Shown here: positions 1 to 64,000 of the stretch, one piece after another | Numbering within the stretch: position 1 is the stretch's first letter | Layout: each line of letters begins with the position of its first letter | Assembly (NCBI RefSeq): GCF_002367995.1 | Contig: NZ_AP018207.1 | Coordinates: 3,657,083-3,721,082 of the forward strand | Length of the DNA: 64,000 nt | Direction of reading: 5' to 3' | Origin: Calothrix brevissima NIES-22 | GTDB taxonomy: Bacteria > Cyanobacteriota > Cyanobacteriia > Cyanobacteriales > Nostocaceae | Notes under the pieces: generated by a model | Seen by the model: the letters and a program-made list of their open reading frames with translations, nothing else | Told to the model about the DNA's origin: nothing | The model's database searches: none | Made by a program: the position numbers and the translations under genes

Positions 1-3035
<3,035 letters not shown>

Positions 3036-3587
3036 ATGAATCAAATTTTAAATACTATGTTCAAGAGTCACATCTTTTATTTAAAGCTTTCTCTGGCTGT
3101 ATCTACTTTGGCTGTAAGTCTTTCCCTGGCTCCTGCTCATGCTTTACCAGGACAAAATATTCGTACTGTCGTCAATTGGGTCAAAACTAAAGCCATGTTA
3201 CCAGCGCTTAAATATAACAGCGACTCGCATGGTTATGACGGTACCAAAGGTAAATTGTATTTTTATGCTGATGTTACTTCTCAGAATGGGACAGTAACTA
3301 AAGAGGGAATCACAGTCAGTGGTGACTCTAGCCTGAAATTTACGCAGAAAAATAGTAAAGCAGTAAAATTAATTCAAAATATTTATAATTCCAGCATTGC
3401 TAACGATTATCAAAAGTCTCGTAATGTAATTAAGGTTGGTCGAGACCTTTTCTCTCGCGGTCAAAAATATGCATATATTACTGCTGAAGTGCAAGGTGGT
3501 TCGGCATTTCAGATAATTTCCTTAAGCAGCCTTCAAGATGCCATAAATAATGCTAAATATTGTCAAACCAATCAATGCGACATTTAG
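3036..3587 (+). CDS. Exported hypothetical protein
   Basis: I do not recognise this 183-residue protein. The N-terminus has a basic start, a hydrophobic core (LSLAVSTLAVSLSLAPA) and an AHA|LPG-like signal peptidase site near residue 36, so it is probably exported to the periplasm or beyond. The mature part is about 147 residues, rich in Lys, Asn and Ser, with two cysteines only at the very C-terminus (YCQTNQC), which could form a disulfide. No strong Shine-Dalgarno sequence precedes either the first ATG or the in-frame ATG at 3057. It is a single gene with no operon partner. Confidence 0.7.
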   Translation: MNQILNTMFKSHIFYLKLSLAVSTLAVSLSLAPAHALPGQNIRTVVNWVKTKAMLPALKYNSDSHGYDGTKGKLYFYADVTSQNGTVTKEGITVSGDSSLKFTQKNSKAVKLIQNIYNSSIANDYQKSRNVIKVGRDLFSRGQKYAYITAEVQGGSAFQIISLSSLQDAINNAKYCQTNQCDI

Positions 3588-3673
3588 TAATTCTATTTAA
3601 TTTAGAAACTTACTTCTAGCATTAGATAACAGGTAAGGAGTCGTGTAAAAATAAGTTGAACAATTTAATATTT

Positions 3674-3744
3674 GTAGTGCGGGCAGCGTTCGACTGAGCG
3701 CTCACGCCGAAGTCTTGCCCGCGCGAGCAAGATGCTCGCACTAC
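3674..3744. repeat. Palindromic interspersed repeat (GTAGTGCGAGC family), diverged copy
   Basis: The ends GTAGTGCG and CGCACTAC are inverted repeats, and the inside carries GAGCAAGATGCTCGC as in the other copies near 31.7, 39.7 and 63.7 kb. Only the hairpin core is present here, without the longer flanks shared by those three. The next 60 bases hold another dispersed motif, CTTGGCGTCTTGGCGGTTAA, also seen near 32.77 kb. Confidence 0.75.
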
Positions 3745-3932
3745 TTATTTTGACTTGATGCCTAAGACTTACGCAGACTCTACTAATTCTTGGCGTTCTT
3801 GGCGTCTTGGCGGTTAAATAAATCCAGGTTTTTGGTAATTTTTGCATAAGTACTGAACAGGGAAAAGCTGAGATACAAGAGTGTGTTATGGCAACGCTTA
3901 ATATACTTACTAAAAAAGTTTCCTTTGCTTAA

Positions 3933-5843
3933 TTATGTAAGTTGCCAAATTTTGATAGTCTTGTCCCCACTTCCACTCATGAGAATTTTGCCACTTGGGC
4001 TGAAGGTAACTGAACGAACCAATCGGGAATGTGCTTGGATAGTGCGGATTAGCCCTCCTGTTGTTATATCCCAGAGTTTGATAGTCTTGTCATGACTCCC
4101 ACTGGCAAGGGTTTTGCCATCTGGGTTAAAAACAACCGAACGAACCCTGCGGGAATGCGCCTGGATAGTGCGGATTAGCCCTCCTGTTGTTATATCCCAG
4201 AGTTTGATAGTCTTGTCATGACTCCCACTGGCAAGGGTTTTGCCATCTGGGCTGAAAGCTACGGAATTAACATAGTGGGAATGCTCTTGGATAGTGCGGA
4301 TTAGCCATCCTGTTGTTATGTCCCAGAGTTTGATAGTCTTGTCATGACTGCCACTGGCAATAATTTTGCCATCTGGGCTGAAAACAACCGAAGTAACCCT
4401 GCGAGAATGTGCCTGGATAGTGTGGATTAGCCTTCCTGTTGTCATATCCCAGAGCTTGATAGTCTTATCATGGCTCCCACTGGCAAGGATTTTGCCATCT
4501 GGGCTGAAAGTTACGGAATTAACATAGCGGGAATGCCCTTGAAGGGTATAAATTTCTCTTGCCACCCCTACATCCCAGAGTTTGATAGTCTTGTCATGAC
4601 TGCTACTGGCAAGGATTTTGCCGTTTGGGCTAAAAGCTAGGGAATTAACATAGTGGGAATGCCCCTCAAGGGTGTCAATTTCTTTTCCTGTGGCTAAATT
4701 CCAAAATTTGATAGTCTTGTCCCTACTACCACTGGCAAGGGTTTTGCCATCTGGGCTGATGGCGACAGAAAGAACCCAGTCAAAATGTCCCTGGAGGGTG
4801 CTAATTAGCTCTGCTGTTGCTACCTTTGGTGGAAAAATATCAACCCCAAGTTTTATAGCGCGATCGCACCAATAGCACTTACCATAAGTTTGGCTATAGT
4901 AGTGACTATTTACCATTCCACATAGAACTAGTTCATCACTAGCAACTTTTAACGCCTCTAACCACTCTCTAGCTGTTGGGCGTAAATGAGGATTATGATG
5001 ACCATCATTAAAACATTTGAGAAAACATCGCTTAACCTCTGGATGAACAATCTCAAGCGGAATAGTTCTCTCTACAGGTTGAAATATACTATTTGATGCA
5101 TACAGCCATAAACCGCGACGGATAAGTTCATTCATTTCTGGAGTTTCCCCCGCACCTATCCACTTTCCGCCAAAAGGAGTTTGACCGCCAAACAATAATT
5201 GATAGATAATTACTGCTAAACGGAAGCGATCGTGTACTTCCGTTTGATCAATACTCGAAAAATCTTTACCAATCAGTTCTGGTGGTGTATAGTCTTGTGA
5301 ACCAACTGGACAACGATAAATATTACCATTTTTTGGATTGCGAATCTGAAAAGAATCAGTATCAATAATTGAAGGTAAAGCCCGATTATTTACAAGAATA
5401 TTTTGCGGTTTAATATCACCCAATACATAGCCATTACCGTGAAGTGAGGCAATAATTGATGCTAGATTTCGTGCTGTTATGTGCAGAAAACGCCAATCAA
5501 TTTCAAGTTTCTCTCTCTTACGACGCTGGGGATTATATACATCAATGATTTCTTTTGCATTCTTAATCTCTGGCATCAAAAAGCCCACACAATCACCCTG
5601 AGTATTTTTCAGGACTGACTTAGGCCAAGCAAAAGAAATATGATTAAGATGAGAATTTGGCTCTGTGGGTGGGTGCGCTATCATCACCGCTAATTTTTGC
5701 ACACGTTCAGGTGTTGGTGAGTGGTAAATTTTTGCTAAATAACCGTGATTAGTTCGCCAAACCTTACCTTCACCACTATTAGCTATTGGTTCACCCAAGA
5801 GAGTAATTGATTCACTCGTAATAGCACAGGTGAGAAGCGTCAT
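3933..5843 (-). CDS. Ser/Thr protein kinase (YegI-like) fused to a seven-repeat WD40 propeller
   Basis: This 636-residue protein is a kinase with a C-terminal beta-propeller. The kinase domain spans about residues 16-300: glycine loop NSGEGKVW (23-29), ATP lysine K38 in AKIY, catalytic loop LGDIKPQN with D143, K145 and N148, and DTDSF (161-165) replacing the DFG triplet. Absence of HRD and DFG is typical of the YegI-like branch. A short linker near 305-340 has Cys residues (GKCYWC) that may bind zinc. Seven WD40 repeats of 42 residues follow from about residue 350, with SPDGKTLASGS and DKTIKLWD motifs, enough for one closed propeller. It starts 6 bases after the PP2C gene, so vWA, PP2C and kinase are one operon. 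The kinase presumably acts with the phosphatase on a shared target; the WD40 part probably docks partners (inference). Confidence 0.92.
   Translation of the reverse strand: MTLLTCAITSESITLLGEPIANSGEGKVWRTNHGYLAKIYHSPTPERVQKLAVMIAHPPTEPNSHLNHISFAWPKSVLKNTQGDCVGFLMPEIKNAKEIIDVYNPQRRKREKLEIDWRFLHITARNLASIIASLHGNGYVLGDIKPQNILVNNRALPSIIDTDSFQIRNPKNGNIYRCPVGSQDYTPPELIGKDFSSIDQTEVHDRFRLAVIIYQLLFGGQTPFGGKWIGAGETPEMNELIRRGLWLYASNSIFQPVERTIPLEIVHPEVKRCFLKCFNDGHHNPHLRPTAREWLEALKVASDELVLCGMVNSHYYSQTYGKCYWCDRAIKLGVDIFPPKVATAELISTLQGHFDWVLSVAISPDGKTLASGSRDKTIKFWNLATGKEIDTLEGHSHYVNSLAFSPNGKILASSSHDKTIKLWDVGVAREIYTLQGHSRYVNSVTFSPDGKILASGSHDKTIKLWDMTTGRLIHTIQAHSRRVTSVVFSPDGKIIASGSHDKTIKLWDITTGWLIRTIQEHSHYVNSVAFSPDGKTLASGSHDKTIKLWDITTGGLIRTIQAHSRRVRSVVFNPDGKTLASGSHDKTIKLWDITTGGLIRTIQAHSRLVRSVTFSPSGKILMSGSGDKTIKIWQLT
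3936..4796 (-). repeat. Seven tandem 126-bp coding repeats (WD40)
   Basis: Within the kinase gene the propeller is encoded by seven 126-base units. Several are almost identical at the DNA level: CCCAGAGTTTGATAGTCTTG recurs at the same phase in successive units. The similarity suggests recent expansion or gene conversion. Confidence 0.85.
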
Positions 5844-5849
5844 TGAATT

Positions 5850-6638
5850 TTACTCTCTTGACCACAAACACAAAAGCAAAGTTTTATCATCGTCAGTGCG
5901 AGAATTTAGCCGTTCAGAATTGAGGAAATCATCCACATATTGATAGTCTTCTTTTGGATTTGATGTTTCCTGCAAGTATTCTTCTAAGGGTTTAAAAAAA
6001 GGTGGGAATGCTTTCCAGTCATGCAAGCGAATAGCCACTTTTTCTAAACCATCAGTAGAAGCACATATAAACTCTTGTTCTCCTGGCAGAACCTTCACCT
6101 GCATTTCATTTACGGCATTTACTGAAGTAATAAATGTCGTTTCATTAGCAAACTCACCTTTATCGGGATGAAACAACAGTTGGTATTCTGAATCTTGGGG
6201 ACGTATCACCATAAACCCATCACCAATTTGCATAGCTATAAGCCAGTGAGGAGTAGCGACAAAAACCAACAATGTACAAGCTAAATCATTAACCAAATAA
6301 TCTTTGGTTACTGCTTGTTTTTCTAATTCTTTAATGACTTTTGCTAGAGTTTTAGTAAACAGTTTTTTAGCTTCTGTTTCTGAAAGTGCGTGAGAAAATC
6401 TTTCCCAACATCGTTGACGCTTGCGAAGATATTCACTAATTCTTGATAGATATTTTAGTGTCGTTTCAACAGCCAATTTTGCACCAACATCAGCATATTT
6501 AGCACTACCAGCACCATCAGCAACCGCACCCACAATCACATCATTAAAAATGCGATAATCCCCGTAGTCCTGACAAGGTATTTCTTGTTCTTGATGACTC
6601 GTTCCCGTTGCATAACGGGCAATTGCTTTCCAACCCAC
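5850..6638 (-). CDS. PP2C-family Ser/Thr protein phosphatase (YegK-like)
   Basis: This 262-residue PP2C phosphatase uses two metals to remove phosphate from Ser/Thr. Motifs in order: GTSHQEQEIPCQD with D24, GAVADGAGSA with metal ligands D41-G42, CASTDGLEKV with the D-G pair near 190, and DDDKT near 250. The length and the GTSH..CQD opening fit the short phosphatase that sits beside vWA and YegI-like kinase genes. The gap to the vWA gene is 16 bases and to the kinase 6 bases, so translation is probably coupled. It likely reverses the neighbouring kinase (inference). Confidence 0.92.
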   Translation of the reverse strand: MGWKAIARYATGTSHQEQEIPCQDYGDYRIFNDVIVGAVADGAGSAKYADVGAKLAVETTLKYLSRISEYLRKRQRCWERFSHALSETEAKKLFTKTLAKVIKELEKQAVTKDYLVNDLACTLLVFVATPHWLIAMQIGDGFMVIRPQDSEYQLLFHPDKGEFANETTFITSVNAVNEMQVKVLPGEQEFICASTDGLEKVAIRLHDWKAFPPFFKPLEEYLQETSNPKEDYQYVDDFLNSERLNSRTDDDKTLLLCLWSRE

Positions 6639-6654
6639 AACAAATCCTCAAAAT

Positions 6655-7311
6655 CTAGGTAGTAATTTGACCCCATCCCACAGGCGGTAAAGCTACAGCC
6701 TCGCCTACTTTGCCACTAGAAACCCGTTTCATAGAAGTGGAAAGCCAAATAAATAAAGAACGAAAATCTAATCCATTCAGCATCACTGGTGAACGTTGAG
6801 GGGGAGCAATTTGTCTGAGTTTAGTCATATCCGCACCTTGAACACCGACAGTAAAAAACAACAGTCTACGTGTTTCTTCTGCTTCTCTCACCCTTTGGGC
6901 TGCACTTTCCCAATAATCTGTCGGCGCTCCATCAGTAATTAAAAATACCCAAGGACGATAGTAGCGAATACCGTTATCTTTATAAGTCTGTTTCCGGTTT
7001 TCTAACAAATCCAAAGCGTACTCTATCGCCTCACCCATTGGCGTCACACCCTCTGCTTCTAGCTTGGGTGCTATAAATTGGTCTATAGTTACAAAATCTT
7101 GCATCAGTTGCACTGGGCCAAAGGTAACAATAGCCACTTCTACACTCAGCGACGCTTGAGCGTCTCTTAATACATCTTCCTTAAAAGCCGCCAACCCTCG
7201 ATTTAATTCCTGGATAGGCTGACCTGACATAGATCCAGAAGTATCAAGTAAAAGAATTACTGGGCAACGATTTTCTGGGTTTTCCACAAATTCAGGCAGT
7301 CCTACTGGCAT
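6655..7311 (-). CDS. vWA-domain protein (TerY/YegL-like)
   Basis: This is a single von Willebrand factor A domain of 218 residues. The metal-ion-dependent adhesion site is complete: DTSGSMSG with D23, S25 and S27, T90 in GVTPMGEA, and D127 in LITDGAPTD. There is no signal peptide, so it acts in the cytoplasm. The family (TerY/YegL) is known to be linked to a PP2C phosphatase and a protein kinase in the TerY-P triad. Here it is the first gene of that three-gene operon, with its ATG at 7311. The promoter must lie in the 197-base divergent gap shared with the methyltransferase gene. Confidence 0.92.
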   Translation of the reverse strand: MPVGLPEFVENPENRCPVILLLDTSGSMSGQPIQELNRGLAAFKEDVLRDAQASLSVEVAIVTFGPVQLMQDFVTIDQFIAPKLEAEGVTPMGEAIEYALDLLENRKQTYKDNGIRYYRPWVFLITDGAPTDYWESAAQRVREAEETRRLLFFTVGVQGADMTKLRQIAPPQRSPVMLNGLDFRSLFIWLSTSMKRVSSGKVGEAVALPPVGWGQITT

Positions 7312-7508
7312 CCGCTACTCCTGATTGAGTAAATTAAGCTACTAAATACTTAAATCTAATTTTATTAGCTAATACATACCTAAACAGGAGTGTTTTTACT
7401 GAAACAATTTCATACTTAAACTATATGAGTTGATGCGATCGCAATTATCTGTGTACCTGAAGTGTCCGCCATTCGATAAACTCAGAATTGCTGCAATATT
7501 GCTCAGAA

Positions 7509-8711
7509 ATGTCAGACCCCCAAACTGTTAGTGCTGCTGTTGCTCAACTTTACAACACCTACCCCTTTCCTCCAGAACCACTGTTAGATGAACCACCTCC
7601 AGGTTATAACTGGCGCTGGAATTGGCTCGCTGCTTACAATTTTTGTACTGGCCAAAAACCGCAAAAGCAAGACATCCGCATATTAGACGCTGGTTGTGGT
7701 ACTGGTGTAGGTACAGAATATTTAGTTCACCTCAATCCCCAAGCTTCGGTTGTTGGTATCGATTTGAGTGCTGGTGCTTTAGCTGTAGCTAAAGAACGTT
7801 GTCAGCGTTCCAAAGCCGATCGCGTTGAGTTTCATCACCTCAGCTTGTTTGATGTGGAACAGCTACCAGGTGAGTTTGATTTAATTAATTGCGTTGGTGT
7901 GTTACACCATACTTCTGACCCGATTCGCGGGATTCAAGCCTTGGCGGAGAAGTTAGCACCAGGCGGCTTAATGCACATTTTTGTCTATGGTGAGTTGGGA
8001 CGCTGGGAAATTCAACTCATGCAAAAAGCGATCGCTCTCCTTCAAGGTGACAAACGCGGTGATTATCGCGATGGCGTACAAGTCGGACGGCAATTATTCT
8101 CTTCACTACCAGAAAACAACCGAATTGTCAAACGCGAAAAAGAGCGCTGGTCACTGGAAAATCATCGGGATGAAAACTTTGCTGATATGTACGTTCATCC
8201 CCAAGAGATTGATTACAATATTGAAACTCTATTTGAATTAATTGATGCTTCTGGTTTAGAGTTTATTGGCTTTTCTAATCCTGGTTTTTGGCAATTAGAC
8301 AGACTTTTAGGCAAAGCACCAGAGTTAATTGAAAGAGCAAATCAGTTGAGCGATGCCTCCGGCGGGCTACGCCAACGCCAAATTTACCGTTTAATTGAAT
8401 TACTCGATCCAGAAGTTACCCATTACGAATTTTTTCTTGGGCGTTCCTCAATTACCAAAGCCGATTGGTCAGATGATAACACGCTATTACAAGCAATTCC
8501 CGAACTGAATCCTTGTATAGAGGGTCTTCCCAGTCAATGTATTTTTAACTACGATTACCAAATAGTTAATCTATCCTTAGCAGAATTGGAATTCCTGCAA
8601 CGCTTGAATGGTAATTATACAGTGGCAGCAATATTAGCTGATGTGCAGATAAATTTAGATGATGTCAGAAAATTGGTGAAACAGCAGTTGATTTTGTTAA
8701 CGCCAGCTTAA
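7509..8711 (+). CDS. Class I SAM-dependent methyltransferase
   Basis: The SAM-binding core is clear: ILDAGCGTGVGTEYL (motif I), VVGIDLSAGAL (acidic loop) and FDLINCVGVLHHTSDP (motif II), in the first 150 residues. The C-terminal 200 residues are not a known domain to me and end in a region resembling small winged-helix or binding modules (YTVAAILADV). The reading frame is open from a TTG at 7488, but ATG at 7509 (MSDPQTVSAAV) is the better start. The substrate is unknown. A 30-base dispersed palindromic repeat lies in frame at 8351-8380. Confidence 0.85.
   Translation: MSDPQTVSAAVAQLYNTYPFPPEPLLDEPPPGYNWRWNWLAAYNFCTGQKPQKQDIRILDAGCGTGVGTEYLVHLNPQASVVGIDLSAGALAVAKERCQRSKADRVEFHHLSLFDVEQLPGEFDLINCVGVLHHTSDPIRGIQALAEKLAPGGLMHIFVYGELGRWEIQLMQKAIALLQGDKRGDYRDGVQVGRQLFSSLPENNRIVKREKERWSLENHRDENFADMYVHPQEIDYNIETLFELIDASGLEFIGFSNPGFWQLDRLLGKAPELIERANQLSDASGGLRQRQIYRLIELLDPEVTHYEFFLGRSSITKADWSDDNTLLQAIPELNPCIEGLPSQCIFNYDYQIVNLSLAELEFLQRLNGNYTVAAILADVQINLDDVRKLVKQQLILLTPA
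8351..8380. repeat. In-frame palindromic repeat inside methyltransferase gene
   Basis: The stretch starts GCGATGCCTCCGGCGGGCTA and reads as SDASGGLRQRQ in the protein. It is the same kind of GC-rich dispersed repeat that occurs at 44052-44086 and near 31.65 kb, but here it keeps the frame open. Confidence 0.6.
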
Positions 8712-8756
8712 TTTTGCTGCTAAAAATACTCTAAAAATACTGTATTTTTCCTACGC

Positions 8757-8788
8757 TCCGGTCGTTTGCAACGTTCCGGATTTTTTTT
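8757..8788 (+). terminator. Rho-independent terminator after the methyltransferase gene
   Basis: A TCCGG ... CCGGA stem (8757-8761 with 8776-8780) is followed by eight T residues. The stem is short and the loop 14 bases, so strength is moderate. Confidence 0.6.
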
Positions 8789-8900
8789 CATCGCAAAATA
8801 TATATTTATTCAAATTTTATAAAAAATTACTTTTACATAAAGATTTGATAAAAGCTACTCTTTTTGGCTAAGTATTAAATATTGGTAAGATACATTGGTT

Positions 8901-8922
8901 ACAACCTCATATCAGAGGTTGT
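8901..8922 (+). promoter_or_regulatory. Hairpin in leader of PEP-CTERM gene
   Basis: ACAACCTC and GAGGTTGT form an 8-bp perfect stem with a 6-base loop, about 40 bases before the start codon. It could be an operator or an RNA leader element; no T-run follows, so it is not a terminator. Confidence 0.35.
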
Positions 8923-8962
8923 ACTTAAATAATCGTACTGTAGTCATTCAGAGAATTTGCGG

Positions 8963-9499
8963 ATGAAATTAACTAAACATGTCAGTGTTGCTGCTGCAAG
9001 CCTAGCCTTAACTGTTGCGGCTGTGAATGCTAAACCAGCTCAAGCAGCAACCGTCAAATTCTTAGGTCAGGAAGTTGGTAATCCTAATAAATACAATTAT
9101 GGAGTATTTGCTGATTCCAACAAAGAAAAGCTGAAACCTTTGAGTAGCATTACACTTTCACAATTATCCGGTGTAACTGGAGTAAGTGTAGAGACACCAT
9201 CAGCATATCAGGTAGTAACCAATACTTTTGACACTGTTGTTTTGTTACTTAGTAAGTTGCAGACTGGGAACAAAAATCAACCATTCAGTGCCTTAAATTT
9301 CTCTGTTTTCAGTAAGTTTACTACCCCTGGTTCAGTACCTTTTGCCATAGTTAACGGTAAGAATGCAGGGACTTTTGGTGGTGATACAACCGGGCCAGTA
9401 AATGTTCCCGAACCCATGACAGTTGGCGGCTCCTTGCTAGCTGTAGGCATGGCTGCATGGATGAAGCGGAAAAAAGCAGAATTAGCTGCCAAAGCCTAA
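8963..9499 (+). CDS. PEP-CTERM sorting domain protein
   Basis: This 178-residue exported protein starts at ATG 8963 (MKLTKHVSVAAAS), with a signal peptide ending near AQA. The C-terminus has the PEP-CTERM signal: VPEP, then a hydrophobic stretch (GGSLLAVGMAAWM) and a basic tail (KRKK). Such proteins are recognised by exosortase and moved to the outer surface or exopolysaccharide layer. The central region (KFLGQEVGNPNKYNYGVF ...) is not a domain I know. No exosortase gene is in the window, so the processing enzyme is elsewhere. A hairpin terminator follows. Confidence 0.9.
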   Translation: MKLTKHVSVAAASLALTVAAVNAKPAQAATVKFLGQEVGNPNKYNYGVFADSNKEKLKPLSSITLSQLSGVTGVSVETPSAYQVVTNTFDTVVLLLSKLQTGNKNQPFSALNFSVFSKFTTPGSVPFAIVNGKNAGTFGGDTTGPVNVPEPMTVGGSLLAVGMAAWMKRKKAELAAKA

Positions 9500-9574
9500 T
9501 TCATCAACCATAACCACTGTTAACTAGTTAGTTAAACGGGGTGCAAAAACCATTGTGACTATAACAAAAACCTT

Positions 9575-9610
9575 ATGCCCCAGAGATTGCCTGTGCTTCT
9601 CTTGGGGCAT
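9575..9610 (+). terminator. Terminator-like hairpin after PEP-CTERM gene
   Basis: ATGCCCCA and TGGGGCAT form an 8-bp stem extended by AGAG/CTCT with a bulge. The T-run after it is weak (TTCATAATTGTTT), so termination is likely but not certain. Confidence 0.55.
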
Positions 9611-10131
9611 TCATAATTGTTTGGTTTTGAATCTGGTAGTATAGCTGTATCGCCTACCCTCTGAATTAACAACCTCAAAACTTAGATTTCTCTTGCTAGT
9701 TAGCTCCTCATGGGAAAAACCCACAACCAAAACATGAAAATCTCTCTTCCCTAGCCCCTAGCCCCTAACCCCTGATTTCAAGACAGGCGATCGCTGACAA
9801 AATTTCTGGGAACTCTGAAGTTAGAGTCGCTAAAAATCCCCATCAACTTAACTAGCCTCTACTCACTACACCCACTACAATTGGGAGTTTTACGTATTCA
9901 CACTGATGACATTACCGAATAGTAACTTAGCCCAGTATTGGGGAAACTCTCAATAGAGCGTAACCTTGCATTTAGAGCTTTCTCAATCTCTTCACCTCAC
10001 CAACTTGGGGAGTTGCTGTTTGCTGAAAAGAAGTTAATTGTTTTTTTCTAAAGTATTGTTACCAGATCGTGATATGATTCAGCTGACTGGATGTGCAGTC
10101 ATCATCCTTAGCTGTACTGGTTTCGAGTCTC
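9611..10131. other. Upstream region of the atp operon
   Basis: About 520 bases carry no gene I can support. A short degenerate direct repeat of CCCTAGCCCCTAACCCC type lies near 9747-9772, and one HIP1-like site near 9788. The operon promoter must be here, but I cannot pick a convincing -10/-35. Confidence 0.5.
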
Positions 10132-10572
10132 GTGAGCTTGTCAGACGAATCAACTGCATCGACTCCAACAACAACACAAAATGCTCAATCTGGTTCCGAG
10201 GACGAAGAACGAGTAAACTCTATGGAGGAGTTCTATCAACTCTACCAGAAGTTGTTGGTAATCACACTTGTCATAACAGGGATTGTTTTTATCTCTGTGT
10301 GGATTTTTTATTCACTGAACACTGCTCTCAATTATTTGATTGGGGCGTGTACAGGTGTGGTTTACTTAAAAATGCTGGCCAAAGACGTTGAGCGACTCGG
10401 TGGTGAGAAAAAGCGTCTGAGTAAAAGTCGTTTTGCTCTATTTATTGGGTTGATTGTATTAGCAACTCAATGGCATGAGCTAAAGATATTGCCCATATTC
10501 TTGGGATTTCTAACTTACAAAGCCACGCTCCTCGTCTACACCGTGCAAACTGCGTTTCTTCCTGATTCTTAA
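10132..10572 (+). CDS. atp1: ATP synthase subunit I (Atp1)
   Basis: This is the small membrane protein encoded first in cyanobacterial atp operons, thought to help assemble the c-ring and not part of the finished enzyme. The body has four hydrophobic segments ([60 protein letters not shown]). The start is uncertain: the frame is open from a GTG at 10093, but GTG at 10132 (VSLSDEST...) gives the usual length of about 146 residues. Neither has a strong ribosome site. It lies 60 bases before the gene for subunit a. Confidence 0.9.
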
Positions 10573-10632
10573 CAAGTCAGGCTCACAAAGAAAATACTCC
10601 CATCCTCGCTCGTTGGGGAAAATGCTTGAAGA

Positions 10633-11397
10633 ATGCAAATGCTTAGTGTCTTAAACGCCTTTAATACATTTCCCCTCGCCTCGTTAGAAGTAGGTCATCA
10701 TTTCTACTGGCAGCTGGGAAATCTGAAAATTCATGGGCAAGTTTTTCTCACCTCATGGTTTGTGATTGGCCTGCTAGTAATAGCTTCACTAGCTGCTACT
10801 CGCAATGCCCAAAGAATTCCTCGTGGCATCCAAAACTTGATGGAATATGCCCTAGAATTTATTCGGGATCTAGCAAAAAACCAACTTGGTGAGAAAGAGT
10901 ACCGCCCTTGGGTGCCATTCCTGGGTACCTTGTTCTTGTTTATTTTCGTATCGAACTGGTCAGGAGCGCTCATCCCTTGGAAACTAATCAAGTTGCCATC
11001 CGGTGAATTAGCAGCTCCCACCAATGACATCAATACGACCGTAGCATTGGCATTGCTGACTTCTTTGGCGTATTTCTACGCCGGTTTTAGCAAGCGGGGT
11101 TTGGGCTACTTTAAAAAGTATATTGAGCCAACGCCTGTCCTGTTGCCGATCGCGATCCTAGAAGATTTCACCAAGCCCCTCTCCCTAAGCTTCCGTCTAT
11201 TCGGAAATATATTGGCGGATGAATTGGTTGTAGCGGTGCTGGTTCTGCTTGTTCCTCTATTTATACCTCTGCCTGTAATGGCTTTGGGCTTATTTACCAG
11301 TGCCATTCAAGCCCTGGTATTTGCTACCCTAGCTGGGGCATATATTCACGAGGCCTTAGAGGGACATGGTGGAGATGAGCATGAGGAGCATCACTAA
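10633..11397 (+). CDS. atpB: F0F1 ATP synthase subunit a
   Basis: This 254-residue integral membrane subunit forms the proton half-channels beside the c-ring in the thylakoid membrane. The conserved helix [17 protein letters not shown] carries the essential arginine (R in SFRLFGN), and the last helix ends in [22 protein letters not shown], the usual His/Glu-rich tail. Two ATGs lie at 10633 and 10639; either may be used. In cyanobacterial nomenclature this gene is atpI. Confidence 0.97.
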
Positions 11398-11507
11398 AGC
11401 TTCTCAGTAGATAAGCACAGTTCCGACGAGCCTAGATGCTCAAAACATCGCCCAGTGCGATTTGTGAGAACTTGGTGCAGCGTGGAAACCACGTCTTTAC
11501 TAGTTAA

Positions 11508-11795
<288 letters not shown>

Positions 11796-11813
11796 GACCT
11801 AAAAGTTTTATGA

Positions 11814-11845
11814 TTGTAGAGACGTGAATCTTCACATCTCTACAA
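11814..11845 (+). terminator. Hairpin between subunit c and subunit b' genes
   Basis: TTGTAGAGA and TCTCTACAA pair, extended through GTGAA/TTCAC with one mismatch, giving a stem of about 14 bp with almost no loop. It lacks a T-run. It resembles a dispersed palindromic repeat, and may also act as an mRNA end or processing site that sets c:b' expression ratio (inference). Confidence 0.5.
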
Positions 11846-11973
11846 TTAAAATCTTTTGGGTATTAAATCGTTCTGATGTAAGTTACCCTTGTTGGCTAAG
11901 GGTTCCTAAAATATAAACGGTTGGATGTTATTGCTAGCCATGAAAACTGCTACTCCAGCCAAAGAGGAGAGAA

Positions 11974-12405
11974 ATGTTTGATTTCGATGCTACTTTGCCA
12001 TTAATGGCATTGCAGTTCCTGTTGTTAGCAGCTTTGTTGAATGTAATTTTCTATAAGCCACTGACCAAGGTGCTGGACGATCGCGATAATTACATCCGAA
12101 CGAATACCCTTGAAGCTAAAGAACGCTTGGCTAAAGCCGAACGCTTAACCCAGGAATACGAGCAGCAGCTAGCAGACGCTCGCAGGCAGTCGCAAGCTAG
12201 TATAGAATCTGCTCAGTTGGAAGCTAAGAAAATTACTGCCCAAAAAATCGCTGAGGCGCAACAGGAAGCTCAACAAGAAAGAGAACGCGCTGCTATTGAA
12301 ATAGAGCAACAAAAACAACGAGCTTTTAGCGAGTTAGAACAACAAGTTGATGCTCTAAGCAGACAAATTCTAGAAAAACTATTAGGGCCGACTCTCGCTA
12401 GATAA
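11974..12405 (+). CDS. atpF2: F0F1 ATP synthase subunit b'
   Basis: This is the second b-type stator subunit found in photosynthetic organisms. One N-terminal membrane helix ([19 protein letters not shown]) is followed by a long charged coiled coil ([20 protein letters not shown] ...). At 143 residues it has the usual length. A GGAGAG sits just before the ATG. It is called atpG in cyanobacterial operon naming. Confidence 0.96.
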
Positions 12406-12490
12406 GCGACAGTATAGGTTCTGTGAAAGCATACGCGCAAATGGGCACTTCACCCACAGCGCTTAATTAAGTGTCAGCAAAAGGCACTTT

Positions 12491-12583
12491 TTTCCTTCGG
12501 GAAGTTAAGCAACTTAATTTGCCTTCGGGGTTAAGTAACTTTATTTCCCTGCGGCATTAAGTAACTTTATTTCCCTGCGGGAA
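12491..12583 (+). repeat. Degenerate tandem repeat between b' and b genes
   Basis: Three to four copies of a roughly 27-base unit, TTAAGTAACTTTATTTCCCT plus GCGG, occur in a row. Each has a CCTGCGG or CCTTCGG core. It lies inside the transcribed operon, so it ends up in the mRNA. Confidence 0.7.
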
Positions 12584-12617
12584 AATACAACGTATTAGCA
12601 AGCAGCGCACTTGGTAG

Positions 12618-13175
12618 ATGGGTAACATGGGCACATTCTTATTACTTGCCACAGAACACTCTGAATTAGCAGAAGGCGCAGCAGAAGGTGGTTTCGGTCT
12701 AAACCTAGACATACTAGAAACCAATCTCATTAACCTAGCGATTCTGATTGGCATATTATTCTACTTCGGACGTAAAGTTTTAAGCAATATCCTGAACGAG
12801 CGACGGTCAAAGATTGAAACCGCAGTTCGGGAAGCAGAAAAACGCCAAAAAGAGGCACAAACAGCTTTATCTCAGGCGCAAGAGCAGTTAACTCAAGCTC
12901 AGGCAGAAGCACAACGCATCCGCCAAGCTGCCGAAGAAAGCGCTCAAGCTGCGAAAGACGCTGTATTGGCAAAAGCAGCACAAGATGTGGAACGCTTAAA
13001 ACAAACAGCAGCAGCAGATTTGAATACAGAAAGAGAGCGAGCGCTAACCGAATTACGGCAGCGTGTAGCTGCATTGGCATTGCAAAAAGTCGAGTCAGAA
13101 CTGCGGGCTGGTATTGCTGACGATGTTCAACAAACAATAATTGACCGCAGTATCGCGCAGGTGGGAGGACGCTGA
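12618..13175 (+). CDS. atpF: F0F1 ATP synthase subunit b
   Basis: This 185-residue stator subunit has one membrane helix ([17 protein letters not shown]) near residues 38-56, preceded by a longer N-terminus than b', and a coiled coil rich in Ala, Gln and Glu. Its last base overlaps the first base of the delta gene (TGATG at 13173-13177), so translation of the two is coupled. Confidence 0.96.
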
Positions 13176-13729
13176 TGAAAAGTAATGTAGAAACAGCCGA
13201 AGTCGCCCAACCTTACGCCCAGGCTTTGATGTCAATTGCTAAATCCCAGAATCTGACAGAAGAATTTGGTGAAGATGCGCGGGCTTTGTTGAATTTGTTG
13301 AAAAATTCAGCACCACTGCAAAACTTAATTGACAACCCGTTTATTAAGCCGGATCAGAAAAAAGCAGTCATTACTCAAATCTTGGGTGATGGCGCAAATC
13401 CCTACTTACGCAAATTTTTGCAGCTGCTAGTAGACAAGCGGCGGATTTTCTTCTTGGAGCAGATTTTACAGCAGTATTTAACGTTGTTGCGCGAGCTGAA
13501 TCAAACCGTATTAGCGGAAGTAACTTCAGCCGTTCCCCTCACAGAAGCTCAACAACAAGCTGTAAAAGAAAAGGTTCTTTCCATCACTAATGCTCGCCAA
13601 GTAGAACTGGAAATCAACACCGACCGCGACTTAATTGGTGGTTTGATCATTAAAGTCGGCTCGCAGGTAATTGACGCTAGTTTACGAGGTCAGTTGCGCC
13701 GCCTTTCTTTGCGCTTAAGCAGTTCATAG
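13175..13729 (+). CDS. atpH: F0F1 ATP synthase subunit delta
   Basis: This soluble 184-residue subunit links the top of F1 to the b/b' stalk. The N-terminal six-helix domain begins VAQPYAQALMSIAKSQN and the C-terminal signature is DLIGGLIIKVGSQVIDASLRG. It overlaps the subunit b gene by one base. In cyanobacteria the gene is usually called atpD. Confidence 0.97.
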   Translation: MKSNVETAEVAQPYAQALMSIAKSQNLTEEFGEDARALLNLLKNSAPLQNLIDNPFIKPDQKKAVITQILGDGANPYLRKFLQLLVDKRRIFFLEQILQQYLTLLRELNQTVLAEVTSAVPLTEAQQQAVKEKVLSITNARQVELEINTDRDLIGGLIIKVGSQVIDASLRGQLRRLSLRLSSS

Positions 13730-13791
13730 AAATTCAGTAGTTTCGGTGAACCGATTACTCTGTTCCGTCTCCCAAAAAAAAAGTTAGACAC

Positions 13792-15312
13792 ATGAGCATT
13801 TCAATCAGACCTGACGAAATTAGTAGCATTATTCAACAGCAAATCGAGCAATACGACCAAGATGTCAAAGTTGCTAACGTCGGTACCGTGCTGCAAGTCG
13901 GTGACGGTATTGCCCGGATCTATGGTCTGGAAAAGGCTATGGCTGGGGAGCTATTAGAATTTGAAGACGGTACAGTTGGCATCGCCCAAAACTTAGAAGA
14001 AGACAACGTGGGTGCGGTGTTAATGGGTGAAGGTCGGGAAATTCAAGAAGGTAGCTCTGTTACCGCTACTGGCAGAATTGCCCAAGTACCCGTAGGGGAA
14101 GCCTTGATTGGACGAGTGGTTGACGCCTTAGGTCGTCCTATCGATGGTAAGGGAGATATCAAGTCTTCAGAAAGCCGTTTGATTGAATCTCCTGCGCCTG
14201 GTATTATTGCTCGTCGTTCTGTACACGAACCGATGCAAACCGGGATTACAGCTATCGACTCCATGATTCCCATTGGTCGTGGTCAGCGCGAGTTAATCAT
14301 TGGTGACCGTCAAACTGGAAAAACAGCGATCGCAATTGACACAATCATCAACCAAAAAGGTGAAGATGTAGTTTGTGTATACGTTGCTGTTGGTCAAAAA
14401 GCTTCCACCGTCGCTAACGTTGTTCAAACACTGCAAGACAAAGGCGCAATGGACTACACCGTAGTCGTCGCCGCTAACGCCAGTGACCCTGCAACCCTAC
14501 AATTCCTCGCTCCCTACACCGGAGCCACCATTGCTGAGTACTTCATGTACAGAGGCAAAGCTACTCTCGTAATTTACGACGACCTTTCCAAGCAAGCCCA
14601 AGCTTATCGCCAAATGTCCTTGCTGCTACGTCGTCCACCAGGACGGGAAGCTTACCCCGGAGACGTATTCTACATTCACTCTCGCTTGTTAGAAAGAGCA
14701 GCGAAACTGAGTGATGAATTGGGTAAAGGTAGCATGACCGCTCTACCCATCATCGAAACCCAAGCAGGTGACGTATCCGCATACATTCCCACCAACGTAA
14801 TTTCGATTACCGACGGTCAGATATTCTTATCTTCTGACTTGTTTAACGCTGGTATCCGTCCGGCTGTAAACCCCGGTATCTCTGTATCCCGTGTAGGTTC
14901 GGCAGCACAAACCAAGGCAATGAAAAAAGTTGCCGGTAAGATTAAATTGGAACTAGCACAATTTGACGACCTGCAAGCCTTCGCGCAATTTGCTTCTGAC
15001 TTAGATAAAGCTACTCAAGACCAGTTAGCACGTGGTCAGCGCTTACGGGAACTCCTGAAGCAGCCCCAAAATGACCCCCTGTCTGTATACGAGCAAGTAG
15101 CAGTTCTCTATGCGGGTATCAACGGTTATTTAGATGATATCCCAGTAGAAAAAGTTACCAGCTTTACCAGAGGTCTCCGCGATTACTTAAAGACAGGCAA
15201 ACCTCAGTACGCTGAAGCAGTGAAATCTTCCAAAGCACTGGGTGACTCTGAAGAAGCTGCTTTGAAGGAAGCACTAACCGAATTCAAAAAGACCTTCAAG
15301 GCGACAGTGTAA
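13792..15312 (+). CDS. atpA: F0F1 ATP synthase subunit alpha
   Basis: This 506-residue non-catalytic nucleotide-binding subunit of F1 has the Walker A motif [11 protein letters not shown] near residue 170, the [20 protein letters not shown] stretch and the signature [11 protein letters not shown]. Length and ends match the family. The gene for its partner beta is not in this operon, as usual in cyanobacteria, where atpB-atpE (beta, epsilon) lie elsewhere. Confidence 0.98.
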
Positions 15313-15316
15313 CTAG

Positions 15317-15397
15317 TCATTGGTCAACGGTCAAGAGTCAACAGTCAACCAACTCTGGACTCTTGACTTTGGACTATTGACTATTGACTATTGATTC
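15317..15397 (+). repeat. Heptanucleotide repeat array between alpha and gamma genes
   Basis: Degenerate units of GGTCAAC/AGTCAAC on one side and GACTATT/GACTTTG on the other form an imperfect inverted pair, so the array could fold as a stem within the operon mRNA. Confidence 0.7.
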
Positions 15398-15411
15398 AGA
15401 AACTCAAAAAT

Positions 15412-16359
15412 ATGCCTAATCTTAAAGCAATACGCGATCGCATTCAGTCGGTCAAAAACACCAAAAAAATCACAGAAGCTATGCGGCTGGTAGCGGCGGC
15501 GAGAGTACGCCGGGCGCAAGAGCAAGTATTAGCTACCCGTCCTTTTGCGGATAAACTAGCGCAAGTTTTATACGGTCTGCAAACCCGGCTGCGGTTTGAA
15601 GAAGCCAACTTACCTCTGTTAAAAAAGCGGGAAGTAAAAACAGTAGGGCTGTTGGTTATCGCAGGCGATCGCGGTTTGTGTGGCGGTTACAATAGTAACG
15701 TCATCCGTCGCGCTGAAAACCGTGTGAAGGAACTGCAAGCCGAAGGTATAGATTACAAATTTGTGTTGGTAGGACGCAAGTCAATCCAATACTTCCAACG
15801 TCGTAATCAACCTATTGATGCTACTTACAGCGGCCTAGAACAAATTCCTACCGCAGCCGAAGCTAACAAAATCGCTGACGAGTTGTTGTCTTTGTTCTTG
15901 TCGGAAAGTGTAGACCGCATCGAATTAATCTACACCCGATTTGTCTCCTTGGTTAGTTCTCGTCCAGTTGTCCAAACCTTGCTACCTTTAGATGCTCAAG
16001 GTTTAGAAGCAGCAGATGACGAAATCTTCCGCTTGACAACCCGTGGCGGTCAATTTCAAGTAGAACGCCAAAAAGTTACTACTGAAGTTCGTCCTTTGTC
16101 TCGCGATATGATTTTTGAACAAGATCCAGTACAAATTCTGGATTCTTTGTTGCCTTTATATCTTAGCAACCAGCTATTACGGGCGTTGCAAGAATCAGCA
16201 GCTAGCGAACTAGCAGCACGGATGACGGCGATGAACAACGCCAGCGATAACGCCGGTGAATTGATCAGAACCCTATCTTTGTCTTACAACAAAGCTCGAC
16301 AAGCTGCAATTACCCAAGAACTTCTAGAAGTTGTGGGTGGTGCGGAAGCGTTAACTTAG
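15412..16359 (+). CDS. atpG: F0F1 ATP synthase subunit gamma
   Basis: This 315-residue central stalk subunit starts at ATG 15412 ([20 protein letters not shown]); a TTG 21 bases upstream is in frame but less likely. Conserved blocks are [19 protein letters not shown] at the N-terminus and [14 protein letters not shown] ... [13 protein letters not shown] at the C-terminus. It is 79 bases downstream of the alpha stop codon and is the last gene of the operon (atpC in cyanobacterial naming). Confidence 0.97.
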
Positions 16360-16385
16360 GATTAAGTTAATTGCTATCTATAATT

Positions 16386-16433
16386 AATAGCTAATTGCTG
16401 GTAACTTTCAAACCAGCGATTAGCTATTTTAGT
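16386..16433 (+). terminator. Strong terminator of the atp operon
   Basis: AATAGCTAATTGCTGGT pairs with ACCAGCGATTAGCTATT with a single mismatch, a 9-base loop, and a T-rich tail (TTAGTTTT). Confidence 0.85.
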
Positions 16434-16599
16434 TTTACAGATTTTTTAACAAAGGCATGTAATGAAGTTTGTTATCGCTTTGACGCAACAAAGCTAAACA
16501 AAGAAGATTATGACATAACCACAAATAGCATATACTAATTAGCATGTGTGATTATGCATTTTAGATATTAAGTGTAATCCCCTTAAAGGGAGGTCAAAG

Positions 16600-17511
16600 A
16601 TGTCAGGGAAGCAACCTTTGGTAATTGACTACGTTGATTGGCCGAAGTTGATGCCAAGTCCGCCCCTGCTAAGCAGTTTTCAATCGGGTTGGAGTGGCAT
16701 TCATTTGACTCATTTTTGCCAACCATTGATGGATATGCCTGAAGTATCCACCCCTCAGCACATCATCTTGATTCCAATTGGGCATCACGCAGTTGATTTT
16801 GAATTTGTTGGAGAAGGATGTCTACGGACAGTTTCTTATCGAGAAAGAGACTATGCAAGTGGCTGTATTGAAGTCGTCCCTGCTGATTTACCTTTTAAAG
16901 TCCGTTCTATTTCGACTGTGCAAACAATGGAATGGCTTCACTGCTATATAGAGCCTAGATTTCTGGCTCAGATTGCCCATGAATCTGTGAACCCAGATCG
17001 CGTCGAAGTTTTGCTGACACCGAAAAAAGCTGATTTATTAATCCACCAGATTGGTCTAGCACTTAAGTCAAGTTTAGAATTAGATGGGGTTGGCAGTCGT
17101 TTCTACGCCGATTCAATGGCTACCGCACTTTCGGCTCATCTGCTACGCCATTACTCCACCCGCAACCATCAATTTCGAGAATATAAAGATGGGTTGTCTA
17201 GACAAAAGCTCAGGCAAGTTACTGAGTATATCCAAGAGCATTTAGCTGAGAATTTATCCTTGAGTGAAATTGCCAACGAACTTGGCATGAGCCAGTACTA
17301 CTTCTGCCACCTCTTCAAGCGCTCAACTGGAATTTCACCCCATCAATACTTAATTCGCCAACGAATAGAACAAGCAAAGCATTTGCTTAGACAGCCAGGA
17401 AGAACCATTACATCAGTAGCACTAGATTGCGGCTTTGCAAATCAGAGCCATTTTGCCAAGTATTTTCGTCAATACACAGGGATGAACCCGAAACAATTTC
17501 GTAAGTCATAG
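16600..17511 (+). CDS. AraC-family transcriptional regulator
   Basis: The last 100 residues are a canonical AraC double helix-turn-helix: LSLSEIANELGMSQYYFCHL (first HTH) and TITSVALDCGFANQSHFAKY (second HTH), ending FRQYTGMNPKQFRKS. The N-terminal 190 residues are the effector or dimer region and are not recognisable. The ATG at 16600 has a good ribosome site (GGGAGGT). Fragments of the 3' end of a close relative of this gene recur at 18311 and 20369, each followed by an exported-protein gene. The target is unknown; the nearby exported genes are candidates only by position. Confidence 0.93.
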   Translation: MSGKQPLVIDYVDWPKLMPSPPLLSSFQSGWSGIHLTHFCQPLMDMPEVSTPQHIILIPIGHHAVDFEFVGEGCLRTVSYRERDYASGCIEVVPADLPFKVRSISTVQTMEWLHCYIEPRFLAQIAHESVNPDRVEVLLTPKKADLLIHQIGLALKSSLELDGVGSRFYADSMATALSAHLLRHYSTRNHQFREYKDGLSRQKLRQVTEYIQEHLAENLSLSEIANELGMSQYYFCHLFKRSTGISPHQYLIRQRIEQAKHLLRQPGRTITSVALDCGFANQSHFAKYFRQYTGMNPKQFRKS

Positions 17512-17558
17512 CAAGATACTTTATTAGAGCATCTTCCTGTAAATAGACTACACTGTAG

Positions 17559-17579
17559 GGGCACAGCACTGCTGTGCCC
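17559..17579. repeat. Short palindrome GGGCACAGCA/TGCTGTGCCC
   Basis: This dispersed palindrome sits at the 3' end of the araC gene and resembles GGGCATGGCACTGCCATGCC at 63912-63931, suggesting one repeat family with drifting sequence. Confidence 0.6.
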
Positions 17580-17620
17580 TGAGGATAGGTGTGGTTCAAA
17601 TAGATGAAAACCACTGTAAT

Positions 17621-17967
17621 TTATTCATCGTCATCATCTAATAATTGTTCGGGATGACGTAACCTTTCTTGTGAACTATGACGAACTCGATGAATGCGAA
17701 CAATTCCTCTGTCTTCTTCTGAAGTCTCACTAACAGTAAACAAAATGCGAAATTGCTGTTTGTATAGTAGCTGCCTTACTTCTATGCCCATATACTCACT
17801 TTCTGGTGACATGGGCAACGGTTAGGGAATTTTTCCAATGTCAGCATAATTTCGTAGCATTCTCTAACCCATCGATGGGCTGTATCTACAGAATACTCCC
17901 GCATCCAGAGAAATATTTGTTCGATATCAGCGATCGCAGTCGGTGAAATTTCAACTTTGTATGTCAT
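17621..17967 (-). pseudogene. ParE/RelE-family toxin gene with a single-base frameshift
   Basis: Two overlapping frames together make one complete RelE/ParE toxin of about 115 residues. Frame one (from 17967) gives MTYKVEISPTAIADIEQIF through KFPNRCP, and frame two continues MSPESEYMGIEVRQLLYKQQ through IVRIHRVRHSSQERL to LLDDDDE. The switch falls in CGTTGCCCATG near 17812: a fourth C there would restore one frame. It overlaps the antitoxin gene by 17 bases, the usual toxin-antitoxin layout. It could be a real mutation or a sequence error. Confidence 0.8.
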
Positions 17968-18241
17968 ATTTTGTTCGCAGCTGCTTGAATGCTTCGTCTA
18001 GGGGGATACCTAAACCAAGCTCAAATTCCTCAAGACTTTTGCGAATTCCTGCACTTGTCTCTAACAGTTCTAGCCTGTCTAGCAATTCCTGATAGCTTTG
18101 GGCATCTTGAACAACTACAGACGCTTTCCCGTTAACAGTAAGGATAATAGGTTCTTTAGTTCCCCTAAGCTTTTCCAAAAAGGCTTTAGCACTCCGTTGA
18201 AATTCTGACAGTGGGTAAATGTTACGCAGGCTAAGAGTCAT
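17951..18241 (-). CDS. Type II antitoxin, Phd/YefM family
   Basis: This 96-residue protein begins MTLSLRNIYPLSEFQRSAKAF and has EPIILTVNGKASVVVQDAQS, the N-terminal DNA-binding fold of Phd/YefM antitoxins. The variable C-terminal tail (FELGLGIPLDEAFKQL) would bind and neutralise the toxin. It overlaps the start of the ParE/RelE gene and probably represses its own operon. As the toxin is frameshifted, this antitoxin may be without a partner. Confidence 0.9.
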   Translation of the reverse strand: MTLSLRNIYPLSEFQRSAKAFLEKLRGTKEPIILTVNGKASVVVQDAQSYQELLDRLELLETSAGIRKSLEEFELGLGIPLDEAFKQLRTKYDIQS

Positions 18242-18310
18242 CTTTTCAAATAATTAACAGATAATTTTATGTTAATTACTTGTAGCCATGTTGTCAAAGT
18301 CAATTTTTTG

Positions 18311-18485
18311 CATACTACAACGCTTAATTCAACAACGAGTAGAACAGGCAAAACATTTGCTCAAGGGATGCGAATAAACTGTTACAGCGATCGCATTGGA
18401 GTGTGGCTTTGCAAATTAGAGCCATTTTGCTAAGTGCTTTCGCTAATACACAAGAATGAAATCGAAACAATTTTGCAATTTATAG
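18311..18485 (+). pseudogene. Fragment of an AraC-regulator 3' end (copy 1)
   Basis: The DNA encodes LIQQRVEQAKHLLKGCE*, then TVTAIALECGFAN*SHFAKCF, which matches the second HTH of the intact araC gene with at least three stop codons. Only the last 58 or so codons exist, with nothing upstream. From 18377 to about 18555 the DNA is a direct repeat of 20369-20548. Confidence 0.85.
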
Positions 18486-18587
18486 CAAGATTTTGTTCTA
18501 AATCGCAAGAATATGTGCGATTTAATCGAAGAAATTATCTAAATTGAGGTTAATGAACAAAATCAGCAAATTCAAGGAGATATTACG

Positions 18588-18935
18588 ATCAGACGTACTT
18601 TACTTGGTGTTTCGATACTAACTATATCTGCTACTGCTATCGGCTCTACCCTAATTAGCTATCAGGATAAAACTCAGGCTCAGTATCCACCACAACTTTC
18701 TGACTGGGGCTTAATTAATGTTATTGGTGCATACCAGGACAGTATGTCTGTATACCATAGCGCTCCGCTCGTCAATCCTGCTGGCTGCTCAGTCACTAAT
18801 GCTGGTTATGAGACAGATCAAAGCCTAATTCACACAATTCTCTTGAACGCATTGATGAATAAGAAGGAAGTTCAATTACTCATTGAGAACTGTGTTAATG
18901 ATAAGCCAAAGATTATTGCAGTTAATATTCGCTGA
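18588..18935 (+). CDS. Small exported hypothetical protein with a non-standard (ATC) start
   Basis: The frame gives (I/M)RRTLLGVSILTISATAIG ... TQAQ|YPPQLSDWG, a textbook signal peptide and cleavage site, then a mature part of about 83 residues with two cysteines (PAGCSVTN, IENCVND). No ATG, GTG or TTG lies in frame before the signal peptide. A strong AAGGAG (18574-18579) is spaced 8 bases from an ATC at 18588, exactly where ATG is expected. The only standard in-frame start, ATG 18744, would remove the whole signal peptide. Either ATC is used weakly or an ATG mutated. Function unknown. Confidence 0.55.
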   Translation: MRRTLLGVSILTISATAIGSTLISYQDKTQAQYPPQLSDWGLINVIGAYQDSMSVYHSAPLVNPAGCSVTNAGYETDQSLIHTILLNALMNKKEVQLLIENCVNDKPKIIAVNIR

Positions 18936-19003
18936 TGAGCAAGATCAATAAGGTTTTACAGTAGGTTGCGACTCATAAATATGTCACAAGTGAGGTTAAT
19001 ATT

Positions 19004-20344
19004 ATGGCTCGTAGTTCTTACACTCTTGTAGAAATTACAAATACTGAGGATAACTTTAATTCATTTTCGTTCGATGATACCCTCAATGCGCCTTCGATAA
19101 ATAATAATGGGCTAGTGGTTTGGTCAGCCTCATTGGATAACGGCGGTTTGGGTATTTTCTCTCGTTCCTCAACAGGTTCTTTGCAAACAATTGCATCGAC
19201 TGACTTAGGTTTCTCAAAGTTTGGATTTCCCTCAATCAACGATAGTGGTAAGGTTGTATTCCAGGCCAAGACAGGAGATCAATCCGGCATCTACCTTGGA
19301 TATCCCTTTGCTCGTCCCACTGTGGTGGCTTCAACAGGACAGGCGATCGCTCTAACCGATGGTAAGGGGCATAAAAAAGTTGAAAAATTTACCAGTTTTG
19401 GGGAAGATCCAGCGATTAATAATAGGGGTCGGGTGGCCTTTAAAGCGCAGCTGACTCTGACTGGCGACAGCAATTCTGTTACAGGTAGTAATTCTGGCAT
19501 ATTTGTTGGAAACGATCGCGGAAAGATCGAACCAATTGCAGATACAGTAGGGAAGTTTAATGGCCTTAAATTTGCAGATCTATGGGGAACTCCCTTTGAA
19601 GGAAGTACAACTCCCTCAATTAACAAAAAGGGTGTTACTGTCTTTTGGGGGTTACTAGATCAAAAGTTACCTGAAGGCTCACCCGAATACAGTCAAATTC
19701 CATCTCCGCTATACTCTGGAAACGTTCGGGGAATCTTTGTTTCTGACTTATCAGGGAAGATTAAAACGGTTGCTGATAACACAGGAAAGTATCTCTCTTT
19801 CTCCGGTACACCAGACATAAACAATAAAGGCGATATTCTCTACATTTTTCGGGGAGATAATCTTAATGACTTTGGTACTCCTTATCGAGGAATTAATTTA
19901 TACGAGAATGCTCAAACAACAACTCTTGTTGATAACAACAATCCATATCAAGGTGTGGTTGACAAATTTTATCGGTTTGCAGATGCTGATATTAGCGACA
20001 GCAACAGAATAGCTTTTCGTGCAACATTTGATCCACTGGGAACGCAGAGCGATCCTTTAACTGGAATTTTTACAGGTCAAATTATTGCTGGACAATTAGA
20101 CAATCTCAACAAAGTTGTTGCAATTGGAGACACACTCCCATTTGGGGACACAAGGAAAACAGTTCTCGACCTGGCCTTTTTCAACAACGAAGGCTTGAAC
20201 AACAAAGGTCAAATTACCTTTACGGCTGAATTCACTGATGGGACTCAAGGTATTTATCTGGCCGATCCTTCATATAGTTTACTAACCCCTTTCCCTGAAG
20301 TCTTCAGTCTCGCCGGATCTGCGTCCAACTACTCCGAAGTCTGA
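19004..20344 (+). CDS. Repeat protein with NxxGxxxF-type tandem repeats (DUF7453-like)
   Basis: This 446-residue protein is built from at least seven repeats with the pattern (S/A/D)INxxGxVxFxA: SINNNGLVVWSA, SINDSGKVVFQA, AINNRGRVAFKA, SINKKGVTVFWG, DINNKGDILYIF, DISDSNRIAFRA and LNNKGQITFTA. Spacing of 50-70 residues suggests a beta-propeller. I see no N-terminal signal peptide and no C-terminal anchor, which is unusual because family members are often exported. The gene lies between two copies of the AraC-fragment repeat, so it may have arrived with the duplication. Function unknown. Confidence 0.75.
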   Translation: MARSSYTLVEITNTEDNFNSFSFDDTLNAPSINNNGLVVWSASLDNGGLGIFSRSSTGSLQTIASTDLGFSKFGFPSINDSGKVVFQAKTGDQSGIYLGYPFARPTVVASTGQAIALTDGKGHKKVEKFTSFGEDPAINNRGRVAFKAQLTLTGDSNSVTGSNSGIFVGNDRGKIEPIADTVGKFNGLKFADLWGTPFEGSTTPSINKKGVTVFWGLLDQKLPEGSPEYSQIPSPLYSGNVRGIFVSDLSGKIKTVADNTGKYLSFSGTPDINNKGDILYIFRGDNLNDFGTPYRGINLYENAQTTTLVDNNNPYQGVVDKFYRFADADISDSNRIAFRATFDPLGTQSDPLTGIFTGQIIAGQLDNLNKVVAIGDTLPFGDTRKTVLDLAFFNNEGLNNKGQITFTAEFTDGTQGIYLADPSYSLLTPFPEVFSLAGSASNYSEV

Positions 20345-20368
20345 GCCTTTGTCTCCACTAATTTTTCT

Positions 20369-20478
20369 AACTGTTACAGCGATCGCACTCTAAGTGCAGC
20401 TTTGCAAATCAGAGCCATTTTGCTAAGTGCTTTCGCTAATACACAGAGATGAGCACGAAACAATTTCGCAAGTTATAG
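20369..20478 (+). pseudogene. Fragment of an AraC-regulator 3' end (copy 2)
   Basis: This is a shorter relic of the same AraC second HTH (AALQIRAILLSAFANT in a shifted frame; SHFAKCFR in the correct frame) with the end AACAATTTCGCAAGTTATAG like the intact gene. The repeat continues past the old stop codon to about 20548, in parallel with copy 1, showing that a longer segment was duplicated. Confidence 0.8.
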
Positions 20479-20642
20479 CAAGATTTTGCTCAAAATCGCA
20501 AGAATATGTGCGATTTAATTTCAGAAATTTCCTAAAGTGATGCTAATGCTTATATGCACTTAGTAGCTGTTAGTGATACTGATAGTTAACGATCAATTTT
20601 GCTATCAAATTCTTAAATTAATAGGAAATTTAAGGAGACTTT

Positions 20643-21263
20643 ATGCAAGTTAAAAAACTCAGTTTTAGATTATCAGCAATTGCAGTTCTGTCAGTGATTC
20701 CGATTTCAGTTATAACTATGCCGTTAGTGCTGAACCAGTCTGTGTATGCTCAGTCATCTGACATCCACGGAAAAATTTTTGATAAATGGTCGAGCTTGGG
20801 TGGTTCTCGCAGTCCGCTTGGCAATCCTACAACAAATGAATTGCCTGCTGCCAGAGGGGGACGGTACAACGAGTTTCAGTATGGTTTTATTTATTATCAT
20901 CCTGACCCTAAAATAGACGTACACGCTGTCTATGGCAAAATTGGCGAAAAATGGAATCAATTAGGTCGAGAAAATGGCTTAGGTTATCCTATTACCGATG
21001 AGCTTCCTGCGGCTAATGGAGGACGGTACAATGATTTTGAAAACAACGCATCCATCTATTGGCATCCGGATACTGGTGCTTATGCGGTGTATGGTGATAT
21101 CCGAACAAAGTGGGTAAGTATGGGGCGTGAAAAAAGCCGCTTAGGTTATCCTACTTCTGATGAACAACCTGTTGGTTCTGCGGGGCAGCGAGTTACCTAT
21201 TTTCAAGGCGGTGCAATCTACTGGAATTCCGGTTCACGCAAGGTTACTGTTACTTACAATTAA
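20643..21263 (+). CDS. Exported LGFP-repeat protein
   Basis: This 206-residue protein has a signal peptide (LSFRLSAIAVLSVIPIS ... SVYAQ|SSDIHG) and three LGFP repeats: SPLGNPTTNELPA, NGLGYPITDELPA and SRLGYPTSDEQPV, each followed by a GGRYNxF or YFQGGAIYW strand. LGFP repeats occur in cell-wall or surface proteins and are thought to bind envelope components. A good AAGGAG ribosome site is 7 bases before the ATG. It lies after AraC fragment copy 2, mirroring the small exported gene after copy 1. Confidence 0.9.
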   Translation: MQVKKLSFRLSAIAVLSVIPISVITMPLVLNQSVYAQSSDIHGKIFDKWSSLGGSRSPLGNPTTNELPAARGGRYNEFQYGFIYYHPDPKIDVHAVYGKIGEKWNQLGRENGLGYPITDELPAANGGRYNDFENNASIYWHPDTGAYAVYGDIRTKWVSMGREKSRLGYPTSDEQPVGSAGQRVTYFQGGAIYWNSGSRKVTVTYN

Positions 21264-21583
21264 CCCTATTTTATATATCTCAAATTAAGGATTCAGTCCA
21301 GAAAAAAGGTGATCGCTTGTACTTCAAAATGTAGCGACTATCTTAAAAGTCAAGCGATCGCGAAACCTACAGTATCTATTACTTCCCCTGCTTAAATCGT
21401 AGCAATTAAAACATGAGCAGAGCGATCGCATGACAAACAATTCTCCATCGAGAATCTTATAACGAATCCATTAGTTATCGGGTAATGCGGCAACATCTTG
21501 AATTGTTTAGCGAACTCTGCTTGTAGTCTGACTGATGACAGATAAGCTTGGGTAATGAGATTTTAATATTTTTTTGTCATTTT
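21264..21583. other. Intergenic region before ssrA
   Basis: About 320 bases with several GCGATCGC sites and no gene I can support. Confidence 0.5.
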
Positions 21584-21614
21584 TTGACACATTTCCCTAG
21601 TGCCAGGCTATAAT
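21584..21614 (+). promoter_or_regulatory. ssrA: Sigma-70-type promoter of ssrA
   Basis: TTGACA (21584-21589) and TATAAT (21609-21614) are both perfect consensus hexamers with a 19-base spacer, slightly long. The predicted RNA start lies 10-18 bases further on, at the tmRNA 5' end. Confidence 0.8.
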
Positions 21615-21631
21615 ACATATAGCACAAACAC

Positions 21632-22017
21632 GGGTCCGTCACGGTTTCGACAGGTTGGCGAACGCTGCTCTGTGATTCAGGTCGAGAGTGAGTCTCCTCT
21701 CGCAAATCAAAGGCTCAAAACAAAAGTAAATGCGAATAACATCGTAAAATTTGCTCGTAAGGAAGCCCTAGTTGCTGCCTAATAGCCTCTTATAGGTTCG
21801 AGCGTCTTTAGTCCGACTCCGTTAAGGGCTAGAGACCAACCCCAACGGATGCTCTAGCAAGTGTTCTCTGGTTGGCTTGCTAGCTAAGACTTAATCAGAG
21901 CATCCTACGTTCGGGATAATGAACGATTCCCGCCTTGAGGGTCAGATAGGCTAAACCTGTGAATGAGCGGGGGGTTAATACCCAGGCTGGACAGCAGTTC
22001 GACTCTGCTCGGATCCA
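21632..22017 (+). ncRNA. ssrA: Transfer-messenger RNA (tmRNA)
   Basis: This RNA rescues stalled ribosomes by acting as tRNA-Ala and then as a short mRNA. The 5' end GGGTCCG pairs with CGGATCC at 22010-22016 as the acceptor stem, and the 3' side has the T-arm GTTCGACTC; CCA is added later. The tag reading frame at 21733-21783 gives ANNIVKFARKEALVAA followed by TAA, close to the known Nostoc tag. It is a one-piece tmRNA, not permuted. The promoter and terminator are both clear. Confidence 0.97.
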
Positions 22018-22035
22018 CTAAAAATATTTAATAAG

Positions 22036-22075
22036 TCCACCTGATAATTTTATCTTCAGGTGGATTTTGTTTTTG
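22036..22075 (+). terminator. Rho-independent terminator of ssrA
   Basis: TCCACCTGA pairs with TCAGGTGGA, with partial extension (TAAT/TATC) into the loop, followed by TTTTGTTTTT. Confidence 0.9.
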
Positions 22076-22092
22076 AGTATAACTGCATCTTT

Positions 22093-22598
22093 GGTGGATC
22101 GAAGCCCAAAACGATGTCTTGTTTGGGTACACCGAGTTCAACTAATTGATTAGCGATACCAACCTCGGTTCCGTCTTGCTGAACCCAAATTTATCGTTCA
22201 ATCACCTCCCCATCAATATCGTAAATCAACAACAGCAGATGGTTTTGCTCAATAAGTCCCTGAATAAATGGTGTGACAAAAAAGCGATCGTAAATATCGC
22301 TGGAGACTGCTAGATATAAAACTCGTTTTGGATCTTGGATATTTAAGGCTGATCAATATGCTATAAATTGTCCCAAGGCTGTGTAAAACTCTAAAATTTT
22401 TGATGGTACCAGGAAACTTTTAATTTCTACAGCAATTGTCCATCCTTCTCTTTTGGCTGCGATAACTTTTTCTGCACCAAGGTCAATGGCAAGGTCAAAT
22501 ATACCAGCTTGTAGAGGGTAAGGATCGTGGGTAATCAACCAATTATCCTTCTGGAGAGCAATTTTGACAACTTCATGAAAGGCATCTCTGGCAGACAC
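22093..22598 (-). pseudogene. xisH: Collapsed xisH-xisI pair (fdxN element excision-controlling factors)
   Basis: From GTG 22598 the frame gives SARDAFHEVVKIALQK ... DLGAEKVIAAKREG ... AVEIKSFLVPSKI ... ALGQFIAY, a typical XisH endonuclease-like fold. A TGA then follows, but the same frame continues SALNIQDPKRVLYLAVSSDI and HLLLLIYDIDGEVIER, the XisH C-terminus. After a TAA the same frame continues IWVQQDGTEVGIANQLVELG and VPKQDIVLGF, which is the C-terminus of XisI. So XisH has a nonsense mutation and most of xisI is deleted. In Nostocales this pair was named from control of heterocyst DNA excision, but copies are widespread. Confidence 0.85.
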
Positions 22599-22813
22599 AA
22601 TGTAAATTTAGGTGACTATGTGTTTACAATCTATTGATACCTGAGAAACAAGTAAAGCCAAATTAGTCTAAATAAACACAATTATCTTAATAAATATCAA
22701 TAATCTTCCAACCCTTACCGATAAATAATTTACTAATGTACAAACAACGATTATCGCGTCTCTAATGACTAATGACTATTAACTATTGACAGTAGTTTTT
22801 CAGGTTGATTTCC

Positions 22814-24469
22814 ATGTTTACAGCAGAAGAAGAAGAAAAATATAGGCAAGCTTTTAGCAATCAGGATCAGTTCTCATTCACAGAATATGGGTTTGCTAAT
22901 CAGGGTTTAGCTATTATCGATTTAGATACATGGGGTGAAGAGAAACCAGAAAGTAGTTTACCCTATTTAGAATATGCTTACAGTAATTTATCATCAGCAG
23001 CACAAAAATTACTGCTGTGTTTGGCTGAGTTTAGTAAGTTTATCGATAAATCAGATATTGCTAACTATATCGAACAATTAAAGATTTTTGAACCATTACA
23101 TGATTATCCCTTTGATAAATTCAACGCCGCTATTCAACAGGGAATAAAATCTAAGTTATTGGCACCAATGGATGACAACGGGCGCTTTTTGATGATTCAT
23201 CCTGAATTGCCTGATTTTTTGCAGTCTCAGCTAGATCGGCTCAATCAAGTTATCCGTTCAACTTTACGTGAAGGATTTAAAAATCACTATCAAGGTTTGG
23301 CTATTTCCTATCAGCATTTGATGGAATCTCAAGATGATGAAGAACGAGAATTAGGGCTATTCTTCTGTAGATTAGAATATGAAAATCTCAACAATGCTTT
23401 GCAAATTTGTTTAGATAAACAAGCAGGTATTAATATCTATTTTTGCTTAGATACATATTTGGAGTCAATTAGCGATCGCTCAAGTAACCTGAAGTTAGCA
23501 GAATCAGTTTGTCAACATTTAGAAAAATATCCTAGTAAATTTATTAAAGGTAAATTAGGCTGCCAAGTAGCATTTGCAATTGATAAATGTGGAAGTTATC
23601 AATTAGATGCCAAGCAATATCAAAAAGCGCGAAAATCTTATGAAAAGACTTTAAAAATTTATGCGGCGTTAGAAAATGTAGAAGATAAACAAAAACAAAT
23701 ATGGCAAGCTGCTGCTTACCATCAGTTAGGAAGAGTTGCCCAAGAATTGCGCGATTATGTACAAGCAAAGCAGAATTTTCAACAAGCTTTAGATATTAAC
23801 ATTAAATATGGCGTTAGCGAAGCTCTTCCTTCGGAAGCTCGCTATGAATGTGCTGGTACTTACAACCAATTGGGAATAGTTGCTCAAGCATTGGGCGAAC
23901 ATGCACAAGCTAGGCAGAATTTTCAACAGGCTTTAGAGATTTTTAGCGAATTTGGCGATCGCTATGAATGCGCCCGTACTCACCACCTGTTAGGAATAGT
24001 TGCGCAACAGTTGGGCGAATACGAACCAGCCAGAAGCCATTATCAACAAGCTTTGGATATTTTTGACGAAATTGGCGTTAGCGAGGCTCTTCCTTCAGAA
24101 GCTCGCAATTTTTCTGCCCGCACATACCATAATTTAGGCAGTCTTGCCCAAAAATTGCAGGAATATGAGCAAGCAAGGCAAAATTATCAACAAGCTTTAG
24201 ATATCAAAATCGCATCAGGCGATCGCCAAAATTGTGCAGGTACTTACTTTCAACTCGGTAGAGTTGCGGAAGAATTAGGCGAACTAGAAGCCGCGAAAAC
24301 CAATTATCTACAAGCTTTACAGATTACAACCGAATTTAGCGATCGCCATCATTTAGAAATTTGTCTGCGTAATCTTACCCGTTTCTTTCAAGTTACTCAA
24401 GATGAGAGTTTATTAGTAGCGATGTCTGAGATTTTAGGGGTATCGGTGGAGGAAATTCGTAATTTGTAA
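22814..24469 (+). CDS. TPR-repeat protein (STAND-like, without the NTPase)
   Basis: This 551-residue protein starts at ATG 22814; an in-frame TTG is 9 bases earlier. Residues 50-130 (LEYAYSNLSSAAQKLLLCLA to IHPELPDFL) resemble the winged-helix that follows the NB-ARC domain in cyanobacterial STAND proteins. About six tetratricopeptide repeats follow, e.g. YHQLGRVAQELRDYVQAKQN and NLGSLAQKLQEYEQARQN. The NTPase and any effector domain are missing, so it may be a remnant or an independent scaffold. Two nine-codon repeat insertions encode VSEALPSEA at 23813 and 24077. Function unknown beyond protein binding. Confidence 0.85.
   Translation: MFTAEEEEKYRQAFSNQDQFSFTEYGFANQGLAIIDLDTWGEEKPESSLPYLEYAYSNLSSAAQKLLLCLAEFSKFIDKSDIANYIEQLKIFEPLHDYPFDKFNAAIQQGIKSKLLAPMDDNGRFLMIHPELPDFLQSQLDRLNQVIRSTLREGFKNHYQGLAISYQHLMESQDDEERELGLFFCRLEYENLNNALQICLDKQAGINIYFCLDTYLESISDRSSNLKLAESVCQHLEKYPSKFIKGKLGCQVAFAIDKCGSYQLDAKQYQKARKSYEKTLKIYAALENVEDKQKQIWQAAAYHQLGRVAQELRDYVQAKQNFQQALDINIKYGVSEALPSEARYECAGTYNQLGIVAQALGEHAQARQNFQQALEIFSEFGDRYECARTHHLLGIVAQQLGEYEPARSHYQQALDIFDEIGVSEALPSEARNFSARTYHNLGSLAQKLQEYEQARQNYQQALDIKIASGDRQNCAGTYFQLGRVAEELGELEAAKTNYLQALQITTEFSDRHHLEICLRNLTRFFQVTQDESLLVAMSEILGVSVEEIRNL
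23813..23839 (+). repeat. 27-base palindromic repeat inserted in frame (copy 1)
   Basis: It encodes VSEALPSEA and contains the palindromic arms GAAGCTCTTCC/TCGGAAGCT. It replaces the GAT of a GGCGATCGC that is present at the same place in the third repeat at 23955-23963. Confidence 0.8.
24077..24103 (+). repeat. 27-base palindromic repeat inserted in frame (copy 2)
   Basis: This second copy has the same phase and the same protein output VSEALPSEA, with two base differences from copy 1. Confidence 0.8.
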
Positions 24470-24507
24470 GTAGACACTGAAACTATCAAAATGTCTTGTT
24501 ATGCCGC

Positions 24508-25611
24508 TCAATGGAGTTGTGACAGGGCTTGATAGTCTGTGTAACCATGTTCATTACCACCATAGAGCCCCCTGACATCAGCTTCGGAGAGCGGAGCATT
24601 GAGCCTGAGCCGCTCCACTAAGTCAGGGTTAGAGATAAACAGCCGCCCAAAAACTATGGCATCAGCCCGCCCGCTTGCGATTGCTTCATCACCTCGTTGT
24701 CGATCAAACCCACCCACAGCCAGCATTGTTCCTTGGTAAACGCTACGTATGAGATCAATGGGGTTGAAGTTTGGTGCAGTTCCTCGGGCGTAACCTCGGT
24801 CATACCCGACATGCAAATATGCCAAACCCAGTGGACTGAGTGCTTTTGCAACATAGGTGTAAGTTTCGACAGGATTGTCATCGAATGTATCGTTGACTGT
24901 GAAGCCGGGGGCAATCTTGACCCCAATCCGCTCCGCTCCCCGGACGCTACACAGAGCATTGACTACTTCGAGCGTGAAGCGAGTTCGATTCTCCAATGTG
25001 CCACCATAGGCATCCGTGCGTTGGTTGGAGCCGCTGACTTGGAACTGGTTGGGTAGATATCCAGTTGCTGCATGAAGTTCCACTCCATCGAAACCTGCTT
25101 CAATAGAGAGCTCTGCTGAAGTGCGATACTCCTCTACTATTTGGGGTATTTCGTCCAGCTCTAACGGACGGGGTGTCTCGAAAGGGACTTTGCCGTCCCA
25201 AACGTGAACTTCTTCGGACATCACCGGGACAGCCGAAGGTGCGATCGGTTGGGCATGGTTAGGTAATAAAGAGGAGTGCGACACCCGTCCCGCGTGCATT
25301 AGTTGCACAAATATCCGACCTCCAGCCCCATGAACTGCATCTGTCACTTTTCGCCAGCCTTCAACCTGCTCTTGATTGTGTAGCCCAGGACAGGTTGTGT
25401 AGCCCCGCCCCATTGGAGAGGGATGCGTGCCTTCGGTAATAATGAGTCCGGCTGAGGCTCTCTGGGTGTAGTATTCGACCATTAAGGGAGTAGGTACACA
25501 GTCTGTAGTAGCCCTCAGTCGGGTCATGGGAGACATGATGATACGGTTGGTCAGGTCAAGGGAACCTAGTCTAATGGGCGTAAACAGTCCTGATTTTTCT
25601 GGTATTTGCAT
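24508..25611 (-). CDS. Old Yellow Enzyme-family alkene reductase (NADH:flavin oxidoreductase)
   Basis: This 367-residue FMN-dependent TIM barrel reduces activated C=C bonds with NAD(P)H. Landmarks: LFTPIRLGSLDLTNRIIMSP at the N-terminus, EGTHPSPMGRGY, the active-site segment VELHAATGYLPNQF, the SGSNQRTDAYGG stretch and the FMN-phosphate region AIVFGRLFISNPDL. The usual active-site pair is His/Asn in HGANGYL; here His stays but the Asn position is Thr. It stands alone, convergent with the TPR gene. The physiological substrate is unknown. Confidence 0.93.
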   Translation of the reverse strand: MQIPEKSGLFTPIRLGSLDLTNRIIMSPMTRLRATTDCVPTPLMVEYYTQRASAGLIITEGTHPSPMGRGYTTCPGLHNQEQVEGWRKVTDAVHGAGGRIFVQLMHAGRVSHSSLLPNHAQPIAPSAVPVMSEEVHVWDGKVPFETPRPLELDEIPQIVEEYRTSAELSIEAGFDGVELHAATGYLPNQFQVSGSNQRTDAYGGTLENRTRFTLEVVNALCSVRGAERIGVKIAPGFTVNDTFDDNPVETYTYVAKALSPLGLAYLHVGYDRGYARGTAPNFNPIDLIRSVYQGTMLAVGGFDRQRGDEAIASGRADAIVFGRLFISNPDLVERLRLNAPLSEADVRGLYGGNEHGYTDYQALSQLH

Positions 25612-25809
25612 TTTTCCTCTTTTAGAACCAGAGCGATCTTTTACGGCGTGTCATCGCTCCTGATTGTATCAAGTCCTTGGAAAAACTTCGCATACTAAAC
25701 ATTATTTAACGGCAAGGGCATTTATAGATACTTGCCGATAGGCGCAAAACCCCGTGTCTTTAGACCGGGGATGTAGCGCCAACTTAGAATTTATTCTAAG
25801 TGATATTCT

Positions 25810-26211
25810 CTATTTGTGGTGAGGGTCTTCAATATATTTCTTGATTACTGCCGCGCTAACATTTCCGGCAGTTGAATAGAAATAACTATTTGTCCACATA
25901 CTAGGCATCTTTTTTAAATCTGCAAACTCGCTTCTAAGCAGATAAGATGATCTGCCCTTAAAGAATTTAACTATTTGATTAATAGCGTAAGTTGGTTGAT
26001 ATTCCACAAATAAATGTATGTGGTCTGGTGCTATTTCTAGTGCCAGAATATCCCAATCTTTTTCTTTTGCTAAATCATAAAATATCTGTCTTACTCGTTT
26101 GGCAACTTCACCCACTAATACTTTACGTCTACGTTTAGGAATCCATACCAGATGAACGACAGCGTTACCTACAGAATGATTGTTGTGTCTATGTTCTAGC
26201 GAATTAGTCAT
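25810..26211 (-). CDS. tnpA: IS200/IS605 transposase TnpA (Y1 HUH)
   Basis: This 133-residue single-strand DNA transposase has the HUH motif in APDHIHLFVEY and the catalytic tyrosine in KKYIEDPH near the C-terminus. It cuts and rejoins single-stranded element ends at hairpins during replication. It is full length and unbroken. Confidence 0.95.
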   Translation of the reverse strand: MTNSLEHRHNNHSVGNAVVHLVWIPKRRRKVLVGEVAKRVRQIFYDLAKEKDWDILALEIAPDHIHLFVEYQPTYAINQIVKFFKGRSSYLLRSEFADLKKMPSMWTNSYFYSTAGNVSAAVIKKYIEDPHHK

Positions 26212-26298
26212 GTTGTTTGCTCAAAGCTATTGACATTTAAATAATAACTCGCTACTATATTTACAGTCAAGAAATTAACCCAAGGAGGTGATTAAGTA

Positions 26299-27513
26299 AT
26301 GCTAGTTTTAGAGTACAAAGTTAAAGCTAAGAAGCGTCAATATGATGCAATTAATGAAGCTATTCGTACAACACAATTCATCAGAAATAAAGCTATACGC
26401 TACTGGATGGATGCGCCAAAAGAAGCTAAAGTTAACAAAATAGCTCTTAACAATTACTCAACAGCATTACGCAAAGAGTTTAAATTTGTTGAGGAATTAA
26501 ATTCTATGGCTTGTCAGTCTGCTACTGAAAGAGCGTGGTTAGCAATTGATAGGTTTTACCAGAATTGTAAGAAGAAAGTAGCAGGTAAAAAGGGGTATCC
26601 CAGATTCCAAAAAGATAACCGTTCCGTTGAATATAAAACCTCTGGATGGTCATTAAACCAAGTTAAGAGACGCATCACTTTTACTGATAAAAAAGGTATC
26701 GGTGAAGTTAAATTACTAGGTAAATGGGATATACAAACTTACCCTGTTAAGCAAATTAAGCGTGTTAGGCTACTAAAAAAAGCCGATGGTTACTATTGCC
26801 AATTCTGCATTGATACTGATGTTAAATCAGAGTCTAGAATTGATGATTGTGAAATCGGTTTAGATGTGGGTTTAGAGTTTTTCTACTCAGACTCAAACGG
26901 AAATCATGAGGAAAACCCAAGATTTTTAAGGAAAGCTGAAAAGGCAATTAAACACGCTCAACGCCAAATTTACAAAAAGGAAAAAGGTAAAAATCAGCGC
27001 CGGAAAGCTAGACAGCGATATGCACGGAAGCATTTAAAAGTAAGTAGGCAACGGAAAGAACACGCTCTTGTATTGGCGCGTAACGTATGCAAAGCTAACG
27101 CTTTAGTAGCCTATGAAGATTTAAACGTTAAAGGTATGGTAAAAAATCATTGTTTAGCCAAGAGTATCAATGATGCATCTTGGTCACTGTTCCGTCGTTG
27201 GTTAGAATATTTTGCGACTAAATTTAACAGTACAGTTGTTGCTGTCAATCCTAGAATGACATCTCAAAAATGTAGTGATTGCGGAACAATTGTTAAAAAA
27301 TCTCTTTCAACTCGTAGCCATAAATGTGAATGTGGTTGTGAGCTTCAAAGAGATGTTAACGCTGCCAAAAATATTTTAAATCTTGCAAAAGCTAGGGTAG
27401 GGCATACCCGAAGTAACTCTTCAGGAGTTGGAATCACTACGCTAGTTGGTGTAAACCTGCTAGAGCAAATTCTGACGGTGAATGAAGAATCCCCCGACTT
27501 TACGACTAAGTGA
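26299..27513 (+). CDS. tnpB: TnpB RNA-guided nuclease (RuvC-like)
   Basis: This 404-residue protein has the RuvC motifs EIGLDVGLEF (Asp), ALVAYEDLNVKGM (Glu) and ELQRDVNAAKNIL (Asp), and the zinc finger CSDCGTIVKKS ... HKCECG between the last two. TnpB uses an RNA made from the element's right end to cut DNA and keep the element in the genome. An AAGGAGG ribosome site lies 10 bases before the ATG. The guide RNA would cover the last part of this gene and the right-end hairpin, with its guide taken from DNA just after 27570 (inference from the family). Confidence 0.95.
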   Translation: MLVLEYKVKAKKRQYDAINEAIRTTQFIRNKAIRYWMDAPKEAKVNKIALNNYSTALRKEFKFVEELNSMACQSATERAWLAIDRFYQNCKKKVAGKKGYPRFQKDNRSVEYKTSGWSLNQVKRRITFTDKKGIGEVKLLGKWDIQTYPVKQIKRVRLLKKADGYYCQFCIDTDVKSESRIDDCEIGLDVGLEFFYSDSNGNHEENPRFLRKAEKAIKHAQRQIYKKEKGKNQRRKARQRYARKHLKVSRQRKEHALVLARNVCKANALVAYEDLNVKGMVKNHCLAKSINDASWSLFRRWLEYFATKFNSTVVAVNPRMTSQKCSDCGTIVKKSLSTRSHKCECGCELQRDVNAAKNILNLAKARVGHTRSNSSGVGITTLVGVNLLEQILTVNEESPDFTTK

Positions 27514-27562
27514 GCGTTCGCGCAGCGTGTCGTCAGACAAGCGATACTTAGTCAGTCGGGGG
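27491..27562. repeat. Right-end hairpin of the IS element with an inserted palindrome
   Basis: The outer arms CCCCCGACT and AGTCGGGGG are perfect, with inner arms ACTAAGT/ACTTAGT. The loop holds AGCGTTCGCGCAGCGTGTCG, the same dispersed repeat seen near 63.75 kb. Confidence 0.75.
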
Positions 27563-27566
27563 AGTG

Positions 27567-27983
27567 TCAATTCTTTCTCCCTTTCTCCGGTAAATTACGC
27601 GGTGGCGTTTCCTTTCTTTGATAAAATCGTCTCTCCAATTTACCCAAGGCTAACCAAATTCCCCCACCCAGCAACACAGCCAAGCTGCAAATCGCCACAG
27701 CTAACACCGACACCTGACTTTGAACCGCTACTAATAAAGGTAGCAACGCCCAAATTACCGCCGTCACCACAGCTAACCCCAGTCGCAAGCGTTGTAAATT
27801 GCGTAAAGTAAAGCGAGTTAGTTGTGTTTTATCTAAATCTTCAATGTAATGTACAGGATACCAAACCTCTTGCAAATCAAAGCGCTCTGGATCGCGCCCA
27901 CCAGCAGGAAGCTCTTGTAATGCTTGAGTTGCAGATGTTACGTTCAGAGATTTTTCCTCTGACTGTAAAACAGTGTTAGACAT
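27567..27983 (-). CDS. Small membrane protein, cyanobacterial hypothetical
   Basis: I do not recognise this 138-residue protein by name. The soluble N-terminus has GGRDPERFDLQEVWYPVHYI, then two adjacent membrane helices (LGLAVVTAVIWALLPLLVAV and VLAVAICSLAVLLGGGIWLAL), then a basic tail. The last bases, including the TGA stop, fall in the GTGTCAA end of the neighbouring IS element, so the native C-terminus may have been replaced. It is divergent from the dehydrogenase E2 gene. Confidence 0.75.
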   Translation of the reverse strand: MSNTVLQSEEKSLNVTSATQALQELPAGGRDPERFDLQEVWYPVHYIEDLDKTQLTRFTLRNLQRLRLGLAVVTAVIWALLPLLVAVQSQVSVLAVAICSLAVLLGGGIWLALGKLERRFYQRKETPPRNLPEKGRKN

Positions 27984-28169
27984 GGTGGGAGTTTTTAATC
28001 AAGATTTAATTGTCCATCTATACAAAATGTAACAATTTTTTAAGCATGATGGTGAAGGGTATAGGCACTAAGCCTCTATCCCCTATCCCAAAACTCTCAC
28101 ACCAAGATACAATTCGATCTGGTAAAAGCTGTTAAAGTCCATAAATTCATTGATTCACCAAACCACCCT

Positions 28170-29474
28170 ATGAGCATTTACGAAGTATTTATGCCGGCGC
28201 TGAGTTCCACCATGACCGAGGGCAAGATTGTATCTTGGGTGAAGTCGCCAGGCGATAAAGTGGAAAAAGGCGAAACAGTGGTGGTTGTCGAGTCAGATAA
28301 GGCAGATATGGATGTGGAATCCTTTTATGAAGGATATCTGGCTCATATCTTAGTGCAAGCTGGTGAATCTGCGGCTGTGGGAAATGCGATCGCTTATATT
28401 GTGGAAACAGAAGCAGAAATTGAAGCCGCCAAGGCTAGTGCAAATTCTGGTAGTGCAGCAGCTGCGCCTGCTGCTGCTGCATTACCTGTAGCCGCAACTG
28501 TTGGGGCTGCTGCAATTCCCACGTCTCAAAATGGCTCTAACCATAAAGAAGGGCGGTTAGTGGTTTCACCCCGCGCCCGTAAATTGGCGAAAGAGCTAAA
28601 AGTCGATTTGAATACCCTCAAAGGTAGTGGCCCCTATGGACGGATTATTGCTGAAGATGTGGAATCTGCTGCAAATCAAGGTAAGCCAATCGCTAGCGCA
28701 CCCGTAGCACCAAAACCATCTGTAATTCCAACCGCCCCAGTAGCACCACCAACTCCAACAGCACCACCCGCACCAGTTCCCGCAGTCGCCAGTGCAATTC
28801 CTGGTCAGGTAGTACCTTTAACTACCTTCCAAAATGCAGTTGTTCGGAACATGGTAGCTACCTTATCTGTACCTGTATTCCGTGTAGGTTATACAATTAC
28901 CACCGATGGATTAGATAAGCTGTATAAGCAGATTAAATCCAAAGGTGTGACCATGACAGCGCTATTGGCAAAAGCTGTAGCTGTCACGCTGCAAAAGCAT
29001 CCATTAATTAATGCTAGCTATTCCGAGCAAGGAATTGTTTATCATTCTGACATCAATATTTCTGTTGCTGTAGCAATGGATGATGGCGGATTGATTACAC
29101 CCGTGTTAAAGAATGCAGATTTAGTAGATATTTATTCCCTATCGCGCACTTGGAAGTCCTTAGTAGATCGTGCTAGGGCAAAACAACTACAACCAGATGA
29201 ATACAACAGTGGCACTTTTACCGTGTCCAACTTGGGAATGTTTGGTGTAGATACATTTGATGCGATATTACCTCCAGGACAAGGTGCAATTTTAGCAGTC
29301 GGCGCATCTCGTCCGCAAATTGTCGCCACTCCTGATGGATTATTTGGCGTGCGTCAACAAATGCAGGTAAATATTACCGCCGATCACCGAATTATTTACG
29401 GCGCTCATGCGGCTGCATTCTTGCAAGATTTAGCTAAGTTAATTGAAACCAATGCCCAATCTTTGACTCTGTAA
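28170..29474 (+). CDS. Pyruvate dehydrogenase E2 (dihydrolipoamide acetyltransferase)
   Basis: This 434-residue core enzyme passes the acetyl group from lipoamide to CoA. An N-terminal lipoyl domain has the lipoylated lysine K44 in ESDKADM. An Ala/Pro linker (about 85-125) leads to the E1/E3-binding domain (VSPRARKLAKELKVDL, GSGPYGRI), then a second Pro-rich linker and the catalytic domain with the DHRIIYGAHAAAFL motif. The start MSIYEVFMPALSSTMTEGKI is the usual cyanobacterial form. It is monocistronic here; E1 and E3 genes are elsewhere. Confidence 0.95.
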   Translation: MSIYEVFMPALSSTMTEGKIVSWVKSPGDKVEKGETVVVVESDKADMDVESFYEGYLAHILVQAGESAAVGNAIAYIVETEAEIEAAKASANSGSAAAAPAAAALPVAATVGAAAIPTSQNGSNHKEGRLVVSPRARKLAKELKVDLNTLKGSGPYGRIIAEDVESAANQGKPIASAPVAPKPSVIPTAPVAPPTPTAPPAPVPAVASAIPGQVVPLTTFQNAVVRNMVATLSVPVFRVGYTITTDGLDKLYKQIKSKGVTMTALLAKAVAVTLQKHPLINASYSEQGIVYHSDINISVAVAMDDGGLITPVLKNADLVDIYSLSRTWKSLVDRARAKQLQPDEYNSGTFTVSNLGMFGVDTFDAILPPGQGAILAVGASRPQIVATPDGLFGVRQQMQVNITADHRIIYGAHAAAFLQDLAKLIETNAQSLTL

Positions 29475-29539
29475 CCAAGATTTCTTAAGAAAAGAATGTT
29501 ACTTTCTAGACTTGGAGTTAAATTAACTTCAAGTCTTTC

Positions 29540-29659
29540 TATAGCAATCCCAAATTATTTGTGAAATATTACATGTAGGGTTGTTGACTGTTAACCGTTG
29601 ACTGTCAACAGTTAACAGTCAAAACCGATATTTTTCACAACTGAAATAGGATTGCTATA
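29540..29659. repeat. MITE-like element with 11-bp terminal inverted repeats
   Basis: The ends TATAGCAATCC and GGATTGCTATA are perfect inverted repeats around 120 bases. Nested inside are a second inverted pair (TTGTGAAATAT/ATATTTTTCACAA) and a heptamer array (TTGACTGTTAACCGTTGACT). It has no coding capacity. Confidence 0.8.
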
Positions 29660-29725
29660 TAAAAGTTAGGTTATCATTTAGGCTCCAACTGATAGGAGCA
29701 AATTCTATTTAAGGGCAAAGCTGCA

Positions 29726-29950
29726 ATGGCTCTTGAGTTGCATAACTTCATTTGGGAAGGAGAACGTCTAGTACAGGTAGAAACTCAACCTCATCATATT
29801 GCTGGTGTATTGGCTGAAATTCGGCGGACGTTAGAAAGTTCAGATTGTAACTTGGACGATATTTACTCAGCTTATAAGGAATGGTTAGACAGCTTAACCT
29901 GGAAGAAATTGAAGTTATTAGCCTTAGCGGTCGTCAGATTATTACGCTGA
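29726..29950 (+). CDS. Small hypothetical protein upstream of Imm1
   Basis: This 74-residue protein (MALELHNFIWEGERLVQVET) is not recognised. It ends in a mostly helical, hydrophobic tail (KKLKLLALAVVRLLR). It is 12 bases before the Imm1 gene and most likely cotranscribed. It does not look like a toxin domain. Confidence 0.55.
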   Translation: MALELHNFIWEGERLVQVETQPHHIAGVLAEIRRTLESSDCNLDDIYSAYKEWLDSLTWKKLKLLALAVVRLLR

Positions 29951-29962
29951 AGTGAGGTTGAT

Positions 29963-30376
29963 ATGTTCGTTTCTAAGTTTTCAGTTGAAGATTGGGTAGG
30001 AAATCAGAACAGAGGATGTGTAAAACCAGCACAGAGTTGGTTAGAAATAGAAGCAGCTATCAAAGAACTTGATGGACAGCGTAAGACCCTTGTAACCTTG
30101 GAAACTGAGGGTGAAACTCATATGGCTATTGGTGGTGGTTTACAAAAATACGTGGTGTATGTGACATTTGATAACGAGAATTTTCATTACCTTGTTGATC
30201 CATCAAAGTCAGATATAGATGAAACTGTGATAGTTGGGGGACAAGCAGGTGTCTATTCTGCTAAGTCATGCATTGACTTAAATACAACCCTGCAAGCTGC
30301 CAAGACATTTGCAGAACTTGGAATAATGGAAAAATCAGTTATTTGGGAACAAGATGGAGTTTTTGAGCCAGTATAG
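29963..30376 (+). CDS. Imm1-family immunity protein
   Basis: This 137-residue protein has the Imm1 pattern: an N-terminal strand (VSKFSVEDWV), the AIGGGLQKYVVYVTFDNENF core and a C-terminal FAELGIMEKSVIWEQD segment. Imm1 proteins neutralise toxins of polymorphic toxin systems, often deaminases. No toxin gene is next to it, so it is an orphan immunity gene. It probably forms a small operon with the 74-residue gene. Confidence 0.8.
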   Translation: MFVSKFSVEDWVGNQNRGCVKPAQSWLEIEAAIKELDGQRKTLVTLETEGETHMAIGGGLQKYVVYVTFDNENFHYLVDPSKSDIDETVIVGGQAGVYSAKSCIDLNTTLQAAKTFAELGIMEKSVIWEQDGVFEPV

Positions 30377-30469
30377 TAGGTTTTTTCTTTTCTAATACCT
30401 TGCTCTACTGCGGCGTTATCTGAGTCAAGCTACGCTTTTCGGTGCAATTTTTTCAGATTAGATGCAGAG

Positions 30470-30716
30470 TTGAGGAAAGCCGCTATTGAGTTGAGAATAG
30501 CCACTATTGAGTTGAGGAAAGCCGCTATTGAGTTGAGAATAGCCACTATTGAGTTAAGGAAAGCCGCTATTGAGTTGAGAATAGCCGCTATTGAGTTGAG
30601 GAAAGCCGCTATTGAGTTGAGGATAGCCGCTATTGAGTTAAGGAAAGCCGCTATTGAGTTAAGGAAAGCCACTATTGAGTTAGGGAAAGCCACTATTGAG
30701 TTGAGGATAGCCGCTT
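30470..30716. repeat. 21-bp tandem repeat array, open on both strands
   Basis: About 11.8 copies of a 21-base unit, TTGAGGAAAGCCGCTATTGA plus G, alternate between GGAAA and GAATA types. Because 21 is divisible by three, the array reads as RKAAIEL/RIATIEL heptads on plus and as SIAAFLN/SIAAILN on minus. No good start or ribosome site supports translation on either strand; the plus frame needs a TTG. Confidence 0.9.
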
Positions 30717-30806
30717 CAAGGTTCGTTTTTGTGTAGTGCGATCGCTTAATTATCGCTCTACTTATAAAAACTCATTGCAAATGTAGCGAAGCGGAAGGAA
30801 GCAATC

Positions 30807-31517
30807 ATGAATCAGAATCTTAGTTCTGCAAAAATTTCGATAGTTATTCCGACGCTGAATGAAGCGGGAAATATTCAAGATGCGATCGCATCTACTCAAC
30901 CGAGTAGCAATATAGAAGTTATTGTAGTCGATGCTGGCTCTCAAGATGACACTGTAGCCATAGCTCAGTCATTAGGTGTCAAAGTTATCTTGTCATCTCC
31001 TGGGCGAGCCGTGCAAATGAACGCTGGTGCTTTAGCTGCTAGCGGTGAGATTTTGCTGTTTCTCCATGCAGATACCCGCTTACCTGCTGGCTTTGATACG
31101 CTGATTCGCACCGCACTCCAACAACCGGGAACCGTAGCGGGTGCATTTAACTTGCGGATTGATGCATCAGGTTGGGGTTTGAGGTTGGTGGAATGGGGGG
31201 TAAAAATGCGATCGCATCTTTGGCAAATGCCTTATGGCGATCAAGCAATATTTATCACTAAAGATATATTTTACCAAATCGGCTGTTTCCCTACATTGCC
31301 CATTATGGAAGATTTTGAACTAATACGTCGCTTACAACGTATTGGTAAAATCACGATTATGCAAGAATTAGTTTTAACATCTGCTCGCCGTTGGATGCGC
31401 AAGGGAATTTTGCAAACTACCTTAATTAATCAAATAGTCATCATCGCTTATTTATGGGGAATATCACCAGAACGAATTCGTAGCTGGTATCGCCAAGAAA
31501 AATTTAGGAAGAATTAA
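30807..31517 (+). CDS. Family 2 glycosyltransferase (TIGR04283-like)
   Basis: This 236-residue GT-A enzyme has ISIVIPTLNEAGNIQDAI at the N-terminus, the VIVVDAGSQDDTV acidic motif and LFLHADTRLP with the metal-binding DxD-like HAD, then the acceptor region MPYGDQAIFITKDIF and IMEDFELIRRL. This matches the cyanobacterial glycosyltransferases assigned to TIGR04283 and linked to arsenosugar synthesis in some genomes. The partner for that pathway (arsM) is not in the window, so the role is open. A GGAAG ribosome site precedes the ATG. Confidence 0.9.
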   Translation: MNQNLSSAKISIVIPTLNEAGNIQDAIASTQPSSNIEVIVVDAGSQDDTVAIAQSLGVKVILSSPGRAVQMNAGALAASGEILLFLHADTRLPAGFDTLIRTALQQPGTVAGAFNLRIDASGWGLRLVEWGVKMRSHLWQMPYGDQAIFITKDIFYQIGCFPTLPIMEDFELIRRLQRIGKITIMQELVLTSARRWMRKGILQTTLINQIVIIAYLWGISPERIRSWYRQEKFRKN

Positions 31518-31610
31518 GCTGATTCTCAGAGAATGAGAATATTTTAGTTGAAGATAACAAGAGTGCTATAGAGCAATACCGTTCAGTTAGCATCAAAAAC
31601 CTTAAACCGC

Positions 31611-31858
31611 GTAGGTTGGGTTGAGGAACGTAGACGCGGAGCGGCTTCCCGTTCGCGTAGCGTCTCCGCAGGAGAAGGGTAACCCAACATTTTCGGCGAT
31701 TTGGGGACTTACAAAAAATAAATTACCCATATTTCGTAGTGCGAGCATCTTGCTCGCTTTTGAACACCAGCGAGCAAGATGCTCGCACTACAAATTTATT
31801 GGGTATTTAAAAAATTGGATGTCCCTTGTTGGGTTTCATTTCGTTCAACCCAACCTAC
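31611..31858. repeat. Composite repeat: GTAGGTTGGGTT element carrying a second MITE
   Basis: The outer ends GTAGGTTGGGTT and AACCCAACCTAC are inverted repeats. Inside are a GC-rich palindrome (31631-31668) and the complete 123-base GGGAC element (31703-31825). A simpler, uninterrupted copy of the outer element is at 52176-52244. Confidence 0.8.
31703..31825. repeat. MITE-like GGGAC/GTCCC element, copy A
   Basis: Ends GGGGACTT and GTCCC bracket an AT-rich pair (AAATAAATTACCCAT / ATTGGGTATTTAAAAAATT) and a central hairpin GTAGTGCGAGCATCTTGCTC / GAGCAAGATGCTCGCACTAC. Two more full copies lie at 39639-39762 (opposite orientation) and 63615-63854. Confidence 0.85.
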
Positions 31859-31866
31859 ATTTATCT

Positions 31867-31928
31867 GTAGGGGCGGGTTCACCGATATCCTCATTTATTA
31901 ACAAAGATCCAAATAAACCCGCCCCTAC
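31867..31928. repeat. GTAGGGGCGGGTT palindromic repeat
   Basis: GTAGGGGCGGGTT and AACCCGCCCCTAC are inverted repeats around an AT-rich centre. A related decayed copy is at 48743-48801. Confidence 0.8.
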
Positions 31929-31955
31929 TAACCAATGACTAATGACAAATAACCA

Positions 31956-32696
31956 ATGACTAACCGTAAATTATATACCATAATCAAACTTTTACTATTA
32001 GGTTGTTTAGTTGGTACGGTAATAATTGCTAGTAAATATCTCAACATTCAAGAAATTTTACACATAAGTATTAATTGGGTGAATAGCCTGGGCTACCTTG
32101 GCCCAATCGCTTTTATCTTCATTTACAACTTAGCAACTTTATTATTTATCCCAGGTTCTATTTTAACCTTGAAAGGCGGTTGTCTATTTGGTGTTTTTTG
32201 GGGTTCTGTTTATGTAATAATTGCCGCAATTATTGGAGCGACTCTAGCATTTTTAATTGGGCGTTATCTCTCACGAGATTGGGTAGCTAAACAACTAGAA
32301 AAGCATCCTAAATTTAAAGCCATCGATTTAGCCGTCGCCAAAGAAGGATGGAAAATTGTCCTCCTAACTAGGCTTTCACCTATCTTCCCCTTCAACTTAT
32401 TAAATTATGCTTTTGGGGTGACGCAAGTTTCCCTTAAAGATTATATTTTAGGTTCTATCGGTATTATTCCCGGTACAGTAATGTATGTTTATCTTGGCTC
32501 TTTAGCTACTAATCTTGCCATGCTGAGAACACCTCATCAGCCTAGTAATCCTCAAGCGCAAATTGGAGAATGGATAATCCAAGCTATGGGTGCTATTGCT
32601 ACAGTCGCCGTAACTATATATATTACCAAAATTGCTCAAAAAGCCCTTAAAGAAAGTGTAGCGACAGCCACAAATAACCATGATGCAAATGAATAA
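31956..32696 (+). CDS. TVP38/TMEM64 family membrane protein (first paralogue)
   Basis: This 246-residue integral membrane protein of the DedA/VTT superfamily has the re-entrant-helix landmarks FIPGSILTLKGGCLFGVFWG and GATLAFLIGRYLSRDWV, and the LLTRLSPIFPFNLLNYAFG motif. Family members are thought to move lipids between leaflets. Its end overlaps the next gene by 17 bases, so the pair is one transcript and translation may be coupled. Confidence 0.92.
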   Translation: MTNRKLYTIIKLLLLGCLVGTVIIASKYLNIQEILHISINWVNSLGYLGPIAFIFIYNLATLLFIPGSILTLKGGCLFGVFWGSVYVIIAAIIGATLAFLIGRYLSRDWVAKQLEKHPKFKAIDLAVAKEGWKIVLLTRLSPIFPFNLLNYAFGVTQVSLKDYILGSIGIIPGTVMYVYLGSLATNLAMLRTPHQPSNPQAQIGEWIIQAMGAIATVAVTIYITKIAQKALKESVATATNNHDANE

Positions 32697-33540
32697 AATT
32701 AATCAGGCTTGCAAACCATCTATCTCTACTCAAAGCAATTCCTACCTATTCTTTCCTCTCTTCCTTGGCGTACTTGGCGTACTTGGCGGTTCATTAAAAA
32801 AAATTATTAATACTCAGCGCGTAACCAAATTCACTTTATTAACATTGCTAGTATTAACTCTCCTTTCCTTCAGCACTTCCGAGCCAGCCTTAGCACAGCA
32901 ATCTACAACCACTACCTTTAATCCCCAAGTAATTTTACGAGATGCTTTGCAATGGATTGATAGCCTGGGTTCACTAGGAGCGATCGCTTTTATTACACTT
33001 TACATTATTGCTACCATTGCTTTCTTACCAGGCTCAATTTTAACACTAGGCGCTGGCGTAGTTTTTGGTGTAGTTTGGGGTTCGCTATATGTATTTATTG
33101 GCGCTACTTTAGGCGCAACTGCGGCTTTTCTCGTAGGACGTTATTTAGCTAGAGGTTGGGTTTCTCGGAAAATATCAGATAATAAAAAATTCGCGGCTAT
33201 TGATAATGCTGTTGGTAAAGCTGGACTAAAAATTGTTCTATTAACCAGACTTTCGCCCATATTTCCCTTTAATTTATTAAACTATGCTTTTGGGATTACC
33301 GGGGTTTCTGTACGGGATTACTTTATTGGTTCTGTGGGGATGATTCCGGGAACAATTATGTATGTTTATATCGGTTCTTTAGCTGGTAGTTTGGCGAGAA
33401 TTGGGACTGAAAATCAGCCTACTAATCCTACTATACAATGGGCGATTCGGATTATCGGGTTTATTGCAACTGTGGCTGTAACTATTTATATTACTCGCAT
33501 AGCTAGGAAGGCTTTGGAAGAGGAGGTTACTAATAATTAA
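32680..33540 (+). CDS. TVP38/TMEM64 family membrane protein (second paralogue)
   Basis: This 286-residue protein repeats the same fold: FLPGSILTLGAGVVFGVVWG, GATAAFLVGRYLARGWV and LLTRLSPIFPFNLLNYAFG. It is clearly a tandem duplicate of the previous gene. It has an extra N-terminus: residues about 28-38 (LGVLGVLGG) come from a dispersed CTTGGCGTACTTGGCGG repeat, and a signal-like helix (LLTLLVLTLLSFS ... ALAQQ) follows. Three ATGs (32680, 32683, 32689) could start it. Confidence 0.92.
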   Translation: MMQMNKINQACKPSISTQSNSYLFFPLFLGVLGVLGGSLKKIINTQRVTKFTLLTLLVLTLLSFSTSEPALAQQSTTTTFNPQVILRDALQWIDSLGSLGAIAFITLYIIATIAFLPGSILTLGAGVVFGVVWGSLYVFIGATLGATAAFLVGRYLARGWVSRKISDNKKFAAIDNAVGKAGLKIVLLTRLSPIFPFNLLNYAFGITGVSVRDYFIGSVGMIPGTIMYVYIGSLAGSLARIGTENQPTNPTIQWAIRIIGFIATVAVTIYITRIARKALEEEVTNN

Positions 33541-33670
33541 AAAGGTTTTTAACCGCAGAGAACGCAGAGGACACAGAGGTAATAAATTTAAGTATGTGTT
33601 CGAGTTATAGAACAATTTTTCTATAAAAAATATCACGCACAGAAAAAAGAGACGCAGGGGGGAAAGATTA

Positions 33671-35218
33671 ATGTCTAATTTAGAATTTGAGAGAGTAATT
33701 ATTCGCCCAATGGATGAGTATAACCAAACTTTGGTATCTCATGTTCATCCACAAGATTGGGTGAATCCAGAACCAGCGAAAATTTATGATTTGGTAGTAA
33801 TTGGTGCGGGAACTGCGGGATTAGTTGTAGCTGCGGGTGCTGCTGGATTGGGTTTGGGTTTAAAGGTGGCGTTAATTGAAAAGCATCTCATGGGTGGAGA
33901 TTGCTTAAATGTGGGTTGCGTACCTTCTAAAACTATTATCCGTTCGGCTCGTGTAATCGGTGAACTTGGGGATGGTAAGGAGTTAGGAATTAATATCCCG
34001 AAAAATATTGATGTTGATTTTTCTGCGGTAATGGCGAGAATGCGCCGCATTAGAGCAGGTATTAGTCCCCATGATTCGGCGGCGCGATTTCAAAAATTGG
34101 GGGTTGATGTTTTCTTAGGTAGCGGGCGATTTGCAAGTAAGAATACTGTAGAAGTTGACGGACAAATTCTCCGGTTTAAAAAAGCTGTAATTGCTACTGG
34201 CGCAAGAGCAGCGAAACCAGAAATTTCCGGAATAGAAAAAGCTGGTTATCTCACAAACGAATCGGTTTTTTCCCTCATTCAGAAACCGGAGAAATTAGCT
34301 GTAATTGGTGGAGGGCCGATTGGCTGCGAATTAGCTCAGGCTTTTCGCCGCTTGGGTTGTGAAGTTGTGCTTTTTCATCGCAGTTCTCATATCTTAAATA
34401 AAGAAGATGCAGAAGCTGCGGAAATTTTGCAAAAGGTATTAATCAAAGAAGGAATTCGTTTAATATTAAATGCCAAATTAGAAGAAGTAGTAACTGTCAC
34501 TGAAGGTAAGCGACTTTACTTTTCTACTAATGGACATCGAGATTCTGTAACGGTAGATGAAATTTTAGTCGGTGCGGGACGCGCTCCAAATGTAGAAGGG
34601 TTAAATTTAGAAGCTGTTAATGTAGAATACGATCAACGCCAAGGCGTAAAAGTTAACGACTATCTGCAAACCACAAATCCTAAAATTTATGCGGCTGGTG
34701 ATATCTGCATGAATTGGAAATTTACTCATGCAGCTGACGCAGCAGCTAGGATTGTGATTAAAAATACGCTGTTTTCTCCGTTCGGCTTAGGACGTTCTAA
34801 ACTCAGCAGTTTAATTATGCCTTGGGTGACTTATACCGATCCAGAAATTGCTCATGTGGGAATGTCACAGGAGGAAGCTAAGTCCAAAGGTATCGATATT
34901 GAGACGATAAAAATACCTTTTAGTATTGTAGACCGAGCGATCGCAGATGGTGAAGAATCAGGATTTGTGAAAATCCTTCACAGAAAAGGCTCCGATGAAA
35001 TTCTCGGTGCAACTATTGTCGCTCGTCATGCTGGGGAAATGATTTCGGAAGTTACTACGGCTATGGTTGGTAAGCTAGGTTTGAATAAGTTAAGCGGCGT
35101 AATTCATCCCTATCCAACTCAGGCTGAAGCTATTAAAAAAGCAGCTGATGCTTATCGGCGCACACTTCTGACAGAAAATACCAAACGATTGTTGGGATTT
35201 TTAACTAAGTTATCTTAA
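33671..35218 (+). CDS. Pyridine nucleotide-disulfide oxidoreductase (MerA/Lpd-like)
   Basis: This 515-residue flavoprotein has the FAD site VVIGAGTAGLVVAAG, the redox pair GGDCLNVGCVPSKT (C78/C83), the NAD(P) site AVIGGGPIGCELAQAF, the second FAD motif KIYAAGDIC and the C-terminal HPYPTQAEAIKKAAD with the His-Pro base. It is close to mercuric reductase in the core but lacks the N-terminal metal-binding domain and the C-terminal cysteine pair of MerA. It is a disulfide-type reductase of unknown substrate. Following the TVP38 pair is a common cyanobacterial arrangement as far as I recall. A relic of its 3' end is at 36058. Confidence 0.9.
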   Translation: MSNLEFERVIIRPMDEYNQTLVSHVHPQDWVNPEPAKIYDLVVIGAGTAGLVVAAGAAGLGLGLKVALIEKHLMGGDCLNVGCVPSKTIIRSARVIGELGDGKELGINIPKNIDVDFSAVMARMRRIRAGISPHDSAARFQKLGVDVFLGSGRFASKNTVEVDGQILRFKKAVIATGARAAKPEISGIEKAGYLTNESVFSLIQKPEKLAVIGGGPIGCELAQAFRRLGCEVVLFHRSSHILNKEDAEAAEILQKVLIKEGIRLILNAKLEEVVTVTEGKRLYFSTNGHRDSVTVDEILVGAGRAPNVEGLNLEAVNVEYDQRQGVKVNDYLQTTNPKIYAAGDICMNWKFTHAADAAARIVIKNTLFSPFGLGRSKLSSLIMPWVTYTDPEIAHVGMSQEEAKSKGIDIETIKIPFSIVDRAIADGEESGFVKILHRKGSDEILGATIVARHAGEMISEVTTAMVGKLGLNKLSGVIHPYPTQAEAIKKAADAYRRTLLTENTKRLLGFLTKLS

Positions 35219-35277
35219 TTTTGACTAGGTTATTGCCTAATCTAGGCGCAAAGTAAATAAAGGAAAATTCAGAGAAT

Positions 35278-35475
35278 TTAAGCAAGTAAACCTAATTTTT
35301 TACCGTTATCTTTAGCTAAACGAATTAGGTTCTGCCTTTGCTTGGATTCAATTCCAAACCGATTGCAAAAATTAGTGATTGTTTGTGCGTGGATACCAAT
35401 GGCTTTACCACGTAGTTGATTAAATTGAGCCTTACCCATCAATTCACGTACTAATACTACTAATGGTGCAAACAT
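35278..35475 (-). CDS. PGR5-like protein (cyclic electron flow)
   Basis: This 65-residue protein, MFAPLVVLVRELMGKAQFNQ followed by GKAIGIHAQTITNFCNRFGI and RQNLIRLAKDNGKKLGLLA, matches my memory of the cyanobacterial PGR5 homologue (ssr2016 type), which promotes cyclic electron flow around photosystem I. The single cysteine is in TNFCNR. It is expressed from its own unit, 60 bases after the convergent flavoprotein gene. The name rests on recall rather than an alignment. Confidence 0.75.
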   Translation of the reverse strand: MFAPLVVLVRELMGKAQFNQLRGKAIGIHAQTITNFCNRFGIESKQRQNLIRLAKDNGKKLGLLA

Positions 35476-35537
35476 TTGTTTTGTCTCCTAATTATCAAAG
35501 TTGTTTGTAAATCTTGTCGATATATCTGCAATAACTA

Positions 35538-35708
35538 TCAGCTAACGCCGAAAGCAAGTAAAACTAAGGCGCTAACTAATAAACTTGCAATTCCAGCCTG
35601 AAAGCTATAGCTGCGTTGCTCTTCAGTGGAAGGATATTCTGCATAGTAGATTTGGGGTTCAGTTGCATAGTTGTTCAATACGCCGTCTTCGTTAATGGTG
35701 GTGTACAT
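35538..35708 (-). CDS. Psb34-like (ssl1498-family) small thylakoid protein
   Basis: This short gene encodes 56 residues: MYTTINEDGVLNNYATEPQI, a polar linker YPSTEEQRSYSFQ and one membrane helix (AGIASLLVSALVLLAFGVS). The YTT-DG-LNN-A-EP-Y pattern is the N-terminal signature of the Psb34/ssl1498 light-harvesting-like family, which binds photosystem II assembly intermediates. It lies 62 bases upstream of the PGR5-like gene on the same strand, so both may be cotranscribed. The match is by pattern only. Confidence 0.7.
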   Translation of the reverse strand: MYTTINEDGVLNNYATEPQIYYAEYPSTEEQRSYSFQAGIASLLVSALVLLAFGVS

Positions 35709-35876
35709 AGTTTTTTGCTCTCGTTAACTTATGTAAATTAATGTAACGGAATTGTTACGATTTAGCAAGAAGACTTGACAAAGAAAAACTAATATTTATT
35801 ATCAGTTTTACTTATGAATAAATGTAAAGGCGACAAGTTCATCGCCAAAGTTGTGATGAAATACTGGTGATACTTT

Positions 35877-35909
35877 AGAACCCCGACTTCTTTAAGAAGT
35901 CGGGGTTCT
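35877..35909. terminator. Palindromic hairpin AGAACCCCGACTTC/GAAGTCGGGGTTCT
   Basis: This is a perfect 14-bp stem with a 5-base loop and no strong T-run. It may act as a bidirectional terminator or be a dispersed repeat. Confidence 0.5.
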
Positions 35910-35927
35910 AGCAACCCAGTAAAGGTT

Positions 35928-36057
35928 TAAATGGGTACTGCTACAACCTGCGGATATTGCTGAGGCGATTGAAGGGTTTTACCAGAAGCCATGCAGGTTT
36001 GAGCCTTTCCCTTATTGTCTGAAGATGAGGCGATCGCAAATAAAATTCTTTTGAGGA
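35928..36057 (+). pseudogene. Relic of an mgtE magnesium transporter N-terminal segment
   Basis: TGCGGATATTGCTGAGGCGA and GATGAGGCGATCGCA match the better preserved mgtE relic at 37.74-37.85 kb base for base over much of 110 bases, with small indels. Only this patch of the MgtE N-domain survives, and it runs into the flavoprotein relic. Confidence 0.7.
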
Positions 36058-36321
36058 TTATAAAGCATCAGGATTGCTGAAAATCCTCTACAAACAAGGT
36101 GCTGATGAAATTATCGGTGTAACTATTGTTGCTTGTAATGTGTTGCTTGTAATGCTGGGGAGATGATTTCAGAAGTAGCTACGGCTATTTTCGGTAAGCT
36201 AGGTTTGAATAAGTTAAGCGGTGTAATTCATCCTTATTCTACTCAGGCTGATGCTTATGGGCGTAAACTTCTGACAGATAACAATAAAAGACTTTTGAGG
36301 TTTTTAACTAAATTATCTTAA
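36058..36321 (+). pseudogene. Relic of the flavoprotein 3' end
   Basis: The DNA encodes SGLLKILYKQGADEIIGVTI, then AGEMISEVATAIFGKLGLNK and LLRFLTKLS with frame breaks. It matches the last 90 residues of the flavoprotein ending at 35218, including the same stop. A short duplicated stretch (TTGTTGCTTGTAATGTG) breaks the frame. Confidence 0.85.
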
Positions 36322-36349
36322 AACTGAAAGCTAAACTCGAAAGTTAAAT

Positions 36350-36748
36350 TTAATTTCGCAATATCTGGAAAGTTTGCATATTCTTCTGCCAGATTTCTTT
36401 TCTTTCTTCTTCTGGCAGGTTTAAGGCTGATGTGATAATAGCAAAATCTCCTGCTGTCGGTAAAGCTTCTCCTTTGGCTAAAGCTGGTAAATTTTTCAAT
36501 CCACAATATCTCAGTTTTGTTCGGTTAGCACGAATTAAATCGGCAATTGTTTCTGGTTTAGCTGTGACAGAGGTGTTAGAGTCATGAGCATTAGCTTTTT
36601 TAGCGATCCAATCTTGAGCCATTTCCTCAAAAGCATCGCTTTGAAATATATCCAAACTGGCACAAATACTTTTGAACTCGAGGGCTAAATCAACTGGAAT
36701 GTAACTACCGATTTGCTTGTAATCATCACAATTCTGTTTGTTAGTCAT
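36350..36748 (-). CDS. Hypothetical protein with RHH-like N-terminus
   Basis: I do not recognise this 132-residue protein. The N-terminus (YKQIGSYIPVDLALEFKSICA) resembles a ribbon-helix-helix strand and helix. The C-terminal half (TIADLIRANRTKLRYCGLKN) and LNLPEEERKEIW look helical. It might be a DNA-binding regulator, but this is weak. Confidence 0.6.
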   Translation of the reverse strand: MTNKQNCDDYKQIGSYIPVDLALEFKSICASLDIFQSDAFEEMAQDWIAKKANAHDSNTSVTAKPETIADLIRANRTKLRYCGLKNLPALAKGEALPTAGDFAIITSALNLPEEERKEIWQKNMQTFQILRN

Positions 36749-37609
36749 ATTCTTAGACTTACTAAAATTGTCTACCTGTTTTGGCTTCTCTGAATTAATT
36801 TTGAAAAACCTGACATTTGGTGAATGTCATATCTCAACCGACATCCTAACAGAAAAAATGTTCCGATAAAATAACTAAACTCAATGTATTTTTTTTTGTT
36901 ACATTTTGTGTAATTACTTAGTTTCTTAACCACCGCTTAACTAACCATTTTTAATTTTTTGCTGTGCAATTAATTATGGGCAATTACTTCAAACCCTAGT
37001 AGAAACAGGTCTGCTGCTGACTTGTAATATTTACCATAGAGCGATCGCACTTAGCAATCATGTCAATTTCGGCAATGATTTTTAGAGTCTACAAGCTGCT
37101 AAATATTACTTGAGGATGATTGTAAATAATCTTATACCGATTACATCACAGCTACCAAAGCAAATAATTGCATTTATATCTATAAATTATTTATCAAGAT
37201 TAAAAGTAAATTTTTAGGAAAAAATTAAATTATTTTCCGATAAAAATGCATCTTGTGATTCCTTACATACCATACATTTACAAGAGTTATTAATGTGTGA
37301 AGAAATATCAATATTATGCCTCGTTTGCTAGTAGCTTGATTATGCACATCTAATTGATGGTTATTTGAAATTAAATTATAACTTTTGTATCTAAGTAAAT
37401 TGGCGTAATGAAAATACTGGTAATAGCTGTCATTAGAGACGCAATAACCCTTGTCTGTACAGTCAACAGTCAACAGTCAACAGTCAACAGTCAACAGTCA
37501 ACGTAAAATCCCATACCTTTTAGGAGTGAGATGAGCTTAACTAGATAAAGTTAATGCAATTATATTGTGTAGAAACCTTGTTCAAATTGCTTGAGGAAAG
37601 TGTAATTTG
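36749..37609. other. AT-rich intergenic region
   Basis: About 860 bases, unusually AT-rich, with no gene I can support. It contains one heptamer array (37460-37501) and one GCGATCGC site. Confidence 0.5.
37460..37501. repeat. Six perfect CAGTCAA heptamers
   Basis: Six identical 7-base units occur in a row, of the STRR type. Confidence 0.9.
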
Positions 37610-37617
37610 TGACAGAA

Positions 37618-38136
37618 ATGAATAATTTATCCTCTAATCTCCCAGATATGTCGCGCAGAGAATTGCGAGATTTAGTGAGAATTCAGCTACAAATGCTGTT
37701 AGAATAGGGAGATTTACGTGGTGCAAAAGCGATTTTAGTACCTGTACAACCAACGGATATTGCTGAGGCGATTGAAGGATTACCGGAAGCAATGCACGCT
37801 TTAGCGTTTCGGTTGCTGTCTAAGGATGAGGCGATCGCAGTTTATGAATATCTGGATTATCAAGAAAGGCAGAGGGCAGAGGGCAGAGGGCAGAAGGGAT
37901 AAATCCCTTCTCCTGAATGCCCGAACCATCTGCGCGACCGGAGGGAGCAAGGGTTTAAGACCCCCACCAAATTGAAAATTTGGTGGCTCCTTTTCAGGAG
38001 GGGTTTGAATCCCCTTCTGAAAAGAACCTTCTGCCTTCTGCCTCCTGCCTTCTGCCTTCTTCAATCTATTCAAGAACGACTGATTGAAGAACTCAGAAGC
38101 CAAGAAGTCCGGGATTTAGTTGATAAAATCTTTTAA
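37618..38136 (+). pseudogene. mgtE N-terminal relic interrupted by a repeat element
   Basis: From ATG 37618: MNNLSSNLPDMSRRELRDLV then an in-frame TAG at codon 30, then GDLRGAKAILVPVQPTDIAE and LSKDEAIAVYEYLDYQ, the MgtE N-domain. At about 37860 a repeat element of about 200 bases breaks in; after it the frame resumes SIQERLIEELRSQEVRDLVD and stops. CBS and membrane domains are absent. Confidence 0.8.
37860..38062. repeat. Repeat element with GGCAGAGGGCAGA / CTGCCTTCTGCC ends
   Basis: The left end has repeated GGCAGAGGGCAGAGGGCAGA and the right end CTTCTGCCTTCTGCCTCCTG, an imperfect inverted pair. The inside has further palindromes (GGGATAAATCCC; ACCAAATTGAAAATTTGGT). A related pair flanks 56281-56540. 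Confidence 0.7.
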
Positions 38137-38137
38137 A

Positions 38138-38707
38138 TTATTCATTTAGCCAACTGAAGAGTTGAGCAATGGTAAGGTGAAAAGATTCAGCAAAGGATGG
38201 AATAGGAATGCGATCGCTTTGTTGTTCAAAAATGGCGAGAGTGCGATCGGCAAAATAGACAAACACTAGTTCTTCTTCTGGATCAATCAACCAACCCATC
38301 TGTGTACCATGTGCCAGACAATGCAGGATATTACGGACGACTTTAGTTTGGCTTTGTTCGGGAGAAAGGATTTCAATTGTCCAATCTGGTGGAATCGAGA
38401 ACGTATTCGCTACTTTACCGTTCTCGTCACGCGGTATGCGTTCCCAGGTAAAAACTGCAACATCTGGGACAAGCAATCGCCCACCAAAAGTGCAGCGTAA
38501 TTCTGAATAAGCACGAGCAATGTGTTGCGGTTTGAGTGTTCGGTTGATGTCAGCACCAAGATCAAGCTGAACTGTGCTATGTTTTCCTTGAGGCATAGGC
38601 TTTTGAATAATCTCACCATTGATAAATTCGCTGGCGGGTTTCGTTTCTGGTAGTTGGAGAAATTCTTCCAGAGTTAAGGGTTTACTAGGAGTTTGAACCA
38701 TTGCCAA
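38138..38707 (-). CDS. Uma2 family protein (DUF820 nuclease fold)
   Basis: This 189-residue PD-(D/E)XK-like protein has LTLEEFLQLPETKPASEFIN, the VPDVAVFTW motif, WTIEILSPEQS and MGWLIDPEEELV. Uma2 proteins are extremely common in cyanobacteria, and their function is unknown. It begins 2 bases from the mgtE relic on the opposite strand. Confidence 0.92.
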   Translation of the reverse strand: MAMVQTPSKPLTLEEFLQLPETKPASEFINGEIIQKPMPQGKHSTVQLDLGADINRTLKPQHIARAYSELRCTFGGRLLVPDVAVFTWERIPRDENGKVANTFSIPPDWTIEILSPEQSQTKVVRNILHCLAHGTQMGWLIDPEEELVFVYFADRTLAIFEQQSDRIPIPSFAESFHLTIAQLFSWLNE

Positions 38708-38775
38708 TTCAGGTGGTAGAAAAATCAGTATTTTATCTTTATCTTAAATATTGAATTCCTTGAATTAATAAGTCA

Positions 38776-39456
38776 TTAAATTGAATCTGGGTCAATATTT
38801 AACTCTCGTAATTTTGCAGCTAAACGTGCAGCTTTTTGTTCTGCCTGTTCTGCTGCTTCTTCTGGTGAGGGAACTAATTGACTTTCTGCTGTAAAAAATC
38901 GCAGTAATCCCTGTTCAATTCCCAAATATAAACCTAACTGCTGACTCCACAAATGTCCTATTTCATTTGCTTGTAGAGGTTGATATACACCATCTACTAA
39001 ATGAAATCCAGCAAATTCTAATGTATATGGATCAAACCAAAAATAATCCAGCGTGCGGAAAGTATTTTGGTAAAGTTCTTTCTTTAATCCTTTGTCAGTA
39101 TTAGCAGTTGATTCTGATAAAATTTCGACAATTACATGGGGATATTTACCATCTTCTTCCCAAACTACCCAACTTTTACGAGTTTTGCGTTCCGTTCCCA
39201 AAACTACAAAAAAATCAGGGCCGCGAAACTTTTCTAACTTGCTTTGGCGGGGACTGTAGTAAATAGTCAGGTTACCAGCAGCGTAAAAATCATTTCTGTC
39301 TCGCCACAGCCATTCTAGACAGCTGAGAAGTAGGATTATTTGTCGTAAATGTAGTTCTGTTTCCAAGGGAGGCTCGTCACTATATAAATCGCCAGGGGGA
39401 AATATCACCTCTTGTGACATGCTTTCAGTAGAATCTAATTCTTGCGTAATCCCCAT
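38776..39456 (-). CDS. Uma2 family protein (longer type)
   Basis: This 226-residue protein has the Uma2 core (GPDFFVVLG, HVIVEILSESTANTD, TLDYFWFDPYTLEF) and a C-terminal Ala/Glu-rich coiled segment (EEAAEQAEQKAARLAAKLRE) typical of this subfamily. It is not closely related to the neighbouring Uma2 protein. Confidence 0.92.
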   Translation of the reverse strand: MGITQELDSTESMSQEVIFPPGDLYSDEPPLETELHLRQIILLLSCLEWLWRDRNDFYAAGNLTIYYSPRQSKLEKFRGPDFFVVLGTERKTRKSWVVWEEDGKYPHVIVEILSESTANTDKGLKKELYQNTFRTLDYFWFDPYTLEFAGFHLVDGVYQPLQANEIGHLWSQQLGLYLGIEQGLLRFFTAESQLVPSPEEAAEQAEQKAARLAAKLRELNIDPDSI

Positions 39457-39638
39457 AAAGTTTAGACAGCATCATTAGTTAATGGGTTTATTGTAGCTTT
39501 TTCTGGTCTTGGTGTTGGTCTATCACTGTGTTAAAAATGTAATATTTGCTAATAGGGTATATGCTATATACCTAAGAATTTTATCTGATATCGGTTCAAT
39601 TTAATCAATATACAAATATATAAATAAAGGTATAGCAA

Positions 39639-39762
39639 GGGACATCCAATTTTTTTAAATACCCAATAAATTTGTAGTGCGAGCATCTTGCTCGCTAATG
39701 TTAAAAAGCGAGCAAGATGCTCGCACTACGGAATATGGGTAATTTATTTTTTATAAGTCCCC
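39639..39762. repeat. MITE-like GGGAC/GTCCC element, copy B
   Basis: This is the same element as 31703-31825 in the opposite orientation, with the loop TAATGTTAAAAA in place of TTTTGAACACCA. It fills most of the 356-base gap between the Uma2 gene and the next gene. Confidence 0.85.
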
Positions 39763-39812
39763 AATGCAATACCCTACAAAAAAATATTGTTGGAAAATTG
39801 CGTGATTTGAGA

Positions 39813-42593
39813 TTACAAATCAATTACAGCTTCTACTAAATCAGCACTGCGATAGAGACGAAAGCCGACTTTTTCACAAACACGTTGCATTGCCACATTT
39901 TCTGGGTGAATATCAGCAGTGATGCGCTTGATATGTTCGTTACGAGCGACATACAACAGTTGACTTAAAATGTTAGTACCTAACCCCATGCGTTGATATG
40001 GATCGCTGACTAAAAGCGCAAATTCCGCTTCTTTGACACCATGTAACTGACTCCAGCGTCCTACAGCGAGAATTTCGCGATCGCCTGTTATGGGGTTTTT
40101 GCGATCTGCAACTAACGCCATTTCGCGATCGTAGTCAATGAAACATAGGCGCAGCATCCGTTCGTGGGCGATTCGCTGACTTAGTTTCATCAGATGGAAA
40201 TAGCGAAAATAGACGCTTTGCTCTGAGAGTGTTTTATGGAACTGTACAATTAACGGCTCATCTTCGGGACGAATAGGGCGGATGGTAATTGCTGTACCAT
40301 CTTTGGTTGTCCAAGGCGTGATGTATTGTGTGGGATAAGGGCGAATCGCTAATTTTGGTAATTGTTCTTCTCTCAGTTCCGGTGGGTGGAGAACGATCCG
40401 CCCATCTAAAGCTAGTAATGAGGAAGATTTGTCTTCTTCTTGACTTCTACCTTCAAATCGCGCCCATAAGGGATTGATGTCAATTTCCTTAATCCAGGGC
40501 TGTTCTACGATTAATTGGGAAAATCTTACCAATAACTGCTCTAAAGCCGCTAAATCTACAGGTGCTCGTCCTCTTACGCCTTGGAGGGCTTTGTAAATTT
40601 GCGTTTGTTCCATCATCCGGCGTGCCAGGGTACTATTGAGGGGAGGAAGTGCGATCGCTCGATCTCTAAATACTTCCACTAATTGTCCCCCTGCGCCAAA
40701 CAGCAATACTGGGCCAAATTGAGGATCTAAGCTACTACCAATAATTAATTCATAGCCGCTATTCAGGTTAATCATTGGCTGCACTGTTACGCCTAAAAAG
40801 TGTTCTAAACCTACTTTTTCGGCAACAGCAGTTTTAATATTGCGATACGCCCAGCGTACAGCATCCGCATCCATAAGATTTAACTGCACACCACCCACAT
40901 CGGTTTTGTGGGTGATCGTCTTCGATAATAATTTGAGGACTACGGGATAACCCAGGGATTCTGCACAGCCAACAGCTTCATCTTCTGTGGCGGCGATGCA
41001 AGCTTGTAGGGTGGGAATACCGTAAGCCGCGAGGATTTGCTTGGATTCTGTTTCTGTGAGAATGGTTCGCCCGGCTTGATGGGCTGTGGTAATAATTTTA
41101 TCTACAAGATTGCGGTTGGGGATACCATCTTCTTCTGCTGGTAATACGGGAGTTTCGTAAATACCGCGCAGATTATAGCTAGACTTCCACATATAAGTGA
41201 ATATACGGGCAGCAGAATCGGGGTAAGAAAAGGTCGGAATCCCAGTACGATTGAGAATTGCTTCCCCAGCCATCACCTCAGCGCCACCCATCCAAGTTGC
41301 CAGAATTGGTTTGCTAGCAGGAACCTGTGCTTTTTCAATTGCAGATTTCAACTGTTCGGCAGTTTGGGTAGGATCAGTCATTGCCTGAGGAGTGAGAATC
41401 AGCAAGATACCATCACTATTTGGGTCTTTGGCAACAATCTCTAAGGTTTTGCTGTAGCGTTCTGGATCGGCGTCTCCCAAAATATCGATGGGGTTATTAT
41501 GACTCCAGAAAGATGGTAGGGTTTGATTGAGGGAGGTAATTGTCTCTGGTGCGAGTTCTGCTAGTTCTCCGCCATTGGTAATGAGAAAATCTGTAGCGAG
41601 GACACCGGGGCCGCCAGCGTTGGTAATCATCGTCAAACGCGGGCCTTTGGGGCGGGGCTGTTTTGCCAATACTTCCGCCATGTTAAACAGTTCAGAAATT
41701 CTGCTGACTCTTAGCACCCCACTGCGTCTAAAGGCAGCATCAAGAACTTCATCGCTACCAGTCAATGCGCCAGTATGGGAAGCGGAAGCTTTGGCGGCGG
41801 CTTCAGTGCGACCGGCTTTGATGAGAATAATCGGCTTGGTTAAAGCTACCTCACGGGCTGCTGAGAGAAATGACCGCGCATCCCCAATGGATTCCATGTA
41901 AATAACAATACTTTTGGTATGGGGATCGTCACCAAGATAGTAAATTAAATCGCCCCAACCAACATCTAACATCGAGCCGATGGAGATAAAAGCGCTAAAG
42001 CCGACATTCTCCCGCAAACTCCAGTCAAGAATTGAGGTGCAAAGGGCACCACTTTGGCTAATAAAGCCGACATTCCCAGGACGCGCCATTGTACTGGCGA
42101 AAGTGGCGTTTAATCCTGTATGGGGATTCATCACACCCAAGCAATTGGGGCCGATAATCCTGAGTTTACCTAAGCGGGCTTCATGTAAAATTTGCTGCTC
42201 TAATTCAATCCCAGGGGCACCAATTTCTTTAAATCCAGCAGAAACGATTACGGCACTTTTCACCCCGGCGGCGACGCATTCGCGGACAATTTTCGGCACT
42301 GTTGGGGCGGGTGTGGCAATGATTGCCAAATCTACTGCGTCCGGTACTTCTGCAATATTGGCGTAGCTCTTAATACCCATCACACTATGATGTTTTGGGT
42401 TTACAGGAAATACCGTACCGCCAAAAGGATTACCGATTAAATTCCAAAGCAAGGTACGTCCGACACTCCCAGGCGAGTCACTAGCCCCAATCACAGCCAC
42501 CGTTGCCGGCGCAAAAATGGAACTGAGGGGCTGGCGCTCGGTACGGAGGATGTCGAAGGTGGGATCGGTTTTGAATATAGAGGGGGTTTGCAT
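39813..42593 (-). CDS. NDP-forming acyl-CoA synthetase fused to a GNAT acetyltransferase
   Basis: This 926-residue protein has, in order: a CoA-binding domain ([20 protein letters not shown]), two succinyl-CoA-ligase-like parts with the [10 protein letters not shown] loop and the phospho-His motif [13 protein letters not shown], an ATP-grasp domain from about residue 490 ([20 protein letters not shown]), and a C-terminal GNAT domain from about 765 ([20 protein letters not shown]). It resembles the Pat-type lysine acetyltransferases, in which the synthetase part may be catalytic or only sense ligands. It stands alone. Confidence 0.93.
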
Positions 42594-42727
42594 ATCGCTA
42601 AACCTCGTTAATTTGGATAGCGTCTCTTTGGACTCTCTGGAGACAATATGAGGTTAGAAAATATTCTTGAGGAAGTTGTGAGGAAATGTAACTTTTTAGC
42701 TGATGGAAAAAAATTACTCAAAATTAA

Positions 42728-42754
42728 ACCCCGGTTGACTGGGGAAACCGGGGC
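42728..42754. terminator. GC-rich hairpin upstream of the acyl-CoA synthetase gene
   Basis: ACCCCGGTT and AACCGGGGCT form a strong stem. It sits between two minus-strand genes and may end the DUF4231 transcript. STRR-like heptamers follow. Confidence 0.45.
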
Positions 42755-42959
42755 TGTTAACTGTTGAGTGTTGACTGTCAACGCTTAACAGCCAACAGCG
42801 CTCACGATAGATTGTGCAACTTAAAAGCAGAATAGAGTAATAGCTGATTAATTTATAGCTTTTCCTAAGCTAGTGAGCTACACTCAAATCTTTTTGCACA
42901 AGGTTATTAGCTTTGAAAATGTAGTTCACCCGATTGGGAACTGCTATAGCTCACTTTTG

Positions 42960-43820
42960 TTAATTTTTAGCTTCTTGATTTTGTTCATTAGCTGGGGGAG
43001 CTTCTTTTTTATCTGAGGATTGATCGCTGACTTGTTGTAATTGCTGCAAATGAATATTATTTACTTGCACAACAAAATTTTCGATGATTTGGTTAGCTGT
43101 TTGCAGCTGTTCTGCTTCAGTAGCGGAATTACTGTAACGATAAAGCGGAGTAATTCCCAAAATAAATTTTTCTTGTTCAGCCTCTAATAACTCTACAGCT
43201 GTGTTTGCTGCTACCCAGTTTTTCTGAAAAGGAAAAGATGTGACAATACTAGCAACGATGGATGCGATCGCGGGACAAATCACAGGTAACCACTTTAACC
43301 AAGATTGTCCGCTTTCTAGTTTGTCTACCAAAACTAAGATTGGTGTGACACCTGATAAAATTACGGTGGAGATTTGCAAAACGTAATACAGATTTCTCGC
43401 CAGGTTCCGCGTCCGCTTGTAATCGTCAATTAAATCTTGGCAATATTGTAAGGCCTTTTGTCTAGCTGGCGTGATTGTATTTGCATACCATGAACTATCA
43501 TTTGCTAGTTGATAGCTGTAAAGTTCGGCTCTTTTATTGATATCAGACTGTTTGACAGCCTGTTGCGAAGCTTGCAGTACCTCTTTGTTGATTAAGTAGA
43601 AAAAAATCGCAACAGTTAGTGCAATTACTCCAATAATTACAGCTTGTTGATTATCGCGAAAAAACAGAAAAACGATACTCGAACCAACTAAGGAAGTCAG
43701 TAAAAAATACTCAACTACTTTGAAGGGATATAAGTTTTTTGGACTAATTGAAGAGGCCAGAGTTTCTGGGTTAGAATAAACTGCCTTACTGTTAGGATTA
43801 GGAATTTCTGAAGAAGTCAT
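42960..43820 (-). CDS. DUF4231 membrane protein
   Basis: This 286-residue protein has two hydrophobic pairs: FLLTSLVGSSIVFLFF with AVIIGVIALTVAIFFYL, and ISTVILSGVTPILVLV with WLPVICPAIASIVASIVTSF, separated by a long helix with YCQDLIDDYKRTRNLARNLY. This is the DUF4231 arrangement, related to SLATT-type two-helix proteins known as possible pore-forming effectors. No nucleotide-sensor gene is adjacent. The acidic C-terminus (KKEAPPANEQNQEAKN) faces the cytoplasm. Confidence 0.85.
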   Translation of the reverse strand: MTSSEIPNPNSKAVYSNPETLASSISPKNLYPFKVVEYFLLTSLVGSSIVFLFFRDNQQAVIIGVIALTVAIFFYLINKEVLQASQQAVKQSDINKRAELYSYQLANDSSWYANTITPARQKALQYCQDLIDDYKRTRNLARNLYYVLQISTVILSGVTPILVLVDKLESGQSWLKWLPVICPAIASIVASIVTSFPFQKNWVAANTAVELLEAEQEKFILGITPLYRYSNSATEAEQLQTANQIIENFVVQVNNIHLQQLQQVSDQSSDKKEAPPANEQNQEAKN

Positions 43821-44012
43821 TGGTTGATACTCATTAAGTTACTATAGCACAAAGTACAAGTATTTTATATTACTTGTACTTTCCCAAATCTAAGTATATA
43901 AAATCAACTCTTTGATCGTCCAAGATTTTTAGATTTTTTTATGGGTTTAGCGAAAATTGCCATTGCGCTTTAATGCAGAAAATTGTCAATTGGTTGCTAT
44001 TACCAGCTGATG

Positions 44013-44252
44013 TTATGGCTGAAGGCTGATAATTTGGGCGATTTTCTCCAGCGTGTTCCCCGCAGGGGTTGCCGTAGGCATCGCAATTCCTGGTTGTGCA
44101 GTTGCTGAGAAGCGATCGCCTATGGCAAAATTTTCTCCAGGAACAATCACCCACCAAGCGGTTGGACAATTACCGTAAAGGACATGTGTTAGAGCTAACA
44201 GCGATCGCGGATCGGCTATATGTCCGCTAATGTTACCGCAAAAGTCAGGGTA
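44013..44252 (-). pseudogene. hoxW: Relic of hydrogenase maturation protease gene hoxW (C-terminal part)
   Basis: The frame reads PDFCGNISGHIADPRSLLAL, LTHVLYGNCPTAWWVIVPGE, then NFAIGDRFSATAQPGI, matching the C-terminal third of HoxW-type proteases that clip the large hydrogenase subunit. No start codon or N-terminal part exists. A dispersed GC-rich repeat (44052-44086) is inserted near the end, adding AMPTATPAGNT before LEKIAQII. Confidence 0.75.
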
Positions 44253-44396
44253 TTAATAATAATTACAATTAATCCATCTTCATCAAATAGTAAATAACTA
44301 ACACAAATTCTTCAGATTAATTGCATCCCTGATAAATGACCAATGACCAATGACCAATGACTATTGACTATTACCAAATTACCCAAATTGAAGAAA

Positions 44397-44924
44397 TTAT
44401 CGCCCTTTTAATTGCAGTTTTTTACCTTTTAACATTGGTTCTAATACAGCACGAATTCGCATTGCTGAAGGCGGACAACCGAGTAAATAAATATCCACTG
44501 GTACGACTTGATGGACTGGCTGTACTAGATTTAATAATGGTGGGACAATACCTGGTGCATGGGGCATTTCACCGTAGATATCAGCAGCTTCAACATAGCA
44601 ATGTTTTAGTACAGATTCAGCATTAAGCAAAGGATTACGTAGGGCGGTAACCTTACCTGTAACAGCACAGTCACCAAAGGAAACTAAAATTTGCGATCGC
44701 TCTCTTACCATGCGCACCATTTTTATATGTTCTTCGTTGGCGATCGCACCTTCAACTAATACCACATCTACCCCTTGGGGATATTCTTTAATATCAGCTA
44801 AGGGAGTGTAAACTATATCTATTTGCTGTGCTAAATTACTCAGCCATTCATCTAAATCGAGAAAAGATATGTGACAGCCAGAACACCCACCTAGCCACAC
44901 CGTTGCTAATTTCAAACGAGACAT
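44397..44924 (-). CDS. hoxY: Bidirectional [NiFe]-hydrogenase small subunit HoxY, nearly complete
   Basis: This 175-residue protein (MSRLKLATVWLGGCSGCHIS) carries the proximal 4Fe-4S cluster. Cluster ligands seen are CSGC near the N-terminus, FGDCAV in the middle and LLGCPPSA near the C-terminus. The last residues (KLQLKGR) stop a few positions before the usual end. HoxY needs the large subunit HoxH, and HoxH is absent: a gap of 144 bases holding heptamer repeats separates it from the hoxW relic. So it is probably an orphan and non-functional in hydrogen turnover. Confidence 0.9.
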   Translation of the reverse strand: MSRLKLATVWLGGCSGCHISFLDLDEWLSNLAQQIDIVYTPLADIKEYPQGVDVVLVEGAIANEEHIKMVRMVRERSQILVSFGDCAVTGKVTALRNPLLNAESVLKHCYVEAADIYGEMPHAPGIVPPLLNLVQPVHQVVPVDIYLLGCPPSAMRIRAVLEPMLKGKKLQLKGR

Positions 44925-45090
44925 AATAATTCCTCATTTGTTAGTTGTCAGTTGTCAGTTTTTAGACGCGATTAATCACGTCTATAAAGTAGTCAGTTTT
45001 TAAGCGTCAACACTTTGACAAGCTTAATAGCCACAGTCAACAGTTAACAGTCAACAGCCAACAGCCAACTATCTCCCGTCTCTAAAAATT

Positions 45091-45458
45091 TCATTGCTTT
45101 TTCTCGCGCGCATTGACGAGAAAATTAAGTTTTTCGCGATCGTGTTTCATTTCACCGACGGTTGAACCTTGTCTTCTGCAAATAGCATTTCGACAATTAT
45201 CCGCCGATATTTTTGCAAGCGATCGCTATCGGTTCTTATTTCCATTCCTTCCCCTACTTTAGTCACACAAGCAGGTAGAAGTTTATTAGTGCCACCAATT
45301 TCTACTAGGCAAAGACGACAAGCGCCAACATCTGATACTCCGTTTAAATGACACAAAGTAGGTATGTTAATACCCGCCTCTGTTGCTGCTTCAAGAATAG
45401 TTTCCTCTTCCCTAGCGCTAATGAGTTGGTCATTAATTATTAGAGTTTTAACAGACAT
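45091..45458 (-). pseudogene. hoxU: hoxU (diaphorase subunit) with an internal deletion
   Basis: The N-terminal part MSVKTLIINDQLISAREEET through GINIPTLCHLNGVSDVGACR and IIVEMLFAE is the 2Fe-2S domain of HoxU. It then runs out of frame (DKVQPSVK) to a stop at 45147. In the second frame the C-terminus is still present: QGSTVGEMKHDREKLNFLVN then AREKKQ and stop. So roughly the middle 110 residues, with the 4Fe-4S sites, were deleted and the frame shifted. An in-frame TTG at 45467 could precede the ATG. Confidence 0.88.
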
Positions 45459-45756
45459 GGCTTCCAACCTTAATCTGAACTCGTCTTTAGCTTCTGGAAT
45501 ACCCTCTTTATTTATAAACTAAAACTTTGAGTAACTTGTGAAGTTGAGGAGCAATGAAGTTTTGTAAATTTCCTTCAATCATCGATTTAAAAGCCAAAAA
45601 AACCGTGATTTTTGGCATAAATACTCTAATTTGTCAGTTATAAATTTATGCTAATAATTGTGAGATTAAGACAAAATTGCGAAATCTTAATTTACAATTC
45701 GATATTTTGATTCACAAATTGCGATGCCTACAGTAACCCCCCGCTAAAATTTCTCG

Positions 45757-45915
45757 TCACCTCAAGGGTGCGAGTAAATCTGCAATCATATCCGCAGTAA
45801 GCCGATTTTCGCCAGAGATGACTAAAAGCGATCGCCAAATTTGCTCAATTTCTCTATCGGCTTTGATGCAAATAGCGATCGCAATGAATATACAAATGCT
45901 GAGTATCGCCAGCAA
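45757..45915 (-). CDS. Possible small membrane protein
   Basis: A 52-residue frame gives one membrane helix (LAILSICIFIAIAICIK) and a charged tail (ADREIEQIWRSLLVISGENR ...). It has only a TTG start and no clear ribosome site, so it may be a relic. It lies between the GMC oxidoreductase and hoxU genes on the same strand. Confidence 0.3.
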   Translation of the reverse strand: MLAILSICIFIAIAICIKADREIEQIWRSLLVISGENRLTADMIADLLAPLR

Positions 45916-45953
45916 ACTAGCAGCAATTACATAAAATACTCAATGACAAATGC

Positions 45954-47540
45954 TTACTTACCGTAAAATCGCTTAATATAATCGGCAAGCCTAACTGCTA
46001 ACGCCACAACTGTAAGAGTAGGATTTGCATAACTAGAAGTTGTAAACACAGAACTACTAGCAATATATAAGTTACTCACATCATGAACTTTGCAATTTGC
46101 ATCTACAACACCAGATTGCGCTGTGCTTGACATTCTCGTTGTTCCTAAATGATGTCCTGCTTGTGGCGGTGGTGATGTGATGATTCTAGGGAGAACCTTT
46201 CCTGAACCAGTATTTTCTAGCGTTTGTCTGAGAATTTCTACTGATTTCTCTACGCTGAAAATATCTAATTCGCTACAGCGCCAATCAACTTTGAGTTGAT
46301 TAATCCCAAAAATATCCTTGCTTTCGCTTAAACTTACAAGACTATTGGGGTTTGGTATCTGTTCGCTATCGATGCGGAATGTATACAGATTAGATTTATT
46401 TTCTATAATTACAGAAGGTAATTTCTTTTGGCTCAAAATTCTTTGAGTAATCCATTTATAAGAAAAACCTAGCATTCCTTGTGGGTCAAAAATAATATTT
46501 TTCAGATGCTCTGGTAAATCTTGAGAGATTTTTTGTTTTTTTAGCAGAGATTTGGTTAAATAAGTAGCCGAGAGGATACCACTTTGATGGCTAGGATCTC
46601 TAAAATTAGGACGCTCGACAAAAAAACGTTGATTTAATAGTCCATATTCTTGGCGTTTCTCTTCCCGAATAGCAATTGAATGTTGATAGTAAAGTCCATC
46701 AGGAAAGCGTTGATAATCCCAGATCACTGGTACTTTTTCTGCAAACTGAATTTTGATATAGCTATTGATATGTCCCATGTAATATCGCCCTAAATGATTA
46801 AAGCGATTGCCAATTCCTTGTTTATGCACATCATTAGATACTAGTAACAATCTAGTAACTTCTAGCCCTCCAGTTGCTAGCACATATTGTTTTGCCCGTA
46901 CCCGAAACTTATTTTTTCTTAAGGAAGCAACATCTAAATAATCAACACTGTTACCTGTGGCGTCAGTAGCGATTTTCAGACAATTGGCATTTAATAACAA
47001 AGTGATATTCGGCGCATTTTTTAAAACATTTAAGTAGCGCTTACCAAAATTTGTTGGGGGACTAAATAAATATATCTGCTCAGTTGAAACCTCGGCTGAG
47101 TTTAAAGCAGAAACTATTGATTTTGCACCATCAACAGTATAGTTATAAGCTCCTAATTCACAATATTTATGTGCTAGTTCATAATAAGGATCTAAATCCT
47201 TTTTTGTAATCGGCCAACCACTGTGAGGGACATGAGATTTGTACTCAAAATCAGATACATCAAATGGTACAGATCTCCCGCCCCAAACTGTTGTTGCTCC
47301 TCCCAATTGTCGCCGACGATTTTCTTCTAAAGAACTATGAGTAGCGAGATCTACTTCTCCTTGATTTAAGACATCAAGATTTGCATTGTATTTAATTCCC
47401 CCGCTTTCTAACAATAGAACTTTAACATCTTGGTTCAGAAATTCCTGGGCTAAGGTGATACCTGCTGCACCAGCACCAACAATGCAGATATCACAATCTA
47501 GAGTTGCATTCTCTGTAATACTACGTGCATCAATCATCAT
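45954..47540 (-). CDS. GMC-family FAD-dependent oxidoreductase
   Basis: This 528-residue flavoenzyme has the FAD motif CDICIVGAGAAGITLAQEFL, the RRQLGGATTVWGGRSVPFD loop typical of glucose-methanol-choline oxidoreductases, AKQYVLATGGLEVTRLLL, and the C-terminal catalytic region AGHHLGTTRM with SSYANPTLTVVALAVRLAD. It oxidises an alcohol group in an unknown substrate, possibly a sugar or terpenoid. It is 31 bases downstream of the aldo/keto reductase gene, so the two form an operon and may act in one pathway. Confidence 0.93.
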   Translation of the reverse strand: MMIDARSITENATLDCDICIVGAGAAGITLAQEFLNQDVKVLLLESGGIKYNANLDVLNQGEVDLATHSSLEENRRRQLGGATTVWGGRSVPFDVSDFEYKSHVPHSGWPITKKDLDPYYELAHKYCELGAYNYTVDGAKSIVSALNSAEVSTEQIYLFSPPTNFGKRYLNVLKNAPNITLLLNANCLKIATDATGNSVDYLDVASLRKNKFRVRAKQYVLATGGLEVTRLLLVSNDVHKQGIGNRFNHLGRYYMGHINSYIKIQFAEKVPVIWDYQRFPDGLYYQHSIAIREEKRQEYGLLNQRFFVERPNFRDPSHQSGILSATYLTKSLLKKQKISQDLPEHLKNIIFDPQGMLGFSYKWITQRILSQKKLPSVIIENKSNLYTFRIDSEQIPNPNSLVSLSESKDIFGINQLKVDWRCSELDIFSVEKSVEILRQTLENTGSGKVLPRIITSPPPQAGHHLGTTRMSSTAQSGVVDANCKVHDVSNLYIASSSVFTTSSYANPTLTVVALAVRLADYIKRFYGK

Positions 47541-47571
47541 TATTTAAGTAACCTCAATCGAAATGAACTAT

Positions 47572-48561
47572 CTATAATTTCGTTACCAAAGCAGCCATTT
47601 CTTCTTGAGTCAGGATTGGTGAAGAAAAAGCCGCTAAATTATTTGCTAAATGTTGGCGATTTCGAGTACCAACAACGACTACAGACACGGGTGTAAATTG
47701 CAAAACAAATTGAATTGCGATTTGAGCGATCGCTTCGTTTCCTTTTTGCTTAACCAGTTCTTGCAGTTTTTGAACAGTGTGATGCACCTTGATATCTTCA
47801 GTGACTTCCGGAAATAATTCGGGGTTTTGGATTATCTTAAACAGTTTCCCGGAAGCAAAAGCTTGTCTTGCAATTATCCCTACATTATCTTTTTCGAGCA
47901 AAGGGAATACTTGATCAACAGCACTTTGATTGAGTAAATTAATTTCTATTTGTAGTGAAGAACACCCAGGATAATTTAAACAAACTAATGCATCTTCTAC
48001 ATTGCGGCAAGCAATACCATAGTAGCGGATTTTACCTTGATATTTGAGTTTTTCTAATGTGTCAAATACCTCGCCGTTTCTAATCACCGATAGGGGAGGT
48101 TCATGCAATTGAAAAATATCTAAGTAATCAGTCTGCAATCTTTTTAAACTCGCTTCTACAGCACCGATCAAGTATGTATCAGAAAAATCCTGTCTTAATT
48201 GAGAAGACCTAGCTTGTAGAAGTGGCTGTTTTATGGGTTTGACTAAGCGGATAATTGGTTTGAGAAAAGGTTTAAGTTTTGCAATGATATTACCAGTATT
48301 TGATAAACAAAATCCGGCTTTGCTGGCATAAATTACGCGATCTCGTTGATTTTTAAAAGTTCTACCTACCAGCCTTTCGCTTTCTCCTTGACCATAAATA
48401 TCTGCAATATCGTAAAAATTAATCCCGCTATCAAGAGACTTTGACAAAGTTTTGATAATTTCCTGAGGACTTTGTTGATTAATCATTGAGCCAAAGTGTG
48501 ACCCTCCGATTCCCATTTCTGAAACTACAAGGTCGGTAGAGCCAAAGTTTCTATATTTCAT
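47572..48561 (-). CDS. Aldo/keto reductase
   Basis: This 329-residue (beta/alpha)8 NADPH-dependent reductase has the catalytic tetrad in DIADIYGQGESE (Asp, Tyr), VIYASKAGF (Lys) and LDIFQLHEPP (His), and the cofactor end VVVVGTRNRQHLANN. It is the first gene of a two-gene unit with the GMC oxidoreductase. The pair could interconvert a hydroxyl and a carbonyl on one molecule (inference). Confidence 0.93.
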   Translation of the reverse strand: MKYRNFGSTDLVVSEMGIGGSHFGSMINQQSPQEIIKTLSKSLDSGINFYDIADIYGQGESERLVGRTFKNQRDRVIYASKAGFCLSNTGNIIAKLKPFLKPIIRLVKPIKQPLLQARSSQLRQDFSDTYLIGAVEASLKRLQTDYLDIFQLHEPPLSVIRNGEVFDTLEKLKYQGKIRYYGIACRNVEDALVCLNYPGCSSLQIEINLLNQSAVDQVFPLLEKDNVGIIARQAFASGKLFKIIQNPELFPEVTEDIKVHHTVQKLQELVKQKGNEAIAQIAIQFVLQFTPVSVVVVGTRNRQHLANNLAAFSSPILTQEEMAALVTKL

Positions 48562-49326
48562 AATAATTCGTCATCCTCAGTGAAGATTTTGGGCAAATGT
48601 TTCATATTTAGCTTATATACTTAGCCTGGGTATCTTGCCCATCCTACAAAAGTTAGATAATGTTCTCGATGATAAAAATTAAGTAAAAACATAATCTCCA
48701 TACAAAAATTTAGTGTATTTATGATGAATGTCTTATTTTGTCAGGGTGGGTTCAGCCGGATAGTCTTTGGTTAGCAAGAATATTGGCGAACCCGCCCCTA
48801 CGGATCTCGAAATAAATGTGTTTATTTGGTTCCATAAGGAAGTTTGAGACTGAGTAACAGCACTTTTAAGCACTTTTAATTTATGAGTGAATTTTAAATT
48901 TTTACTTTTGCCTGATTCGGTCAACAGTTAACAGCCAAAAACTCTACATCTCAGATTTCACAAATCACTTGAGATTGCTATAGCAAGCAGCTATAAGCAA
49001 GCACAAAATTTTGTTTTTGCGGCTATAGATAATTTGATCTAAGTGCTAGCAAAAAACTAATATTTTTTAGGTAGATGGATTATAGCTCCATAATTATCGC
49101 TATTCATTATACGTTAGCGATGCAGACTTAATTATTGAATGACTTGTTCCACTGATAACAAGAATATTTACAAATAACTCAATGCTTTTTTAACATTGAG
49201 AGATAAAATCCTCAATCATAATCATAGATAATTTGGCATTTTTAATTCCTCATTATCTATAGATTATTAAATTTTTTACGTATCTACTTAAGCGATAACG
49301 AAAAAATTATAACATAAAACGTTTGT
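48562..49326. other. Intergenic region with repeat relic
   Basis: About 765 bases hold a decayed GTAGGGGCGGGTT-type repeat (48743-48801) and AT-rich DNA. I see no gene. Confidence 0.5.
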
Positions 49327-51471
49327 TTATGGCATGAGAAAGCTAAGATGTTCTCCATCCTGTGTGCGTAACTCATTCACTGTTCCTTGAAGTTTGAGTT
49401 CGCCTTTCTCTAGGAGAATCACCCAATCTGCCCGTTCAATCACTCTCGGACGATGGCTGATGATAATCGTCATTTTACCCTGACGGGAGAATAGTAATTT
49501 ATCCAACACCTCTGCTTCAGTTTGAGGATCTAGGGCACCGGTTGACTCATCTAAAATTAAAATTGGTGGTTCAGTAACAATACCTCTAGCAAGGGCTAAA
49601 CGTTGCCGTTGTCCCCCAGATAAATTTGCGCCAAATTCCCCCAGTACGGTTTGATATTTGTCAGGTAATTCGCTAATGAACTCATCAGCACCAGCAATTT
49701 GACAAGCCTTCACAATTTGTTCAAAGGTTGCTTGAGGATAGCTGAAGGAGAAATTTTCCAGAATTGACCGCTTCCAGAAATGCGCTTCTTGAGGTACTAA
49801 TACTATTTGTTGCCTGAGACTATCTAGGGACAGATCAGAATGATTATACATGCCAATGCGAATGTTGCCCGATTGCAGACTGTAAAGTCCCGCCAGCAGC
49901 TTCACTAAGGTACTTTTACCGCAACCAGACTTACCAATAAGCGCGATCGCTTTTCCGCCTGGAAGAGTCACAGAAAAATCTTTGAGTAAGTCGGTGCGTC
50001 CGGGGTGGTGAAAGTTAAGTTTTGTACAAACAATATCCACATCATCAGCAATGGTAGCCCAAGGTTTCTTTTCATCATTAGGGCTTTCTGCGGTAGCATC
50101 CAAAACTTCACTCAAGCGTTGAATGACCAATTGAGCAGTAATTAAATCATCCCCCAATCCGACTGTAAAATTGAGAAAGCCAATAAAATTGCTGCTCATG
50201 GAACTGAATGCTAGCAATTGACCAATGGTTAAGGAGCGATCGATCACTAAATAGCTGCCGATCCACAATAAGCTAACGCTGGTTAACCTGGAAAGAAAAT
50301 TGGTTAATGTCCTGCTGTAAATTGACAGTTTCATTGTGCTCCAATTGAGATGAGCTAACTGTCCAAAATTCTGCTGATATTCTTCTTGGGCTTGAGGAGT
50401 TGCTGGGGTGGTTTTCAAGACTTGAATACCACGAAATGTCTCGACTAAAAAACCCTGACTTTCACTTTTGAGTGCGATCGCTTCGCGAGTTTTGCGCCGT
50501 TGAGTTGGCATAAACAACAAATCAATGACGGTAATTACCAAAAAGCCCATAAAAGACACGCCGGTTAGCACCCAACTGTAAGAAAGCATAAAGCTTAGTG
50601 AAATCAGAGAAGTAAACAACTGGCTGGGCAGTTGTAAAACTACTTTCTGTACTAACGAATTCACCGTTCTGACATCAGAAAGGCGACTAGTTACTTCTCC
50701 ACTACGATGGGATTCAAAATAAGTCAGGGGTAAGTGTAATAACTTGTAGCCATACTCCATCTGTAGCCCAAGTTGCATCCTTTGCCCAAAATAGCCTAAT
50801 AAAAACGACTGCAAAACGCCAATTATATTACTAAATAGACTCAGGGCAATTACCCCCAGCGCCACAACTGTTAATAGTTGGGTATCACCTCGCACCAATA
50901 CATCATCAGTCAAGATTTGTGTGAGAAAGGGGGATGCTAAAGATAGTAAACCAATGGAAATATTCAGAGCGATCGCTTGTAACAAAATCCCGCGATAAGG
51001 AAACGCCCGTCTCACAAATCGCCCAAAACTACCAACTTTGTCAGATTCTTGGGCATAAAAGCGGTGTTCGTCGATTTGCAGCAGCAAAATGACACTATTA
51101 CGCCAACCTTGCAGCAATTCTTCCTTAGTCAGATAGCGCAACCCAATCGCCGGATCGCCAATAATATATTTCTTACCGCGCTTGCCATACAACACTACCC
51201 AGTGATAACCTTTCCAATGGATAATCGCTGGCAAAGGAAATTGCTCCATCTTTTCCAAAAAGTCTTGACCGACTTTCACACCTCTAGCATGAAATCCCAG
51301 GGCTTCACAGCCACGTTTCAAGCCTAGTAACGTTGTACCTGTTTGTATGGTGCCTACAGTTTCGCGAATGCGGCTGATAGTGAATCTGCGCCCGTAAAAC
51401 TGGGAGATCATTGCCAAGCAAGCAGCACCGCAGTCTTCTTGGCTATGTTGGCGGACATAGGGATATTTCAT
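49327..51471 (-). CDS. Peptidase-containing ABC transporter (C39, PCAT)
   Basis: This 714-residue protein cuts double-glycine leader peptides and exports the cargo. The N-terminal C39 peptidase has HSQEDCGAACLA with C14, GYHWVVLYG with H90 and IGDPAIG with D106. Six membrane helices follow at about 160-430. The ATPase has Walker A GKSGCGKST, signature LSGGQRQRLA and Walker B PILILDESTGALD. It is divergent from the precursor gene at 51805, whose leader has a matching GG site, and the HlyD adaptor at 53314 completes the export system. Confidence 0.96.
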   Translation of the reverse strand: MKYPYVRQHSQEDCGAACLAMISQFYGRRFTISRIRETVGTIQTGTTLLGLKRGCEALGFHARGVKVGQDFLEKMEQFPLPAIIHWKGYHWVVLYGKRGKKYIIGDPAIGLRYLTKEELLQGWRNSVILLLQIDEHRFYAQESDKVGSFGRFVRRAFPYRGILLQAIALNISIGLLSLASPFLTQILTDDVLVRGDTQLLTVVALGVIALSLFSNIIGVLQSFLLGYFGQRMQLGLQMEYGYKLLHLPLTYFESHRSGEVTSRLSDVRTVNSLVQKVVLQLPSQLFTSLISLSFMLSYSWVLTGVSFMGFLVITVIDLLFMPTQRRKTREAIALKSESQGFLVETFRGIQVLKTTPATPQAQEEYQQNFGQLAHLNWSTMKLSIYSRTLTNFLSRLTSVSLLWIGSYLVIDRSLTIGQLLAFSSMSSNFIGFLNFTVGLGDDLITAQLVIQRLSEVLDATAESPNDEKKPWATIADDVDIVCTKLNFHHPGRTDLLKDFSVTLPGGKAIALIGKSGCGKSTLVKLLAGLYSLQSGNIRIGMYNHSDLSLDSLRQQIVLVPQEAHFWKRSILENFSFSYPQATFEQIVKACQIAGADEFISELPDKYQTVLGEFGANLSGGQRQRLALARGIVTEPPILILDESTGALDPQTEAEVLDKLLFSRQGKMTIIISHRPRVIERADWVILLEKGELKLQGTVNELRTQDGEHLSFLMP

Positions 51472-51804
51472 TGGGGAGCAATTTTACAGGTTTCATTATT
51501 TCAGGGTTCCCCATAAACCACAGTTACTCACAAAAATACCTACAGCGATTCGTCAATCAGGAATATTATCGGCGGAAGTTTCATATAGTATATACTTAGT
51601 AAAGTATATAACCAATCAAAACCAAGTGGTATAAGATTTATTGATAACAAAGCCTAACTCTGTTCACAAAAAATTGATGATTTGCCCCCTGAGTGACTGA
51701 TTTTCTTTTTAGAAGCTTCATAGTAAATTCGTCAGTTGCACGGCTGAAGAACCAGAGTAAATAAACCATACTTTATTTATCAACACAAGTGCAGGTTTAA
51801 ACAC

Positions 51805-52017
51805 ATGCAAGCCATTAATGATATTTTAGGTTCTGAACTAGAAATTGGCGCTGAATTGACCGAAGCGCAAATGGAACTTCTCTCTGGTGGATGTGGTGGT
51901 CGTGGCGGTAAAGGTAAATCAAGAGGTAAAGGAAAAGGATCTTCATGTAAGTCGTCATCTTCTTCATCTAAATCTGGATGTAAAAAAACAACAACCGGAG
52001 GTGGAGGTCTTGAATAA
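51805..52017 (+). CDS. Double-glycine RiPP/bacteriocin-like precursor peptide
   Basis: This 70-residue peptide has a leader MQAINDILGSELEIGAELTE then AQMELLSGG, a classic GG cleavage motif (G28-G29). The predicted 41-residue core begins CGGRGGKGKSRGKGKGSS and has three Cys (30, 48, 59), ten Ser (six in a row, 50-55), three Thr, eight Lys, two Arg and a Gly4 run. It is highly basic. The transporter that could cut and export it is encoded divergently, and a strong terminator follows. No cyclodehydratase, lanthionine synthetase or radical SAM gene is in the window, so the modification, if any, is unknown. Confidence 0.88.
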   Translation: MQAINDILGSELEIGAELTEAQMELLSGGCGGRGGKGKSRGKGKGSSCKSSSSSSKSGCKKTTTGGGGLE

Positions 52018-52074
52018 TTCGAGTCAAAAATTTAAATCCTACTGAAATAGTTAATTAAGATAAAAAAATTCAAT

Positions 52075-52116
52075 TAGCCAGCAACTTGAGTTAATAAGTT
52101 GCTGGCTAGTTTTTTA
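52075..52116 (+). terminator. Terminator of the precursor gene
   Basis: TAGCCAGCAACTT pairs perfectly with AAGTTGCTGGCTA with an 8-base loop, followed by TTTTTT. Confidence 0.92.
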
Positions 52117-52175
52117 CTATTGGTAAATTATGGGTATCATCCCAAATATGCAAAAATGCCCTCATCCTCAAGCTA

Positions 52176-52244
52176 GTAGGTTGGGTCGAAGAATGAGACC
52201 CAACACTCAACTAATGTTGGGTTTCGTTCCTCAACCCAACCTAC
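52176..52244. repeat. GTAGGTTGGGT palindromic repeat, simple copy
   Basis: GTAGGTTGGGT and ACCCAACCTAC are inverted repeats, with inner ACCCAACA/TGTTGGGT. This is the uninterrupted version of the composite at 31611-31858. Confidence 0.85.
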
Positions 52245-52304
52245 ATCGGGAGCAACATTTTGAAAAAGTTTAAGTATGTGTAGTATTCAGGGAAAAATAT
52301 CGTT

Positions 52305-53195
52305 TCACACCGTTATCAATTGATTCAAATCATCTAATATTTCCAGCGCCGATTGATAGCGTGCTGTAACTTGATATTTTAACATTTTGTTGAGAATTAG
52401 GCTCAATTCATCGCTAACTTGAAGATGCGATCGCCAAAGTAATTCCTCTGTGGTAGAGTCGCGGGTAATTGTTTTGGGAGAGATACCCGTTAGTAAGTAA
52501 AAACAGGTAGTCCCAAGTGCAAATATATCGCTAGCAGGTACAGGTTGTTGAGCGTTTTCAGTGGGAACATAACCACGGGTGCCAACAAAGTCAGAATCTG
52601 GATCTTGTATGCTGAATGGATCTGGTAAAGATAGATCGACAGCTAATCCAAAATCAATTAACACTAGTTGGTTATCTCGCGTTCGATAAAGGATGTTATG
52701 AGGTTTAATATCTCGATGGATAACTTGATGCTCGTGGATATGTGCCAATACAGGCAAAAAATCTCTGAGCATTTGTTTAACATCAGTTTCAGTTAAGACA
52801 CCTAACTTTTCAACTGCCCGCCTTAAGGGAACTCCATGAATATATTCTTGAATCAGATACATTCCTTGGTCATCTTCAAAATAATCTACAAAGTAAGGTA
52901 GTTGAGGATGGTGGAGTTTTTGCAATAGCTTGGCTTCTTGCTGAAAACGGGCAAGCGCTCTTTCTATACTCTCAGACTCAGTATTTACAGGGTAGAACTG
53001 CTTAACTACACAATGAATTGGCTTAGGTTGGGCTTGATCGATGGCTAAAAATGCTGCGCCATAACTACCTTCTCCGAGCTGAAGCACAATATCAAACCGC
53101 TCGTGCAAAATCAGCAAAGAACCACAAGCTTGGCATTTTTCCGTAGCGCTTAAATTCTCCGGTTCTGGACAGTCTGGATTTAGGCAATACCTCAT
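52305..53195 (-). CDS. Ser/Thr protein kinase with N-terminal zinc ribbon
   Basis: This 296-residue kinase starts best at 53195 (MRYCLNPDCPEPENL). Residues 1-27 hold a CxxxxC...CxxCG zinc ribbon common in cyanobacterial kinases. The kinase core has the glycine loop LGEGSYGAAFLA, lysine CVVKQFY, HRDIKPHN, the DFGLAVD metal motif and the activation region VGTRGYVPTENA. No membrane helix is seen. It lies between the precursor and HlyD genes but on the opposite strand from both, so a link to the export locus is only positional. Confidence 0.93.
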   Translation of the reverse strand: MRYCLNPDCPEPENLSATEKCQACGSLLILHERFDIVLQLGEGSYGAAFLAIDQAQPKPIHCVVKQFYPVNTESESIERALARFQQEAKLLQKLHHPQLPYFVDYFEDDQGMYLIQEYIHGVPLRRAVEKLGVLTETDVKQMLRDFLPVLAHIHEHQVIHRDIKPHNILYRTRDNQLVLIDFGLAVDLSLPDPFSIQDPDSDFVGTRGYVPTENAQQPVPASDIFALGTTCFYLLTGISPKTITRDSTTEELLWRSHLQVSDELSLILNKMLKYQVTARYQSALEILDDLNQLITV

Positions 53196-53313
53196 AGGGC
53201 AATATTTACTTACAGTTTTGGTTATTATGCCCAAGGTGTGACTAACTTAACACTCAGCCGTGGGTTTTGGGCTGAATTTGGGAATTCTATTAAAGAGGAT
53301 TAACTAGCAGCTT

Positions 53314-54729
53314 ATGTTAAGTCACACCAGCCCAGACAATGCTTTATCTCCCAACGCACCTTTACCAACTGTTCCCAAAGGCTCTCCACCCACAGATCAG
53401 GGTATTGAAACAGAGAAACTCCAAACCGCCAAAATCAATGAATTTCTGCCCCCTTTAGGAATTTGGACAAAATTAAGTGGATTGTTCATGCTGGCTGGAT
53501 TTGGATCTGCTGTGGCATTAGCATCGATCGCGGAATACAATGTTGTGGTTAAAGCACCTGCGATTGTGCGTCCGGCTGGTGAGATACGTTTAGTACAAGC
53601 AGCAATGGAAGGGACTGTGAAGCAGATTACTGTGCAGGAAAATCAAGTTGTCCGCCAAGGCGATGCGATCGCAATATTAGAAGATTCTCAATTACAAACC
53701 AAAGCCAGTCAACTCAGAAGTAGCATTCAACAAAACCAGTTACAATTAGCTCAAATTGCCGCCGGGTTGGGAGCATTAGATACCAAAATTAATGCGGAAA
53801 CCACGGCAATGCAGCGCTCCATTACCTCTGCACAAGCTGAATTCAGCCGCAATCAGAGGGAATTTGAGAATTTGCAAGTTAGCACAGAAACGGAAGTTAA
53901 AGAGGCAAAAGCCGCTTTATCTCTAGCCCAAGATGAGTTAAACCGCTATCTTAATTTAGGAGAAACCGGTGCTGTGACTAAGTTGCAAATTAAAGAAAAG
54001 GAATCGGCAACACAAACGGCTCAAGCTCGCTTAGAACGAGCTACCTCTCAGCTTAATCCTAGTCGGGCTACAGTTGCACTAGCCCAAGAAAAAATTGCTT
54101 TAGCTCAGGCTCAAGGTAAGTCAGCTTTGGCTAGCTTACACCAAGAACGGGAAGGTTTGATACAGCAACAATTAACTATTAAAAGCCAAATTGATAAAGA
54201 CCAAAAAGACTTGAATCAGCTAGAGATTGATCGAGAAAAGGCAATTGTGCGATCGCCTTTAAGTGGAACTATTCTCAAGCTAGAATTGAGAAACCCCGGT
54301 CAAGTTGTGCATCCAGGAAATACTATTGCCCAAATTACGCCAAATCAGAATTCTTTATTGATTAAGGCTAGGGTAGCGGCTAGTGATGTTGCTAATGTCA
54401 AAATCTGCAAAGCCAGCCAAATTAAGAATTGTCAAGAAGGTAAGGTATTTTTGCGCATCTCTGCATATCCCTACACAGATTACAGTACATTAACAGGAGC
54501 AGTAACTGCGATCGCTCCTGATGCCATTACATCCCAAGGAGTTAATAGCGCAAACGATATTGCTCCCTATTATGAAGTAATTATTACGCCTGAAAAATTG
54601 TATTTAGAGCGAAATAACCAGCAGTACCCTATCCAAGCCGGGATGGAAGTTTCAGCAGAGATAGTTGCTCATAAGGAAACAGTACTGACATTTATTTTAA
54701 GAAAGGCGAGATTGTTGACTAAATTTTAA
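53314..54729 (+). CDS. HlyD-family membrane fusion protein
   Basis: This 471-residue periplasmic adaptor has a short cytoplasmic N-terminus, one membrane helix (LSGLFMLAGFGSAVALASIA), a lipoyl half-motif (VVKAPAIVRPAGEIRLVQAA), a long coiled coil (about 130-300) and the second half (VRSPLSGTILKLELRNPGQV). It connects an inner-membrane exporter to a TolC-like outer channel. The PCAT transporter nearby is the natural partner. The start ATG has a nearby GAGG. Confidence 0.94.
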   Translation: MLSHTSPDNALSPNAPLPTVPKGSPPTDQGIETEKLQTAKINEFLPPLGIWTKLSGLFMLAGFGSAVALASIAEYNVVVKAPAIVRPAGEIRLVQAAMEGTVKQITVQENQVVRQGDAIAILEDSQLQTKASQLRSSIQQNQLQLAQIAAGLGALDTKINAETTAMQRSITSAQAEFSRNQREFENLQVSTETEVKEAKAALSLAQDELNRYLNLGETGAVTKLQIKEKESATQTAQARLERATSQLNPSRATVALAQEKIALAQAQGKSALASLHQEREGLIQQQLTIKSQIDKDQKDLNQLEIDREKAIVRSPLSGTILKLELRNPGQVVHPGNTIAQITPNQNSLLIKARVAASDVANVKICKASQIKNCQEGKVFLRISAYPYTDYSTLTGAVTAIAPDAITSQGVNSANDIAPYYEVIITPEKLYLERNNQQYPIQAGMEVSAEIVAHKETVLTFILRKARLLTKF

Positions 54730-54765
54730 GTAAGTGGGCGTAATTAAAGATAACTGGCGGGGGTT

Positions 54766-54912
54766 GTCAATAGTCAATAGTCAATAGTCAATAGTCAATA
54801 GTCAATAGTCAATAGTCAATAGTCAATAGTCAATAGTCAATAGTCAATAGTCAATAGTCAATAGTCAATAGTCAATAGTCAATAGTCAATAGTCAATAGT
54901 CAATAGTCAATA
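54766..54912. repeat. 21 perfect GTCAATA heptamers
   Basis: A run of 147 bases is exactly 21 copies of GTCAATA with no mismatch. It is the longest perfect STRR array in the window and is likely unstable in length. Confidence 0.95.
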
Positions 54913-55252
54913 GTCATACAAGAATATGACAGATCGTAGGAGCATTGGGCATGGGGCATGGGGCAAAAGTCAAATAGAATTCTTAATGCGCGAATTTTGA
55001 ATTGTTTGTCTCCCTTGTCCCCCTTGTCTCCTTTCCCTAATTATTTTTTTCCCTCACAACTTCCTCAAATTTTTACCTTAACTTGAAATTACAGGCAACA
55101 TCAGGTGACTACCAAAAACCGCAAGGGATCGTACATCGTTGTATTGCTGATGAGGTTGGTGAACCTGCGCTAGCAGCAAAAATGACAATTTAGCAGTTAG
55201 TAAAGGTTTGCTGATTGCAAAAGATTAGTTACAGAATGTGCAGGAGCTAGCT

Positions 55253-55429
55253 ATGAAAACCCAACATTATTCTGAGTTTCAACCCAATGAACTCCTCATC
55301 AGTTTGGTGTTACTCCTGTTCATGTTGCTGGGAGGAACTGTTTGGTGGATTGGGGTAAGTAGAAAACCCGAACATTTTACACCGCGTACTGTTCCTTTGG
55401 AGATAGAGATATATCAGATGTTTGCTTAG
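55253..55429 (+). CDS. Small single-span membrane protein
   Basis: This 58-residue protein (MKTQHYSEFQPNELLISLVL) has one membrane helix (LLISLVLLLFMLLGGTVWWIGV) and a short soluble C-terminus. A GGAG lies 6 bases before ATG 55253; a GTG 15 bases earlier is also in frame. Not recognised. It sits between HlyD and another small gene. Confidence 0.6.
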   Translation: MKTQHYSEFQPNELLISLVLLLFMLLGGTVWWIGVSRKPEHFTPRTVPLEIEIYQMFA

Positions 55430-55485
55430 TTTGTTTACTAAGTCTAATTGCCTAGAAAATTTTCAAAGATTAAGGAGATAAATAT

Positions 55486-55665
55486 ATGTCTACCATCACT
55501 AAAGTTCGGCAAGCTATCCAAGCAATTGGCAACTTTTTTCAACAAATAATTCAATATATTTCCATTGCTGCCACTAGAGCTTTTAGTCCTAGTGATGATA
55601 ATTACCCAGCAACAGGACTACAACCATACGAAGGCGATCCTGCTATCAAAAGCAAAGATTATTAA
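55486..55665 (+). CDS. Small hypothetical protein
   Basis: This 59-residue protein (MSTITKVRQAIQAIGNFFQQ) has an amphipathic N-terminal helix and a polar tail (SPSDDNYPATGLQPYEGDP). It has an excellent ribosome site (TAAGGAGAT) and starts 57 bases after the previous stop. The tail looks conserved in kind (DDNYPATG.QP.EGDP), but I cannot assign a function. Confidence 0.6.
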   Translation: MSTITKVRQAIQAIGNFFQQIIQYISIAATRAFSPSDDNYPATGLQPYEGDPAIKSKDY

Positions 55666-55869
55666 ACTTTGGTGATTGAATTAAGAATAATGTTATGCAT
55701 TTAATAAATAAACTGCATCATCATAAAATTTACTAATTAACAGTAACGTGAGAAAAATGATGATGTAGTTGTGGTAGTACAAGGTAAAATATCTTGATTA
55801 ATTACAGTTTATTTATCGAACATAACATTAATTCTTTAATTCATTGCTCACCACAGGGAGGAGGGAGGG

Positions 55870-56277
55870 ATGAATACAATCAAAAAAATTAACGATGAAT
55901 TGGCGATCGCGGGACAAGTTGTCCCTGAAGAGTTAAAAAGCTTGGCACAACAGGGTTATAAGTCTGTATTGAACCTGCGATCGCCTGACGAACAAGGTTT
56001 TCAAGATGGCGAGCAACTTTATACTCAGTTGCTAGGATTGCACTACGCAAATCTACCGACAAAAAGCACAGAAATTAATCCGCAAATTGCGCTGAAAGTT
56101 CTACAAAAAATAGCGGAAATGCCCAAACCAGCATTGATTCATTGTGATAGTGCCGCAAGAGCGATCGCAATGGTTTTAATGTATATTTCTACTAAGCAAG
56201 GTATTTCTTTAGAAGCATCTTTTAAGCAAGCAGAAAATTTCGGTTTAATTGAAGATATGATGAGTGTGAAATCGTAA
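55870..56277 (+). CDS. Beta-lactamase-hydrolase-like phosphatase (CX4R)
   Basis: This 135-residue protein is the stand-alone phosphatase-like domain (DUF442/BLH type). It begins INDELAIAGQVVPEELKSLA, has SVLNLRSPDEQ and the active-site loop LIHCDSAARA with C92 and R97, the Cys-x4-Arg spacing used by this family instead of the usual CX5R. A very strong purine-rich ribosome site (GGGAGGAGGGAGGG) lies just upstream of the ATG. The substrate is unknown. Confidence 0.88.
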   Translation: MNTIKKINDELAIAGQVVPEELKSLAQQGYKSVLNLRSPDEQGFQDGEQLYTQLLGLHYANLPTKSTEINPQIALKVLQKIAEMPKPALIHCDSAARAIAMVLMYISTKQGISLEASFKQAENFGLIEDMMSVKS

Positions 56278-56565
56278 ATGAAGAAGGTAGAAGGCAGCAC
56301 TTCGACAAGCTCAGTGACCAGGCAGAGGGCAGAAGTTTAGGAAGTTAACGTAAAAATTTTTATGAAAATAAGGCAGATTTAGAAGGTAAGATACGCTGTT
56401 TAAAAACCGTGAGCGTAAAAATTATTGCTGGCGATCGCCTTTTTTAAATAAGTGCAAAAGCAAAAATAAATTTAATTTTAAACATCAATTCACAATAATC
56501 AAACAATTTCCCTTCTGCCCTCTGCCCTCTGCCTTCTCTTAAACCCAACACCGAATATTAAGATC
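56278..56565. repeat. Intergenic region with inverted GGCAGAGGGCAGA arms
   Basis: GAAGGCAGCAC ... CAGGCAGAGGGCAGAAG near 56287-56336 and CTTCTGCCCTCTGCCCTCTG near 56513-56535 form inverted arms, as in the element within the mgtE relic. The centre is AT-rich with no gene. Confidence 0.6.
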
Positions 56566-59469
56566 ATGACATCGTTGCATCAACCTATCTGGGCGTTACC
56601 TGTTGAAGAGGTTTATGAATCACTAGATAGCGCTAGTGATGGTTTATCGGCGGATGAAGCTGAACGAAGATTTACCCAATTTGGCGCAAATGAGTTACCA
56701 GAACCGGCACATCGTCCCCTGTGGCTACGTTTTGCCGATCAATTAACTCATTTCATGGCTTTGTTACTTTGGGTGGCGGGGACTTTAGCGTTTATTTCCC
56801 GCACGCCGGAATTAGGCTGGGCAATTTGGGCAGTCATCTGGATTAACGCTATCTTTAGCTTTTGGCAGGAGTTTCAAGCGGAACAGGCGCTAGCAGCTTT
56901 AAAAAAAGTCTTGCCGATGCAGGTGAAAGTGTATCGGGATGCCGAACTCAAGCAAATCGCGGCACGGGAGTTGGTGCGCGGCGATGTGATGCAATTAGAA
57001 GAAGGCGATCGCATTTCTGCTGATGCTCGGTTAGTATCAGCAGACAATTTATATTTAGATGTATCGGTAATGACGGGGGAATCTCTCCCTGTGGCGCGAA
57101 ATCCTTACCCAGTAAGGTTACGGGAAGCAGTACCCATTCGCGGCGGGAAAACTTTGCTACGTCCGGGGGAACAGCCGATGCAAGAAAAGGTAAATCCCTC
57201 GGAAATCGCCAATTTAGTTTTAGCCGGTTCGACTGTAGCCGCAGGGCGGGCGGTAGCTGTAGTTTATGCCACAGGTGCGCAGACGGAATTTGGGCAAGTG
57301 GCGCATTTAACCACAGTAGTAAAGCGGGAACCCAGCACCTTAGAAGTTCAGGTAAGCCAGATTGTCCGCATCATTACCGCGATCGCTGTCAGTATGGGAA
57401 TGATAGTTTTCTTACTGGCGTACTTTTTGGTAGGCATAGAGGTAAAAGAAAGCTTCATTTTTGCGATCGGTATTATTGTCGCACTAGTGCCAGAAGGTTT
57501 ATTACCAACTGTCACCTTATCTTTAGCAATTGGCGTGCGGCGGATGGTGCGGCAGAATGCGTTAGTCAGGCGGCTGTCGTCGGTAGAAACTCTCAGCGCT
57601 ACTACGGTAATTTGCACCGATAAAACGGGCACATTAACCAAAAATGAAATGACGGTGCGCTATCTGTGGCTACCTCAGGATAATTTCACTGATAGCGATC
57701 GCGTCAATCCCTTAATTGAAGTTAGCGGTGCAGGTTACGATCCGACAGTGGGTAAAGTTAATTTACCAGCAAATAATGCGATCGCCTGGAAAGCAAAGAT
57801 ATTACTCATCGGTTCTGCACTATGTTCCAACGCCCGCCTAGTGCATCTCACCGCCCCTAGTCGCTGGCAAGAAATTGGCGATCCCACAGAAGCAGCTTTG
57901 TTAGTAGCAGCCGCCAAAGCTGGGCTAAATTTAGAAAATTTACAACAGCAGTTACCGCGCTTGCGCGAAATTCCTTTCGATTCTCGCCGCTTGATGATGA
58001 CAGTGGTATTAAATTGGCAAGCGGCGGAATTATGGCAAGATGAATTACCTTATCTCGCCTTTACCAAAGGTGCGCCTTTAGAAGTTTTGAAGCACTGCCA
58101 TACAATTCTGCACGATGGCACAGAGCAAGAATTAACCCATGATGCTTGGGATGATGTGGTGCGGGCGAATGATGATTTAGCTAGACAAGGATTTCGGGTT
58201 TTAGGCTTGGCGGCGCGTCGGGGTAGTCAAGATTTGCTGGATTTAAAAGCCCAGGATTTAGAACAAAACCTGATTTTTATTGGTTTAGTCGCCATGTTCG
58301 ATCCACCCCGCCCGGAGGTAGCAGATGCGATCGCTAAATGTCATCAAGCTGGTATCAAAGTCACAATGGTAACAGGCGACTATGGATTAACAGCAGAAGC
58401 GATCGCTCGTAATATTGGTTTAGTTAGCGATAAAGTGCGCGTTGTTACCGGGGAAGGCATGGGACATATTTCTGATGCCCAACTGCGGCAAATTGTCAAA
58501 TATCGCCCTGGCTTAGTGTTTGCCCGGATGTCACCAGAACACAAACTGCGCCTAGTGCAAGCATATAAAGATATTGGGGAAGTAGTCGCCGTTACAGGCG
58601 ATGGCGTCAACGATGCCCCGGCTCTGCGTGCTGCTAATATTGGGATTGCGATGGGGTTAAATGGTACCGATGTCGCCAGAGAAGCCGCAGATATTGTCCT
58701 CACAGATGACAACTTTGCCACCATTGTCGCCGCCATAGAGCAAGGGCGCTCAGTTTACCAAAATATTCGCAAATTTATGACTTATATTTTGGCATCCAAC
58801 GTTGCCGAACTCGTGCCTTTTTTGGCAATGGTAGCTTTAAAAATTCCCCCAGCCTTGATTATTATGCAAATTCTGATCGTGGATTTGGGTACTGATATTA
58901 TACCAGCCCTAGCCTTAGGAGCCGAACGAGCTGAAGTAGGGACAATGCAAATGCCGCCCCGTGCTAAATCCAAACAACTTCTCGATCGCTCTTTGCTATT
59001 GCGGGCTTACGGTTTCTTAGGCTTAATTGAAGCAGCATTGGCGATGTTTGGCTTCTTTATGGTTTGGCAAAGCTACGGTTACAACTTAGCATCATTACAA
59101 GCGATCGCTCCAACAATTCTCTCACGCACCGCCGAACCAGGAATAGCCTTAATTTATGCCCAAGCCACTACAATGACTTTAGCGATTATCGTTGCTTGTC
59201 AAGACGGTAATGTGTTTGCTTGTCGCTCCGAACGCACTTCCATCTTCCGCTTAGGCTTCTTTTCTAATCCTTTCATCTGGCTAGGAATTGCCATAGAATG
59301 GATGCTAATTATCGCCATCATTGACATCCCGCCCTTACGGCATATCTTTTCTACCTCACCACTGACACTGTGGCAATGTTTATTTTTACTTATCTGCCCA
59401 CCACTTTTACTAGGTGCTGAAGAACTACGCAAAGCACTACTTCGTAAACGTTCGCGGGTTACAATCTAA
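56566..59469 (+). CDS. Cation-transporting P-type ATPase (P2 type)
   Basis: This 967-residue pump has the A-domain VMTGESLPV, the phosphorylation site CTDKTGTLTKNE, the nucleotide-domain segment KGAPLEVLKHC, and the hinge MVTGDYGLTAEAI with VTGDGVNDAPALRAANIGIA. Helix M4 has VPEGLLPTVTLSLA, which is nearer to Na/K/H-type and SPCA pumps than to heavy-metal pumps. Ten helices are expected. The ion is uncertain: calcium or a monovalent cation. It is monocistronic or with the next small gene 32 bases on. Confidence 0.94.
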   Translation: MTSLHQPIWALPVEEVYESLDSASDGLSADEAERRFTQFGANELPEPAHRPLWLRFADQLTHFMALLLWVAGTLAFISRTPELGWAIWAVIWINAIFSFWQEFQAEQALAALKKVLPMQVKVYRDAELKQIAARELVRGDVMQLEEGDRISADARLVSADNLYLDVSVMTGESLPVARNPYPVRLREAVPIRGGKTLLRPGEQPMQEKVNPSEIANLVLAGSTVAAGRAVAVVYATGAQTEFGQVAHLTTVVKREPSTLEVQVSQIVRIITAIAVSMGMIVFLLAYFLVGIEVKESFIFAIGIIVALVPEGLLPTVTLSLAIGVRRMVRQNALVRRLSSVETLSATTVICTDKTGTLTKNEMTVRYLWLPQDNFTDSDRVNPLIEVSGAGYDPTVGKVNLPANNAIAWKAKILLIGSALCSNARLVHLTAPSRWQEIGDPTEAALLVAAAKAGLNLENLQQQLPRLREIPFDSRRLMMTVVLNWQAAELWQDELPYLAFTKGAPLEVLKHCHTILHDGTEQELTHDAWDDVVRANDDLARQGFRVLGLAARRGSQDLLDLKAQDLEQNLIFIGLVAMFDPPRPEVADAIAKCHQAGIKVTMVTGDYGLTAEAIARNIGLVSDKVRVVTGEGMGHISDAQLRQIVKYRPGLVFARMSPEHKLRLVQAYKDIGEVVAVTGDGVNDAPALRAANIGIAMGLNGTDVAREAADIVLTDDNFATIVAAIEQGRSVYQNIRKFMTYILASNVAELVPFLAMVALKIPPALIIMQILIVDLGTDIIPALALGAERAEVGTMQMPPRAKSKQLLDRSLLLRAYGFLGLIEAALAMFGFFMVWQSYGYNLASLQAIAPTILSRTAEPGIALIYAQATTMTLAIIVACQDGNVFACRSERTSIFRLGFFSNPFIWLGIAIEWMLIIAIIDIPPLRHIFSTSPLTLWQCLFLLICPPLLLGAEELRKALLRKRSRVTI

Positions 59470-59501
59470 AATCTAAAATTCAATGAAACAAAAAGATAGT
59501 T

Positions 59502-59828
59502 ATGGGACTTGCTAAAAAAGGCACGAGGCTAATTAAGGTTAATGATGTTAATTATCGCTGGGTTGTCCAACCAGACGATGAGCCTGGTATGGCAATTGTT
59601 GTAGAGTGTGCGGAAAATCCAGGACAAAGAATGATCACCTGGGTTGAACACGGGAACATCATTTCACCTTGGTTGGTAAGGAAAGCTATCTTACACGCCC
59701 TCGATCAAAGTTGGCATCCAAAACGAAAAGGGCAGCAGATAGTTTTTCGGCTTGAAGGCATCATTTCCAGAGAAAATAATTGGACTGGAGTGCCATCTGA
59801 AGCTTGTGAGCTTAGGGGAAGTTATTAG
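59502..59828 (+). CDS. Conserved-looking hypothetical protein
   Basis: This 108-residue protein (MGLAKKGTRLIKVNDVNYRW) is not recognised. It has a beta-rich pattern (VNYRWVVQPDDEPGMAIVVE) and a helical segment LVRKAILHALDQSWHP. It is 32 bases after the ATPase gene. Its stop codon lies directly against the target duplication of the IS element, and it escaped disruption by only a few bases. Confidence 0.65.
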   Translation: MGLAKKGTRLIKVNDVNYRWVVQPDDEPGMAIVVECAENPGQRMITWVEHGNIISPWLVRKAILHALDQSWHPKRKGQQIVFRLEGIISRENNWTGVPSEACELRGSY

Positions 59829-59831
59829 GAT

Positions 59832-61022
59832 CAGGACTTACGCATTGACAGGAAGTTGACCATGTGCATTCAAGCCCACCTTTTGTTTAAGATGTTCCAG
59901 AATGAAGTCACGAGCCACCTGAAGAGATAAATTTCTTTGGAGTTCATACCAGTTTTCAATTAATTCTTCAGATCGCATTAATTCTAACTGTGTAAACGCA
60001 CGAATGGCACTGAAGAAATGAGTTTTAATAGCCTCAGATGTTCTCACCATAAATCGTTGAATGCCACACACTTGTTTGATAGCTCTGTGGTAACATTCAA
60101 TTCCCCAATGAATTGAGTGTAATTCCTGAAAATCTGCCAGAGAAACTAAAAATAATGCATCTTTATCAGGCAGGTACATGATGTAATATCTATAAGTTTC
60201 GTTTTTGAAACTTCTCCGAAATACTTTCACTTGTCCAAACTTTTTCAGATACACCATTAAGCCAGTCTCTGGAATTTCTAGATTTTGGATTTGGGTAAAA
60301 TTTTTACCATCAACTGAACACGAGCGATTTTTTGCTATACCAGTTAAAAACTTTAATTCCTTGTTTTTAAAGAACTTCAGGTTTTTATGACTCGAATACC
60401 AAGCATCAGTAGTCACTGTATGAGGTTGCAATCCCCAAACCAAAACCTCAGTAATCATGTCTCGTAGATAATCATTTTTAGTCTGACCATCCTGTTTGTT
60501 ATAAATGCGATAATTTATCGGTACAGACTTAAGAGATAAGTCTGTGTAATACAAAGTAATTAACTGAATTCCTTTGACTATACGATGATGTCTTCCAGAA
60601 TAATAGTAACCAATTAATTCTGTTAATTGTGGGTCGCTATGAGGCTTATCAATTACCGTGTCATCTCCGCTTAATGTGCCGCCTACTAAATTGATGTGCA
60701 GCCTAGCTTCATCAAATAAATCTTTCGGTTCATACCGCTCACGCAGCAAAAATCTGTTGACACTATCATGAGACAAATCTTCCATGATATCTGCCAAACG
60801 GGTGCAGCCTGGATACTTTGATTCTGCCAGTAAAAAGAGCGTGTAAGTGTTGAGGTCACACTTTGCGGTCGATGGCTTGGTAGTTACTCTGATTGCCCAT
60901 ATCCTCAATACACACAGCGTAAATTATCCGTCTTTCCAGTCCCTTGCTGATTAGCGATCGCCTATTCTTTTCTGATTTTCTCTACTGCATTTATTATCCC
61001 ATTTGTCAATGCGTAAGTCCTG
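59832..61022. mobile_element. IS element (IS701-like) with 19-bp inverted repeats and AGGAT target duplication
   Basis: The ends CAGGACTTACGCATTGACA (59832-59850) and TGTCAATGCGTAAGTCCTG (61004-61022) are perfect inverted repeats around 1191 bases. AGGAT is duplicated at 59827-59831 and 61023-61027. The single gene encodes a DDE transposase. It is inserted in the last codons of a PIN-toxin gene. The perfect ends and duplication suggest recent insertion. Confidence 0.95.
59838..60908 (-). CDS. DDE transposase (IS701/IS4-like)
   Basis: This 356-residue transposase has candidate catalytic residues in LSGDDTVIDKP (Asp), VTTDAWYSSHK (Asp) and HWGIECYHRAIKQ (Glu), with the YREK-like YHRAIK segment of IS4-type enzymes. 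The only start available is TTG at 60908, and the N-terminus may be different. The stop codon lies within the terminal inverted repeat, whose bases encode the last residues VNA. Confidence 0.9.
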   Translation of the reverse strand: MRIWAIRVTTKPSTAKCDLNTYTLFLLAESKYPGCTRLADIMEDLSHDSVNRFLLRERYEPKDLFDEARLHINLVGGTLSGDDTVIDKPHSDPQLTELIGYYYSGRHHRIVKGIQLITLYYTDLSLKSVPINYRIYNKQDGQTKNDYLRDMITEVLVWGLQPHTVTTDAWYSSHKNLKFFKNKELKFLTGIAKNRSCSVDGKNFTQIQNLEIPETGLMVYLKKFGQVKVFRRSFKNETYRYYIMYLPDKDALFLVSLADFQELHSIHWGIECYHRAIKQVCGIQRFMVRTSEAIKTHFFSAIRAFTQLELMRSEELIENWYELQRNLSLQVARDFILEHLKQKVGLNAHGQLPVNA

Positions 61023-61472
61023 AGGATTTTCACTTAGCAATCCAATTGTCTGAGCAATTGTCATCAAGCGCTCGTCAGCCGTAAGGAAAACTAGATCTGG
61101 TAACTGAGCTTGAATGAGTGCGGTACGAAGACTGATTGCAGAAGCTAATTGAACCGCATCATAAGCTCTTATTGGATGTTGGCTGACTAGATTTCCTGCC
61201 AACTCAGCCAGAGTTTGAGTCAATTCTAAAACGCGATATTGAGTGTTTAAATGATGACGAAAGACTAGAAAAATTTGAGCAATTTGAGTGTTATCAAGGC
61301 TTCCTTCTCTTTGACGACGTGCCAATGCGCTCAGAACTTCAACCCAAGTAATTCGTGCAATGTACAGCTGGTTATTGGCATCAGCAGCAGCTAAAGTTTG
61401 TATTCAAGTAGTGCCAACTTCAGGCACATAGCGTTTAACTAGCGCACTACTATCTAGGAAATAAATAGTCAC
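61023..61472 (-). pseudogene. PIN-domain toxin (VapC-like) with a nonsense mutation and an IS insertion
   Basis: From GTG 61472: TIYFLDSSALVKRYVPEVGT then T and TGA at codon 23 (61404-61406), where TGG (Trp) would fit. The frame then continues IQTLAAADANNQLYIARITW, HPIRAYDAVQLASAI and LVFLTADERLMTIAQTIG, with PIN acidic residues in FLDSS, YDAVQLA and LTADERL. The IS element interrupts it after SENP; the missing end (NNFP and stop) is still readable on the far side at 59812-59831. The start overlaps the antitoxin stop (TGTGA). Confidence 0.9.
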
Positions 61473-61765
61473 AAATCGCCTCTGTCTTCGATAATGATCT
61501 CTGAAAGAGGTTTACTGGAGGGTGTTTGTAAGCTTTGAGTGAGTTCTCGAAGTTGCGCTTCTGAGATTGTTGGCACATCCCCATGTTCTGGTGGAAGCGT
61601 GACTAATCCAGCTTTGATCAAAGGTTCCAGGACTCGATCAATCTGTTTGCTTGAGAGCGATGACTCTGGCAAAATCCTCAGCCGCACCTGTTGTCCCTCG
61701 CTGAACTCCAGAGGGGTTAGAGGACGCAAAATGCCATTCTCATAGATTACAGTAATCTCAGACAT
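61469..61765 (-). CDS. Antitoxin of the VapC-like gene (DUF104/AF2212-like)
   Basis: This 98-residue protein starts MSEITVIYENGILRPLTPLE with FSEGQQVRLRIL, the AF2212-like (DUF104) antitoxin N-terminus that binds DNA and autoregulates. The rest is acidic and probably wraps the toxin. It overlaps the toxin gene by four bases. Because the toxin is broken, it is now an orphan antitoxin. Confidence 0.85.
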   Translation of the reverse strand: MSEITVIYENGILRPLTPLEFSEGQQVRLRILPESSLSSKQIDRVLEPLIKAGLVTLPPEHGDVPTISEAQLRELTQSLQTPSSKPLSEIIIEDRGDL

Positions 61766-62033
61766 TGGGGGTTTTGGGTGTGTACATTTATTTTAAGATC
61801 GTAGCTTGGTGGTTAAGTTTGCAAAAGGGGCGATTATTCCTAATTTTTCGGGCTTTAAAATAGGGACTAGTGTAGCGATCGCACTTCTTGGAGCTAATAC
61901 AAAATTATATCGTCGCGTGTAGACGGCACTGCCCTGGCTTATGAATGTATTGCAATCAACCGATAACCGCTATAATTTCACAACTCAGAGTTCAAAAATC
62001 AAATAGGCATCCTATAGTTAGTAATTTAGTAAT

Positions 62034-63107
62034 TTATCTCAAAAAATTCCCCACATAAATACCGAGCGATCGCGCTGTTTCTACGAGATAATTATTTGGG
62101 TCTACCAGTGACGGACTTTTCGCTAACACCGCTTCCAACGGTAAAGCCACAACTTCCCCATTTTGCCAAGCTACCATCTCACCAGATTTCCCGCTAGCAA
62201 TTAAATCTACCGCCGCTTTGCCAAAAGCACTAGCCACCAACCTATCCAAAGCCGAAGGAATCCCACCCCGTTGAATATGTCCTAAAACCGCAGCGCGAAT
62301 ATCAATAGTTTCGTGACTACAACTGCGCAATTCATCAGCAATTAACTGTCCAATTCCGCAGGAAGGCTTGCTACAAGCTGCATAATTGAGCGAATCATCC
62401 GGAATATGCGCACCTTCCGCGACCACTACAATAGCAAATCTGCGTCCCCAGCGATCGCGTAATTCTTGTAAATGAGTGCAAACATCCTTAATCGTATAGG
62501 GAATTTCCGGAATTAAAATCACATCCGCACCGCCAGCAATTCCCGCATGTAGCGCTAAATGTCCCGCAGTGCGTCCCATCACTTCCACAATCATCACGCG
62601 ATCGTGACTTGCCGCCGTAAATGTGAGACGATTAAGAGCATCCACAACTGTATTTACAGCCGTATCAAAACCTACAACTCGTTCCGTGAGTGCCACATCA
62701 TTATCAATAGTTTTTGGAATCGCAATAAACTGCCAATTTCCCTGATGTTGCAATTGACTGAGAATCGCTAAACTGCCATCACCACCAATCCCAATCAAAG
62801 CATCCAGCTTTAAAGCCTGATACCCCGCCATAATCTCATCCACATGAGCCAGAGTATCGCCCTTATTAATACTACCGAGAATCGTTCCGCCCATACTCAA
62901 CAAAGGATCGATTCCGCGCAAATCTAACCCATGCAAAGTCAGAGGAACCGTAGTTTTTTCTTGCAAACCCTTCGTAGCATAAGAAATTCCTACCACTTCC
63001 CAGCCATAAGTCAGCGTTGCATGACTGACAACAGCGCGAATCACTGTATTCAGTCCCGGACAATCACCGCCACTGGTAAGAATTCCTACTCGTTTTTGTG
63101 TAGTCAT
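62034..63107 (-). CDS. pfkA: 6-phosphofructokinase
   Basis: This 357-residue glycolytic enzyme phosphorylates fructose 6-phosphate. Motifs: GILTSGGDCPGLNTVIRAVV, the nucleotide site IGIGGDGSLAI, the catalytic loop PKTIDNDVALTERVVGFDTA, the sugar site EVMGRTAGHLAL and the C-terminal GHIQRGGIPSALDR. GGDGS (Gly at position 104 of the E. coli enzyme) suggests ATP as donor, while PKTIDND has Lys at the position that is Gly in E. coli. That combination is the mixed group III type. The DUF2949 gene lies 10 bases upstream. Confidence 0.95.
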   Translation of the reverse strand: MTTQKRVGILTSGGDCPGLNTVIRAVVSHATLTYGWEVVGISYATKGLQEKTTVPLTLHGLDLRGIDPLLSMGGTILGSINKGDTLAHVDEIMAGYQALKLDALIGIGGDGSLAILSQLQHQGNWQFIAIPKTIDNDVALTERVVGFDTAVNTVVDALNRLTFTAASHDRVMIVEVMGRTAGHLALHAGIAGGADVILIPEIPYTIKDVCTHLQELRDRWGRRFAIVVVAEGAHIPDDSLNYAACSKPSCGIGQLIADELRSCSHETIDIRAAVLGHIQRGGIPSALDRLVASAFGKAAVDLIASGKSGEMVAWQNGEVVALPLEAVLAKSPSLVDPNNYLVETARSLGIYVGNFLR

Positions 63108-63117
63108 AGCAATTTAG

Positions 63118-63312
63118 CTAAAACACTGCATTTAACCAATCAAAAATTTCATCAAGCTGACTTAAAGTCACCAGCCCATATTGCCAAAGAATCATCGGTA
63201 ACAAACTAGGATTGTATTCAGCATGTCGCAATGCCAATTGCACACCATCAGCCGGAATTGCCAAATCTTCGTGCAAAAAACGGAGGAATTTTGCCAGTCT
63301 TTTGGTATCCAT
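63118..63312 (-). CDS. DUF2949 family protein
   Basis: This small cyanobacterial protein of 64 residues starts at ATG 63312 (MDTKRLAKFLRFLHEDLAIP) and has QLALRHAEYNPSLLPMILWQ followed by YGLVTLSQLDEIFDWL. Function unknown. It precedes pfkA by 10 bases on the same strand, so both are probably cotranscribed. A GTG 9 bases further upstream is an alternative start. Confidence 0.85.
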   Translation of the reverse strand: MDTKRLAKFLRFLHEDLAIPADGVQLALRHAEYNPSLLPMILWQYGLVTLSQLDEIFDWLNAVF

Positions 63313-63470
63313 AGTAGTCACCCTGCCTTGGCTATAAAAAGATTACGTGAAAAATCTGAGGAACTTGTGAGGACGCGATCGCGAGAATTACAGGCGATCA
63401 TACCTTAAAGTTATGAAAATGCTCATTTAAAATTTTGGGTGTTGCTAAATATAGCCTTTCTCATTGCTTT

Positions 63471-63572
63471 ATCCCGCAAGGAACTTCAGTTCCTTGCTCA
63501 TAGTGAAAGTCATCTCAAGATGACTAAAATATCCTCAAAATCCTGAGTCTACTTCAGTAGACTTGAGCTATG
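63471..63572. repeat. Cluster of three small palindromes
   Basis: AAGGAACTTCAGTTCCTT, AGTCATCTCAAGATGACT and AGTCTACTTCAGTAGACT lie in a row, with outer GCTCATAG/CTATGAGC arms. This looks like one composite folded repeat. Confidence 0.75.
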
Positions 63573-63614
63573 AGCCTGAGAATTCATTCCAAGGTGGGTG
63601 ACAAAGCTAAGACA

Positions 63615-63854
63615 GGGGACTTACAAAAAATAAATTACCCAAATTCCGTAGTGCGAGCATCTTGCTCGCTTTTGAACACCAGCGAGCGAGACGTTTGTCC
63701 TTCGGACACGCTACGCGTTAAGCGAAGCTATGCCGTTGGCGTTCGCGAAGCGTGTCGCAGACAAGCCTCTCGTTCGCGTAGCGTCTCCCCTTGGGAGAAG
63801 AGAAGGCTTTACGCACTACAAATTGATTGGGTATTTAAAAAATTGGATGTCTCC
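63615..63854. repeat. MITE-like GGGAC/GTCCC element, copy C, with inserted palindromes
   Basis: This is the same element as 31703-31825, but 240 bases long, because about 115 bases of GC-rich palindromic repeats (e.g. GGCGTTCGCGAAGCGTGTCG) interrupt the right arm of the central hairpin. Confidence 0.85.
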
Positions 63855-63867
63855 AGAGGCTATTTTT

Positions 63868-63967
63868 ATACCAATTTAAATAGATTGTGTGGCACATCAA
63901 TATATTCTAGAGGGCATGGCACTGCCATGCCCCTACCATTCGTCGCATTGTTTCTTTAAATTGGTAT
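63868..63967. repeat. MITE-like element with 13-bp ATACCAATTTAAA inverted repeats
   Basis: Perfect ends ATACCAATTTAAA / TTTAAATTGGTAT span 100 bases, with a nested GGGCATGGCACTGCCATGCC palindrome. Confidence 0.85.
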
Positions 63968-64000
63968 GAGTTAGTGCGATCGCAAAAAACAAAAAAGCCT

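What the first reader, a model, noticed from the sequence alone, without database searches (positions are those of the whole stretch)
51805..52017. Unusual double-glycine precursor: Ser/Lys/Gly/Cys core with no modifying enzyme nearby
The core after SGG has six Ser in a row, ten Ser in total, ten basic residues, three Cys and a Gly4 run. Its composition recalls microcin-B17-like Gly/Ser/Cys cores, but with many lysines. The transporter (C39 PCAT) and HlyD partner are present, while YcaO, LanM, radical SAM and other maturases are absent. Either the enzyme is elsewhere, or it is an unmodified disulfide peptide, or the modification is of a new type.
Basis: partly seen in the sequence, partly recalled or inferred. 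Interest (0 to 1): 0.72.

Follow-up and report, generated by a model that had tools for sequence, protein, structure and literature searches.

The report
Secreted lysine-serine-glycine peptide of a cyanobacterium
A cyanobacterium carries a small gene for a strongly positively charged glycine-serine-lysine peptide that a neighbouring pump most likely trims and exports; it is probably an unmodified exported peptide of unusual composition, and its purpose is not known.

Summary
Window 51805-52017 (+) is a real 70-codon gene: a canonical double-glycine leader (29 aa) and a 41-residue core (13 Gly, 10 Ser, 10 Lys/Arg, 3 Cys, six Ser in a row), with its own strong terminator and coding-like codon use. 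A divergent C39 peptidase-ABC exporter and an HlyD gene flank it, the layout of cyanobacterial 'group III' double-glycine clusters.

The missing maturase is not anomalous. Of 82 loci around the nearest exporter relatives (64-68% identical), 2 have a LanM and none a YcaO or a class V kinase/lyase found by BLAST. The host genome has no LanC-like match, while 7 of 7 congeners have; so LanM chemistry is out. Its YcaO genes are over 1 Mb away.

No convincing homologue was found elsewhere; one ORF in the same genome shares the leader, with a core free of Ser, Cys and Lys.

Best reading: an unmodified, at most disulfide-bonded, polycationic exported peptide, working like the EbfG matrix peptides (0.5). 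Main rival: dehydration in trans by a solitary class V-type kinase/HopA1 pair 281 kb away, because similar Lys/Ser/Gly cores in other cyanobacteria sit beside such pairs and one such cluster's exporter is a near relative.

The parts
51805..52017 (+). Precursor gene, 70 codons and stop
51805..51891 (+). Double-glycine leader, 29 aa (predicted cut after Gly29)
   Evidence: shared with an ORF at G000:C1:7942896
51892..52014 (+). Core, 41 aa, Gly/Ser/Lys/Cys-rich
52072..52111 (+). Terminator-like hairpin after the precursor
49327..51471 (-). C39 peptidase-ABC exporter, 714 aa, with DCGAAC and the Walker and signature motifs present
53314..54729 (+). HlyD-type adaptor, 471 aa
52305..53234 (-). Ser/Thr protein kinase with 4-Cys prefix, between precursor and HlyD; part of the system uncertain
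51472..51804 (.). Divergent intergenic region between exporter and precursor

Best explanation
The gene makes a 70-residue precursor whose leader is recognised by the neighbouring C39-ABC exporter. The C39 domain cuts after Gly-Gly, and the exporter with HlyD and an outer-membrane channel encoded elsewhere releases a 41-residue, very hydrophilic polycation. The peptide is not enzymatically modified; at most its three Cys form disulfides outside the cell. By charge and composition it probably binds acidic sheath or matrix polysaccharide or the cell surface, working like the EbfG matrix peptides of Synechococcus elongatus. Shown: gene, leader, exporter, adaptor, terminator, no LanC-type match in the genome. 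Inferred: cleavage, export, lack of modification, matrix role.
For: Canonical leader and exporter with its motifs. Divergent exporter/HlyD locus of congener G003 (L301) holds another double-glycine ORF between the two genes, and exporters of G006 (L069) and G000's second one (L067, repeated PQPVCPP core) have one upstream. The exporter is sister to 83 others (support 0.989). In 82 loci around such relatives (80, 2 plasmid loci) BLAST with one query each found LanM in 2, YcaO, LanK and LanY in 0; a radical-SAM motif in 1. 37 of 80 have a GG ORF within 4 kb upstream, median core 93.5 aa; 1 of 4 such proteins scanned is beta/gamma-crystallin-like. No LANC_like in G000 against 7 of 7 congeners. 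The ORF with the same leader has a core without Ser, Cys or Lys, so the leader need not mark substrates of a Ser/Cys enzyme. Precedent: EbfG1-4 depend on the C39 cysteine of PteB for efficient secretion, and three peptides starting right after GG/GA were detected in the medium (PMC4997328); EbfG1-3 form amyloid (PMC9981879).
Against: Gly+Ser+Lys+Arg is 0.80 of this core but at most 0.41 in 48 cores beside related exporters. The cores closest in style sit beside LanK/LanY-like pairs, and in the exporter tree the next branch outside the window's clade holds L036 and L257, the latter the exporter of such a cluster with an SKSKSKSK core (support 1.0). LanM lies beside 61% identical exporters in three congeners, outside the window's clade. 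The leader-sharing ORF lies 200 bp before a tandem RimK-type ligase. G000's third short exporter (L068) has no GG ORF in its intergenic region. The matrix role is analogy only: no EbfG or PteB sequence was compared, and with a hydrophobic fraction of 0.02 this core is not expected to form amyloid.
Confidence: 0.5

Rival explanations
1. Class V-type peptide modified in trans: the solitary LanK/LanY-like pair 281 kb away phosphorylates Ser/Thr and eliminates phosphate; Cys or Lys add to the dehydro residues, giving lanthionine or lysinoalanine cross-links before export.
For: G000 has one LanK-like/HopA1 pair, full length by Pfam, LanK-like 42% identical to that of L254. Of 8 loci with Lys/Ser/Gly-type precursors fetched, 7 have HopA1 within 2 kb. 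The L257 exporter is a near relative. G263 shows that such a precursor can lie away from its pairs. The pair has no precursor recognised in the 20 kb fetched, and a query with the G263 precursor found only an E 0.886 match in G000, so the pair lacks another known substrate. Kinase plus HopA1 lyase as dehydratase: PMC9486802 (passages).
Against: The leader does not score as a member of that leader family: 8.0 bits against -0.3 to 17.0 for 19 other GG leaders and 28.7 for the held-out G263 leader; upstream half 2.7 bits, reached by 18 of 200 shuffles. The leader-sharing ORF has no Ser or Cys and one Thr. The same solitary pair stands in G001 and G005, where no such precursor was found.
Confidence: 0.17
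2. Antimicrobial bacteriocin: an unmodified or disulfide-bonded cationic peptide that kills competitors.
For: Cationic core with Cys, bacteriocin-type exporter; species-specific as expected of warfare peptides.
Against: Hydrophobic fraction 0.02, so no membrane-inserting helix. No immunity gene was identified; a 63 aa ORF at 55238-55429 with a hydrophobic stretch matched no Pfam family and was not studied.
Confidence: 0.13
3. Another modification: phosphorylation of the Ser run by the adjacent kinase, or C-terminal tailing (core ends in Glu) by the tandem RimK-type ligase encoded beside the leader-sharing ORF.
For: Kinase between precursor and HlyD with no orthologue above 48% in the genus, so perhaps part of the same cassette. 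RimK family score 157 bits, over its cut-off of 143.
Against: The kinase is on the other strand, its family has many members per genome (5-8 matches at E 1e-60 or better in each of 8 genomes), and kinase relatives in the 10-kb flanks of related exporters were few and 30-39% identical. A hairpin resembling a terminator, seen by eye, separates the leader-sharing ORF from the RimK gene. No RimK relative was found in plasmids or viral contigs.
Confidence: 0.08
4. Decaying or non-functional gene.
For: No convincing homologue outside the genome; no sigma-70-like promoter excess.
Against: Intact frame, canonical leader, terminator, codon use, leader constraint.
Confidence: 0.06

Closest known systems
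Cyanobacterial group III double-glycine ('bacteriocin') clusters, Wang et al. 2011 (PMC3140520; parts 1-3 of 5 of the text read)
   Same: Short C39-ABC exporter plus HlyD, small double-glycine precursor; many precursors fall outside NHLP and N11P; little core conservation
   Different: Extreme Lys/Ser/Gly content of the core; placement in their tree not tested; their supplementary precursor table not seen
EbfG1-4 / PteB of Synechococcus elongatus PCC 7942 (PMC4997328 parts 1-2 of 5 and passages read; PMC9981879 and PMC8092324 passages)
   Same: Small double-glycine proteins whose secretion needs a C39 transporter; no maturase mentioned in what I read
   Different: No sequence comparison made; EbfG1-3 have hydrophobic amyloid hotspots, this core has almost no hydrophobic residue
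Putative class V lanthipeptide precursors of cyanobacteria ('type-B', PMC9486802; passages read)
   Same: Some Lys/Ser/Gly/Cys-rich cores behind GG leaders, with C39 exporters beside them in L253, L254 and L257
   Different: Those I collected share a GSELFxDSESFLxEL leader and mostly have LanK/LanY nearby; that they are the paper's type-B is my inference, its alignment was not seen
Double-glycine proteins beside the nearest exporters (e.g. L265, plasmid of Nostoc sp. UHCC 0302)
   Same: Related exporter (67.8%), GG leaders, no maturase annotated beside it
   Different: Mostly about 100-140 aa, not low complexity; some beta/gamma-crystallin-like
PCAT-type 'ABC-type bacteriocin transporter' 4ry2
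   Same: C39 peptidase-ABC architecture over the whole length
   Different: Distant homologue (E 4e-100); substrate unrelated as far as known to me

Membership tests
Cyanobacterial group III double-glycine cluster | Short-type C39-ABC exporter without N-terminal CAP_ED domain | tested here: met
   C39 at residues 2-130 of 714
Cyanobacterial group III double-glycine cluster | HlyD gene present, no second peptidase-less ABC exporter nearby | tested here: met
   (39 window ORFs scanned)
Cyanobacterial group III double-glycine cluster | Precursor with double-glycine leader nearby | tested here: met
Cyanobacterial group III double-glycine cluster | Exporter falls in clade III of the published tree | not tested
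   Reference sequences not at hand
NHLP / N11P precursor families | Match to the family profile | tested here: not met
   No NCBIfam match up to E 1
Class I/II lanthipeptide | LanC-like cyclase or LanM in the genome | tested here: not met
   0 PF05147 matches at E 0.001 in G000, 1-4 in each of 7 congeners
Class V lanthipeptide (cyanobacterial) | LanK and LanY beside the precursor | tested here: not met
   None among 39 window ORFs; one pair 281 kb away
Class V lanthipeptide (cyanobacterial) | Leader of the GSELFxDSESFLxEL kind | tested here: not met
   8.0 bits, within the range of 19 other GG leaders
Class V lanthipeptide (cyanobacterial) | Core with Cys and Ser/Thr | tested here: met
   3 Cys, 10 Ser, 3 Thr
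Class V lanthipeptide (cyanobacterial) | Dehydrated, thioether-linked product | not testable with these tools
   Needs mass spectrometry
Microcin B17-like / TOMM | YcaO cyclodehydratase beside the precursor | tested here: not met
   3 YcaO matches in G000, all over 1 Mb away on the same contig
EbfG-type matrix peptide | Secreted by a C39 transporter and needed for biofilm | not testable with these tools
   Needs experiment; EbfG/PteB sequences not compared

The most novel reading that the evidence does not exclude
A dispersed peptide-maturation system: the lysine-serine-rich precursor is dehydrated in trans by the solitary LanK/LanY-like pair and becomes a polycation cross-linked by lysinoalanine and lanthionine (or is tailed by the RimK-type ligase encoded beside the ORF that shares its leader), a kind of exported cross-linked polycation I know of from no described cyanobacterial system.
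Probability: 0.17. Interest if true: 0.75.

Novelty: new member of a known kind. Interest (0 to 1): 0.4.

Why it matters
It is a clean test case for what the many cyanobacterial 'bacteriocin' loci without a maturase export. The host has no LanC-type match, so one intact-mass measurement separates an unmodified polycation from class V-type dehydration at a distance. It also led to a set of Lys/Ser/Gly-rich precursors beside LanK/LanY-like pairs in other cyanobacteria that deserves study in its own right.

Tried and rejected
Lanthionine formation by LanM: rejected for this genome. Microcin B17/TOMM: rejected by distance of YcaO and lack of a family match. NHLP/N11P: no match. Membership in the LanK/LanY leader family: tested, not met.

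Homologues of the precursor. Genus, 8 genomes with the own: 4 of 7 congeners had a match at E up to 1, best 0.043, none convincing. Order, 388 genomes with the own: 23 had a match at E up to 1, best foreign 0.049. Family, 217 genomes with the own, two-row profile: 77 at E up to 1; best foreign 0.0011 (G004), 0.0013 (G527, in a 1730-codon frame), 0.0023 (G001). The G004 ORF is a mersacidin/lichenicidin-family precursor by NCBIfam; G001's looks alike by coordinates and frame length but was not scanned. No match in plasmids with the precursor or in phages with its first 41 aa, both at E up to 10.

Aldo/keto reductase 47572-48561 as a tailoring enzyme: 22% identical to the one beside LanK/LanY in L294 and 766 bp from the exporter gene; not pursued. 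Rfam hits at 52164-52253 are sub-threshold microRNA models on a palindrome; dismissed. The statement that the exporter clade serves only unmodified substrates was given up: LanM occurs in 2 of 82 loci and beside 61% identical exporters of three congeners outside the clade. In the tree output I printed at most 25 names per clade. The scan behind the 80 loci kept the best 80 of 213 relatives found by short peptide patterns, and only 60 of 80 have 3 kb upstream.

Full report
Observation. The ORF at 51805-52017 (+) is as described. Its leader fits the double-glycine consensus quoted in PMC3140520 with conservative changes. A strict pattern occurs in 1 of 213 window ORFs of 40-130 aa and in none of 60 simulated windows. 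Codon use resembles that of window genes (0 of 2000 nulls reach it), and a strong terminator hairpin follows. The core has 13 Gly, 10 Ser, 8 Lys, 2 Arg, 3 Cys in 41 aa, calculated pI 10.25. I regard the gene as real.

Surroundings. A C39-ABC exporter lies divergently on the left; on the right come a Ser/Thr kinase on the other strand and an HlyD gene. Among 39 window ORFs scanned with Pfam there is no YcaO, LANC_like, HopA1 or Radical_SAM match; the one ATP-grasp match is in a CoA-ligase/acetyltransferase protein at 39813-42593. The hydrogenase-side neighbourhood of four congeners (G001, G002, G003, G007) has no match to exporter, precursor or HlyD and only 26% kinase matches; in the six congeners fetched for it, the best HlyD relative (54-57%) has no exporter match within the fetched stretch. 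The best kinase relative in the genus is 48%. The cassette looks specific to this lineage within the genus (inference).

Relatives of the precursor. One other ORF in the same genome shares the leader (G000:C1:7942896, E 0.0013 with the leader query). Over 27 aligned codons dN is 0.19 and dS 0.79, while the 60 bases upstream are 32% identical. Its core, EEGEGGDGPPPPPPEEGT, is acidic and has no Ser, Cys or Lys. No convincing homologue was found elsewhere; the weak matches are told in Tried and rejected.

Relatives of the exporter. One scan of genome contigs gave 213 relatives, of which the best 80 were kept, 64-68% identical. In a 118-sequence tree the window exporter is sister to 83 others, support 0.989; the next branch holds L036 (G003) and L257, the exporter of a LanK/LanY-like cluster, support 1.0. 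In 82 loci (the 80 and two plasmid loci) BLAST with one query each found LanM in 2 and YcaO, LanK and LanY in 0; a radical-SAM motif occurred in 1. 37 of 80 have a GG ORF within 4 kb upstream (33 of the 60 with at least 3 kb upstream); their 48 cores have a median length of 93.5 aa, and none reaches 0.6 in Gly+Ser+Lys+Arg, against 0.80 here. One of four such proteins scanned is beta/gamma-crystallin-like, and one gene near the exporter of L265 is so annotated. So lack of a known maturase is the rule in this clade, but the window core is not of the clade's usual type. LanM-linked exporters of three congeners are 61% identical and branch outside.

Enzymes elsewhere in the genome. PF05147 has no match in G000 (completeness 100, 9 contigs) but 1-4 in each of 7 congeners. 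YcaO has three matches, all over 1 Mb from the precursor on the same contig. HopA1 has one match, 281 kb away, beside a LanK-like gene, with no precursor or exporter recognised in the 20 kb fetched; the same solitary pair stands in G001 and G005.

Similar cores. A weak hit of the leader search (G263, E 0.11) has the core CAGKSGKSGRSKSGKSNKSC... Searching with its whole precursor led to double-glycine precursors with cores such as GSKKGSKKGSKK, SKSKSKSK and RSRSRSRS in other families. Of 8 such loci fetched (L253-L260), 7 have a HopA1 gene within 2 kb; the eighth shows, by eye, only a LanK-like fragment. The kinase/HopA1 pairs of five of them were confirmed with Pfam and NCBIfam, where LxmK scores of 70-101 bits stay below the cut-off of 315. 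Four further loci (L261-L264) have no HopA1 match on the fetched stretch. Of 35 distinct leaders of this kind collected, 6 cores reach 0.6 in Gly+Ser+Lys+Arg, 4 of them with 15% or more Lys/Arg. A profile of 33 of these leaders gives the window leader 8.0 bits (1 of 200 shuffles reach it), no more than 19 other GG leaders (-0.3 to 17.0), and the held-out G263 leader 28.7: the window leader is a general C39 leader, not of this family. That cyanobacterial class V candidates exist is published (PMC9486802, passages; PMC7794033, passages). I saw no text on Lys/Ser-rich cores among them, but searched for it only.

Mechanism. Shown: gene, leader, exporter, adaptor, terminator, no LanC-type match. 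Inferred: cleavage after Gly29, export, no modification. The closest functional precedent is EbfG/PteB, where peptides starting after GG/GA were found in the medium and the C39 cysteine is needed for efficient secretion (PMC4997328), and where EbfG1-3 form amyloid (PMC9981879, passages). With a hydrophobic fraction of 0.02 this core would act as a soluble polycation rather than as amyloid. The main rival, LanK/LanY in trans, has the core style, the presence of the pair and the L257 exporter in its favour, and the leader test and the Ser-free core of the leader-sharing ORF against it.

Verdict. A real, unusual precursor, found so far in one species, of a known kind of locus. The missing maturase is normal for the exporter clade. 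One intact-mass measurement would settle the open point.

Noticed in passing
   Followed up: partly
L066 7897-10097 (G000, about 7.94 Mb): ORF sharing the window leader, with an acidic Gly/Pro core, followed 200 bp on by a 611 aa tandem RimK-family ATP-grasp ligase (halves 38% identical); a terminator-like hairpin, seen by eye, lies between.
   Followed up: partly
G000 against G001-G007: The window's genome has no LANC_like match although each of seven congeners has one to four.
   Followed up: no
L067 10506-10751 (-), upstream of G000's second short C39 exporter: 81 aa double-glycine ORF with a repeated PQPVCPP core.
   Followed up: no
L292 9882-12481 (-); L293 and L297 in G001 and G005: Solitary LanK/LanY-like pair in three species of the genus without a precursor recognised nearby; substrates unknown.
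   Followed up: partly
window 52164-52253: Long palindrome (GTAGGTTGGG...CCCAACCTAC) between precursor and kinase, perhaps a dispersed repeat; hits microRNA models below threshold.
   Followed up: no
L065 1-12000 / L033 (G354): Double-glycine ORF with seven His in a row, about 2 kb before a lasso-peptide-type cyclase (over its NCBIfam cut-off), an HPr-kinase-like protein and an ABC exporter.
   Followed up: no
L294 3552-9175, L296 2639-10893: LanK/LanY clusters with several hydrophobic-core precursors and an aldo/keto-reductase-like gene next to the lyase.
   Followed up: no
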